Below, in pieces: positions 1 to 42,563 of a DNA stretch of 42,563 bases. Below the pieces are notes generated by a model. That model did no database searches and was not told the origin of the DNA. It worked only from the letters and a program-made list of their open reading frames with translations. Made by a program: the position numbers and the translations under genes. This DNA comes from Deltaproteobacteria bacterium (GTDB lineage Bacteria; Myxococcota_A; UBA9160; SZUA-336), in contig VGRW01000024.1 in the NCBI GenBank assembly GCA_016875225.1, forward strand, positions 1 through 42,563, given 5' to 3'. Numbering within the stretch: position 1 is the stretch's first letter; the number at the start of each line of letters is the position of its first letter.

Positions 1-561
1 GGGGCGCGCGCCGTCGAGAGGAGGCTTCCGCGCGCGATCGTGGCCGCCGGTATGGTCGGGCTCGCGGCTCTGCAGGTCCTCGCGCTCGCATACTCGATCT
101 CGCGACTCGGGCACACGTTCACGATCGGTGCGCGCGAAGGGGGCGAGTGGGTCGCCGCGAATCTCCCGCCGGACGCGGTGATCGGCATGAAGGACAGCGG
201 GATCTTCAGCTACTTCGCCCAGCGCCGGGTGATGAACCTGGACGGGCTGACGAACAGCTTCGAGTTCGCCGAAGCCGTCTGCAGCGGACGCATGGAAGCC
301 TTCGTGCTCGGCCACGGCGTCGAGTACATCGCGCAGCACGCCGTGCCCCATGGCGTCCGGGTCGGCGACTACGAGACCTACACGCAGCCCTATCCTTGCG
401 GTCTGCGTGGCGGCCCCGACGGCGAACTCGTGCTGCGACGCGAGCTCGAGGTCTTTCGCGGAACGCCGTACAAGAGCAGCGCCGGGCGAGAGGAGCAGCT
501 CGTGATCTGGCGCCTCGCACGCGCGCCTGCCGAAGAGACCGGTCCGGCAGCAAGCCCCTAG
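1..561 (+). CDS. C-terminal part of a membrane glycosyltransferase-like protein (5' truncated by window)
   Basis: The frame is open from base 1, so the gene begins upstream; the GTG at 40 need not be a start. What remains is one hydrophobic segment (about codons 14-33) followed by a soluble domain of about 150 residues. The tail has the pattern EGGEWVAANLPPDAVIG, then GIFSYFAQRRVMNLDGLTNS. This resembles the C-terminal periplasmic region of multi-spanning PMT/ArnT-like (GT-C fold) glycosyltransferases and related polytopic proteins in Gram-negative genomes. Those proteins move sugars from polyprenyl-phosphate carriers at the membrane, but the catalytic N-terminus is outside the window, so the activity is inferred. 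Its TAG stop shares the CTAG at 558-561 with the stop of the convergent methyltransferase gene. Confidence 0.6.
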   Translation, partial: GARAVERRLPRAIVAAGMVGLAALQVLALAYSISRLGHTFTIGAREGGEWVAANLPPDAVIGMKDSGIFSYFAQRRVMNLDGLTNSFEFAEAVCSGRMEAFVLGHGVEYIAQHAVPHGVRVGDYETYTQPYPCGLRGGPDGELVLRRELEVFRGTPYKSSAGREEQLVIWRLARAPAEETGPAASP

Positions 562-1250
562 ACCGGAACCGGCCGGAGCTTCCGCTCGCGGGCCGCTCGC
601 CAGAGATCGACCCAGCCGGGATCCTCGTAGCTCGCGTCCGACCTGGCGCCGATCGCGTCGAGGACGGCCGAAACCATCGAACCGCCGGTGCGAGGATGCG
701 CGCTGACGCTCCAGAATGGAGACGCGAGCAGGTACGGAACGACGAGCCGGCCCTTGCGTCGCGGACCGAGCAGCAGCCGGGCACCCGGAAGCGCTGCGTC
801 GTCGATCAGAACGCGGGAGCCCGGCCCGAAGCGCGGCTCGAGCAGCAGGAACTCGCGCAGCGTGTGCGTCGCGGAGGGCACGGAGTCGAAGAGCGCGAAG
901 TCCACCCGCTCGTGCCGCGCCGCGATCTGCGCCAGGCCATGGAGACTGTCGCCGGCGAGAAAGGTCACTTCGTCGAGTGGGTCGCCCGCGCGCTCGCGGA
1001 GCTCGTCGAACTTCCTCGGATCGAGATCGCACGCGTAGACGCGAGCGCCGGTGCGCCGCGCGACCTCGGCCAGCACGAGCGTCGCGGGGCCACAACCGGC
1101 CTCGACGAAGACGAGTCGCTGCCGCGGCTCGGGCCGCAGATCCCCGAGCAGCTCGCGAATCAGCTCGCCGGGATCCTGCGCCGGGCAGGCGCGCCTGAAC
1201 AACCGTTCGGCGTACCCGCGCAAGGTCTGCCAGGGAGCTCTCATCGACAT
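558..1250 (-). CDS. Class I SAM-dependent methyltransferase
   Basis: A 230-residue protein with a Rossmann methyltransferase core. Motif I is VFVEAGCGPATLVLAEVA (about residues 47-64), followed by an acidic strand end YACDLDPRKFDEL and then LAGDSLHGL and FALFDSVPS. The tail ends in a WxxxARERKL segment. The layout (gradient of motifs, D at the end of strand 4) resembles small FkbM/O-methyltransferase-type enzymes; the acceptor is unknown. Two in-frame ATGs compete: 1250 and 1244. The purine-rich GGAG upstream is better spaced for 1244, which would give 228 residues. The gene is convergent with the membrane glycosyltransferase upstream, overlapping by four bases, and divergent from plsB. A role in modifying a surface glycan is possible from context but unproven. 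Confidence 0.75.
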   Translation of the reverse strand: MSMRAPWQTLRGYAERLFRRACPAQDPGELIRELLGDLRPEPRQRLVFVEAGCGPATLVLAEVARRTGARVYACDLDPRKFDELRERAGDPLDEVTFLAGDSLHGLAQIAARHERVDFALFDSVPSATHTLREFLLLEPRFGPGSRVLIDDAALPGARLLLGPRRKGRLVVPYLLASPFWSVSAHPRTGGSMVSAVLDAIGARSDASYEDPGWVDLWRAARERKLRPVPV

Positions 1251-1349
1251 CGTCTCCGCGACCGTCTCGCAGCCCGGATTCTCTCCGCGACGACGCGGTG
1301 CGGCAACACCCGAACGGCGCGGCCCCAGTCACACGCCGTGCTGTGCGGC

Positions 1350-1370
1350 CGAAGCGCTTCGCGGTATGGT
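1350..1370 (+). promoter_or_regulatory. Candidate plsB promoter: palindrome plus -10-like TATGGT
   Basis: TATGGT at 1365-1370 lies six bases before the chosen GTG start of plsB, with no good Shine-Dalgarno sequence between. That is the geometry of leaderless transcription. Just upstream, CGAAGCGCTTCG (1350-1361) is a perfect 12-bp palindrome that would fall in the -35/-10 spacer, a usual place for a repressor operator. No convincing -35 is seen. Both elements are inferred from sequence only. Confidence 0.35.
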
Positions 1371-1376
1371 GGCGAG

Positions 1377-3734
1377 GTGACCGGTTCCCTGCCACTCCGA
1401 GCCGCGCCGCGCGCTCCTCGCGGCCTGGCCGTGCCGCTGATCCTTCCCGGCGCAATCGATCTGCCGAAGGACTCGCGACCGCGAATCTACCTGGCGCCGA
1501 TCGAGACCCGTCTCGATCTGCGAATCCTGCTGGCGAGCCTGTCGCGCGCGGGCCTGCCGGTTCCGCGCTGGGTGCCGTCGACGCGCGCCAAGCTCGCCGA
1601 CGAGACGCTGCGCGCCGCATTCCTCGCAGGCGAGCCGATGCTCGTGCCCCTCTCGCCCCCGCGCTCGGGCCCCGACCGGCTGGCCCGGCTTCTGGCGTTC
1701 GCGCAGCAAGCGGGCGTCGAGGTCGATCTGGTGCCGGCGGAGCTGCTCTGGGGGCCGGTGGAGCGACCGCCGTCGCTCTGGAACCTGCCCTTCGGCAACC
1801 CCTACGACCCGCCCGGCTGGACGCGCTGGCTGCGCCTGCTCCGCCGCGGCTACGCGCGCGTGGTGATCGGCGCGCCGGGAACGCGCACGGCGCTCGAGGC
1901 GGAATCCCGCGCGCAGGGCGACAAGCTCGCGCTCTCCACCTTCGTGCGCGTCCAGGGCGTGAAGGCGCTCTCCCTCGCGCAGCGGCAGGTCTTCGGCGAT
2001 CGCTACAAGGTTCCCAGGCTGCTCGCGGAGCAGATCCTCGGTGACTCGAGCTTTCAGGACCAGATCGCGGCCGCGGGAGCCACTCAGGGACTGACTCGCG
2101 ATGAGTCTCTCCTGCGCGGGGACCGCGCCCTTCGCGAGCTCGCGACCAGTCACAACCTGTTCTCGATGGAGATCTTCCACCGCTTCGCGCGCTGGGTCTA
2201 CGGGCTCGCATTCGATCCCCACATCGACATCGACCCGGGCGAGCTCGAGAAGCTCCGCGCGCTCGGGCGGCGCGCTCCGCTCGTCTTCATCCCGTCGCAC
2301 AAGTCCAACTGCGATCACATGGCGCTCTACTCGCTCCTGTTCTCGTCGGGGTTTCCGCCCCCGCATACCGCGGCCGGGATAAACATGTCGTTCTTCCCGA
2401 TGAGCCGGATCCTGCCCGGAACCGGCGCGTACTTCCTGCGCCGGTCGTTCCAGGACGACCCGATCTACAAGGAATCGCTGCGCGGCTTCATCAGCACCCT
2501 GGTCCAGCGCCGCTTCCACCAGGAGTTCTTCATCGAGGGCGGACGCTCGCGTTCGGGAAAGCTGCTGCCGCCCCGCTACGGGATCCTGAACTACATCGTC
2601 GACGGGGCGCGCCGCAACGACATAAGCGAGGTGCTCTTCATCCCGACCTCGATCGCCTACGACCAGATCCTCGAGCTCGCGGAGTACGTGCGCCAGAACC
2701 TCGGCGACGAGAAAGAGGCCGAGAGCTTCGTGTTCCTGCTGCGCCAGATCCGCGCCGCGCGGGCGCGCAAGCTCGGGCGGATCCATCTGCGCTTCGCCGA
2801 GCCGATCTCGCTGCGCGAGTACCTCGACCGCAGCGGCGACGACCGACTCGTGGTCGAGAAGCTCGCGTTCCGGATCTCGAACCAGATCAACGCCGTCACG
2901 CCGATCACGCCGGTGTCGCTCGCCTGCTCGATCCTGCTCGGCGCGGGCAAGCGTGCGCTCGGCGAGGCGGAGTTCAGAGCGCAGGCCGCGCGTCTGGTGG
3001 ACTACGCGCACGAGCGCGGCATCGACGTGACCCAGGAAGTCTCAGCGGGCGCGGAGTCGGCGCTGCGCTGCGCCACCGACGCGCTCGCCGGAACCGGCGT
3101 GATCGAGCGCTACGCCGGGGGCGTGGAGCCGGTCTACTACGTGACCGAGAAGGGCCGGCACGCCGCCTCCTACTACCGGAACACGGTGATCCATTTCCTG
3201 CTCGGCCGCGCGATCGCCGAGCTCGCCATGCGCGCGGCGGCCGCCGACGCCGCAGGCCGGCGCGACGCACGCGGCTGGGCGCTGCGACTTCGCGAGCTGC
3301 TGAAGTTCGAGTTCTTCTTCTCCGACCGCGAATCGTTCGCGCGCGAGTTCGAGCGCGAGCAACAGCGGCTCGCGCGCGAGTCCGCCGCGGGACTGACTCC
3401 GATTCTCGCCGGCTGCCCGAGAATCCTGCTCGACTTCATCGAGAGCTATTGGGTCGTGGCGGAGACCTTGCGAACGCTGCGCTCTTCCGGAGAGCCGACG
3501 GCGCGCTCGGTCGTGCTGCGCCGCTGTCACGAGCTCGGCCGGCAGTTGCTCCTGCAGGACCGCGTGCAGTCCCCCGAGCTGCTCTCGAACATGAACTTCG
3601 GCAACGCGCTCAAGCTGCTCGAGAACCTGGGCGCAGCAGAGAAAGACGGCGAGCGCTGGCGCGCGGGCTCGCCGGAGCGCCTGGACGAGCTGGTCGCCGA
3701 TCTCGAGCGCCTGATCGCGCTCGCGCGCAGCTGA
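1377..3734 (+). CDS. plsB: Glycerol-3-phosphate 1-O-acyltransferase PlsB
   Basis: This inner-membrane enzyme acylates sn-glycerol-3-phosphate at position 1, the first step of phospholipid synthesis. The 785-residue product is close to the length of E. coli PlsB (about 807). All acyltransferase blocks are present: block I HKSNCD (HX4D, His about residue 308), block II GAYFLRR, block III FFIEGGRSRSGKLLPPRYG (Glu about residue 387) and block IV FIPTSIAYD. The long N- and C-terminal extensions fit PlsB rather than the short PlsC. The frame stays open far upstream, but family similarity begins only near LPKDSRPRIYLAPI. GTG 1377 is preferred; GTG 1431 is an alternative. A TATGGT hexamer six bases before 1377 suggests a leaderless message. 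The gene is divergent from the methyltransferase gene and convergent with the SRPBCC gene. Confidence 0.95.
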   Translation: MTGSLPLRAAPRAPRGLAVPLILPGAIDLPKDSRPRIYLAPIETRLDLRILLASLSRAGLPVPRWVPSTRAKLADETLRAAFLAGEPMLVPLSPPRSGPDRLARLLAFAQQAGVEVDLVPAELLWGPVERPPSLWNLPFGNPYDPPGWTRWLRLLRRGYARVVIGAPGTRTALEAESRAQGDKLALSTFVRVQGVKALSLAQRQVFGDRYKVPRLLAEQILGDSSFQDQIAAAGATQGLTRDESLLRGDRALRELATSHNLFSMEIFHRFARWVYGLAFDPHIDIDPGELEKLRALGRRAPLVFIPSHKSNCDHMALYSLLFSSGFPPPHTAAGINMSFFPMSRILPGTGAYFLRRSFQDDPIYKESLRGFISTLVQRRFHQEFFIEGGRSRSGKLLPPRYGILNYIVDGARRNDISEVLFIPTSIAYDQILELAEYVRQNLGDEKEAESFVFLLRQIRAARARKLGRIHLRFAEPISLREYLDRSGDDRLVVEKLAFRISNQINAVTPITPVSLACSILLGAGKRALGEAEFRAQAARLVDYAHERGIDVTQEVSAGAESALRCATDALAGTGVIERYAGGVEPVYYVTEKGRHAASYYRNTVIHFLLGRAIAELAMRAAAADAAGRRDARGWALRLRELLKFEFFFSDRESFAREFEREQQRLARESAAGLTPILAGCPRILLDFIESYWVVAETLRTLRSSGEPTARSVVLRRCHELGRQLLLQDRVQSPELLSNMNFGNALKLLENLGAAEKDGERWRAGSPERLDELVADLERLIALARS

Positions 3735-3820
3735 TCGGCGAAGAGAGGAAGAGGGGAGGCACCGGCGACGGATCCCCCCCAAGTTCCTATCGCCCGCGCC
3801 TCCGCCCTCCCCTGAACTTC

Positions 3821-3845
3821 GATTGCGGGAAAGCGAGCCGCAATT
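3821..3845. terminator. Possible hairpin between convergent plsB and SRPBCC genes
   Basis: ATTGCGG (3822-3828) pairs with CCGCAAT (3838-3844) across a nine-base loop, extended by a G-T pair. It lies in the 181-bp gap between two convergent genes, where a bidirectional terminator would be expected. It lacks a clear U tract, so the call is weak. Confidence 0.3.
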
Positions 3846-3915
3846 ACGTGTCACTGATCGGCAGCTTCGCTCCGAGCTTGAGCGCCGTCTCGTGTGGTCG
3901 GGGGCGGTGGCAGGC

Positions 3916-4332
3916 TCAGAACGTCTTGGCAAGCCTCGCCAGCGTGTCGCGCAGGCCCCGCTCGAGCGCACGGCGAATCAGCCCGCCGGTGCCCGGAACG
4001 AGCGGCCTGAAGTCGACCTTCCAGGTCACGCGCGTCCCCGCGCCCTCGCGGTCGAAGCGAACCTCTCCCGAGTGGTCGCGAATCGGCGCGCCGGCGACCA
4101 GGCGATAGGCCATGCGCTTGGGCGGATCGAAGCCCGTGATCTCTTCCTCGATCGCCATGCCGGACTGTCGGATCACGCGGATCGCGCCCAGCCCGTTCGG
4201 TGCGGGATGACCCTGCTGTCGCAGGACGACTTCCTTCACCCCCGCCCAGTCCACCCAACCCTGGTGGTCGGTGTACCGCGCGAAGACCTCCTCCGGCGCG
4301 GCCGGCACGAGCTCCGAGACTTCGATCTGCAT
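3916..4332 (-). CDS. SRPBCC (polyketide cyclase/START-like) family protein
   Basis: A 138-residue single-domain protein. It opens with the usual helix-grip start IEVSELVPAAPEEVFARYTDH, then shows W-x-W around VDWAGVKEVVL, a central IxxxEEEITGFDPPKRMAYRL strand pair and a C-terminal amphipathic helix (ALERGLRDTLARLAKTF). Members bind hydrophobic ligands in a deep cavity; the ligand here cannot be predicted. The long frame upstream of ATG 4332 is antisense to the next gene and is not credible. A TAAGAT hexamer (complement 4341-4346) lies eight bases before the ATG with no Shine-Dalgarno sequence, suggesting a leaderless message. The start codon abuts or overlaps a possible ATG of the divergent exported-protein gene (CATG, 4330-4333). 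Confidence 0.85.
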   Translation of the reverse strand: MQIEVSELVPAAPEEVFARYTDHQGWVDWAGVKEVVLRQQGHPAPNGLGAIRVIRQSGMAIEEEITGFDPPKRMAYRLVAGAPIRDHSGEVRFDREGAGTRVTWKVDFRPLVPGTGGLIRRALERGLRDTLARLAKTF

Positions 4333-4340
4333 GGACGGCC

Positions 4341-4346
4341 ATCTTA
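4341..4346 (-). promoter_or_regulatory. -10-like TAAGAT of the SRPBCC gene
   Basis: On the minus strand TAAGAT ends eight bases before the ATG at 4332. This matches the TANNNT-near-start pattern seen at several other first genes in this window. It lies inside the upstream end of the divergent gene. Confidence 0.4.
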
Positions 4347-4348
4347 GC

Positions 4349-4975
4349 GTGCGGTATCGAGAGCGCGACGGAAGGGGGACGACTCTGAACCGAGCGCTTC
4401 GGCTCGTGGCATCCGCCGCGCTGCTTCTGCTGCCGGTCCGCTCGGCGCAGGCGGGGCCCGACCACGCCGGTGCGGCCGAAGCGCTCGTCTCTACACCATT
4501 TCGCGTCGCGGGCGATCTGATCGGGGCGGCGGGCCTGGCGTCGGCTTCGCTCGTCGGGCTCGCGGGCGACGCGATCGCGCTCGTCGACGCGAACCGCGTG
4601 ACCGAGCCGGTGCTGCGGGCCATCCCGAGTCGCTGCGTCCGGCGCGTCGCGCTGGCGCTCTCGCAGGGCTCGACCGGTCTTCTCGAAGGGCTTCGCGCCG
4701 AGGACGTGGAGCGCCTGCCGGAGCCCGACGCCGCGTACCTGGCGAACGCCCCCGGCGCGGGCCGGCTCGACACGCTGCTCACGGGGCTCGGATCGCTGCG
4801 GCTCGCGCTAGAGGACGCGCTCGCGGGTCCGGCGCTGCTGCTGCTTCGCGCTTCGGGCGCGCGCGGCGCGGCTGAACGGGTCGACCTGTGGCAGCGCGAC
4901 GAGCGGATTCGCGTACTCGGACCGCTTGCTCAGGAGCTCGGCGCAGGCTCCGGATCGGCTACGCTGCCGCGGTGA
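4349..4975 (+). CDS. Exported protein of unknown function, coupled to fdhD
   Basis: The mature part has about 190 residues, rich in Ala, Leu and Gly, with an N-terminal signal peptide (NRALRLVASAALLLLP, then a probable AQA cleavage site). I do not recognise the family. It has a hydrophobic stretch FRVAGDLIGAAGLASASLVG and two Leu-rich helices but no Cys or catalytic motif. The start is uncertain: ATG 4331 overlaps the divergent ATG, GTG 4349 has no Shine-Dalgarno sequence, and CTG 4385 has a strong purine run (GAAGGGGGA) and gives an ideal short signal peptide. The TGA stop (4973-4975) overlaps the GTG of fdhD, so the two are probably translationally coupled. Whether it shares a function with fdhD is unknown. 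Confidence 0.65.
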   Translation: MRYRERDGRGTTLNRALRLVASAALLLLPVRSAQAGPDHAGAAEALVSTPFRVAGDLIGAAGLASASLVGLAGDAIALVDANRVTEPVLRAIPSRCVRRVALALSQGSTGLLEGLRAEDVERLPEPDAAYLANAPGAGRLDTLLTGLGSLRLALEDALAGPALLLLRASGARGAAERVDLWQRDERIRVLGPLAQELGAGSGSATLPR

Positions 4976-5796
4976 GACCGGCTCCGGGAAGCAAGCGCGT
5001 CGAGATCGTCGGACTTCGCGACGGCGAGCTCGGGACCCGCCACGAGACGATCGCGGTCGAGGAGCCGCTCGAGCTGCGGCTCGACGGAGGGGCGCTCGCC
5101 GTCGCGATGCGCACGCCGGGGCACGACGTCGAGCTCGCGGCCGGGTTCGTGGTCACCGAGGGGATCGTCGGCGATTTCGGCGCGGTATGCGCGATCGCGC
5201 ACTGCGACGAGACCCGCAACACGATCGAGATCCGCACCGAGCCCGGCGCAGCGGGCGTTCGCGCGCCCGAAGTCCGACACTTCATCGCGTCGTCGTCGTG
5301 CGGGATCTGCGGCAAGGCGACGCTCGACGAAGCGCGAAGGCTCGCGCCGGCTCTGCGCCCCGACGGCATGCGCGTGGGGCTCGGCGTGCTCGAAGCCCTG
5401 CCCGACCGCCTGCGCGCCGAGCAACGCCTCTTCGACGAGACCGGCGCACTGCACGCCGCCGCGCTCTTCGATTCGACCGGTGCGCTGCTCTGCGCGCGCG
5501 AGGACATCGGCCGGCACAACGCGGTGGACAAGGTCGTCGGCTGGGCCGCGCTCGAGAGCCGGTTGCCGCTCTCACAGACGATTCTTCTGGTGAGCGGGCG
5601 ACTCGGCTTCGAGATCGCGCAGAAGGCGCTGGTCGCGGGCATCCCCGTGCTCGCGGCGATCTCGGGCCCGTCGAGCCTCGCCGTCGAGCTGGCGCGGGCG
5701 AGCGGCATGACGCTGGTCGCGTTCCTTCGCGGCGCGAGCCTCAACGTCTACGCGGGTGCGGAGAGAATCGCGAATCCGGATCGCGCTCGGGTATGA
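4972..5796 (+). CDS. fdhD: Formate dehydrogenase accessory sulfurtransferase FdhD
   Basis: FdhD passes sulfur from IscS-type desulfurases to the molybdenum/tungsten cofactor of formate dehydrogenase. The product is 274 residues, normal for the family. The signature CxxC is at Cys110 and Cys113 (SSSCGICGKATLDE), followed by TGALHAAALF, AREDIGRHNAVDKVVGWA and LVSGRLGFEIAQKALVAGIPVLAAIS, which are all conserved FdhD blocks. The start is GTG 4972, overlapping the TGA of the exported-protein gene (GTGA). No formate dehydrogenase or molybdopterin gene lies in this window, so the client enzyme must be encoded elsewhere. A GST gene follows after 26 bases. Confidence 0.95.
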   Translation: MRPAPGSKRVEIVGLRDGELGTRHETIAVEEPLELRLDGGALAVAMRTPGHDVELAAGFVVTEGIVGDFGAVCAIAHCDETRNTIEIRTEPGAAGVRAPEVRHFIASSSCGICGKATLDEARRLAPALRPDGMRVGLGVLEALPDRLRAEQRLFDETGALHAAALFDSTGALLCAREDIGRHNAVDKVVGWAALESRLPLSQTILLVSGRLGFEIAQKALVAGIPVLAAISGPSSLAVELARASGMTLVAFLRGASLNVYAGAERIANPDRARV

Positions 5797-5822
5797 TGGC
5801 CGCCCACAGCGAGGAGAATCCG

Positions 5823-6431
5823 ATGAAGCTCTACGACAGCTCGATGGCGCCCAACCCGCGCCGCGTGCGGATCTTCCTGGCCGAGAAGGGCATCACGGTT
5901 CCGACCGTGCAGGTCGACATCGGCAAGGCCGAGAACCGCTCGCCCGAGTTCCTGGCCAGGAATCCGCTCGGCGGAGTTCCCGTGCTCGAGCTCGACGACG
6001 GCACGTTCCTCTCCGAGTCGGTCGCGATCTGTCTCTACTTCGAGCTCACCCACCCGCAGCCTCCGCTGCTCGGCACCGACGCGCGGGACAAGGCCGTCGT
6101 CGAGATGTGGCAGCGCCGGATGGAGCTCGGGCTGCTCTCGAACACCGCGGGCTGCTTCCGCAACACGCATCCCTTCTTCAAGGGCCGGATTCCGCAGGTG
6201 CCCGAGTACGGCGCGGTGTGCAAGGAAGCAGCTGCGAAGCAGCTGGCCTGGCTCGACGGCGTCCTGGCGAAGTCGCGCTTCGTCGCTGGCGAGCGCTACA
6301 CGATCGCCGACATCACCGCGCTGGTCGCGATCGACTTCGGTCGCGTCTCGGAAATCCGCATCCTGCCCGAGCAGAAGAACCTGACGCGCTGGTACGGCGA
6401 GGTCTCCGCGCGCCCGTCGGCGAAGGCCTGA
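5823..6431 (+). CDS. Glutathione S-transferase family protein
   Basis: A 202-residue cytosolic GST. The N-terminal thioredoxin-like domain (residues 1-80) shows MKLYDSSMAPNPRRVRIFLA, the cis-Pro glutathione site GGVPVLELDDG and the SESVAICLYFE helix. The alpha-helical C-terminal domain ends with FVAGERYTIADITALVAIDF, the N-capping box typical of GSTs. The residue at the catalytic N-terminal position is Ser in SSMAPNP, so a Ser-type GST is likely. ATG 5823 is preceded by AGGAG at good spacing, and a TATGAT hexamer at 5792-5797 could be its own -10. It may detoxify electrophiles or act in a catabolic pathway; the substrate is not readable. Confidence 0.9.
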   Translation: MKLYDSSMAPNPRRVRIFLAEKGITVPTVQVDIGKAENRSPEFLARNPLGGVPVLELDDGTFLSESVAICLYFELTHPQPPLLGTDARDKAVVEMWQRRMELGLLSNTAGCFRNTHPFFKGRIPQVPEYGAVCKEAAAKQLAWLDGVLAKSRFVAGERYTIADITALVAIDFGRVSEIRILPEQKNLTRWYGEVSARPSAKA

Positions 6432-6441
6432 GAGCCGCCGG

Positions 6442-7548
6442 TCAGTCCGCGCGGAGCAGCTCGCGAACCGGCCCGCGAATCGACTCGAACCACTTCTGGT
6501 GTCCGCGCGGCGAGAAGTGCCCGTCGCGCTCGCCCCAGTCGGCGGGTTCCGGGCTCGCGCGCAGGATCGGCAGGAGATCGACGACCCGGTCCACGCCGGC
6601 CAGCGCCTCGAGCCTCGGAACGAGCTCGCGCGTGGCGAGATCCATGTCCACGTCGCCCGCGAGCGCGGGCAGCGCGCGCAGCAGGCGCTCGGCGCTCGGA
6701 TCGAGCACCTGGCTGCGCACGGGAATCACGACCACCAGCAGCCGCGCGCCGTGCGCGCGCGCCGCCTCGGCAACGAGCCCGACGCCGCGCGCGGTCTCGT
6801 CCAGGTACGGCCGGGTCAGCTGCGACGCTCGCAGCGCACGGGGCGCTCCGTACAGGCCGACGTCGCCCGGGTCGCGCAGCCTTCGGATCGCGAAGCGCAG
6901 CGCCACGTACGCGTGCGAGCGCGACTCGAGCCAGGCGTTGCACGGGTAGAACCAGTCGACCAGCGCGTCCAGGGAGAGGCCCGCGGGCAGGAGCCGGAAC
7001 GGCCGGCGCTGCACGTCCTTCGCGGGCGGCAGTTTTTCCGCGTCGTCGGTGAGGTCGTTGCCCAGGTAGAGCGAGAGGATCACCAGGTCGAAGCGCGCGC
7101 CGGGTTCGGCGAGGCGCGCGCGCACGGCCGCGAGATACTGACTCGGGCCCCAGCCCGAGACGCCGGCCACGTTCGTACACGCTCCGGTGTCGGACTCGAG
7201 CCGCCGCCAGACGGTCGCCTCGAACGGCACCGCGAGCGCCTCGACGTACGAGTCGCCCATCACCAGGATCCGCCGGGCGCAGTCGGACCGGGCCCCTTCG
7301 GAGCAGGAGACGCGATCCCCCGCGGCGTCGGTGCAGATCTCGACGTCGCGGTCGCCGGTGTTCGCGAGCACCCGCGCGTCCGCGGCGTGCTTCCAGCCGA
7401 TCGCCTCGTCTTGCTGCCAGAGATCCGGCACGTCCTGTGCGAGCACCTGCGGAGCGAAGACCCGCACGCCGATCTCGAAGAGCGCAGACGTGAGTGCGCC
7501 GAGCAGCGCGAGCAGCAGGGCCGCGAAGCCGAGCCGCCGCAGACTCAC
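6442..7548 (-). CDS. Membrane-anchored SGNH/GDSL hydrolase
   Basis: The 368-residue product starts with a short basic n-region and a hydrophobic anchor (about residues 7-30). An SGNH esterase core follows: block I LVMGDSYVEAL with nucleophile Ser100, oxyanion residues in VSGWGPSQYL and LYLGND, and the catalytic Asp/His block ERDGHFSPRGH (Asp342, His344 or His350). Such anchored SGNH proteins often act on acyl groups of surface polysaccharides (AlgX/DltD-like), on the periplasmic face. GTG 7548 overlaps the TGA of the crotonase gene (GTGA), so expression is coupled. The glycosyltransferase two genes upstream makes a glycan-related role plausible; the crotonase between them does not fit that picture. 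Confidence 0.85.
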   Translation of the reverse strand: MSLRRLGFAALLLALLGALTSALFEIGVRVFAPQVLAQDVPDLWQQDEAIGWKHAADARVLANTGDRDVEICTDAAGDRVSCSEGARSDCARRILVMGDSYVEALAVPFEATVWRRLESDTGACTNVAGVSGWGPSQYLAAVRARLAEPGARFDLVILSLYLGNDLTDDAEKLPPAKDVQRRPFRLLPAGLSLDALVDWFYPCNAWLESRSHAYVALRFAIRRLRDPGDVGLYGAPRALRASQLTRPYLDETARGVGLVAEAARAHGARLLVVVIPVRSQVLDPSAERLLRALPALAGDVDMDLATRELVPRLEALAGVDRVVDLLPILRASPEPADWGERDGHFSPRGHQKWFESIRGPVRELLRAD

Positions 7549-8405
7549 TCGAACTTCCGCTCTCGCCACCAGGGGTAGAACGCGGGCATGTCGGAGCTCG
7601 GCCGCTGGCGGAACTCCGGCTTGCGCTTGGCGAGGAACGACGCAACGCCCTCGTGCGCGTCGGCGCTCTGGCCGAGCGCGTGGATCGCCCGCGAGTCGAT
7701 CTTGTGTGCCTCCATCGGATGATCCGCGCCAAGCATCTTCCAGACCAGCTGGCGCGAGACGGCCACCGAGATCGCCGAGGTGTTCTCGGCGATCTCGCGC
7801 GCGAGCTCGCGCGCCGCCGGGAGCAGCGCCTCGGGCGCGTGCAGACTTCGCACCAGACCCGCTTCGTGCGCCTCGCTGGCCGGAAACACGCGCCCGGTGT
7901 AGGCCCACTCGAGCGCCCGCGAGACTCCGACCACGCGCGGCAGGAACCAGCTCGAGGCCGCCTCGAGGCAGATGCCGCGGCGCGCGAAGACGAAGCCGAA
8001 GCGCGCGTCGGTGGACGCGATCCGGATGTCCATCGGCAGCGTCATCGTCACGCCCACTCCGACGGCCGGGCCGTTGATCGCCGCGATCAGCGGCTTCTTG
8101 CAGTCGTAGAGGCGAAGCGTCACGCGCCCCCCGCCGTCGCGCCGTCCCTCGATCCCGACGTCGGCCGAGCGATCGCGTGCGTCGAAGGTGCCGGAGCCGG
8201 CCGACAGATCCGCGCCCGCGCAGAACGCCCGGCCCGCGCCGGTCACGATGATCGCGCGCACGTCGTCGTCGGCATCGGCGCGGTCGATCGCGTCGAGCAC
8301 CTCGAACATCATGCGGCCGGTGAATGCGTTCAGCTTCTGCGGCCGGTTCAGCGTGAGGGTGAGGACGTGGTCCTCGACCGAATAGAGGATCTCCTGATAG
8401 TCCAT
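7545..8405 (-). CDS. Crotonase / enoyl-CoA hydratase family protein (atypical active site)
   Basis: The 286-residue crotonase has the oxyanion-hole motifs GAGRAFCAGADL and AINGPAVGVG. The usual hydratase glutamates are missing: aligned to rat mitochondrial hydratase, Glu144 falls on Thr (GVGVTMTLP) and Glu164 on Phe (FGFVFARRG). A Glu further on, in CLEAASSWFLPR, may serve instead. The reaction (hydratase, isomerase or hydrolase) is therefore open. A near-perfect AGGAGG lies upstream of ATG 8405. It sits 10 bp after the glycosyltransferase gene and overlaps the SGNH gene. A paralog with the same features lies at 32600-33421. Confidence 0.88.
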   Translation of the reverse strand: MDYQEILYSVEDHVLTLTLNRPQKLNAFTGRMMFEVLDAIDRADADDDVRAIIVTGAGRAFCAGADLSAGSGTFDARDRSADVGIEGRRDGGGRVTLRLYDCKKPLIAAINGPAVGVGVTMTLPMDIRIASTDARFGFVFARRGICLEAASSWFLPRVVGVSRALEWAYTGRVFPASEAHEAGLVRSLHAPEALLPAARELAREIAENTSAISVAVSRQLVWKMLGADHPMEAHKIDSRAIHALGQSADAHEGVASFLAKRKPEFRQRPSSDMPAFYPWWRERKFE

Positions 8406-8415
8406 GCGATGCCTC

Positions 8416-9522
8416 CTAATCCCGCCGTGCGACGTGTTCGAAGAGCGCCTCGGTCTCCGCGGCCCAGCGCTCGAGGCCGAAGACGGACGCGATCCGCTGG
8501 CGCGCGGCGCAGCCCAGCGCGGCTGCGCGCGACGGATCTTCCAGCATTCCGCGAATCGCGCGCACGAGTCCGTCCACGTCTCCGGTCGGGTAGAGCACGC
8601 CGGTCTCGCGCGGCACGACGACCTCGCGAACGCCGCCGACGTCGGCTGCGACCACCGGGATCGAGAGTGCACCCGCGCGGAGCAGGCCCGCGGGAAGCCG
8701 CTCGTGCCGCGACGGCAGCACCAGCGCGCAGAAGCTGACCAGGAAGCGATCGGGCTCTGCGCTCGGCCCCGCGAAGAACACGCGCCGCTCCAGGCTCCGG
8801 CGGTGCACCTCGGCGCGAAGCGCGTTCTCCTCGGGCCCGTCGCCGACGATGCACAGGCAGACGTCCTCGGGCAGGCGCACGAGCGCGGCGATCGCGTCAC
8901 CGACGGCCTTCTCCGGCGCGAGCGTCCCGACCACGCCGATCACGCGCGCGTCGCGCGGCACGCCGAGCTTCGCCTCGAGGTCGATCGGCTCGGTCGCGCC
9001 CGGTCGCGGCAGCTCGATGCCGTAGTGGACCACCTGACCGATCGCGCGCCCCCAGAGCTCGGCGAGCTGGTCACGATCGGCGAGCGACGTGAACAGCACC
9101 TGGTCCGGCAGACGCTCGAGCACGAAGCGCTCGAAGCCCGTGCCCTTCCGGCTCGGAACCCGATCCAGCGTCGCGACGAGCGCGGAGCGGGTCCGGCGCA
9201 GCCCGCGCGCGATGGCGGCGGGCAGAAGCAGCTGCGGCGAGTGCGCGTCGATCAGATCGATCGAGTGCTCGCGGCAGGCGCGCGCGATGGCCGCAACGGC
9301 TCCGGGCAGATTCGGCCATCCGGGAACGCGCACCGCCGTGTGGCCCCGCGACGCGATCTCGTCGACGGCCGAGCGTCCGGACGCCCCGATCACCACGCCG
9401 TGCCCGCGCGAGCGCAAGGCGCTGGCAAGGCGGAGAACCTGCGCCTCGCCCACCTCGATTCGCGCACCGTCGATCAGAAACAGAAGGTTCAGAACCGCAG
9501 CCCCAGCCCCGTCGCGCGCCAC
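8416..9522 (-). CDS. GT4-family glycosyltransferase
   Basis: A 368-residue GT-B fold enzyme. The N-terminal acceptor half has FLIDGARIEVGEAQVL and DLIDAHSP. The C-terminal donor half has GVVGTLAPEKAVGDAI, CIVGDGPEENAL, RVFFAGPSAEPDRF and the GT4 donor-sugar region LPSRHERLPAGLLRAGALSIPVVAADVGGVREVV. The usual ExFG/SxxEGxP signature is degenerate here (RHERLPAG). These retaining enzymes build lipopolysaccharide, exopolysaccharide or glycolipid chains at the cytoplasmic membrane face. The start is GTG 9522; a later start is possible because similarity begins at LNLLFLIDG. It is followed by the crotonase and SGNH genes at 10 and -4 bp spacing. Confidence 0.87.
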   Translation of the reverse strand: MARDGAGAAVLNLLFLIDGARIEVGEAQVLRLASALRSRGHGVVIGASGRSAVDEIASRGHTAVRVPGWPNLPGAVAAIARACREHSIDLIDAHSPQLLLPAAIARGLRRTRSALVATLDRVPSRKGTGFERFVLERLPDQVLFTSLADRDQLAELWGRAIGQVVHYGIELPRPGATEPIDLEAKLGVPRDARVIGVVGTLAPEKAVGDAIAALVRLPEDVCLCIVGDGPEENALRAEVHRRSLERRVFFAGPSAEPDRFLVSFCALVLPSRHERLPAGLLRAGALSIPVVAADVGGVREVVVPRETGVLYPTGDVDGLVRAIRGMLEDPSRAAALGCAARQRIASVFGLERWAAETEALFEHVARRD

Positions 9523-9599
9523 GTCGAGCCCCCAACCCCCAAGGGCACCGATCGCTTGCTTCGCCTATCGCGTCAAGACTCCTCGAAGCGCCGCGTATT

Positions 9600-10007
9600 C
9601 TAGCCGGCTCGCGCGCCGAAGTGCGCGCGCGCGCGAAAGATCAGCCAGGCCAGCGCCGCGAAGGCGAGAAACGGCGGCACGCCGAAGAGCAGTCGCTGGC
9701 CCTCCGCCCGCGGATCCAGCGACGCCCAGACGAGCATCCCGATCGCGATCTGCAGCGTGTACAGCGCGGCCCACGGGTGCATCCACGGGCGCATCTTCCA
9801 GAAGCCCCAGGAGCCGGCGGCGTAGATCGCCCAGTGCAGCGGCTCGGTGGCCTTCGCCGCCCAGCCCGTGAGCAGAACGCCGAACCAGACCTCCTGGTCG
9901 TCGGCGACCGGCTTCCAGAAGAAGTCGAACGGCATGTAGACGAAGCTCATGAAGAGACAGAACGCGAAGAGCCCGTTCATCCACCAGGGCCGCGCGCCGA
10001 ACTTCAC
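9600..10007 (-). CDS. Small four-helix membrane protein, unknown function
   Basis: The 135-residue protein is predicted to cross the membrane four times, roughly at residues 10-30, 40-60, 78-97 and 104-124. It is unusually rich in Trp and Phe (PFDFFWKPVADDQEVWFG, GSWGFWKMRPWMHPW). I do not recognise a family. GTG 10007 lies one base after the TAA of the alpha/beta hydrolase gene, so both are probably translated from one message. It may process or protect against the same compound as its neighbour; that is only context. Confidence 0.7.
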   Translation of the reverse strand: MKFGARPWWMNGLFAFCLFMSFVYMPFDFFWKPVADDQEVWFGVLLTGWAAKATEPLHWAIYAAGSWGFWKMRPWMHPWAALYTLQIAIGMLVWASLDPRAEGQRLLFGVPPFLAFAALAWLIFRARAHFGARAG

Positions 10008-10008
10008 C

Positions 10009-10974
10009 TTACGACCCCGTGCGCCGACGCAGAAATGCGTCGATCGCCGCGTTCAGCAGGTCCGGCGCGTCGAAGTGGACCATGTGCCCCGCGCCCGGGA
10101 TCTCCACGCACTCGACGTCGGGAAAGCAGGCGAGCCGGCGCTGCAGCTCGTCCGGGGCCAGGTACGCCTCGCCCTCGCCGCCGCGCTTGGAGCGGCCGAG
10201 ATCGCGCCGCCAGAACTCGCCCGAGCGAGCACCGTTCACCGCGAGCGTCGGCACGCGGATTCGCGACCACATCTGCTCCATCTGGCCGAAGTTGAAGCTT
10301 CCCCAGCTCGTGACCAGGTACGGGTCCCACTTCCAGCGCAGTCCGCCCGCCGGGTGCGGGCGCACGCCCTGCTCGGCGAGGAAGCGCGCGCGCCCCGGCT
10401 CGAGTCCGGGGTGGCTGGCGAGGATGCGCCGCGTGGCCTCGTCCACGTTTTCGAGCCGCCGGCCCTCGGGATCGATCTGGTCGAGTCGTTCGACCATCGA
10501 TCGCGCCCAATACACGCCGGCTTCGCGACTGCCCTCGCCTTCCCACGGCGGCGGGCCGAGGCCCTCGATCAGCACCAGCGCGCCGAGCACCTCGGGAAAC
10601 AGGCCCGCGTACTGCGCGGAGACCTCGCCGCCGAAGCTGTGTCCGATCAGCACCGGCCGGTCGAGCCCGAGCCCGCGCACCGCCGCGCGCAGGTCGAGGA
10701 TGAAGTGCGCGAGCGCGTAGTAGCCGACGTGGTCGCTGTCGCCGTGGCCGCGCAGATCGAGCGATACGACCCGGAAGCGATCGCGGAAGTGCTGCGCGAC
10801 CGAGTCGAGGCTCCAGGCCAGGTCGCGCATGCCGTGGATCAGCAGCATCGACGGGGCTCCGGGTGTCGGCTCGCCGTAGTCGAGCGCCGCGACCTCGATC
10901 CGGTGGCTGCGCAGCCGGACCGATGCCGGCTTCGCGGCCGCCGGGTTGACTTTCGCCTTGATTTCGCCTCTCAT
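10009..10974 (-). CDS. Alpha/beta hydrolase
   Basis: The 321-residue hydrolase has an alpha/beta core. The oxyanion segment is LLIHGM (about 44-49), the nucleophile elbow is GHSFGG (Ser113), and the catalytic His is in GAGHMVHFDAPD (about His297). RVVSLDLRGHGDSD is the usual strand-4 signature. The acidic residue normally found near PTLAVNGARS is not obvious: the common RGxxSD form reads NGARSGE here. It could be an esterase, epoxide hydrolase or C-C hydrolase. ATG 10974 is chosen because the long frame upstream runs through the neighbouring gene. It is co-oriented with the basic protein 44 bp upstream and the membrane protein 1 bp downstream. Confidence 0.88.
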   Translation of the reverse strand: MRGEIKAKVNPAAAKPASVRLRSHRIEVAALDYGEPTPGAPSMLLIHGMRDLAWSLDSVAQHFRDRFRVVSLDLRGHGDSDHVGYYALAHFILDLRAAVRGLGLDRPVLIGHSFGGEVSAQYAGLFPEVLGALVLIEGLGPPPWEGEGSREAGVYWARSMVERLDQIDPEGRRLENVDEATRRILASHPGLEPGRARFLAEQGVRPHPAGGLRWKWDPYLVTSWGSFNFGQMEQMWSRIRVPTLAVNGARSGEFWRRDLGRSKRGGEGEAYLAPDELQRRLACFPDVECVEIPGAGHMVHFDAPDLLNAAIDAFLRRRTGS

Positions 10975-11018
10975 GGGGCCAGCGAGGAGATCGACATGAG
11001 GATTGGCTTCACCAGGGA

Positions 11019-11504
11019 TCAGAGCCGTTCGAGCAGCCGGGAGACCGCGTCCGCCACCGAGTCGTGCGACGTCGCCATCTCGAGGTTTCGCAGCCGGCTG
11101 CGCAGCAGCGATTTCTGCTCGGCCGACAGGGACTCGGCGACTCGGTCGATCTCGTCGGTCACCTGGAGGATGTCTCGCGCGGGCTCCAGATCGAGCAGCC
11201 GCACCAAGAGCCCGACGTCGCTGGGCATGCCGTAGCACTTGGAGTACTCGCGGAAGGTGCGGAGCAGGTTCTCGGCCCCGTCCGCGTCTCGCAGCCGCTC
11301 TTCGAGGCGGAGTCGGCCGCGGTCGGCCTTCTTCCCGAACAGCCGCTCTTCGACCTTGCGGCGATAGCGCGCCGCCGAGTTGTGAGCGCGCTGGCTTCGG
11401 GCATCGCGTCCGTGGCCGCCAGAGCCGGCGCCGTTTCCGCCGCGCTTGCGCTCGGGCCTCTGGGCGGCGACGTGGCCCGCCGGGGTCTTCTCCTGATCAC
11501 TCAC
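11019..11504 (-). CDS. Basic protein of unknown function
   Basis: The 161-residue protein has a disordered, Arg/Gly/Lys-rich N-terminal third (QRPERKRGGNGAGSGGHGRD) and a helical, charged C-terminal two-thirds with Leu heptads (RRKVEERLFGKK, LLVRLLDLEPARDILQVTDEID, LSAEQKSLLRSRL). There are no recognised catalytic motifs. The basic tail could bind nucleic acid or acidic polymers. GTG 11504 is chosen because GAGGAG lies about ten bases upstream; an upstream extension to about 11582 lacks a ribosome site. It heads the minus-strand run to 6442, and 292 bp of non-coding DNA separate it from the divergent SMP-30 gene. Confidence 0.7.
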   Translation of the reverse strand: MSDQEKTPAGHVAAQRPERKRGGNGAGSGGHGRDARSQRAHNSAARYRRKVEERLFGKKADRGRLRLEERLRDADGAENLLRTFREYSKCYGMPSDVGLLVRLLDLEPARDILQVTDEIDRVAESLSAEQKSLLRSRLRNLEMATSHDSVADAVSRLLERL

Positions 11505-11796
11505 GCCTGTGCGCTCCTCATGGGCGTCCCTCGACCGAGCCGGGCCGGACGAAGGTGCAGGTCGGATCCGGTTGCGAGGCATCTCGGCCCGATCTCGGGC
11601 GCTCCAGAGTCGCTACCGGTTCGGAGGCCGGGATTCGATTCGGACTCCGACGAGCGGGGCGGCCGTAGCCGAGCACCCCACGCCGCGTAGCATGCCTCAT
11701 CCTCGCGGCGCTGTCTCGGCTTTCTTCGGCGGACCCGCACGGATCCTTTTGCGCGCGAGCTGCGTGTCGCGTCTAGAATCGGCGCGGAGGTCGACC

Positions 11797-12705
11797 ATGG
11801 GCGAGCTGCGCGAGATCGCATCCGGATTGCTCTTCCCCGAGGGGCCGATCTCGCTCGAGGACGGCAGCGTCCTGCTGGTCGAGATCAAGCGGGGGACGCT
11901 TACGCGAGTCGCGTCCGACGGGGCCAGGACGATCGTGGCCAAGACCGGAGGCGGCCCGAACGGCGCGGCAATCGGACCCGACGGGAAGATCTACCTGTGC
12001 AACAACGGCGGCTTCGAGTGGCACGAGGCGGGTCCGTTCCTGCTGCCGGGAAACCAGCCGAAGGACTACGCCGGCGGCTCGATCCAGCGCGTCGACGCGA
12101 AGAGCGGCGCCGTCGAGACGCTCTACACGAAGTGCGGAGCGCATGCGCTGCGCGGGCCGAACGACCTGGTCTTCGACGCGACCGGCGGCTTCTGGTTCAC
12201 CGACCACGGCAAGACGCGCGAGCGCGATCGCGACCGCGGCGGGCTCTACTACGCGCGGCCCGACGGCTCGAGCATCCGCGAGGTCGTCTACCCGCTCGAC
12301 TCACCGAACGGCGTCGGGCTCTCCCCGGACGGCTCGCGTGTCTACGTCGCCGAGACGCACACCGGCCGGGTCTTCTGGTGGGACCTCTCCGCGCCCGGCC
12401 AGATCCGCCCGCACGCGTCGCCGAACGGCGGGCACCTGCTGGTCGGCCTGCCGGGGATGCAGCTGCTCGACTCGCTCGCCGTCGACGCGGAGGGAAACGT
12501 CTGCGTGGCGACGATCGTGAATGGCGGCATCACGATCATCTCGCCGGACGGGTCGCGGACCGAGCACGTGCCGATGCCCGACCCGCTCACCACCAACATC
12601 TGCTTCGGCGGCCCGGATCTGCGCACCGCGTTCATCACGCTCTCGGCCACGGGGCGGCTCGTCGCCGTGCCCTGGAAGACAGCGGGGCTGAGGCTCGCGT
12701 TCTAG
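11797..12705 (+). CDS. SMP-30/gluconolactonase/LRE family protein
   Basis: A 302-residue six-bladed beta-propeller lactonase. Metal-ligand regions are visible: Glu15 in LLFPEGPI, Asn in GPNDLVFD followed by GGFWFTDHGKTRERD, Asn in SPNGVGLSPDGSRVYVAET, and Asp in DSLAVDAEGNVCVATI. Members hydrolyse sugar lactones or other lactones with Ca or Zn. The ATG is preceded by CGGAGG at good spacing. A TAGAAT hexamer at 11774-11779 is a candidate -10, giving a short leader. Its TAG stop is shared as CTAG (12702-12705) with the convergent RCC1-repeat gene. The natural substrate is unknown. Confidence 0.92.
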   Translation: MGELREIASGLLFPEGPISLEDGSVLLVEIKRGTLTRVASDGARTIVAKTGGGPNGAAIGPDGKIYLCNNGGFEWHEAGPFLLPGNQPKDYAGGSIQRVDAKSGAVETLYTKCGAHALRGPNDLVFDATGGFWFTDHGKTRERDRDRGGLYYARPDGSSIREVVYPLDSPNGVGLSPDGSRVYVAETHTGRVFWWDLSAPGQIRPHASPNGGHLLVGLPGMQLLDSLAVDAEGNVCVATIVNGGITIISPDGSRTEHVPMPDPLTTNICFGGPDLRTAFITLSATGRLVAVPWKTAGLRLAF

Positions 12706-15248
12706 TCGCAGCTCCCCGCGGTGCCGGCGGTGCACTCGAGCGGGCAGGACGGGCACTTCGGGCCGGCGACCTTTCCGGCAAGCCCCCGGTACACCACCAG
12801 ATCGGCCGAGTTGATCAGCGCGCCCGACTGGTCGAGGTCGTATCTCGCGCACGGATCCGAGCCGCTCGTCCCGCAGACGTCCTGCGCGCGGCTCTTGCCG
12901 CTGCTGGCGCGGTACTGGGTCAGGTCGGCCGTGCCGACCAGCGCGCCGGTTGCCGTGAAATCCGCGTCGCAGCGATTTCCGTAGCCGTCGTGGTCGTCGT
13001 CCCGCTGGCCGCCCGTGAGCGTCGCCCACGGGTTTGTCACGAGGAAGTCCGCGGCCTCGCGCGGATTCGGAGCGGCCGTGCAGTTGTCGCAGGCGTCGCC
13101 GACCAGATCCCCGTCGCCGTCCGCCTGGTCCGCGTTCGCGAGCGCCGGGCAGTTGTCGCAGGCGTCGCCGTCGAGGTCACCGTCCACGTCGGCCTGGTCG
13201 GCGTTCGCGACGGCCGCGCAGTTGTCGCACGCATCTCCGACCAGATCCCCGTCGCCGTCCGCCTGGTCCGCGTTCGCGAGCGCCGGGCAGTTGTCGCTCG
13301 CGTCGGGGACGCCGTCACCGTCGGCGTCGGGCTCGGGCGCGAGTGCGCGGATCGCCAGGCTGTGGCTCCCGCCCGCTGCGATCGCGGTGGCGCCTCCGGT
13401 GGTTCCGTCAACCGAGGCCGGCGGCGTTGCCTGGCCGTAGAAGTTCCCGCCCCAGCAAACGACGGCCGCGCTCCCGCTCTGGATTGCGCAGCTCTGCGCG
13501 CTGCCCAACGCGAGCGCGGAAGCGGTGCCGGACGTGCCGTTCACAGAGGCCGGCGGTGTCGCTGCTCCGGAGCTGTTCGAGCCCCAGCAGATGACCGCGT
13601 CGGTCCCGCTCTGGATCGCGCAGCTTCGCGATCCGCCGGCGGCGACGGCGCTGGCGCTTCCCGCGACGCCGTTCACCGAGTCGGGCGGCGTCGATTGCCC
13701 GGAGCCGTTGGCTCCCCAGCACACGACCGCTCCGGTTCCGCTCTGGATCGCGCAAGCGTGCTGCAGCCCCGCCGCGACCCGGATCGCGCTGCCCGAGCTG
13801 CCGTTCACCGAGGCCGGCGGCGTCGCCTGCCCGAGCCCGCCGTCGCCCCAGCACACGACCGCGCCGGTGCCGCTCTGGACCGCGCAGCTGTGGTGCAGTC
13901 CGGCGGCGATCCCGAGCGCGCCCCCGGAGCTGCCGTTCACCGACGCCGGCGGCGTCGACTTTCCGAATGCGTTGTCGCCCCAACACACGACGGCGTCGGT
14001 CTCGGTCTGGATCGCGCACTCGTGGAACTCGCCCGCCGCGATCGCCGACGCGGTTCCCGAGCTGCCGTTCACGGAAGGCGGCACCACCGTCTGACCGTAG
14101 TCGTTGCGCCCCCAGCAGACGGCCGCAAGGCTTCCGCTCTGGATCGCACAGCCGTGCAGGCCGCCCGCCGAGACGGCGGCCGCGTTGCCGGACACCCCGT
14201 TCACCGGGTCCGGCGGCGTCGACTGCCCGAAGTAGACGCCGCCCCAACACACCACGGCACCGGTTCCGCTCTGGATCGCGCAGCTGTCGATGGCGCCGGC
14301 GGCGATTCCCGCTGCTCCGCCGGAGCTGCCGTCGACGGAGGACGGAGGCATCGCCTGCTCGGATCCGTCGCTTCCCCAACAGACGACGGCCGCGGGCACT
14401 CCGCTCCGGATCGCGCAGCTGTGCGACGTGCCCGCCGCGATGGCGGTGGCTGTCCCCGAGGTTCCGTTCACGGAGGATGGCGGCGTCGACTGCCCGTAGC
14501 CGTCCGACCCCCAGCACACGACGGCCTCGGTTCCGCTCTGGATCGCGCAGCTGTGCGACCCGCCCGCGGCGATCGCCGTGGCGCTGCCGGAGCTGCCGTC
14601 GACGGAGGCCGGAGGCGTCGCTTCTCCGCCGGAATCGTCTCCCCAGCAGACGACCGCTCCGGTTCCGCTCTGGATCGCGCAGCTGTGCTCCGTTCCCGTC
14701 GCGATCGCCGATGCGCTTCCCGAGCTGCCGTCGACGGAAGCCGGCGGCGTCGCCTGGCCGAGCGCGTTGTCGCCCCAGCAGACGACTGCATCGGTGCCGC
14801 TCTGGATCGCGCAGGCGTGCCGCCAGCCCGCGGCGATCGCCGTCGCTGCGCCGCTACTGCCGTTCACCGACGGCGGAGGGGTCGCACGCCCGTAGGTGTT
14901 GGATCCCCAGCAGACGACCGCGCCCGTGCCGGACTGGACCGCGCAGGCGTAGTTCAGTCCGGCGGCGATCGCGGCGGCGGTGCCGGAAGCGCCGTTCACG
15001 GAGGCCGGAGGCACCGTCGATCCCAGCGCGTTGTAGCCCCAGCAGACCACGGCGCCGCTGCCGCTCTCGATTGCGCAGGAATGCGCGTACCCTGCCGAGA
15101 GTGCAGACGCGCTGACGGCCGGCGGCGCGCCCGAGCCCCAGCCGACCACGGGCCCGTCCGCAATCGCGCTTGCGGCGACGCTCAGCGCAAGCGCGATTGC
15201 GCCGGCCACTGCGAGCAGACGCGGCCGTATCACTGTCGAGGAACGCAT
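12702..15248 (-). CDS. Secreted RCC1-repeat protein with TSP3 calcium loops and dockerin-like C-terminus
   Basis: An 848-residue modular secreted protein. Order of modules: signal peptide (about 1-30), a short linker, thirteen 44-45-residue RCC1/BLIP-II-like repeats (about 51-623), three to four TSP3-type Asp-rich calcium loops (about 640-728), two dockerin-like DxDxxG segments (TATGALVGTADLTQYR; DLDQSGALINSADLVVYR), and a Cys-rich tail. Every repeat follows AGxxHxCAIQSGTxAVVCWG, with Cys at two fixed places, suggesting disulfides that staple each propeller blade. Thirteen blades exceed the seven of classical RCC1. No catalytic motif is seen. A binding, adhesion or surface-scaffold role is likely. 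ATG 15248 has GGAG upstream, beyond which two 12-bp tandem repeats lie. Confidence 0.93.
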   Translation of the reverse strand: MRSSTVIRPRLLAVAGAIALALSVAASAIADGPVVGWGSGAPPAVSASALSAGYAHSCAIESGSGAVVCWGYNALGSTVPPASVNGASGTAAAIAAGLNYACAVQSGTGAVVCWGSNTYGRATPPPSVNGSSGAATAIAAGWRHACAIQSGTDAVVCWGDNALGQATPPASVDGSSGSASAIATGTEHSCAIQSGTGAVVCWGDDSGGEATPPASVDGSSGSATAIAAGGSHSCAIQSGTEAVVCWGSDGYGQSTPPSSVNGTSGTATAIAAGTSHSCAIRSGVPAAVVCWGSDGSEQAMPPSSVDGSSGGAAGIAAGAIDSCAIQSGTGAVVCWGGVYFGQSTPPDPVNGVSGNAAAVSAGGLHGCAIQSGSLAAVCWGRNDYGQTVVPPSVNGSSGTASAIAAGEFHECAIQTETDAVVCWGDNAFGKSTPPASVNGSSGGALGIAAGLHHSCAVQSGTGAVVCWGDGGLGQATPPASVNGSSGSAIRVAAGLQHACAIQSGTGAVVCWGANGSGQSTPPDSVNGVAGSASAVAAGGSRSCAIQSGTDAVICWGSNSSGAATPPASVNGTSGTASALALGSAQSCAIQSGSAAVVCWGGNFYGQATPPASVDGTTGGATAIAAGGSHSLAIRALAPEPDADGDGVPDASDNCPALANADQADGDGDLVGDACDNCAAVANADQADVDGDLDGDACDNCPALANADQADGDGDLVGDACDNCTAAPNPREAADFLVTNPWATLTGGQRDDDHDGYGNRCDADFTATGALVGTADLTQYRASSGKSRAQDVCGTSGSDPCARYDLDQSGALINSADLVVYRGLAGKVAGPKCPSCPLECTAGTAGSCD
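13099..13297. repeat. 61-bp perfect direct repeat inside the TSP3 coding region
   Basis: 13099-13159 and 13237-13297 are identical over 61 bp, offset by 138 bp. This equals two 23-residue TSP3 units. The unit between them is diverged. It points to a recent duplication or gene conversion within the calcium-loop array. Confidence 0.9.
13380..15098 (-). repeat. Thirteen 132-135-bp tandem RCC1-like coding repeats
   Basis: Repeats of 44 residues (45 in the sixth) encode AGxxHxCAIQSGT, AVVCWG and TPPASVNGSSG. The codon sequence between copies is well diverged, so the array is old at the DNA level compared with the TSP3 duplication. A fourteenth, truncated copy lacking CWG follows. Confidence 0.92.
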
Positions 15249-15260
15249 GGGCCCATTCTC

Positions 15261-15284
15261 CGCATGATGAGTCGCATGATGAGT
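15261..15284. repeat. 12-bp tandem duplication upstream of the RCC1-repeat gene
   Basis: CGCATGATGAGT occurs twice in direct tandem (15261-15272, 15273-15284), 12 bp upstream of the RCC1-protein ATG. It could be a slippage duplication or a paired regulator site; there is no obvious -10 next to it. Confidence 0.7.
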
Positions 15285-15358
15285 CGCAGGGCGTCGGATT
15301 CAGGTGACGCCGACGCTCTCCGCACAGAGTCCCACGATCGACTCGCGATTGGAAATCG

Positions 15359-16375
15359 CTACAGGGTGCGCGTCACCTTCGAGATTCCTGCCGGGCGGTC
15401 AGGGTCGCGGCCGCGGGCGCGCGCAAGCCAGAACGCGAGCAGCTGACCGGCAACTGCGGCGGGGATCGGGGCGAGCCACTCGTCCGCGAGGGGAAGCCGC
15501 AGATCCGCACCGATCTCGTCGGAGATGCGCACGAGCCGCGCGCCGCGCTCGACCAGGTCGAGGCCGAGCCTGCGCACGTCGCCGCGCGCGGGACCGGCGA
15601 GCTCGATCGTGAAGACCGGCGCGCCGGACGAGGCGAGCGCGATCGGGCCGTGGCGATAGTCGGCGGCCGAGAAGGGCTCGGCGAAGACGCCGGAGAGCTC
15701 CTTCAGCTTGAGCGCCCATTCCAGGGCGACCGGAAAGCCGTAGCCGCGCCCGATCAGCGCGCAGGACGCGTGCGACGCGAGCGCATTCGCGAGATCGCGC
15801 ACTTCTGGCTGGATCGCGAGCGAGCGCGATGCGAGCTCCGGCACGAGCGCGAGCGACGGCTCGTCCTCGCCGCGCATTCCCGCGACCAGATGTGCGAGCG
15901 CGTAGAGCGTGGTCGTGAACGATCCCGTCGCCGCCACCGAGCGCTCGCCGCCCAGGTGGAGCGGCACGACGTGCTCGGCGGCCGCGGCGAGCGGCGAGTC
16001 GACGCGGTCGGTGATCGCGAGCGTGGGCGCGCCCTGCGCGCGGGCGACCTCGATCACGCGCACGACGTCGGGCGAGGCGCCGGACTGCGAGATCGCGATC
16101 GCGAGCCAGCCCGCGAGCCGAGGCGCGCGCTCGTAGATGGTGAACAGCGACGGCGCCGCCAGCGCGACGGGGATCCGCGCGCGCGCGCCGAGCAGGTACT
16201 TCGCGTACACCGCCGCGTGGTCGGAGCTGCCGCGCGCTGCGATCATCACGCCCGCGGGCTGCCGCGCGGCGAGCTCCGCGCCGAGCACACGCAGCTTCGC
16301 GCCCTCGGCCACCCGGAAGTGCTCGAGCCGATCCGGCTGCGCGAAGATCTCGCGCGCGAGCTCCGATTCGCTCAT
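15359..16375 (-). CDS. Double-SIS-domain sugar isomerase/deaminase (NagB-II / GlmS isomerase-like)
   Basis: A 338-residue protein with two SIS domains (about 25-170 and 195-335). Motifs are ARGSSDHAAVYAKY, AISQSGASPDVV, TGSFTTTLYAL, KLKELSGVFAEPFSAADYRHG and the C-terminal DPDRPAGISKVTRT, which matches the GlmS isomerase end. The glutaminase domain is absent. This is the make-up of type II glucosamine-6-phosphate deaminases and of AgaS/FrlB-like enzymes, which interconvert amino-sugar and keto-sugar phosphates. The substrate is uncertain. ATG 16375 has a GGGGGACAG purine run upstream and a TAGCCT -10-like hexamer (complement 16391-16396). It is divergent from galM with 33 bp between start codons. 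Confidence 0.9.
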   Translation of the reverse strand: MSESELAREIFAQPDRLEHFRVAEGAKLRVLGAELAARQPAGVMIAARGSSDHAAVYAKYLLGARARIPVALAAPSLFTIYERAPRLAGWLAIAISQSGASPDVVRVIEVARAQGAPTLAITDRVDSPLAAAAEHVVPLHLGGERSVAATGSFTTTLYALAHLVAGMRGEDEPSLALVPELASRSLAIQPEVRDLANALASHASCALIGRGYGFPVALEWALKLKELSGVFAEPFSAADYRHGPIALASSGAPVFTIELAGPARGDVRRLGLDLVERGARLVRISDEIGADLRLPLADEWLAPIPAAVAGQLLAFWLARARGRDPDRPAGISKVTRTL

Positions 16376-16390
16376 CTGTCCCCCGAGCCG

Positions 16391-16400
16391 AGGCTACCAT
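16391..16400. promoter_or_regulatory. Overlapping divergent -10-like boxes of the SIS gene and galM
   Basis: TAGCCT on the minus strand (16391-16396) faces the SIS gene, and TACCAT on the plus strand (16395-16400) faces galM. They share two bases, so polymerase could probably serve only one direction at a time. TACCAT ends eight bases before the galM ATG, suggesting a leaderless galM message. Confidence 0.4.
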
Positions 16401-16408
16401 TCCCGGCG

Positions 16409-17401
16409 ATGCAGGCGAGGGAAGGCGAGCCGGTGCTCACGCTGCGCAACCGCCGCGGCAGCGAGGCGAGCTTCAGCGCGCGCGGCGCCGCGCTGACGCG
16501 ATTTCGCGTCGCCGGCGCAGACGTCGTGCTGGGCTTCGACGCCCCCGCGCGCTACGACGCGGCGCATCCCTACCTGGGCGTGATCGCCGGGCGCTTCGCG
16601 AATCGCATCGCCCGAGGGCGTTTCGATCTCGACGGTCGCGAGCACGCGCTCGCACCCAACGACGGCGCGCACCACCTGCACGGCGGACCCGACGGCATGT
16701 CGCACCGGCTCTGGTCCGGCGAGAGCGACGGCGACGCGCTGCGCTTCCGCATCGCGAGCCCCGACGGCGACCAGGGCTACCCGGGGCGGCTCGAGGCCGA
16801 GGCGAGCTACACGCTCGACGACGACGATGCGCTGCGCATCGAGCTCCGCGCGCGCTGCGACCGCGCGACGATCGTGAGCCTTGCCAGCCACGCGTACTGG
16901 AACCTGCGCGACGGCGGCGCGAGCCCGATCCTGGACCACGAGCTCTGGCTGGACGCGGACGCGTACCTGCCCGTGGACGCAGCGGGCATTCCGACCGGCG
17001 AGCTCCGCGGCGTGCGCGGAACGCCGTTCGACTTCACCCGTCCCACGCGGATCGGCGCGCAGATCGCTGCGGCGGAGCGGCTCGCGCTGCGCGGGGGCTA
17101 CGACCATTGCTTCGCGCTTCGCGGCTCGGGCCTGCGCCGGGTCGCGCGGCTCCGCGATCCGTCGAGCGGCCGCGCGCTCGAGGTCGAGACGACACAGCCC
17201 GGTGTGCAGCTCTACACCGGGAACTTCCTCGACGGGACCCTGATCGGCCACGGGGGCGCCGTCTACCGGCGCCACCACGGCCTCTGCCTCGAGACGCAAG
17301 CCTACCCGGACGCGCCCAACCACCCTTCGTTCCCGTCGGCGCGGCTCGACCCCGGCGCAGAGTACGCGCACACGACGATCTACCGTGTGACGGAGGCATA
17401 G
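16409..17401 (+). CDS. galM: Aldose 1-epimerase (mutarotase)
   Basis: This enzyme interconverts alpha and beta anomers of glucose or galactose. The 330-residue product matches the family length. Conserved sites are GRFANRIARG, NDGAHHLHGG (substrate His), the catalytic acid SHAYWNL (His161), GGYDHCF and the catalytic base LCLETQAYPDAPN (Glu295). ATG 16409 has no Shine-Dalgarno sequence; the TACCAT box eight bases upstream suggests a leaderless message. It is divergent from the SIS-domain isomerase, so both could act on the same sugar pool. A 13-bp hairpin follows the stop. Confidence 0.95.
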   Translation: MQAREGEPVLTLRNRRGSEASFSARGAALTRFRVAGADVVLGFDAPARYDAAHPYLGVIAGRFANRIARGRFDLDGREHALAPNDGAHHLHGGPDGMSHRLWSGESDGDALRFRIASPDGDQGYPGRLEAEASYTLDDDDALRIELRARCDRATIVSLASHAYWNLRDGGASPILDHELWLDADAYLPVDAAGIPTGELRGVRGTPFDFTRPTRIGAQIAAAERLALRGGYDHCFALRGSGLRRVARLRDPSSGRALEVETTQPGVQLYTGNFLDGTLIGHGGAVYRRHHGLCLETQAYPDAPNHPSFPSARLDPGAEYAHTTIYRVTEA

Positions 17402-17506
17402 CCGAGCGAAGTCGAACGAGGCCGGACGCGAAGCCGCCTTCGCGTCCGGCGCGCAAGCGGCGACTCCGTCGCCGCGCGCAGCGAGGCGGAGCCGAGCGAA
17501 GTCGAA
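17401..17506. repeat. Pair of 16-bp direct repeats flanking two hairpins
   Basis: GCCGAGCGAAGTCGAA occurs at 17401-17416 and again at 17491-17506, 90 bp apart, enclosing a 13-bp perfect hairpin and a smaller one (stem 17457-17464 with 17468-17475, 3-base loop). The unit begins on the last base of galM and ends four bases before the stop of the convergent acyl-CoA dehydrogenase gene. It looks like a compact non-coding repeat element inserted between convergent genes. Confidence 0.75.
17421..17450. terminator. Perfect 13-bp hairpin, likely bidirectional terminator
   Basis: GCCGGACGCGAAG (17421-17433) pairs fully with 17438-17450 around a CCGC loop. It lies between the convergent galM and acyl-CoA dehydrogenase genes. 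There is no U tract, so intrinsic termination may be weak; mRNA stabilisation or a mobile REP-like function are alternatives. Confidence 0.6.
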
Positions 17507-17509
17507 AAG

Positions 17510-18655
17510 TCAGGATCGGGGCAGACCGAGAATCCGCTCCGCGACGATGTTCTTCTGGATCTCGCTGGTGCCGCCCGCGATCGTCTGAGCGCGATCGCCG
17601 AGCCAGCGCATCGCCACCGCGCGCGCGTCCGTCGCCTGGCCGTGGCTCTCGTAGAGCTGACCGTAGGCGCCGAGCAGCGCGAGGTGCGCGGTCGACATCC
17701 GCTGCGCGAGGGACGTCCCGGCGAGCTTCATCGCCGCGGACAGGTGCGGATTCAGGCGGCCGTTCAGCCCGTCGGTCATGCCGCGGTAGCCGGAGTACTT
17801 CGAGATCGCGCACGCGGTCGCGAGCTCCGCGATCTCCTGGCGGGTGCGCGGGTCCGCGCTCTTGCCGCGCCGCTTCGCGGCCGCGATCAGGCGCTGAAGC
17901 GTCTCGTCCTGGCGCATGCCGCCGGCGATTCCGTTTCGCTCGTTCACGAGCGCGCCCGAGATGATCTTCCAACCCTCGCCCTCCGCGCCGAGCCGGTTCG
18001 CCACCGGCACGCGCGCGTCGGTCATGAACACCTCGTTGAACTCCGAATCGCCGGTGATCTGCACGATCGGCTTCACTTCCATGCCCGGCGCGTTCATCTC
18101 CATCAGCAGCACCGTCAGACCGTCGTACTTCGAGTCGCCCATTCCCGGCACGCGCACCAGGCAGAAGTACCAGTTCGAGAGGTGCGCGATCGTGGTCCAG
18201 ATCTTCTGTCCGTTCACCACGTAGTGGTCGCCGTCGCGGACCGCGCGCGTCTGCGTGTTGAACATGTCGGAGCCCGCGCCCGGCTCGGAGTAGCCGGTGG
18301 CCCAGATGTCCTCGCCCGACAGGATTCGCGCGACGAACTTCTGCTTCTGCGCTTCGGTGCCGAACTTCATGATCGCCGGCCCGACCCACCAGATGCCCAT
18401 CTGCCCGGGCACGCCCGGCGCCTTCGCGCGCGTGAGCTCCTCGGACAGGATCGCCTGCTCCATGTCGGAGAGCCCCGCGCCGCCGTACTCCTTCGGCCAG
18501 GCCGCGCCGAGGAAGCCGCCGGCGTGCAGCTTTCGCTGCCAGGCCTTGCCGTCCTCGAGCGAGAGCGGGCCCTTCTGCGCGGGCGCGTTCTTCTCCAGCC
18601 AGGTGCGAACTTTGCTTCGAAAGGCCTCTTCCTCGGGCGTATAGTTCAGATCCAT
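17510..18655 (-). CDS. Acyl-CoA dehydrogenase family protein
   Basis: The 381-residue FAD enzyme introduces an alpha-beta double bond into an acyl-CoA. Features are the N-terminal helical domain (DLNYTPEEEAFRSKVRTWL, GAAWPKEYGGAGLSDMEQA), the beta-domain FAD/substrate motif ATGYSEPGAGSD, NGQKIWTTIAHLSNW, the GALVNERNGIAGG helix with a candidate catalytic Glu, and the C-terminal AQTIAGGTSEIQKNIVAERILGLPR. It resembles FadE enzymes of steroid or branched acyl-CoA pathways. ATG 18655 shares bases with the ATG of the divergent secreted-protein gene. TAGGAT (complement 18663-18668) lies seven bases upstream, so the message is probably leaderless. Confidence 0.93.
   Translation of the reverse strand: MDLNYTPEEEAFRSKVRTWLEKNAPAQKGPLSLEDGKAWQRKLHAGGFLGAAWPKEYGGAGLSDMEQAILSEELTRAKAPGVPGQMGIWWVGPAIMKFGTEAQKQKFVARILSGEDIWATGYSEPGAGSDMFNTQTRAVRDGDHYVVNGQKIWTTIAHLSNWYFCLVRVPGMGDSKYDGLTVLLMEMNAPGMEVKPIVQITGDSEFNEVFMTDARVPVANRLGAEGEGWKIISGALVNERNGIAGGMRQDETLQRLIAAAKRRGKSADPRTRQEIAELATACAISKYSGYRGMTDGLNGRLNPHLSAAMKLAGTSLAQRMSTAHLALLGAYGQLYESHGQATDARAVAMRWLGDRAQTIAGGTSEIQKNIVAERILGLPRS
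18640..18645 (+). promoter_or_regulatory. -10-like TATAGT of the Cys-rich secreted protein gene
   Basis: TATAGT (five of six consensus positions) ends eight bases before ATG 18654. It lies within codons 4-6 of the divergent acyl-CoA dehydrogenase gene. With transcription starting about seven bases later the mRNA would begin at or next to the ATG. Confidence 0.5.
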
Positions 18656-20087
18656 GGCGGCGATCCTATCACCGGGGCGCCGGCGGATTCTCGTCCTGCT
18701 CGCGCTGTGGCTCGGAGCGGGAACGGCACACGGCGGTCCCTGCGATCTGCTCGGCGGCGACGGGGACGGCGACGGGATCTGCGACGATGGAAGCGCCTCC
18801 GGGACGGTCGGCGACCTGCCCTGCTCGTGCCCGGCAGGCGCGCCGCCGGAGTGCATCGCTGGCTGCGACGACAACTGCCCCTGGCTCGCGAACCCGACAC
18901 AGCTCGATGTCGGCCGCGTGGGCGATCCGGACCTGCCCGACGGCATCGGCGACGCATGTCAGTGTCACGACGCGAGCGACGACGGGCGCGGGAACGTGCT
19001 CGACTCGGTCCTGTACGCGCGCGCGGCCGCGAGCCTGCTCCCCGATCTCGCGGCGCCCGGGAAATGCCGCGGCCCCGGTCCGGCGGCCTGCGACGCGGGC
19101 GACGTCGCGAGCCTGCGCGCGGCGCTCGCCACCCCGGCCGCGCCGCCCGTCGCCACCTGCCTGGCCTCGGGCGCCTGCACCGCGAGCGCGGACTGCCCGG
19201 CCGGAATCGCCTGCGACCTGGCCGAAGAGCTCTGCGCGAAGAACGCCGGCCAGGCCTGCGTGCAGAACGACCAGTGCCTCTCGAACGGCTGCTGCGCCGA
19301 CGTCTGCGCCGACCTGGAGACCGACGTCGCGAACTGCGGCGCCTGCGGCTTCGGCTGCACGAACGCTCACGGCACGACGAGCTGCCTCGCGAGCGAGTGC
19401 GCGCCGGTCTGCACGGGGCTCTGGGGTGACTGCGACGGCCACCCCGAGGACGGCTGCGACACCTCGCTCGAGACGCCCTCGCACTGCGGCGCCTGCGGCG
19501 TCCACTGCGGCCCGATTCCGCACGCGGCCGAGACCTGCGCCGGCGGGACCTGCGGGATCTCGTACTGCCACGGCGGTTGGGCGAACTGCAACGCCGAGCT
19601 CGGCGACGGCTGCGAGATCTCGCTCAACTCCTGTGGCAGCGCCGCCTGCTGCACCAGCTCGGCTCTCGGCAGCGTCGCGGGAGACGGCCCCGGCTGCTCG
19701 GCATTCGCCAGCCAGAGCGATCGCGGTGAGACCTGTTTCACCGCGGCTTTCCGCGAGGACGACTCAGGCTGTGCTCCGGTCGCGGGCCTGATCGAGCTCG
19801 TCGCCCCTGCAGACGTGAACTACAACCTCTATCTGACTGTCCCCGCGGGGGTGACCTGCCAGCGCTGGACCGGCAGCTTCTGGACCGCCTCGGCGAGCTG
19901 CGCCAGCACGAACGGGATGGGCATCGCCGACAAGGTGCGCTTCGTCAACGCCGAGAGCTGCACACCGCCGGGCCCCGGCGACCTGGTCGACCAGACCGTG
20001 AGCGTCAGTGTCGAGATCCGCTTCAACAACGGCTACGGCTGCGGGAACTGGACGCTCACCGCGTCGGGCGGGAGCGGCTGCTACTGA
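18654..20087 (+). CDS. Secreted Cys-rich protein with TSP3-like and dockerin-like segments
   Basis: A 477-residue exported protein. It has a signal peptide (RRRILVLLALWLGAGTAHG), then an Asp-rich TSP3-like calcium region (GGDGDGDGICDDG, DDNCPWLANP), a dockerin-like pair (DDGRGNVLDSVLYARAAAS; CDAGDVASLRAAL), then a long Cys-rich middle. The middle repeats CGACGxxC and DGxxxDGCExS/T, as in many myxobacterial surface proteins. The C-terminus is a beta-rich domain (NYNLYLTVPAGVTCQRW, SVSVEIRFNNGYGCGNWTLTA). No enzyme motif is seen. ATG 18654 is the only standard start before the signal peptide. It overlaps the divergent ATG by two bases and has TATAGT eight bases upstream. Likely role: cell-surface or matrix protein stabilised by disulfides and calcium. 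Confidence 0.88.
   Translation: MAAILSPGRRRILVLLALWLGAGTAHGGPCDLLGGDGDGDGICDDGSASGTVGDLPCSCPAGAPPECIAGCDDNCPWLANPTQLDVGRVGDPDLPDGIGDACQCHDASDDGRGNVLDSVLYARAAASLLPDLAAPGKCRGPGPAACDAGDVASLRAALATPAAPPVATCLASGACTASADCPAGIACDLAEELCAKNAGQACVQNDQCLSNGCCADVCADLETDVANCGACGFGCTNAHGTTSCLASECAPVCTGLWGDCDGHPEDGCDTSLETPSHCGACGVHCGPIPHAAETCAGGTCGISYCHGGWANCNAELGDGCEISLNSCGSAACCTSSALGSVAGDGPGCSAFASQSDRGETCFTAAFREDDSGCAPVAGLIELVAPADVNYNLYLTVPAGVTCQRWTGSFWTASASCASTNGMGIADKVRFVNAESCTPPGPGDLVDQTVSVSVEIRFNNGYGCGNWTLTASGGSGCY
18663..18668 (-). promoter_or_regulatory. -10-like TAGGAT of the acyl-CoA dehydrogenase gene
   Basis: On the minus strand TAGGAT ends seven bases before the ATG at 18655. It lies inside codons 4-5 of the divergent secreted-protein gene. 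It mirrors the TATAGT box on the other side of the shared start codons. Part of it (AGGA) could alternatively act as a Shine-Dalgarno sequence. Confidence 0.45.
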
Positions 20088-20108
20088 AAGCGCGGGCTCG
20101 CGCCCGGA

Positions 20109-20630
20109 TCAGGTCTTGAGCCGCAGCGCGCCCATGTAGTCGCGCTTGCCGAGCGGCACGCCCTTCATGCGCAGGATGTCGTAGGCCGTGGTGGCGTGGA
20201 AGTGCAGGTTCGGAATCGAGAACGACATCAGGAAGCCCTCCGCCGTGAAGGGCATCTTGAAGTCGCCCATCTGGAACGTGACGTCCTTGCCCTGCAACGC
20301 GTCGACCGCCTCGCGCGAGAGCTTCTGCAGCGCGTCGCGCGCGTCGGCGACGAGCTTCTGCAGCTCGGAGTAGTCCTGGTTCATCGGACCCGACGGCGGC
20401 TTGAACACGCCGGCCTGCACTCCCTCGATGGCGCCCTTCGAGTGGTGCACCACCGAGAGGACCTGGAAGCGGAACGGCAGCATGTCCGGATGGAGCCGCG
20501 TCTCGACGAGCTCCTTCAGGTCGATGTGGTTCGCCTGGCAGTGCGCGAGCCCTTTGCCGAGGAAGCCCGCGACGCCGCCGAGCACTTGCAGGAACGAAGC
20601 GACGCTTACGTCGTACAGGGGGATGGCCAT
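20109..20630 (-). CDS. DUF1993 family protein
   Basis: The 173-residue protein begins IPLYDVSVASFLQVLGG, has PDMLPFRFQVLSVVHHSKGA in the middle and ends with MSFSIPNLHFHATTAYDILRMKGVPLGKRDYMG. These are the conserved blocks of DUF1993, a helical-bundle family related to DinB-like proteins. Conserved His residues (HH near residue 63; LHFHATT) could bind a metal. The function is unknown. GGAG lies upstream of ATG 20630. It faces away from the lipoprotein gene, with 137 bp between the starts. Confidence 0.85.
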   Translation of the reverse strand: MAIPLYDVSVASFLQVLGGVAGFLGKGLAHCQANHIDLKELVETRLHPDMLPFRFQVLSVVHHSKGAIEGVQAGVFKPPSGPMNQDYSELQKLVADARDALQKLSREAVDALQGKDVTFQMGDFKMPFTAEGFLMSFSIPNLHFHATTAYDILRMKGVPLGKRDYMGALRLKT

Positions 20631-20767
20631 GGTCCGATCTCCGCTTGTGGGTTCGGAGCAGTGTCGATCATCCGGGCCTGCGAGCGCCAGTCGGGCTGGC
20701 CGTCCACGCGAAGGTTGAGGAAAGCCGCGCTCGAAGCCTCTATCGTGTCCGCCACTGGGGGATCGGA

Positions 20768-21445
20768 ATGACACGTTCTCGGATCGTTCTCGTGCTCGCA
20801 TTTTCGGGTGCCGTGCTGGCGGGCTGCGCGGGGAAGAAGGCGGAGCAGGCTCAGCCGACGGCGGCCGCGGCGCAGCCGAGCACGCCGGTCGTCGAGGTGA
20901 CGGCGTCGACGCTGAACATCCGCGCGACGGCGAGCCCGACCGGCGCCGTGGTCGGCGCGCTGAAGCGCGGTGAGCGCGCAAACGCGCCGCAAGCGGCGTC
21001 GGGCGGCTGGCTCTACGTCGAGACCGACGCAGGAGCGAAGGGGTACGTCGCTTCCCAGTACGTTCGCGCGGTCGAGGCGCCCGCAGCCGCACCGCCCGCA
21101 GCTGCGCCGGCCGCAGCCGCGCCGGCGCCGGCCCCGAGCGCGCCAGCGAAGGCGGAGAAGAGCGCGAAGGCTCCCGCGAAGCCCGCGCCTCCCGGCAGCA
21201 AGCTCGCCAAGGTCACCAACGGGATGAGCGAGGCTCAGGTGATCGAGATCCTCGGCGCGCCGACGAGCCAGCAGAACTACATGACCGGCAAGGCGTGGAT
21301 CCCCTACTACTACGGCTCCGACACCTCGCGCCTGGACTACCGCTACAAGGGCGTCGGCATCGTGGTCTTCAGCCGCAGCCGCTACTCGGGCGGCACGAAG
21401 GTGATCCGCGTCGACTACGACCCGAGCGAGGACGGCCTGCCGTAG
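20768..21445 (+). CDS. Lipoprotein with SH3b domain and SmpA/OmlA-like C-terminus
   Basis: The 225-residue product has a lipoprotein signal peptide with lipobox LAGC (Cys20). A bacterial SH3 domain follows (about 40-97: VTASTLNIRATASPTGAVVGALKRGE, GGWLYVETDAGAKGYVASQYV). An Ala/Pro linker of about 40 residues leads to an SmpA/BamE-like fold (NGMSEAQVIEILGAPTSQQ; tail KVIRVDYD). SH3b domains often bind peptidoglycan, and BamE-like domains sit at the outer membrane, so the protein may bridge wall and outer membrane. The start is supported by GGGGGA upstream and TATCGT at 20741-20746. Convergent with the aldo/keto reductase, 15 bp apart. Confidence 0.88.
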   Translation: MTRSRIVLVLAFSGAVLAGCAGKKAEQAQPTAAAAQPSTPVVEVTASTLNIRATASPTGAVVGALKRGERANAPQAASGGWLYVETDAGAKGYVASQYVRAVEAPAAAPPAAAPAAAAPAPAPSAPAKAEKSAKAPAKPAPPGSKLAKVTNGMSEAQVIEILGAPTSQQNYMTGKAWIPYYYGSDTSRLDYRYKGVGIVVFSRSRYSGGTKVIRVDYDPSEDGLP

Positions 21446-21460
21446 CAAACGCGAGCGCGG

Positions 21461-22606
21461 CTAGCGCGTCGCCCCGTCGCGCCTTCGCGCGGCGGCGAAG
21501 AGCGCTTCGATCAGCGCGGGCTCGGCGGGCGAGTGCGCGAGCAGCGCCAGGTTCTCGTCGACGTGCTCGGGCCCGCGCATGGCGCAGAGCGCAGTGGTGA
21601 GGCCCGGCGTGCTGCGCGCGAACTGCAGACACCGCTGTGCGTCGCTCGAGAGCCCGGGAAACGCCTGGCGGAAGAACGGCGGCAGCCCGCGCGTCGCGCG
21701 CCCCTGCACCAGCGGCTGCGCGCCGAAGACGGCGGTGCCCGTGTCGCGAAGCGTGTCGAAGAGCGAGGCCGCGTGCGAATCCGGGCCGAACTGCGACTCG
21801 AGCCCCTTCGCCTCGCCGAGCGCCACGTTGTAGGGAAGCGCGATCCCGCGCAGGTGGTGGTCGGGCCCGCCCACGTCGATCGCGGTCTGGAACACGTCGA
21901 GGATCGAGAGGTGGCCTCGCTCCCAGTACGGGAGCAGCAGCCCGTGCCAGGTCGAGAGCCCGTACGCGGCGATCGCGCCGCGCGCGACCGCGGATTCGAG
22001 CGCCTCGAAGAGCCGCGCGAGCTGGTCCTTGAACAGCGTCGGTCCGCGCGCCGCGAGCTCGAGCTCGGGATCCTCGAGCAGATACAGGTCGATCGTCTCG
22101 AGGCCCAGGTTGCGCCGGCTGCGCTCGATCTGGTCCGCGACGAAGGCCGGGCGCAGCACGTGCACGCCGTTCACGACGTCGTTCGGGTCGACGATCCCCG
22201 TGTCGACGTAGGTCGTGATCAGGTAGCGCCGGCCCTCGATCACGCTCTCCGCGTCCACCGAGAGATAGCCGCACTTCGAGATCACGAAGACCTCCTCGCG
22301 CGCCGCGATCTTCTCGGCAAACGCCCGGCGCAGCGCGCGGCCGAGCGCCCGTTCGCTGGTCATCTGGCGGTACGAGATGGAGGTGTCGAAGACGTTCACG
22401 CCGCCCTCGAGCAGCCGCGGCAGCGCCGAGCGGTAGAGCAGATCGTCGACGCCGCCGGGCGCGCCGGGCTTCGTGCCCAGTCCGAGCGAGGAGAGCGTGA
22501 GACGATCGGGCTTGCGGAAGTTCCCGGGCAGGCCGGGGAAGCGCGAGGCGAAGCGCCGCGTGCCCTCGGGCGTGGCGCGGCCCGGGTGGAGCTCGGACTC
22601 GGGCAT
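21461..22606 (-). CDS. Aldo/keto reductase family protein with Glu at the catalytic His position
   Basis: A 381-residue TIM-barrel protein. LGLGTKPG at the N-terminus, NVFDTSISYRQM (Asp and Tyr of the tetrad), VISKCGY (Lys) and GLETIDLYLLEDPE are recognisable. In most relatives the last motif reads LLHNPE, so the catalytic His is Glu here. STWHGLLLPY and AIDVGGPDHHLRGIALPYNVALGEA follow. The His-to-Glu change is known from steroid 5-beta-reductase (AKR1D), where it favours double-bond reduction. ATG 22606 is used; TAGATT (complement 22614-22619) lies seven bases upstream with no Shine-Dalgarno sequence. It is divergent from the acyl-CoA synthetase gene. Confidence 0.88.
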   Translation of the reverse strand: MPESELHPGRATPEGTRRFASRFPGLPGNFRKPDRLTLSSLGLGTKPGAPGGVDDLLYRSALPRLLEGGVNVFDTSISYRQMTSERALGRALRRAFAEKIAAREEVFVISKCGYLSVDAESVIEGRRYLITTYVDTGIVDPNDVVNGVHVLRPAFVADQIERSRRNLGLETIDLYLLEDPELELAARGPTLFKDQLARLFEALESAVARGAIAAYGLSTWHGLLLPYWERGHLSILDVFQTAIDVGGPDHHLRGIALPYNVALGEAKGLESQFGPDSHAASLFDTLRDTGTAVFGAQPLVQGRATRGLPPFFRQAFPGLSSDAQRCLQFARSTPGLTTALCAMRGPEHVDENLALLAHSPAEPALIEALFAAARRRDGATR

Positions 22607-22613
22607 CGCGCGC

Positions 22614-22619
22614 AATCTA
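22614..22619 (-). promoter_or_regulatory. -10-like TAGATT of the aldo/keto reductase gene
   Basis: TAGATT on the minus strand ends seven bases before the ATG at 22606, fitting the leaderless pattern. No good -35 is seen 16-18 bases further upstream. Confidence 0.35.
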
Positions 22620-22701
22620 CCCCGCGCACGGCCCGGTCGCACGGATGACAGCGCGCGGGCATTTCGGGCACGATGCGCCGTCGCGACGAGGAGAAGCTGC
22701 C

Positions 22702-24333
22702 GTGGAGTTCAATCTGGCCGAGATCAACGAGGCGATCGCCGCCGCGATTCCCGACCGCGAGATGATGGTCTGGCGCGGGCGCCGGCTGACGTACGCGCAG
22801 GTCGCGGAGCGCACGCGTCGGCTGGCGAACTACCTGCACGGTCGCGGTCTGGGCGCAAAGCGCGAGCGCTCGGAGCTCGCCGGCTGGGAATCCGGGCAGG
22901 ACCACGTCGCGCTCTACCTGTACAACTGTCCCGAGTACATCGAGGGCATGCTCGGCGCGTACAAGGCACGCACGGCTCCCTTCAACGTGAACTACCGCTA
23001 CGTCGAGGAGGAGCTGGTCTACCTGCTCCGCGACTCGAAGGCGCGCGCGATCGTGTACCACGCCGCCTTCGCGCCGACGCTCGCGAAGATCCGCCCGCAG
23101 CTCCCCGACCTCGAAGTGCTCCTGCAGGTCGAGGACGATTCCCGCCACGCGCTTCTTCCCGGCGCGGTCGAGTACGAGGCCGCGCTCGCGAGCAGCTCGC
23201 CCGCGCGCGCGCCCGTCGAGCCCTCGCCCGACGATCTGTACATCCTGTACACGGGCGGAACCACGGGCATGCCGAAGGGCGTGCTCTGGCGGCAGGCCGA
23301 CATCTTCGTCGGCGCGCTCGGCGGGCGCGGACCCGGCGGCGCAGAGCCGCAGTCGCTGGCGGAGATCGCCGAGCGCGTGAAGGCGGGCGGTGCGAAGTCC
23401 CTGCCCACGCCGCCGCTGATGCACGGCGCCGCGCACTGGGCTTCGTTCAACGGCTTCCACTCCGGAAGCACGGTGATGTTCCAGGACGTGACCGATCGCT
23501 TCGACCCGCACGACGTGCTCGGCATGGTCGAGCGCGAGAAGATCAACGTGATGCTGATCGTCGGCGACGCGTTCGCGCGCCCGCTGATCGATCAGCTCCG
23601 CGTGCAGAGCTACGATCTGTCGAGCTTGTTCGCGCTGGTCTCCGGCGGCGCGGCGCTGAACGCGACGCTGAAGAAGGAGCTGCTCGAGCTGCTCCCCAAG
23701 GTGATGATCATCGACGCGATCGGCTCGTCGGAGACCGGCTCGCAGGCACAGAACGTCAGCACCGAGGCGACCGGCGCGACCACCGGCACGTTCAACCTCG
23801 GCCACGGCGCCTGCGTCCTCTCCGAGGATCTGTCGCGGATCCTCGAGCCGGGCCACGAGGGGCTGGGCTGGTTCGGGCAGACCGGCCGCGTGCCGCTGGG
23901 CTACCTCGGCGACCGCGCCAAGACCGAGCGCACCTTCCCCGCGATCGCGGGCGTGCGCTACTCGGTGCCCGGGGATCGCGCGCGGCTTCGCGCCGACGGA
24001 ATCCTGGAGCTTCTCGGCCGCGACTCGGTCACGATCAACTCCGGCGGCGAGAAGATCTTCGCCGAAGAGGTCGAGCACGCGCTGAAGTCGCACCCCGCGG
24101 TCTTCGACGCGGTGGTCTGCGGGCGGCCGAGCGAGCGCTGGGGCAACGAGGTGGTCGCGATCGTGCGGCTTCGCGAGGGCAAGCCCGCCAGCGAGAAGGA
24201 GCTGCTCGAGGAGTGCGCGAAGCACCTCGCGCGCTACAAGCTGCCCAAGGCGTTCATCTTCCGCGACGAGATCGTGCGCTCGCCGTCGGGCAAGGCCGAC
24301 TACCGCTGGGCGAAGCAGCAGGCGACCGGCTAG
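22702..24333 (+). CDS. Acyl-CoA synthetase (AMP-forming, FadD-like)
   Basis: The 543-residue ANL-family enzyme activates a carboxylic acid to its CoA thioester via an acyl-adenylate. Motifs are the P-loop YILYTGGTTGMPKG (about 180-193), TPPLMHGAAHWASF, LVSGGAALN, GSSETGSQ, GWFGQTGRVPLGYLGD, LLGRDSVTINSGGEKIF and the catalytic Lys near the end (RSPSGKADYRW). It resembles FadD3/long- or cyclic-acyl synthetases. GTG 22702 is chosen because GAGGAG lies eight bases upstream; an in-frame ATG at 22645 lacks a ribosome site. It is followed after 27 bp by the LLM oxidoreductase, so both probably act on one catabolic route. Confidence 0.93.
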   Translation: MEFNLAEINEAIAAAIPDREMMVWRGRRLTYAQVAERTRRLANYLHGRGLGAKRERSELAGWESGQDHVALYLYNCPEYIEGMLGAYKARTAPFNVNYRYVEEELVYLLRDSKARAIVYHAAFAPTLAKIRPQLPDLEVLLQVEDDSRHALLPGAVEYEAALASSSPARAPVEPSPDDLYILYTGGTTGMPKGVLWRQADIFVGALGGRGPGGAEPQSLAEIAERVKAGGAKSLPTPPLMHGAAHWASFNGFHSGSTVMFQDVTDRFDPHDVLGMVEREKINVMLIVGDAFARPLIDQLRVQSYDLSSLFALVSGGAALNATLKKELLELLPKVMIIDAIGSSETGSQAQNVSTEATGATTGTFNLGHGACVLSEDLSRILEPGHEGLGWFGQTGRVPLGYLGDRAKTERTFPAIAGVRYSVPGDRARLRADGILELLGRDSVTINSGGEKIFAEEVEHALKSHPAVFDAVVCGRPSERWGNEVVAIVRLREGKPASEKELLEECAKHLARYKLPKAFIFRDEIVRSPSGKADYRWAKQQATG

Positions 24334-24360
24334 CCGCCGGGCTGCAGGAGGGTCGATCGG

Positions 24361-25464
24361 ATGGACTTCGGGATCGCCCTGGCATCGACGACCGAGAGCT
24401 GGCGCGCGGCGAAGCGCGCCGAGGCGCTCGGCTTCAAGTACGCCTGGTTCTACGACACGCAGCTGCTGAACCCGGACGTCTTCGTGTGCATGGCGCTCGC
24501 GGCGCGCGAGACGAAGCGCATCCGGCTCGGGACGGGCGTGCTGATCCCGTCCAACCGGATCTCGCCGGTGGCGGCGAACGGCCTGGCGACGCTTGCGAAG
24601 CTCGCGCCAGGGCGGATCGACTTCGGTGTGGGCACCGGCTTCACCGGCCGGCGCACGATGGGGCAGGACGCGATCAAGCTCGCCGAGATGGAGCGCTACA
24701 TCGCCGAGGTGCGCGGCCTGCTTCGCGGCGAGACGGTCGAAGCGCTGCTCGAGGGCGAGAAGAAGAAGATCCGCTTCTTGAATCCCGAGCTCGGCCTGAT
24801 CCACCTGGGCGCGGAAATTCCGCTGCACCTCTCCGCGTTCGGCCCGAACGCGCGCGCGCTGGTCGCGAAGCTCGGCGCGGGCTGGGCGTTCTTCAGCGGC
24901 GCGCAGGCGCCGGCGCTGGGGGCGCTTGCGGGAATGCAGGCGAGCTGGAAGTCCGCGGGCCGAAGCGAATCGCTCTACGCGAACCTGTTCACGCTCGGAT
25001 GCGTGCTCGCGCCGGGCGAGCGCCCGACCAGCAAGCGGGCGCTCGCGCAGGCGGGACCGCTCGCCGCGGTTCTGTTCCACGACCTGGTCGAACGCAGCAC
25101 GCTCGGCGAGGTCATGGGCGCGCTGCCGCCGTTCCTCTCCGACGCGGTCGGTCGCTACGCCGAGATGTACCAGAAGTACGAGCCCGCCGACGCGCGCTGG
25201 CTCGCGGTGCACCGCGGCCACCTGATGTTCGTGCGCCCCGAGGAGCGGCCGTTCCTCACCCGGGAGCTGATCGAGGCCTTCACGTTCACCGGGCGGCCCG
25301 ACGCACTGCGCGGGCGGGTCGAGGAGCTCCGCGACGCCGGCTACGCGCAGCTCACGATCCAGCTCGTCGAGGGCCAGGAGAGCGCGCTCGCCGACTGGGC
25401 GAAGCTGCTCGGGCCGCTGGGTCTGCGGAAGCCTGTGAGGCGAACGCGGAGCCGGCGCCGCTAG
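24361..25464 (+). CDS. LLM-class flavin/F420-dependent oxidoreductase
   Basis: The 367-residue luciferase-like TIM barrel opens with MDFGIALASTTESWRAAKRA and has GFKYAWFYDTQL, RIRLGTGVLIPSNRISPVAA, GRIDFGVGTGFTGRRTMG and LHLSAFGPNARALVAKLGAGW. This arrangement is typical of the F420-dependent LLM subgroup, though FMN use cannot be excluded. Members act as reductases, dehydrogenases or monooxygenases. GGAGG sits eleven bases before the ATG. It is co-oriented with the acyl-CoA synthetase. A basic tail (RRTRSRRR) is unusual. Its TAG stop is shared as CTAG (25461-25464) with the convergent gene. Confidence 0.9.
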   Translation: MDFGIALASTTESWRAAKRAEALGFKYAWFYDTQLLNPDVFVCMALAARETKRIRLGTGVLIPSNRISPVAANGLATLAKLAPGRIDFGVGTGFTGRRTMGQDAIKLAEMERYIAEVRGLLRGETVEALLEGEKKKIRFLNPELGLIHLGAEIPLHLSAFGPNARALVAKLGAGWAFFSGAQAPALGALAGMQASWKSAGRSESLYANLFTLGCVLAPGERPTSKRALAQAGPLAAVLFHDLVERSTLGEVMGALPPFLSDAVGRYAEMYQKYEPADARWLAVHRGHLMFVRPEERPFLTRELIEAFTFTGRPDALRGRVEELRDAGYAQLTIQLVEGQESALADWAKLLGPLGLRKPVRRTRSRRR

Positions 25465-25823
25465 CCGCTGCGGTCTGCGCCTTGCGGCTTCTGGAGCTGC
25501 GCGCGAAGCGCGAGCCGCCAGGACTCCGAATCCGGCGAGGCTACACCGCGAAGCGACAGGTCGTCGGCGACCAGCCAGAGCGCGTGGCGAAGCCGCGCGC
25601 GGTCGCGCTCGAGCTCGGGCGAGGGCGTCGCGCTCTCGCCGCCGAGCGCGAGCGCCGCCACCGAGTCGGTCGGTCCGAAGAGGTCCGTGCCCGCGACGTC
25701 GGCCCAGAACGCCTCGAGCTCGACGCGCATCTCCTCGCGCGCCGCGAGCGAGCGGACCGCGAGCGCCTGCGGCGTGTGGCCGTATTTGGCGAGCAGGCGC
25801 GCGATCTCGTCGAGCGGGGTCAC
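25461..25823 (-). CDS. Small helical protein of unknown function, third gene of the lipoprotein operon
   Basis: The 120-residue protein has no signal peptide and looks all-helical: DEIARLLAKYGHTPQALAVRSLA, a central FWADVAGTDLFGPTDSVAALAL, and a C-terminal ERDRARLRHALWLVADDL. I do not recognise a family. GTG 25823 overlaps the TGA of the lipoprotein gene (GTGA), which fixes the start and indicates coupling. Convergent with the LLM gene through CTAG. Confidence 0.7.
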   Translation of the reverse strand: MTPLDEIARLLAKYGHTPQALAVRSLAAREEMRVELEAFWADVAGTDLFGPTDSVAALALGGESATPSPELERDRARLRHALWLVADDLSLRGVASPDSESWRLALRAQLQKPQGADRSG

Positions 25824-26518
25824 TTCTCGGGCCAGCCCGCGCTCTTCTCCTCGACGATCCGCCAGCCGCCGTCCGGTCCGGCGCCGAGCACGAGCTCGAT
25901 CGCGCTCGAGCCCGCGTCCTGCGAGCTCCGCCGCGTGGCGCGCACGCGAACGCGCTCGCCCTCGGTCTCGAAGACGGGCTCGCGCCAATCGACCGAGATG
26001 CCCTCGACCTGCTCGCGCGCGATCGCCTCTCGGACCACGAGCTTGTACTCCGATCCGCGCAGGCCCCGATCGCCGGCGAGGGTGACCGACGCGTCCACGC
26101 CGTAGCAGTCGGTGAGCTGATCGTCCTGGCGGCGCAGCAGGTCGCGACAGTGCTCGAACAGACGCCGTGCGGTGTCGGACGGCGACTCGCCCGCTTTGGC
26201 GTGAACCAGCGCCGGGCGGTCGGTCTCGACCTGCGTCCGCGCCTCGATCGACTTCGCGCGCTCCCCGTCGCGGCGGATCGAGACGGGCAGGAGCAGCGTG
26301 TCGGCCACCAGCGAGAACGGCAGGTCGACCGCCGTGAGCACCACCCAGCCGAACGACAGGTGCAGGAACGCCGGGCCCATGATCCCGAGGTCCTTGCGCA
26401 CGCCGCTGTACACGTACGGGCCCTCGTACCCGCGGCCGAGCTGAGTGTCGAGCGACATGCAGCCCGGCGCGGCGAGAAGCAGCGCGAGCAGGCCGGCGAG
26501 CGGACGCGGCGAGACCAC
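25820..26518 (-). CDS. YceK/YidQ-like lipoprotein with C-terminal extension
   Basis: The 232-residue protein has a lipobox LLAAPGC (Cys20). The next 70 residues match the YceK/YidQ family: YEGPYVYSGVRKDLG, then VDLPFSLVADTLLLPVSI, a hallmark of that family. E. coli members are only about 75-110 residues; here an extra domain of about 140 residues follows, with Cys-containing helices and an NTF2/SnoaL-like mixed alpha/beta feel (WREPVFETEGERVRVRATRR, IELVLGAGPDGGWRIVEEKS). Its function is unknown. The start is GTG 26518, three bases after the methyltransferase stop. Confidence 0.82.
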   Translation of the reverse strand: MVSPRPLAGLLALLLAAPGCMSLDTQLGRGYEGPYVYSGVRKDLGIMGPAFLHLSFGWVVLTAVDLPFSLVADTLLLPVSIRRDGERAKSIEARTQVETDRPALVHAKAGESPSDTARRLFEHCRDLLRRQDDQLTDCYGVDASVTLAGDRGLRGSEYKLVVREAIAREQVEGISVDWREPVFETEGERVRVRATRRSSQDAGSSAIELVLGAGPDGGWRIVEEKSAGWPEK

Positions 26519-26521
26519 CGG

Positions 26522-27370
26522 CTAGCGCTCCGCGGTGACGATCCAGGCGGCGTAGGCCATCCGGATGCCGTCGGCCTTTGCGTTGGCTTCGAGCGCCGCG
26601 CGCATCGAGGCGAGCGCCGCGTCGCGCTGGGCATCGGTCGCCCCGCGCAGCGCGCTTCCCGCGGGGCCGATCTCGGTCGCGAACGCGAGCGCCTCGTCGA
26701 CCGTGCGGCCCAGCGAGATCTCGCCGAGCAGCGCCTCGTGCGCCACGCCGCGAAAGCCCGCGCGCTCGAGGATTCCGCGCACGCGCGCCGCGTCGGCGAA
26801 GGCGAATGGCCCGGGCGCGTCCGGCGCGGCCGGCGGGGGCATCGGCACGTGCTTGGCGATCGCGGCGATCGATTCGCGCATCCACGGGTTCTGCCCCAGC
26901 GCCTGCCAGCAGGCGAACGCGAGCCGGCCGCCGGGCCGGAGCGCGCGCCGCAGGTTCGCGAACGCCGCGTCGGGCTCGGCGAAGAACATCACGCCGAAGC
27001 GCGAGAAGATCAGGTCTACACTTTCAGGTGTGAACGCGTAGGTCTGCGCGTCGGCGTTCTCGAATTCCGCGTTCGCGACCTTCTCCGCGCGCGCGCGCTC
27101 GCGCGCCAGCCCCAGCATCGGCGCCGAGATGTCCACGCCGAGCACGCTGCCCTTCGCGCCGACGCGCGCGGCGAGCTCGAGCGTGGTGCGTCCCGCGCCG
27201 CAGCCGACGTCGAGAACGCGCTCGCCGCTCGCGGGCCGCGCGCGCTCCATCGCGGCCAGGCCGATCGGCGCGAGCATGGCGTCCATTCGCGCGCTCTCGG
27301 CGACCCACTTCGGTCCCGCCTGCAGGTTCCAGTACTCGATCTGCTCCGCGTTCGGTCCCGTCGGCTGCAT
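26522..27370 (-). CDS. SAM-dependent methyltransferase (UbiE/COQ5-like class I)
   Basis: The 282-residue methyltransferase starts with QIEYWNLQAGPKWVAESARMDAMLAPIG, common to a subgroup of small-molecule methyltransferases. Motif I is VLDVGCGAGRTTLELA, post-I is GVDISAPMLGLARERA, then ADAQTYAF, DLIFSRFGVMFF and LRPGGRLAFACWQ. The C-terminal lid region is helical. The acceptor is unknown. ATG 27370 has GGGGAGGAA upstream and a TAGAAT -10 (complement 27395-27400). An 18-bp palindrome sits just upstream of that box. It heads a three-gene operon with the lipoprotein and small protein. Confidence 0.9.
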   Translation of the reverse strand: MQPTGPNAEQIEYWNLQAGPKWVAESARMDAMLAPIGLAAMERARPASGERVLDVGCGAGRTTLELAARVGAKGSVLGVDISAPMLGLARERARAEKVANAEFENADAQTYAFTPESVDLIFSRFGVMFFAEPDAAFANLRRALRPGGRLAFACWQALGQNPWMRESIAAIAKHVPMPPPAAPDAPGPFAFADAARVRGILERAGFRGVAHEALLGEISLGRTVDEALAFATEIGPAGSALRGATDAQRDAALASMRAALEANAKADGIRMAYAAWIVTAER

Positions 27371-27394
27371 GCGTTCCTCCCCGGTAAGAGCCGG

Positions 27395-27417
27395 ATTCTA
27401 GTGGGTTTTGACCCACT
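27395..27417 (-). promoter_or_regulatory. Methyltransferase operon -10 box plus 18-bp palindromic operator candidate
   Basis: TAGAAT (complement 27395-27400) is a -10-like hexamer 24 bases before the ATG at 27370. AGTGGGTTTTGACCCACT (27400-27417) is an inverted repeat with 7-bp arms and a 4-base spacer. It fills the -10/-35 spacer of this promoter and abuts the promoter region of the divergent RecA-like gene. A dimeric repressor could control both directions from here. Confidence 0.55.
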
Positions 27418-27446
27418 TGACCGAAGTACGAAAAAAGAGCGAAAAT
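27417..27446 (+). promoter_or_regulatory. Candidate promoter of the RecA/ImuA-like gene
   Basis: TTGACC (27417-27422) resembles a -35, and GAAAAT (27441-27446), 18 bases on, resembles a -10. GTG 27453 follows six bases later, which would give a leaderless message. The -35 touches the end of the 18-bp palindrome. Confidence 0.35.
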
Positions 27447-27452
27447 CCGCTC

Positions 27453-28226
27453 GTGCGCTCGGAACCGGAGACCGCGACTCCCCGAATCGACCAGCTCCGC
27501 GAGCTTCTGCTCGAGGCAGGCCTCGGCGATCGGGTTCGCGTGGGCGCTTCGTGTCCCCCAGCCGAAGCCCCGCCGGCGGTTCCGAGAACCCACCGCACGG
27601 CGATCGAAAGACCGGACAACCCCGGGGCGGAGGAGGCGTTCTCCCCGGACGCCCTCCTCCGCCCCCATTCGCGCGCGTCCGGCCCCGCGAGCGAGGGGCG
27701 GCTGATCGAGCTCGCGGGCGCGCGCTCGTCTGGCAAGACCGCGCTCGCCTATCGCATGGCGGCGGGCGCCACCTCGCGCGGCGAGCTGGTCGGCTGGGTC
27801 GACCTGCCCAACGCGCTCGACCCCCGCTTCCTCTTGCGCGCGAAGGTGCGGCTCGAGGACGTGCTCTGGCTGCGGCCCCCCGATCTGCAGGCGGCGCTGC
27901 GCGCGGCCGAGCTCCTGGTCAAGACGGGCTTCGCGCTCGTGGTGCTCGACCTCGAAGGCGCGCGGCCGCGCGAGCTCGCGCAGCTCGGCGCATCGGTCTG
28001 GACGCGGCTCCTGCGCGCGCTTCGCGAATCCCGCGCCACCGCGCTCCTGCTCGGCACGCAGCGCGCCGCGGGGTCGTTCGCGACGCTCGGCGTCTCGACC
28101 ACGCGCGAGCGCGCGCTCTTCGACGCAGGCCTCTTCGAAGGGATCGCCAGCCGCCTCGAGGTGCTGCGCAACCGCTCCGGCGCGAGCGACCTCGAGCTGC
28201 GCTTCTCGGTGCATCACCGGCCCTGA
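27453..28226 (+). CDS. RecA-like ATPase fold protein, ImuA-like
   Basis: The 257-residue protein has a non-conserved N-terminus of about 75 residues and then a RecA-type core. The Walker A-like segment is ELAGARSSGKTALAYR (Lys95), followed by GWVDLPNALDPRFLL, a DVLWLRPPDLQAALRAAELL helix, and a Walker B-like FALVVLDLEG. Short RecA paralogs like this are ImuA/SulA-like proteins that act with ImuB and DnaE2 in SOS mutagenesis, but neither partner gene is present. GTG 27453 is preferred; a TTG at 27408 would start inside the palindrome. It is divergent from the methyltransferase operon. A non-repair role is possible. Confidence 0.75.
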   Translation: MRSEPETATPRIDQLRELLLEAGLGDRVRVGASCPPAEAPPAVPRTHRTAIERPDNPGAEEAFSPDALLRPHSRASGPASEGRLIELAGARSSGKTALAYRMAAGATSRGELVGWVDLPNALDPRFLLRAKVRLEDVLWLRPPDLQAALRAAELLVKTGFALVVLDLEGARPRELAQLGASVWTRLLRALRESRATALLLGTQRAAGSFATLGVSTTRERALFDAGLFEGIASRLEVLRNRSGASDLELRFSVHHRP

Positions 28227-28248
28227 CGAAGGCCCGCGCGCTCCAGAT

Positions 28249-28827
28249 CTAGACCACCGACTCCCGCACGAGCGCCGCCACGTCCGCGCGCGCGGCGCCG
28301 AGCTTCTCCTGCAGCGCCTCGTGCCCGTGCTTGCGCGCGAACTCCGCCTCGGCGCGCGTGATCGGCACGAGCCAGATGAAGCGCACGTTTCGCGAGGCGT
28401 CGGAGAGCCACTCGAGCTCGGGATCGAAGAGCGTCGGCAGCGCGACGAGCAGGTGGTCGGCGCTCGCGCCGGGCAGCCAGCCGTGGCCGATCTCGAGCGC
28501 CTGCCCGAGCGAGAGCGGGTAGCGATCGTCGGCGTGCAGGTTCGCGACCATCGCAAGCAGCTTCGTCGCGAGCTTCTCGGGCGCGCGCGTGAGCAGCACG
28601 AACTCGAGCCCGTAGCCGTCCTCCATCGGCGCGGCCGATGCCCCCGCCGAGAGATGGATCCAAAGATCCGACGCCCCGCCCGCGGCCGGCGCGACGCGCA
28701 CCACCGCGAAATCGGCCAGGTTCCGCACCACCCCGCCCTCGTCCCAGCCAAGCGTCTCGAGCGCGCGCCCCGGGAACACCCGCGACGCGTGCGCGCGAAC
28801 CGCATCGATCAGGGATTGCCCGCTCAT
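28249..28827 (-). CDS. Suppressor of fused (SUFU) domain protein
   Basis: The 192-residue protein matches bacterial SUFU-domain proteins: a central MEDGYGLEFVLLTRAPEKLATKLLAMVANLH, then HGWLPGASADHLLVALPTLFDPELEW and FIWLVPITRAEAEFARKHGHEAL. In animals SUFU acts in hedgehog signalling. In bacteria these domains are often found as immunity or partner proteins of polymorphic toxins, but no toxin lies next to this one. The ATG overlaps the TGA of the DJ-1 gene (TGATG), so the two are translationally coupled. Confidence 0.85.
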   Translation of the reverse strand: MSGQSLIDAVRAHASRVFPGRALETLGWDEGGVVRNLADFAVVRVAPAAGGASDLWIHLSAGASAAPMEDGYGLEFVLLTRAPEKLATKLLAMVANLHADDRYPLSLGQALEIGHGWLPGASADHLLVALPTLFDPELEWLSDASRNVRFIWLVPITRAEAEFARKHGHEALQEKLGAARADVAALVRESVV

Positions 28828-29417
28828 CAGACCTCGGCCGTGTAGGGAGGCGCGGGATCGTACTCCATCGCGCGCTGCACCTGCCGCGCGACCGCGACGC
28901 CGTGGATCTGCCCGACCAGCCAGAGCGCCATGTCGATGCCGGCCGACACGCCCGCGGCCGTGACGAGATTCCCGTCGCGCACGTAGCGCACGTTCTCGAG
29001 CACCTCCGCGCCGCGCTCGCGAAGCGTCGCGACGAAGCCCCAGTGCGTGGTCACGCGCCGGCCCTTCGCGAAGCCCGCTTCGTGCAGGAGCAGCGAGCCC
29101 GTGCACACGCTGGTCACCCAGCGGCACCGCGCGCCGGTCTTGCGCAGCCAGTCGATCAGCGCCGCGTCCTCGACCTCGCGGCGCGTGCCGATCCCGCCCG
29201 GCACGAGCAGCACGTCGAGCGCGGGCGCGTCGGCGAACGAGTGGTCCGGGAGGACCCGCATTCCCTTCGCGGCGCGGATCGGCTCGTGAGAGCGCGCGAT
29301 CGTGACCACGCGGTCCTCCGGCACGATGTGGCGAACCATCCCGAACACCTCCCACGGTCCGACGAAGTCGAGCTCCTCCGCGTCGTCGAAGATCAGAATT
29401 CCGGTCGTGATGGCCAT
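28827..29417 (-). CDS. DJ-1/PfpI family protein (isonitrile-hydratase-like)
   Basis: The 196-residue protein has the DJ-1/PfpI fold. Motifs are GILIFDDAEELDFVGPWEVFG, DVLLVPGG and the nucleophile elbow SVCTGSLLL (Cys105), followed by HWGFVATL and AAGVSAGIDMALWLV. The Asp near the N-terminus (DFVGPWEVFG) and this Cys resemble isonitrile hydratase, which hydrates isocyanides to N-formyl compounds; the substrate here is unproven. ATG 29417 has AGGAG upstream. The next gene upstream (29455-30432) is a GlxA-type regulator whose N-terminal domain is the same fold, a common pairing. Confidence 0.88.
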   Translation of the reverse strand: MAITTGILIFDDAEELDFVGPWEVFGMVRHIVPEDRVVTIARSHEPIRAAKGMRVLPDHSFADAPALDVLLVPGGIGTRREVEDAALIDWLRKTGARCRWVTSVCTGSLLLHEAGFAKGRRVTTHWGFVATLRERGAEVLENVRYVRDGNLVTAAGVSAGIDMALWLVGQIHGVAVARQVQRAMEYDPAPPYTAEV

Positions 29418-29454
29418 CGTCGTTCTCCTGGTGGGTTCGTGATCGGGTCCGGGC

Positions 29455-30432
29455 TCAGGCCGCGGCCGAGCGGAAGCGCGCCCGGTACGCGGCCGGCGAG
29501 ACGCGAACGCGGCGCAGGAACGAGCGGCGCAGGCTCTCGGCGCTGCCGAAGCCGCAGCGACGCGCCACCTCGTCCACGCCCGCGTCGGACTCCTCGAGCA
29601 GCCGCCGCGCGGCCTCGACCCGCGCTCGCTCGACCCAGCGCGCGGGCGTTTCGCCGACCTCGCGCGCGAAGACGCGCGCGAAGTTTCGCGGGCTCATCGC
29701 CGCGCGCCGGGCGAGCTCGCCTACGCCCAGCCCACCGCTCAGGTGCTCGCGTGCCCAGCTCTGCAGCGCGCGGATCGCGTCGTGCTCGGTGGCCTGGGCC
29801 TCGAGCTCGGCGCTGAACTGCGACTGCCCGCCGGGTCGCTTGAGGAAGAGCACCAGCCAGCGCGCGACCGTGAGCGCGAGCTCGCGGCCGTGGTCCTGCT
29901 CGACCAGCGCGAGCGCGAGATCCATTCCCGCGCAGACGCCCGCCGAGCTCCAGACCTTGCCGTCGCGCACGAAGATCGGATCGCTCTCGACCCGGACCTT
30001 CGGATAGAGCGACGCCAGCCGCGCGCAGCTCGCCCAGTGCGTGGTCGCGCGCCGACCGTCGAGAAGCCCCGCCTCGGCGAGCAGGAACGCCCCCGTGCAC
30101 ACCGACGCGACGCGTCGCGCGCCCGGCGCGCGACGGCGCAGGAACCCGATCAGCTCTCGGTCGCGCAGCGCCTGCGCGGTTCCGCTGCCGCCCGCGACCA
30201 TCAGCGTGTCGATCGGTGCGCGCAGCTCGCGCAGCCCGCGGCCCGCGATCAGCTCGATTCCGGACGTGGAGAGCAGCCGGCCCGGCTCGCGCGCGGCGAT
30301 CTCGATCTCGTAGCGCTTCGCGCGCCGGTCGCCGAGCTCGTCGAGCCGGCGGTTCGCGTTCGCGAACACCTCGAGCGGGCCGGTGACGTCGAGCACCTGT
30401 ACCCCGGGATGGACGAGCATGACGACGCGCAT
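29455..30432 (-). CDS. GlxA-type AraC family transcriptional regulator
   Basis: The 325-residue regulator has a DJ-1-like sensor domain (about 1-190: VLDVTGPLEVFANANRRL, SVCTGAFLLAEAGLLDGRRATTHW, AGVCAGMDLALALVEQDHG) and a C-terminal double helix-turn-helix of AraC type (about 225-320: LGVGELARRAAMSPRNFARVF, GVDEVARRCGFGSAESLRRSF). ATG 30432 fits the family length; an in-frame GTG at 30483 would add 17 residues. It probably senses a small molecule and controls the adjacent DJ-1/SUFU pair, and perhaps itself. A hairpin at 30488-30505 separates it from the PHP gene upstream. Confidence 0.92.
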   Translation of the reverse strand: MRVVMLVHPGVQVLDVTGPLEVFANANRRLDELGDRRAKRYEIEIAAREPGRLLSTSGIELIAGRGLRELRAPIDTLMVAGGSGTAQALRDRELIGFLRRRAPGARRVASVCTGAFLLAEAGLLDGRRATTHWASCARLASLYPKVRVESDPIFVRDGKVWSSAGVCAGMDLALALVEQDHGRELALTVARWLVLFLKRPGGQSQFSAELEAQATEHDAIRALQSWAREHLSGGLGVGELARRAAMSPRNFARVFAREVGETPARWVERARVEAARRLLEESDAGVDEVARRCGFGSAESLRRSFLRRVRVSPAAYRARFRSAAA

Positions 30433-30487
30433 CGCAGGCAGGGTGGCCGCGATCCGCTCTGGCCGCAATGACAAAGACCCCACGATT

Positions 30488-30505
30488 CCTGCCAGGTGCG
30501 GCAGG
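30488..30505 (-). terminator. Small hairpin between the PHP gene and the glxA-like gene
   Basis: CCTGCC (30488-30493) pairs with GGCAGG (30500-30505) over a six-base loop, 20 bases after the PHP stop. A GGGGTCTTT run follows on the minus strand. It may end the upstream transcript or act as an operator for the regulator gene; either is a weak call. Confidence 0.3.
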
Positions 30506-30525
30506 GTGCGCGCGGGAGGCCGCGT

Positions 30526-32148
30526 CTAGGGCCGGGGGCAGGCGTCGCCGAAACCGTCCTTGTCGGAATCGGCCTGGTCGGGATTGGCGAGGAAGGGGCA
30601 GACGTCGCAGCCGTCGGGATGGCCGTCCTGGTCCCGGTCGAGCTCCGAAGGCAGGCAGCCCGGAGTGCCGCAGGGCACGTCGCGCGCCCCGAATCGGCAG
30701 ACACGGTACGGTGTCGACTCGAGGAACCGGGCCCAGTTCACGTAGATGGCGCTTCCGATCACGAGCTTCTCGCAGTTTCCCGAGCGCGCCGTCTGCTTCG
30801 AGCGGCAGCCCGCCGGGTTCGGGTCCTTCATGCGGATGCGCGGGTAGATCGCGCCGTCCGAGATCGCGAGCGCGTCGAGCTCGAGCCGGCACAGGTCGCG
30901 CCCGTCGATACTGCGCGTGCACGGTGCGGACGCGAGCACACGGTCGCTCGCGTCGACGAGCTCGACGACGTCGAAGCGCCGGGTCAGGCGCGGATCCCCG
31001 TTCGCGTTGCGCGGATCGTTCAGCGCCAGCAGGTGGACGTCGACCCGGCCGTCCGGCGCATCGAGCCTGGCTCCCATCGGCAGCCACGCGCTCCGCTTGC
31101 CCGCGCGCATCTCGAAGCGGAGCGCGGGCTTCCCAGAGCCCGAGTAGTAGCAGCGGCGCGCGTGCATCGCGTCGATCAGCGCCTCGCGCGTTCGCGCCCG
31201 CACCCAGCAGACCGTCGCGCCGTTGCGCAGCGACGCGGCGCTGCGCGGGCCCTTCGCGTCGTGACTGTCGGAGCCGAAGGCCGGGAACACGCGGTATCCC
31301 AGGCGCAGCGCGCGCTGGTAGCTCGGCTCCCACTCCGGGTCGCGCTTGCCGGAGCTGACCTCGACGCCCTGCACGAACGCGTCCGAGAAGCCGCCGGGAG
31401 CGTTGCGCGGGTGCAGAGGCCGCAGGTCCATCGCGTCGGCCGCGCCGGGGTGCGCCTGGATCAGTACGCCCTGCGGCAGGCTCGAGGTCGCGAGCCAGCG
31501 GTAGAGCCGGAACTCGTCGGCGCAGTACTCGTCGCCGCGGAGCCGCCCGTCCTCCGCGCAGAGCCCGAGCGTCTCGGCGGGCAGGATCACGATCTTGTGT
31601 CCGCCCTCGCGAGGTCCGACACCCTTCGGTGTGAACGCGTAGTTGGTGAACTCGCGGCCCGTGAGCGCGAGGAATCCGCCCGGCCCCTCCACGGTCCTGG
31701 ACGTCGCGAGCCGCGAGAGCGCGAGCGCCTCGTTCGCGCGGGGGTCCAGCACCGCTCCCTCCGCGGCCATCGCGTCGGGGAAGCCCGCGGGCGTGACGTT
31801 CATCGACCACCAGCGGTACTTCTCGCTCGCCGTCTCCAGGCAGACGTTCGCGATCGCTCCGGGATGGTTCGTGTCGTGGTGCGAGAGGCTGCCCCACTCG
31901 TAGCCGGCCTCGCGCAGCGCGTCGTAGGCGTCGGCGCTCGAGCCGTTCTCGTGCAGGCCGCCCGGGAACCCGGGCACCGGCGGCTCGCGCTGGAGTCGCT
32001 CGATCATCCAGAGCGTTGCCGCGTGCTGGTGGCTGTCGCCGGCGGCGAGACTCATTCCCGCGTACGCATCCGGCAGCTCGCCGGCGCGTGCGGCCGCGGC
32101 GATCGCGAGCAGGAGCTGCAGCGCGAGCGTGCCCGCGCGCAAGCTCAA
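30526..32148 (-). CDS. Secreted PHP-type phosphoesterase with C-terminal TSP3 calcium loop
   Basis: The 540-residue exported protein starts with a signal peptide (TLALQLLLAIAAAARAG). A PHP-like metallohydrolase domain follows: AAGDSHQHAA (His40, His42), WGSLSHHDTNHPG, QAHPGAADAMD, and FGSDSHDAKG carry the expected metal-binding His/Asp. A beta-rich domain (about 335-450) precedes a Cys-containing C-terminus with a TSP3-type loop (DRDQDGHPDGCDVCPF, DSDKDGFGDACP). The combination of PHP and TSP3 is unusual. Substrate unknown. The start is TTG 32148, overlapping the TGA of the HIT gene; a second TTG six bases on is possible. Confidence 0.85.
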   Translation of the reverse strand: MSLRAGTLALQLLLAIAAAARAGELPDAYAGMSLAAGDSHQHAATLWMIERLQREPPVPGFPGGLHENGSSADAYDALREAGYEWGSLSHHDTNHPGAIANVCLETASEKYRWWSMNVTPAGFPDAMAAEGAVLDPRANEALALSRLATSRTVEGPGGFLALTGREFTNYAFTPKGVGPREGGHKIVILPAETLGLCAEDGRLRGDEYCADEFRLYRWLATSSLPQGVLIQAHPGAADAMDLRPLHPRNAPGGFSDAFVQGVEVSSGKRDPEWEPSYQRALRLGYRVFPAFGSDSHDAKGPRSAASLRNGATVCWVRARTREALIDAMHARRCYYSGSGKPALRFEMRAGKRSAWLPMGARLDAPDGRVDVHLLALNDPRNANGDPRLTRRFDVVELVDASDRVLASAPCTRSIDGRDLCRLELDALAISDGAIYPRIRMKDPNPAGCRSKQTARSGNCEKLVIGSAIYVNWARFLESTPYRVCRFGARDVPCGTPGCLPSELDRDQDGHPDGCDVCPFLANPDQADSDKDGFGDACPRP

Positions 32149-32582
32149 TCCACGAGCCCCAGCCGCTCCAGCGCGGCCGACAGCCGCGCGGCGGTCGCGG
32201 CGAGTCGTGCCGGATCGCCCGGCACGCGCGTGTGGAGCTGCAGCGGCTCTCCGCGGGTCCGCGGCATCAGGTGCATGTGGTAGTGGAAGACCGTCTGTCC
32301 CGCGGCCTCGCCGTTCAGCTGGAAGACCATCAGCCCGTCGGGCGCGAGCTCCGCGCGAATCGCCGCGGCGACGCGAAGGGACGCCCGCGCGACCGCACCG
32401 AGCGTGGGCTCATCGACCTCGTAGAGGTTCTCGAAGTGGTCCTTCGTGACCACCAGCGCGTGCCCGTCGGTGACCGGGAAGATGTCCATGAAGACGATCG
32501 TGTGCGCGTCCTCGTAGACGCGGTGCGCACCGGCCTCGCCGCGCACGATCTTGCAGAAGATGCAGCCCGCGCTCCTCGGCAT
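32145..32582 (-). CDS. HIT family nucleotide hydrolase
   Basis: The 145-residue protein has CIFCKIVRGE at the N-terminus and the histidine triad FHYHMHLMPR (His100, 102, 104) near residue 100, typical of HINT/HIT hydrolases that act on AMP-lysine or other nucleotide conjugates. ATG 32582 has a GGAG upstream at proper spacing. An upstream TTG at 32603 would overlap the crotonase stop and add seven residues. It sits between the crotonase and the PHP gene with near-zero spacing. Confidence 0.93.
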   Translation of the reverse strand: MPRSAGCIFCKIVRGEAGAHRVYEDAHTIVFMDIFPVTDGHALVVTKDHFENLYEVDEPTLGAVARASLRVAAAIRAELAPDGLMVFQLNGEAAGQTVFHYHMHLMPRTRGEPLQLHTRVPGDPARLAATAARLSAALERLGLVD

Positions 32583-32599
32583 CCGGTCGCGCTCCGGGC

Positions 32600-33421
32600 T
32601 CAATCGAGCGGATCGAGCGGCGGAGCGTCCTTCGTCGGCGAGAGCGTGAAGCGCGGCTTGCGCTTCTCTAGGAAGCTCGTCACGCCCTCCTTCGCGTCCG
32701 CCATCCGCCCCAGCGCCCAGAGAGCCTTGCCCTCGCGCCGCGCGACACGCGCCGGCGGCGGGCCGCCCAGATGCTCCCAGATCATCTGCTTGGTGAGTGC
32801 GACCGAGACGGGCGCCGTGTTCTCGGCGATCTCGCGCGCGATCTCGAGCGCGCGCGGCAGCACGCGCTCCGCCGGAACCGCCTCGTTCACGAGCCCGAGC
32901 CGAGCGGCCTCCTCGCCGAGCACGATCCGCCCCGAGAGCAGCAGGTCGGCCGCCCGCGCGATGCCGACCAGCCGCGGCAGGATCCAGGTGCTCGAGAGCT
33001 CCGTCACCACGCCGCGGCGCACGAAGAGGAAGCCGAGCTTCGCGTCGCTCGCGGCGATCCGGATGTCGTACTGCAGCGGCAGCGTGATGCCGACGCCGAC
33101 GGCCGCGCCGTTGATCGCCGCGATGATCGGCTTGCGCACCTCCCAGGGCTGGATCGTCCGCGCCGGAGCCGCGCCGCCGCGCTCCCCGCCGTCGGCGAAC
33201 GTGTCGCCGCCGCGCTCCAGGTCCGCACCCGCGCAGAACGCGCGGCCGGCGCCGGTCACGACTACCACCCGCACCGCGTCGTCCTCGTCGCAGCGGAGCA
33301 GGTGCTCGTTCAGCTCCGCGCCCATCTGCGCGGTCCAGGCGTTCATGCGCGCGGGCCGGTCGAGGGTGATCTGCGCGATGCCATTCTCGACGTCGATTCG
33401 TGTATGCCGCTCGCCGCTCAT
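32600..33421 (-). CDS. Crotonase / enoyl-CoA hydratase family protein (atypical active site)
   Basis: The 273-residue crotonase is a paralog of the one at 7545-8405. Oxyanion motifs GAGRAFCAGADL and AINGAAVGVG are intact. As in its paralog, Thr (GVGITLPL) and Phe (LGFLFVRRG) replace the two hydratase Glu residues, and a Glu follows in VTELSSTWILPR. The C-terminal ENTAPVSVALTKQMIW and DAKEGVTSFLEKRKPRF are shared by both. ATG 33421 has GAGGAG upstream. It follows the acyl-CoA dehydrogenase pair by 10 bp, so it may take the enoyl-CoA they form. Confidence 0.9.
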   Translation of the reverse strand: MSGERHTRIDVENGIAQITLDRPARMNAWTAQMGAELNEHLLRCDEDDAVRVVVVTGAGRAFCAGADLERGGDTFADGGERGGAAPARTIQPWEVRKPIIAAINGAAVGVGITLPLQYDIRIAASDAKLGFLFVRRGVVTELSSTWILPRLVGIARAADLLLSGRIVLGEEAARLGLVNEAVPAERVLPRALEIAREIAENTAPVSVALTKQMIWEHLGGPPPARVARREGKALWALGRMADAKEGVTSFLEKRKPRFTLSPTKDAPPLDPLD

Positions 33422-33431
33422 CCCTGTCTCC

Positions 33432-34508
33432 TCACCAGCCGGCCAGCACGGCCGCGCGCTCCCGGTGCACGACCGGCGTGCCGAGGAACGCGCGGTCGAA
33501 GAGCGCGCGCTTGAAGTAGATCTGCACGTCGGACTCCCAGGTGAAGCCGATCCCGCCGTGCGCCTCGACCGCGTCGCGCGCGACCTGCGTGTAGACCTGT
33601 GTCAGGTGCGCCTTCGCGAGCGCCGCGCTGCGCTCGGACTCCTCGGGAATCCGGTCGAACGCGTGCGCCGCGTACCAGTACAGCGCGCGCGCCGGCTCGA
33701 CCTCGACGGCCATCGAGGCGAGCTGGTGCTTCAGCGCCTGGAAGCTTCCGATCGTGACGCCGAACTGCTGGCGCGTCTTGGCGTACTCGACCGAGAGGTC
33801 GAGCAGCGTGGCGGCGCCGCCGAAGGCATCGGCCGCGAGCATCACGAGCGCCGCGTCGCGAACGCGCCCGGCCGCCGCGGGGCCGCCCGGCAGCACGTCA
33901 CAGGGCGTGCCGGAAAGACGCAAGCTCGAGATCCGGCGCGTGCGGTCGATTCCGCGCAGCGGCTCGAGCGAGAGCCCGCGCGCACCGCGCTCGCAGAGCG
34001 CGAGGCCGCCGCCGCGCGTGCCGACCACGAACAGGTCCGCGTGCTCGCCGAACGGCACGTGCGCCTTGCTGCCGTCGATCGTCGCGCCAGAGTTCATCGT
34101 CCACTCGTCCGGCTGCCAGCGTCCGTCGCCCTCGGCGAACGCCACGGTTCCCAGCAGATCGCCAGCGGCGAGCTTCGGCAGCCAGGTCTTCTTCTGCGCG
34201 TCGCTTCCCGCGTACAGGATCGCGAGCCCCGCGAGCGAATGGCCCAGGAACGGGCCGGGAACCGCGCCCGCGCCGAGCACCTCGGCGACCAGCGCGAGGT
34301 CGAGCAGCTCGAGCCCCGCGCCGCCGTACTCCTCGGGCACGGCGATCGCGCCGAGCCCGAGCTCCAGCAGCCCCTGCCACAGCTCGGTGTCATGTCCGTC
34401 GGGGCCGTCGAAGATCGCGCGCCGCCGCGTCGGCGGGCACTGGTCGGCGGCGAACTGGCCGACGGTCGCCTGGAGCATCTCCTGCTCTTCGGAGAGATCG
34501 AAGTTCAT
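33432..34508 (-). CDS. Acyl-CoA dehydrogenase, probable small (beta) subunit of a heteromer
   Basis: The 358-residue protein has an acyl-CoA dehydrogenase fold: NFDLSEEQEMLQATVGQFAAD, AVPEEYGGAGLELLDLALVAE, ILYAGSDAQKKTWLPKLAAG, and the C-terminal FAD domain SVEYAKTRQQFGVTIGSFQALKH with AHGGIGFTWESDVQIYFKR. The ATGYSEPGSGSD-type motif is degenerate (AFAEGDGRWQPDE), and the HERN-type Glu is absent. Paired FadE genes of this kind form alpha2beta2 enzymes with half the active sites in steroid and branched acyl-CoA breakdown. The larger subunit is encoded 4 bp upstream. Confidence 0.9.
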   Translation of the reverse strand: MNFDLSEEQEMLQATVGQFAADQCPPTRRRAIFDGPDGHDTELWQGLLELGLGAIAVPEEYGGAGLELLDLALVAEVLGAGAVPGPFLGHSLAGLAILYAGSDAQKKTWLPKLAAGDLLGTVAFAEGDGRWQPDEWTMNSGATIDGSKAHVPFGEHADLFVVGTRGGGLALCERGARGLSLEPLRGIDRTRRISSLRLSGTPCDVLPGGPAAAGRVRDAALVMLAADAFGGAATLLDLSVEYAKTRQQFGVTIGSFQALKHQLASMAVEVEPARALYWYAAHAFDRIPEESERSAALAKAHLTQVYTQVARDAVEAHGGIGFTWESDVQIYFKRALFDRAFLGTPVVHRERAAVLAGW

Positions 34509-34512
34509 CGGA

Positions 34513-35712
34513 CTAGCTCCTCTGCGCCGCCGCGTCGCGCGGCAGGCCGAGGCCGCGCTCGCCGATCACGTTGCGCTGGATGTTGGCGGTCCCGCCCGCG
34601 ACGGCGGAGCCGAGCGACCAGAGGAACTGGCCGACCCACTGGCCGTTCTCGCGCGGCGCGCCGAGCCTGCGCTCGGTCGGCTCGAGCAGGCCGTCGTCGC
34701 CGATCAGGTCGAGCGCGATCTTCGCCATCTCCTGGCCGAGGTTCGTCGACATCAGCTTGTTCATCAGTCCGACGCGGCCGGGATCCTGCGCCTTCGCCGC
34801 CTTGGTGAGCTGCCGGTAGCCGGAGTACTGGTGCGAGCGCACGTAGCCCTCGAGCTGGACGATGCGCTGGCGGATCCCGGGGTCGTCGAGCGCGGGCCGG
34901 CCGTCGCGCAGCGACCGCTTCGCGAGCGAGACGAGCCCCTGGAACATGGTCACGGTCGTGGCCGCGTCGCCGATCATGTTGCGCTCGTGCTTCAGCGTGG
35001 TGCGCGAGACGATCCAGCCCTCGCCGCGCTTTCCGACGATCCAGTCCAGCGGCGTGCGCGCGTCGCTGAAGAAGACCTCGTTGAAGTCGGAGGCCCCGGT
35101 CATCTGGCGCAGCGGCCGCACTTCGATGCCGGGCTGCTTCATCGCGAGCAGCAAGTAGGAGATGCCCGCGTGCTTGGGCGCGTCGCGCTCGGTGCGACAG
35201 AGACAGAACATGTAGTCGGCCACGTGCGCGCCGCTGGTCCAGATCTTCTGGCCGTTGATCACCCACTCGTTTCCGACGATCTCGGCGCGGGTCTGCAGCG
35301 ACGCGAGATCACTGCCCGAGCCCGGCTCGCTGTAGCCCTGGCACCAGACGATCTCGCCGCGCATCGTCGGGCCGATGAACTTCTCCTTCTGCCACTCGGC
35401 GCCCTTCTCCAGCAGCGTCGGCACGAGCATGCTCGGCCCGATTCCCGCCAGATCGCCCGGCGCGCGCGCGCGGAAGAACTCCTCGCGGATGATCTGCGCC
35501 TTCAGGACGTCCGGCGCCTGCTGCGAGCCGCCGTACCGCTTGGGAATCGAACGCGCGAGGTAGCCGGCCTCGATCGCGCGGCCGCGAAACAGCGCCGCCT
35601 TCTGCTCGGAGGGGAGCTCCGCCTCCGCGCCCTTCAGCGGCCAGCTCCCCGCCAGGAAACCCGCGACCTCGGCGCGGAACGCCTCGTACTCCGCGCTGTA
35701 GGAGAGATCCAT
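34513..35712 (-). CDS. Acyl-CoA dehydrogenase, probable large (alpha, catalytic) subunit
   Basis: The 399-residue protein carries the full FAD-binding motif CQGYSEPGSGSD, NGQKIWTSGAHVADYMF, TGASDFNEVFFSD, a TTLKHERNMIG helix with the candidate catalytic Glu, and AVAGGTANIQRNVIGERGLGLPR. It resembles the catalytic subunits of FadE26/FadE28-type pairs. GAGGTG lies upstream of ATG 35712. A TAGACT hexamer (complement 35746-35751) could start an internal transcript for the dehydrogenase/crotonase part of the run. It is 39 bp downstream of the HAD gene. Confidence 0.92.
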   Translation of the reverse strand: MDLSYSAEYEAFRAEVAGFLAGSWPLKGAEAELPSEQKAALFRGRAIEAGYLARSIPKRYGGSQQAPDVLKAQIIREEFFRARAPGDLAGIGPSMLVPTLLEKGAEWQKEKFIGPTMRGEIVWCQGYSEPGSGSDLASLQTRAEIVGNEWVINGQKIWTSGAHVADYMFCLCRTERDAPKHAGISYLLLAMKQPGIEVRPLRQMTGASDFNEVFFSDARTPLDWIVGKRGEGWIVSRTTLKHERNMIGDAATTVTMFQGLVSLAKRSLRDGRPALDDPGIRQRIVQLEGYVRSHQYSGYRQLTKAAKAQDPGRVGLMNKLMSTNLGQEMAKIALDLIGDDGLLEPTERRLGAPRENGQWVGQFLWSLGSAVAGGTANIQRNVIGERGLGLPRDAAAQRS

Positions 35713-35751
35713 CTCGACACCTCGTGCTCTGTGACTGCGAGGCGCAGTCTA

Positions 35752-36372
35752 TCACGGTGTCGGGGCGCGAACGGGGCGGAGCTCCGGCAGCTCGAGCAGC
35801 TCGCGAACGCGCTCGATGCGCGTGTCGCAGTCGATGCGCAGCCCGACGAAGCGCACGCCCGCGCCGAGCGCCGCCTCGCGGTCGTAGCGCGAATCACCGA
35901 CGACGATGGCCTCGCGGCTCGAAACGCCCAGCCTGCGGCACGCCTCGTGAACCATGTCGGGCGCGGGCTTGGCGCGCGGAACGTCGGTTCCGCCTACGAC
36001 GGCGTCGAGCGCGAGCCCGGCCGCGCGCAGGATCTCGATCGCGAGCGGCGAGGGCGTGTTCGTGATCAGCGCCTGTCCGAATCCGCGCCGCCGCAGCTCC
36101 TCCGTGACGGCGAAGGCGTCCGGGTCCACGCGCAGGTGCCGAGCGTGCTCCATGAAGTGCGCGTGGTAGTGCGCCTCGGTCTCGGCGACGGTCTTGTGCG
36201 GGAAGAACCGCTCGACGTCGGCCGCGATTCCCTGCCCCCAGCCGGCGCGCATGACCTCGCGCGAGATCGGGATCCCGCCGAACTCCCCCGAGGTCTGGTT
36301 CAACAGGTGAAACCAGACCTCGTAGCTGTCGATCAGGACGCCATCGAGATCCCAGAGGACGGCGCGGATCAT
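35752..36372 (-). CDS. HAD-superfamily phosphatase (subfamily IA)
   Basis: The 206-residue hydrolase shows HAD motif I WDLDGVLIDS (nucleophile Asp in DLDG), motif II LITNTPS, motif III with the Lys of PRAKPAPDM, and motif IV VVGDSRYD. The helical cap (about 20-85) is that of phosphoglycolate phosphatase or beta-phosphoglucomutase-like proteins. ATG 36372 overlaps the TGA of livF (ATGA), so it is coupled to the transporter. Its substrate is unknown; its place after the ABC genes suggests accessory metabolism of the imported compound. Confidence 0.9.
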   Translation of the reverse strand: MIRAVLWDLDGVLIDSYEVWFHLLNQTSGEFGGIPISREVMRAGWGQGIAADVERFFPHKTVAETEAHYHAHFMEHARHLRVDPDAFAVTEELRRRGFGQALITNTPSPLAIEILRAAGLALDAVVGGTDVPRAKPAPDMVHEACRRLGVSSREAIVVGDSRYDREAALGAGVRFVGLRIDCDTRIERVRELLELPELRPVRAPTP

Positions 36373-37103
36373 GCCGGGCCGGGGCTGCCGTCCCCGTCCC
36401 CCAGGTAGGCCGCGCGCACGCGCGGGTCGCTTGCGAGCTCGCGGGCGCTGCCCTCGAGTGCGAGCGCTCCGGTCTCGAGCACGTAGGCGCGGTGCGCCAC
36501 GCGGAGCGCCTGGTGCGCGTTCTGCTCCACGAGCACCACCGTCGTGCCCTGCGCGTTGATCTCGCGCACGATCGAGAAGATCTGCTTCACGAGCAGCGGC
36601 GCGAGCCCGAGCGAAGGCTCGTCGAGCAGCAGCACCTTCGGCTCCGCCATCAGCGCGCGTCCGATCGCGAGCATCTGCTGCTCGCCTCCCGAGAGCGTGC
36701 CACCGGCCTGTGTCAGCCGCTCGCGCAGGCGCGGAAACAGCGCGAAGACCCGCTCCAGACCCTCGGCCTCGCCACCGCGGCGCGGCCACGCGCCCATGCG
36801 CAGGTTTTCGAGCACCGACAGGTTCGCGAAGATGCGCCGGCCCTCGGGCACGTGCGAGCAGCCGAGCGAAACGATCGCTTCCGGCCGGTGGCCGGTCACG
36901 TCGACGCCTTCGAGCAGGACGCGGCCGGCGCTGGGCCGGACCAGCCCGGAGACCGCGCGAAGCAGCGTGGACTTTCCGGCGCCGTTCGAGCCGATCAGCG
37001 TGACGATCTCGCCGGCCGCGACCGAGAACGAGACGCCGCGCAGCGCGTGGATCGCGCCGTAGCGCACGTCGAGCGACTCGACCGCGAGCAGCGCCGCGCT
37101 CAC
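36369..37103 (-). CDS. livF: Branched-chain amino acid-type ABC transporter ATPase LivF
   Basis: The 244-residue ATPase has Walker A GSNGAGKST, the Q-loop region, signature LSGGEQQMLAIGRALM, Walker B VLLLDEPSLGLAP and H-loop VEQNAHQAL. These match LivF, one of two ATPases of HAAT-family importers. GTG 37103 overlaps the livG stop, and its own stop overlaps the HAD start. The substrate class (branched-chain amino acids, urea, aromatics or others) cannot be told from the ATPase. Confidence 0.95.
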   Translation of the reverse strand: MSAALLAVESLDVRYGAIHALRGVSFSVAAGEIVTLIGSNGAGKSTLLRAVSGLVRPSAGRVLLEGVDVTGHRPEAIVSLGCSHVPEGRRIFANLSVLENLRMGAWPRRGGEAEGLERVFALFPRLRERLTQAGGTLSGGEQQMLAIGRALMAEPKVLLLDEPSLGLAPLLVKQIFSIVREINAQGTTVVLVEQNAHQALRVAHRAYVLETGALALEGSARELASDPRVRAAYLGDGDGSPGPA

Positions 37104-37873
37104 GCCTCGTCCTCCCCGTCGCGGCCGAGGTAGGCTTCGATCACCAGCGGGTCGCGGCGCACCGCCTCGGGCGCGCCGTCGGCGATCTTCTCGCCGTGAT
37201 CGAGCACCGCCACGCGGTCGGAGAGATTCATCACGAACGAGACGTCGTGGTCGATCAGCACGATCGTGAGCCCCCGCTTCGCGCCCAGACGCCGGACCAG
37301 CTCGCGCAGCGCCTGCTTCTCGGCCGGGTTCATTCCCGCGGCCGGCTCGTCGAGCAGCAGCAGCTTCGGGCGCGTCGCGAGCGCGCGAGCGATCTCGAGC
37401 CGCCGCTGCTCGCCGTACGGCAGCGAGTCGGCGCGCGCGTCCGCGAACGCCCCGAGCGCGAGCTCGTCGAGAAGTCCGCGCGCCTCGGCCTCGGCCGCCC
37501 GCTCGCTCGCGCTCCAGCTCCCGAGGCGCAGCACGTCGCTCACCCCGCGGCGGCGGGAGCCCTGCAACGCAGCGCGCACGTTGTCGAGCGCCGACAAGCT
37601 GCGGAACAAGCGGATGTTCTGGAACGTGCGCGCGATGCCGAGCGCCGAGATCCGGTGCGGCGCGGCCCCGCCGATCTCGCGGCCTTCGAAGCGCACGCTC
37701 CCGTCGCTCGGGGCGTACAGACCCGTGATCACGTTGAACGCCGTGGTTTTTCCGGCGCCGTTGGGTCCGATCAGCGCGACGAGCGACCCCTCGTCGACGT
37801 GCAGGTCCAGCCGCGAGACAGCGGTGAGTCCGCCGAAGCGAACGCTGAGTCCGCGGATCTCGAGCAGACTCAC
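37100..37873 (-). CDS. livG: Branched-chain amino acid-type ABC transporter ATPase LivG
   Basis: The 257-residue ATPase has Walker A GPNGAGKTT, NVITGLYAPSDGSVRFEG, the LivG-type signature LPYGEQRRLEIARAL, Walker B LLLLDEPAAGMNP and IDHDVSFVMNLSDRV. It pairs with LivF at the cytoplasmic face of LivH/LivM. GTG 37873 overlaps the livM stop by four bases. Confidence 0.95.
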   Translation of the reverse strand: MSLLEIRGLSVRFGGLTAVSRLDLHVDEGSLVALIGPNGAGKTTAFNVITGLYAPSDGSVRFEGREIGGAAPHRISALGIARTFQNIRLFRSLSALDNVRAALQGSRRRGVSDVLRLGSWSASERAAEAEARGLLDELALGAFADARADSLPYGEQRRLEIARALATRPKLLLLDEPAAGMNPAEKQALRELVRRLGAKRGLTIVLIDHDVSFVMNLSDRVAVLDHGEKIADGAPEAVRRDPLVIEAYLGRDGEDEA

Positions 37874-38871
37874 CTCGAACCTCGCGTGAGGAGCGAGATC
37901 GGCCAGAGCTCGCGCTGCCCGAGCAGGCCCTGCGGGCGCGAGAGCATCATCGCGATCAGAAGCAGCGAGTACAGGACCATGCGCCAGTCGCCCAGTCCGC
38001 GCAGAAGCTCCGGCGCGGCCGTGAGCGTCGCCGCAGCCAGGATCGCGCCCGAGATCGAGCCGAGGCCGCCGAGCACCACGAAGACCACCAGCTCGAACGA
38101 GCGCACGAAGCCGAAGCTGTTGGTGTGGATGTAGCCCTCGCTGTGCGCGAAGAGCGCGCCGGCCACGCCGGCGAAGAAGCTCGCGACCAGGAACGCCTCG
38201 ACCTTCACGCGCGTGGTGGCGATCCCGATCGACTCGGCCGCCGTCTCGTCCTCGCGCACCGCCCGGAACGCGAGCCCCCCACCCGAGTAGACCAGCCGCG
38301 CGATCGCGAGCACCGTGAGCGCCGCGACCGCGAACACGCCGCCCAGCCCCTCGAAGCGCAGGTCGACGGCCGGATGCGCGGACGACGCGAGCGAGAAGCC
38401 GCGCGCTCCCCCGACGGCGTCGATGTTCAGGATCGCGATGCGGATGATCTCGCCCGCGCCGAGCGTCGCGATCGCGAGGTAGTCGCCGCGAAGCCGGAGC
38501 GCGGGCACCGCGACGAAGATTCCGACGACGGCCGCCGCGAGCCCGCCGAAGACGAGCGCCAGCGGAAAGTACGCGACCCGCGCGACGGAGATCGGAACGA
38601 AAGTTGCCGCGAGCTCCAGCCCCTCCGCGCCCGCGAAGACCGAGAGCGCGGCCGAGGCGTACGCGCCGATCGCCATGAAGCCGGCGTGCCCGATCGAGAA
38701 CTGGCCGGTGAATCCGTTCACGAGCTGCAGCGAGACCGCGGCGATCACCGCGATTCCGATCCGCGAGAGGATCGTGACGAAGTACGGGTTCAGCAGCCGC
38801 GGCGCGATCTGGTCGATCAGGACCAGAGCTCCGAGCGCCGCGACTGCGCCGGCCAGCGAGCGAACGCGCAC
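37870..38871 (-). CDS. livM: Branched-chain amino acid-type ABC transporter permease LivM
   Basis: The 333-residue permease has about nine to ten hydrophobic segments. LivM markers are LVNGFTGQFSIGHAGFMAIGAYASA, ALRLRGDYLAIATLGAGEIIR and FRAVREDETAAESIGI, then AGVAGALFAH and VVLGGLGSISGAI. The start is GTG 38871, two bases after the livH stop. A longer frame upstream is antisense to nothing useful and overlaps livH, so it is not used. Confidence 0.93.
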   Translation of the reverse strand: MRVRSLAGAVAALGALVLIDQIAPRLLNPYFVTILSRIGIAVIAAVSLQLVNGFTGQFSIGHAGFMAIGAYASAALSVFAGAEGLELAATFVPISVARVAYFPLALVFGGLAAAVVGIFVAVPALRLRGDYLAIATLGAGEIIRIAILNIDAVGGARGFSLASSAHPAVDLRFEGLGGVFAVAALTVLAIARLVYSGGGLAFRAVREDETAAESIGIATTRVKVEAFLVASFFAGVAGALFAHSEGYIHTNSFGFVRSFELVVFVVLGGLGSISGAILAAATLTAAPELLRGLGDWRMVLYSLLLIAMMLSRPQGLLGQRELWPISLLTRGSR

Positions 38872-38873
38872 GC

Positions 38874-39776
38874 CTAGACCTTCTCGGTCTGCGGCGCGCC
38901 GAACAGGCCGGTCGGCCGGTAGAGCAGGATCAGGACCAGGATCACGAACGCGATCGCGTCGCGGTACGTGCTCGAGAGATAGCCGGTCACGAGTGTCTCG
39001 ATGACTCCGAGCAGGATCCCGCCGAGCATCGCCCCGGGAATGCTTCCGATCCCGCCCAGCACCGCCGCGACGAACGCCTTCAGTCCGGGCATCAGCCCCA
39101 TCAGCGGATCGATCTTCGGGTTCGAAAGCCCGACCAGGATTCCCGCGGCCGCCGCCAGACACGAGCCGAGCACGAACGTGCCCAGGATCACGCGGTCCAC
39201 CGGCACGCCCATCAGCGCGGCGGCGGGCGCGTCGTACGAGACCGCGCGCATCGCGCGTCCGAAGCGCGTTCGCCGCACCACGTACTGCAGGCCGCCCATC
39301 AGCAGGATCGCCGTCACGAGCACGACGATCTGGATGTTCGAGACCGCGATCCCGCCGATCCGCAGCGCGGCTTCCGAGCGGATCAGCGGCGGGAAGAACT
39401 TCGGATCCGCGCCGAAGACCAGCTGCCCCGCGTTCTGCAGCAGCAGCGACACGCCGATCGCGGTGATCAGCGGCGCCAGCCGCCCGGCGCCGCGCAGCGG
39501 CCGGTACGCGATCCGCTCGATCAGCGCGCCGAGCAGTCCGCAGGCGACCATCGAGGCGAGCAGCACGATCAGCAGCGCCCCGATCGACGGCGCGTCCGCC
39601 ACGCCGAGGAAACCCGCGGCGTAGTAGCCGACCATCGCGCCGACCATGTAGACCTCGCCGTGGGCGAAGTTGATCAGCTTCAGCACGCCGTACACCATCG
39701 TGTAGCCGAGCGCGATCAGGGCGTAGATCGAGCCCCATTGGATCCCGTTCAGCAGCTGCTCGAGCAGGTTCTCCAC
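38874..39776 (-). CDS. livH: Branched-chain amino acid-type ABC transporter permease LivH
   Basis: The 300-residue permease begins LLEQLLNGIQWGSIYALIALGYTMVYGVLKLINFAHGEVYMVGAM, the standard LivH opening, and has PLRGAGRLAPLITAIGVSLLLQN, VRRTRFGRAMRAVSYD and AVLGGIGSIPGAMLGG. It forms the membrane channel with LivM. The start is GTG 39776, 15 bp downstream of the binding-protein gene. Confidence 0.94.
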   Translation of the reverse strand: MENLLEQLLNGIQWGSIYALIALGYTMVYGVLKLINFAHGEVYMVGAMVGYYAAGFLGVADAPSIGALLIVLLASMVACGLLGALIERIAYRPLRGAGRLAPLITAIGVSLLLQNAGQLVFGADPKFFPPLIRSEAALRIGGIAVSNIQIVVLVTAILLMGGLQYVVRRTRFGRAMRAVSYDAPAAALMGVPVDRVILGTFVLGSCLAAAAGILVGLSNPKIDPLMGLMPGLKAFVAAVLGGIGSIPGAMLGGILLGVIETLVTGYLSSTYRDAIAFVILVLILLYRPTGLFGAPQTEKV

Positions 39777-39791
39777 GGGACCCGACGGCCG

Positions 39792-40934
39792 TCAGTCGGC
39801 CGACACCGTCTTGTGATAGCGGAACTTTCCGCCCTCGATCTCGAGCACCACGGCGTCCTTGCGCGCGTTGCGCTTCTCGTCCATCGAGATCCTGCCGGTC
39901 ACGCCGTCGAAGCCGGACGTCGAGGCGATCGCGTCGCGGAGCTTCGCGCCGTCGGTCCCGCCCGCGCGGCCGAGCGCGTCCGCCAGGATCCCGGCCGCGT
40001 CGTAGCCCAGCGCCGCCATCGCGTCGGGCGTTGCGCCATTCTTCGCCGCGAACTTGCGCACGAATTCCTGCACGCGCGGGTTGTCCGAGTCCGCGGCGTA
40101 GTGGGTCGAGAAGTAGTAGCCGTCGACGGCAGCGCCGCCGATCTCGACGGTCTTCTCGGAATCCCAGCCGTCGCCGCCGAGAAGCGGCACGTTCAGGCCC
40201 TTCTCGCGCGCCTGGCGCGCGATCAGACCGACTTCGGTGTAGTAGCCCGGCACGAAGACCGCGTCGGGATTCGCGGCGCGGATCGTGGTCAGCTGCGGCC
40301 GGAAGTCGATGTCGCCGCTGGTGTAGCGCTCGTCGGCCACGATCTCCGCGCCGAGCTCGCGCGCCTTCTGGCGGAAGAACTCGGCCAGACCCACCGAGTA
40401 GTCCTGCTTGAAGTCGAACAGGATCGCGAGCCGCCGACCGCGCAGGTCCTCGACCGCGAACCGCGCCATCACCGCGCCCTGGAACGGATCGATGAAGCAG
40501 GCCCGGAACACGTAGTCGCCGACCTCGGTCACCTTCGGGTTGGTCGAGCCGGGCGAGATCATCGGCACGCGCGCGCGCTGCGCCTCGGGCGCCGCGGCGA
40601 GCGAGCGGGACGACGCGACCTCACCGAGCAGCGCCACGACCCGGTCGCGCTGCAGGAGCTTCTGCGCCGCGGTGCGCGCCTCTTCCGTGATCGAGCGGTC
40701 GTCTTCGGTGATCAGCTCGAGGGGGCGACCGAGCACGCCGCCCGCCGCGTTGAGCTCCTCGATCGCGAGCCGCATGCCCTGGTCGGCGCTGCGCCCGAAG
40801 GTCGCGGTGTCGCCGGTCATCGACGCGACGTGGCCGACCAGGATCGCGTCGGCCGCCCGCTGCTCGCTGCCACACGCGAGCGCGAAGAGAAGAAGCGCCG
40901 TGCAGACGGAACCGGCCCGCCAAACCCCCCGCAT
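39792..40934 (-). CDS. Periplasmic substrate-binding lipoprotein of the liv-type importer
   Basis: The 380-residue type I periplasmic binding protein has a lipobox LFALACGS (Cys21) and so is membrane-tethered. LivJ/LivK-family blocks are VGHVASMTGDTATFGRSADQGMRLAIEELNAAGGVLG, VVALLGEVASSRSLAAAP, PMISPGSTNPKVTEVGDYVFRACFIDPFQG, and GYDAAGILADAL. ATG 40934 has GGGAGGT upstream. It heads the transporter operon; the promoter should lie within the 96-bp gap shared with the divergent SLC13-type gene. The ligand may be an amino acid, a carboxylate or an aromatic acid. Confidence 0.94.
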   Translation of the reverse strand: MRGVWRAGSVCTALLLFALACGSEQRAADAILVGHVASMTGDTATFGRSADQGMRLAIEELNAAGGVLGRPLELITEDDRSITEEARTAAQKLLQRDRVVALLGEVASSRSLAAAPEAQRARVPMISPGSTNPKVTEVGDYVFRACFIDPFQGAVMARFAVEDLRGRRLAILFDFKQDYSVGLAEFFRQKARELGAEIVADERYTSGDIDFRPQLTTIRAANPDAVFVPGYYTEVGLIARQAREKGLNVPLLGGDGWDSEKTVEIGGAAVDGYYFSTHYAADSDNPRVQEFVRKFAAKNGATPDAMAALGYDAAGILADALGRAGGTDGAKLRDAIASTSGFDGVTGRISMDEKRNARKDAVVLEIEGGKFRYHKTVSAD

Positions 40935-40992
40935 GCTACCTCCCGAGATCCGCTTGGGGTACACGTCCCGGCAGCGCCGCGCAAGGCGGGCT

Positions 40993-41021
40993 TTGAGCGG
41001 GAAGCTCCACAGGGCTATCGT
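40993..41021 (+). promoter_or_regulatory. Candidate promoter of the SLC13-type transporter gene
   Basis: TTGAGC (40993-40998) and TATCGT (41016-41021) are separated by 17 bases. TATCGT ends nine bases before ATG 41031, and no Shine-Dalgarno sequence is visible, so a leaderless message is likely. Confidence 0.5.
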
Positions 41022-41030
41022 CGCGCGCGA

Positions 41031-42563
41031 ATGGAATTCGAGGCCTGGCTCACGGTGGCGGTCCTGGTCGCGGCGATCGCCGCGATGGCGCGCGAGCTCG
41101 CCGGCCCCGACGTCATCCTGATGGCAGGCGTGATCACGCTCGCCGCCGCCGGCGTGCTCACTCCCGCCGAGACGTTCGCCGGCTTCGCGAACGAATCCAT
41201 GCTCACGATCGGAGCGCTGCTCGTGCTCGCCGCGGCTCTGCGGGCCACCGGCGCGCTGGAGGCGAGCTTCGGGCGCATCTTCGGCCGCACGCGGAGCGAG
41301 CGCGTGGGACTGCTGCGGATGGTCTTCCCGATCGCGACCGTCTCGGCGTTCCTGAACAACACCACGATCGTCGCGATGATGACCCCGGTCGTGATCGACT
41401 GGGCGCACCGGAACCGCATGTCGCCGGGCCGCTTCCTGATCCCGCTGAGCTTCGCGACGATCCTCGGCGGTGTCACCACGATCATCGGCACCAGCACCAA
41501 TCTCACGGTCGCCGGAATGATGCTGCAGTCGGGGATGAAGCCGATGGGCTTCTTCGAGCTCGCGCCGGTGGGAATTCCCGTCTGTGTCGCCGGGCTGGCC
41601 TACCTGGTCTGGGTCGCGCCCAGGCTGCTGCCCGCGCGCCGCGAGCCGACCGAGGACCTCGGCGACGCCCGTCGCGAGTACACGGTGGCGATGATCGTCG
41701 AGCTGCGCTCTCCGCTTGCCAATCGCAGCGTCGAGGACGCGGGGCTGCGGCACCTGCCCGGCCTGTTCCTGGTCGAGATCGATCGCGCCGGGCGCGTGAT
41801 CACGCCGGTCGCCTCGGACGAGGTGATCTTCGAATCGGACCGGCTCGTCTTCGCGGGCGTGGTCGACACGATCGTCGACCTGTCGCGAATCCGCGGCCTG
41901 GTGCCGGCGAGCGACGACGAGCGCCCCGCCCCGTCGGATCCCGGGCGGCGGCTCTCGGAGGCGGTGGTCTCGCACTCCTCGCCGCTGGTCGGGCGCAGCA
42001 TCCGCGACGCGGGCTTCCGCACCGTCTACGACGCCGCGGTGATCGCGGTGCACCGAAACGGCGAGCGCGTGGCGGGGAAGATCGGCGACATCGTGCTTCG
42101 GCCGGGCGACACGCTTCTGCTGCAGACCGCGCCCGGCTTCGCGCGCGTCCACGGCAACAGCCCCGACTTCTACCTGGTGAGCGAGATCGCGGGCACCGAG
42201 AACCCGCGCTACGACCGCGCCTGGGTCGCGCTCGGCGTGCTGGCCGCGCTGATCGCGACCGTCACGCTGGAGGTCCTGCCGATCTCGATCGCGGCGTTTC
42301 TCGCCGCGGGCGCGCTCGTCGCCACCCGCTGCATCAGCGCTGCGCAGGCGCGCCGCAGCATCGAGTGGTCGATCCTGATCTCGATCGCAGCGGCGCTGGG
42401 CATCGGCTCGGCGATGGAGAAGACGGGCGTAGCGGCCGCGATCGCAAGCCAGCTCGCGGGGATCGTCGGCGACGTCGGACCGCTCGGGGCGCTCGCGCTG
42501 GTCTACTTCGGGACGATGCTGCTGACCGAGGTGATCAGCAACAACGCGGCCGCGGCGCTGATG
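41031..42563 (+). CDS. SLC13/DASS-type anion permease with RCK_C (TrkA-C) domains (3' truncated by window)
   Basis: The frame is open from ATG 41031 to the last base, giving 511 residues so far. The order is: an N-terminal membrane half with the first clamshell motif (GTSTNLTVAGMM, preceded by FLNNTTIVAMMTPVV), two cytosolic RCK_C/TrkA-C domains (about 215-290 and 307-375), then the second membrane half with EVISNNAAAALM at the window edge. This is the design of SLC13/DASS-like permeases often annotated as sulfate or dicarboxylate transporters. The RCK_C domains are regulatory and may bind a nucleotide such as c-di-AMP. It is divergent from the liv-type binding protein gene. Confidence 0.92.
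   Translation, partial: MEFEAWLTVAVLVAAIAAMARELAGPDVILMAGVITLAAAGVLTPAETFAGFANESMLTIGALLVLAAALRATGALEASFGRIFGRTRSERVGLLRMVFPIATVSAFLNNTTIVAMMTPVVIDWAHRNRMSPGRFLIPLSFATILGGVTTIIGTSTNLTVAGMMLQSGMKPMGFFELAPVGIPVCVAGLAYLVWVAPRLLPARREPTEDLGDARREYTVAMIVELRSPLANRSVEDAGLRHLPGLFLVEIDRAGRVITPVASDEVIFESDRLVFAGVVDTIVDLSRIRGLVPASDDERPAPSDPGRRLSEAVVSHSSPLVGRSIRDAGFRTVYDAAVIAVHRNGERVAGKIGDIVLRPGDTLLLQTAPGFARVHGNSPDFYLVSEIAGTENPRYDRAWVALGVLAALIATVTLEVLPISIAAFLAAGALVATRCISAAQARRSIEWSILISIAAALGIGSAMEKTGVAAAIASQLAGIVGDVGPLGALALVYFGTMLLTEVISNNAAAALM

Follow-up and report, generated by a model that had tools for sequence, protein, structure and literature searches.

Candidate leaderless promoters facing each other across the shared CATG of a divergent gene pair

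How are two divergent genes transcribed when no base lies between them? In the window, the 42,563-nt stretch of DNA analyzed here, a single CATG at 18653-18656 houses the start codons of both an acyl-CoA dehydrogenase (ACAD) gene and a gene for a secreted protein. An earlier note on this DNA had proposed that each of these genes carries its −10 box inside the first codons of its partner. The CATG, the two ATGs, both hexamers and their distances of 7–8 nt proved exact to the base. The features of the junction are as follows.

17510..18655, minus strand: complete ACAD gene, 381 aa (PF02771, PF02770 and PF00441 above cut-off)
18640..18645, plus strand: TATAGT, predicted −10 box of the secreted-protein gene, within ACAD codons 4–6 (AAC-TAT-ACG)
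18653..18656, no strand: shared CATG, start codons of both genes; 2-bp gene overlap
18654..20087, plus strand: gene for a secreted Cys-rich protein, 477 aa, with a likely signal peptide (coding score 79)
18663..18668, minus strand: TAGGAT, predicted −10 box of the ACAD gene, within secreted-protein codons 4–5 (ATC-CTA); includes AGGA, a possible Shine-Dalgarno sequence (SD)
18663..18671, minus strand: TGATAGGAT, the TG-extended minus box, with the TG given by codon TCA
18687..18692, minus strand: GAGAAT, weak alternative −10 box for an SD-led ACAD gene with a leader of about 25 nt (score 5.5)

Geometry of the junction and the two gene starts

The plus-strand ATG occupies 18654-18656 and the minus-strand ATG occupies 18655-18653. 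TATAGT is separated from the former by 8 nt, and TAGGAT, which reads leftward from 18668 to 18663, is separated from the latter by 7 nt. A distance of 17 bp separates the two boxes, which point toward each other and enclose both starts. Both boxes, both start codons and the predicted start points of transcription are held within 29 bp, with zero intergenic length, and every base of both boxes is protein-coding, as had been claimed.

Both gene starts are well fixed, in agreement with the earlier note. All class orthologues of the ACAD (55–63% identity) begin at the same residue, which secures its start by the family N-terminus. An earlier start of the plus-strand reading frame is impossible because an in-frame TAG at 18642-18644, itself part of TATAGT and followed by TTC-AGA-TCC, closes the frame. 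No ATG, GTG or TTG is found in this frame before 18654 or across the next 29 codons. No Pfam or NCBIfam family matched the secreted protein. A paralogue in the same genome (G000:C13) is 63% identical and possesses a signal peptide of matching length before a shared GPCDL. This paralogue has GATACT-CCGCCC-ATG at its start and no SD, in line with a leaderless secreted-protein gene. Its match is split over two frames that overlap (30522-31118 and 31103-31861; L156, G000:C13:30477-31861), a pattern that suggests a frameshift or an assembly error. Elsewhere in the window, a large secreted protein is encoded on the minus strand at 12702-15248, with CAIQSGTxAVVCWG repeats (RCC1-like) followed by DGDG/thrombospondin-type-3-like repeats.

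Leaderless gene starts across the genome

Leaderless (TA-led) genes have a TANNNT −10 element that precedes the start codon by about 12 bp (Zheng 2011, PMC3160421; Deinococcus-Thermus, PMC12340547), and have been reported in 8 of 33 delta-proteobacterial genomes (PMC3160421). As a background we used 1.64 Mb of the window's own genome (GC of 70.6% in the first 0.84 Mb), in which gene starts were called with our own simple gene finder, based on a codon-pair model, yielding 1,166 confident starts. TANNNT hexamers peak with their first base at −16 to −12 (8, 18, 25, 23 and 45 hits); closer to the start codon, most positions have only 0–3. The enrichment in this zone is roughly tenfold and comes almost wholly from genes that lack an SD. 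Within the first half of the data set, TANNNT was present there in 58 of 287 SD-less genes, versus 7 of 313 genes with an SD. Two further samples, one from a same-genus genome and one from another genome of the class, showed the same peak in smaller numbers. The leaderless box of this genome reads roughly TAGGCT/TATACT and has no clear −35 partner; counted from the box, G is favored at position −2 and, weakly, T/G at −3. TCGAAA, which precedes TATAGT, was considered as a −35 element and given no weight because the leaderless boxes of this genome show none.

An expectation-maximization mixture model, trained without the window pair and in three versions, classed roughly 22% of the genes as leaderless, 60% as SD-led and 18% as neither. 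The leaderless share was 31% for divergent genes versus 18% for tandem genes. Across the three versions, the leaderless posterior of the left-out pair was 0.83–0.98 for the ACAD gene and 0.88–0.96 for the secreted-protein gene, while the SD posteriors were 0.02–0.16 and 0.01–0.03, respectively. Both hexamers fit the leaderless −10 element of the genome in sequence and in position. TATAGT starts at −14, inside the −12 to −16 peak, and the secreted-protein gene has no SD. TAGGAT starts at −13, again at the TANNNT distance of leaderless genes; AGGA, inside the box itself, lies 8 nt from the ACAD start codon, and the ACAD orthologues have an SD. Over the 300 nt that precede its start, each hexamer is the sole TANNNT and the best-scoring −10 element.

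Orthologues, codon choice and rival readings

The promoter reading of the earlier note is supported in part: by the fit of both hexamers, by the lack of another TANNNT within 300 nt, by the rare codons that coincide with the boxes and by a conserved second pair of abutting starts in the sister species (the last two below). Two facts pull the other way: TAGGAT has an AGGA placed where an SD would be, and TATAGT follows in part from the conserved N-terminus of the ACAD. Seven ACAD loci of the class (six of them independent) have AGGA(G) 4–10 nt before the ATG and write Tyr-5 as TAC, so that neither hexamer occurs in them. In two of these loci the ACAD gene lies in tandem after a dehydrogenase-like gene, and in two it diverges from a thiolase-like gene with a good TTGACA/TATGGT promoter upstream (partners named by inspection). 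The window pair has no counterpart in the other genomes searched, and the same-genus genome holds no orthologue. With only the orthologues to go by, we would take TAGGAT for an SD and TATAGT for an accident of codon use. The earlier note had held that its reading would be undermined by relatives that lack the boxes and have the two genes apart; such relatives do occur, but we read them as a sign that the arrangement is specific to the lineage rather than non-functional.

Our first hypothesis was that TAGGAT is merely the Shine-Dalgarno sequence of the ACAD gene, an idea that is strong from the orthologues and is weakened by the genome-wide signal. We keep it as a rival that is unlikely but deserves weight: only the secreted-protein gene would be leaderless, AGGA would serve as the ACAD SD, and the ACAD message would begin further inside the secreted-protein gene, for example from GAGAAT at 18692-18687 with a leader of about 25 nt. 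AGGA(G) stands at this distance in all class orthologues, and SD-led divergent genes in this genome often have a −10 box 25–40 nt upstream, which is the place of GAGAAT. However, the SD posterior of the ACAD gene is just 0.02–0.16, and GAGAAT is a weak box. Its score of 5.5 is reached in 4% of antisense coding 5′ ends, and, with stronger boxes set aside, chance yields boxes of this strength about as often as they occur in SD-led genes. TAGGAT is itself among the commonest leaderless boxes of the genome. Its six occurrences in the −16 to −9 zone all lie at −13 or −12, the leaderless peak, and an SD origin would scatter them more widely; none of 364 confident SD genes carries it, a count that is partly circular. 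Furthermore, codons 5 and 6 of the secreted protein are CTA (0.5% of Leu codons, 1.5% near starts) and TCA (0.8–0.9% of Ser codons, 2.1% near starts). These rare codons fall exactly on TGaTAGGAT, where they give the T-A and the TG, and an SD requires neither of them, since CTC would even improve it.

The plus box raises a different doubt. TAT makes up 7–8% of the Tyr codons of the genome, and ACADs that read MDLNYTPE with a TAT codon carry an antisense TATAGT in the same register with no leaderless partner, in a sample that the search method enriched for this peptide. In eight such ACADs (L064, L083, L087, L092, L118, L123, L124 and L126), a potential CATG start already has an antisense TATAGT at −14. 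The motif with TAT is thus predicted to write a latent antisense leaderless promoter, and because these ACADs carry TATAGT elsewhere, we regard the plus box as coding-born and possibly recruited rather than as independent proof. It probably arose from ACAD coding sequence and would have been recruited once the secreted-protein gene lay head-to-head with it. An initial suspicion, that TATAGT is merely the Asn-Tyr-Thr motif of the ACAD, is disfavored by the genome statistics. In its full form this becomes an improbable reading of the whole junction, in which TATAGT is no more than the family motif written as AAC-TAT-ACG and TAGGAT arose by chance or is a former SD, while undetected promoters drive one or both genes or the secreted-protein gene is scarcely expressed. 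The many unrelated MDLNYTPE ACADs are in line with such an accident, as is the bare CATG geometry (26–32 nt), which is no commoner in the family genomes than in a reversed control. Against this, an antisense TANNNT at the relevant offset is found in the first codons of only 6 of 765 ATG genes, two of which are the window genes. The chance of a CATG-sharing pair with both boxes rightly placed is about 3e-5 if they are independent, although about 5e-4 is fairer because MDLNYTPE can itself write TATAGT. The window is also the only one of 16 testable occurrences of the 26–32 nt geometry in the family genomes that is coding on both sides, and neither start has another TANNNT within 300 nt. Finally, an ordinary symmetric bidirectional promoter with one shared −10 element (Warman-type) appears very improbable. 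The genes do diverge, and neighboring pairs of this genome have overlapping back-to-back boxes, for example a sugar-isomerase-like (minus) and aldose-epimerase-like (plus) pair at 16375-16408 of the window, named by inspection and 33 nt apart, whose boxes GGCTACCAT and ATGGTAGCC form a candidate symmetric bidirectional promoter, and a divergent pair at C15 24121/24143. At the CATG junction, in contrast, the −10 boxes do not overlap, lie 17 bp apart, face each other and flank the starts.

A second pair, the proposed arrangement and known systems

Among 129 scored divergent pairs, both genes exceeded a leaderless posterior of 0.5 in 13, and only two of these have starts at most 5 nt apart, the window pair and a pair at G000:C12:16940-19239. 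The latter consists of divergent genes separated by 2 nt, one endonuclease/exonuclease-like and one serine-hydrolase-like (by inspection), whose leaderless posteriors are 0.89 and 0.98. The pair is kept in the same-genus genome G001 (L242), at 57% and 75% identity and with a gap of 0 (CAC/ATG). TATGCT is identical in both species and is written inside the codons of the partner with the Ile codon ATA, which accounts for 0.34% of Ile codons (1.6% near starts). In the other direction, GATTTT and GATGGT keep A2 and T6. In other families, the nuclease-like gene has orthologues with neither the hydrolase partner nor this Ile codon. The conservation of boxes that the earlier note had named as a check is thus found in this sister case, but not at the window pair. 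Another CATG-sharing divergent pair, sulfatase-like and luciferase-like monooxygenase-like, lies around G000:C4 46884-46886; one side is SD-led and the other ambiguous, and no equivalent junction appears in relatives of the plus gene.

We therefore favor, as the probable account of the window pair, two face-to-face leaderless promoters, each nested in the coding sequence of its partner. Two sigma-70-type core promoters facing each other would drive the divergent genes, such that the genes diverge while their promoters converge. The rightward RNA would start from TATAGT at about 18652-18654, and the leftward RNA, from the TG-extended TAGGAT in secreted-protein codons 4–6, at about 18657-18655. 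Because each message would begin at or within 1–2 nt of its AUG, neither would have an SD-bearing leader. These start points predict a transcript overlap of a few nucleotides at most, with each polymerase crossing the −10 box of the other. As each must run over the box of the other, only one polymerase would occupy the site at a time, and steric exclusion is predicted from the geometry. Promoter use, start points and exclusion are offered at the level of a proposal. A regulatory switch is possible; the effect of exclusion would depend on promoter strength.

More broadly, and as a speculation that we hold to be rather doubtful, the lineage may keep a class of divergent pairs with merged or abutting starts, in which the two leaderless promoters point at each other and are each held in the coding sequence of the partner by selection against codon bias, acting as an either-or switch or noise limiter without a regulator. 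The window pair itself, if our reading of it is true, would allow polymerase competition to be tested in a compact natural setting, along with the constraints that promoter signals and codon choice place on each other. Start-codon overlaps and apparent SDs might then hide promoters in GC-rich genomes that are rich in leaderless genes.

The window pair resembles known TA-led genes in its motif and its distance and, if leaderless, would need no SD, but differs in that its two starts are merged and each −10 element is coding sequence of the partner. A text search of PMC3160421 and PMC12340547 found no mention of divergent pairs. Where a bidirectional promoter has symmetric −10 elements, polymerase bound in one direction prevents binding in the other (Warman et al.; PMC12825309). 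At five such promoters of E. coli, basal firing was too low for competition, which set in once one direction was strongly activated (PMC12825309). The window pair is similar in that oppositely directed RNAs would leave one short stretch; the Warman-type starts, however, are placed within a single shared −10 element or to its two sides, whereas here the starts sit between two separate −10 elements of promoters that face each other. The divergent promoters of EcoRV-type restriction-modification systems are intergenic and controlled by a C protein (PMC5333194). They share with the window pair overlapping core promoters that exclude joint occupancy by polymerase, which in the window is implied by predicted start points a few bp apart, but the window pair lacks an intergenic region, and no regulator is known for it. 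Face-to-face leaderless promoter pairs were not found in the literature searched. Leaderless genes are a known bacterial habit, of which the window is probably an extreme and little-described layout.
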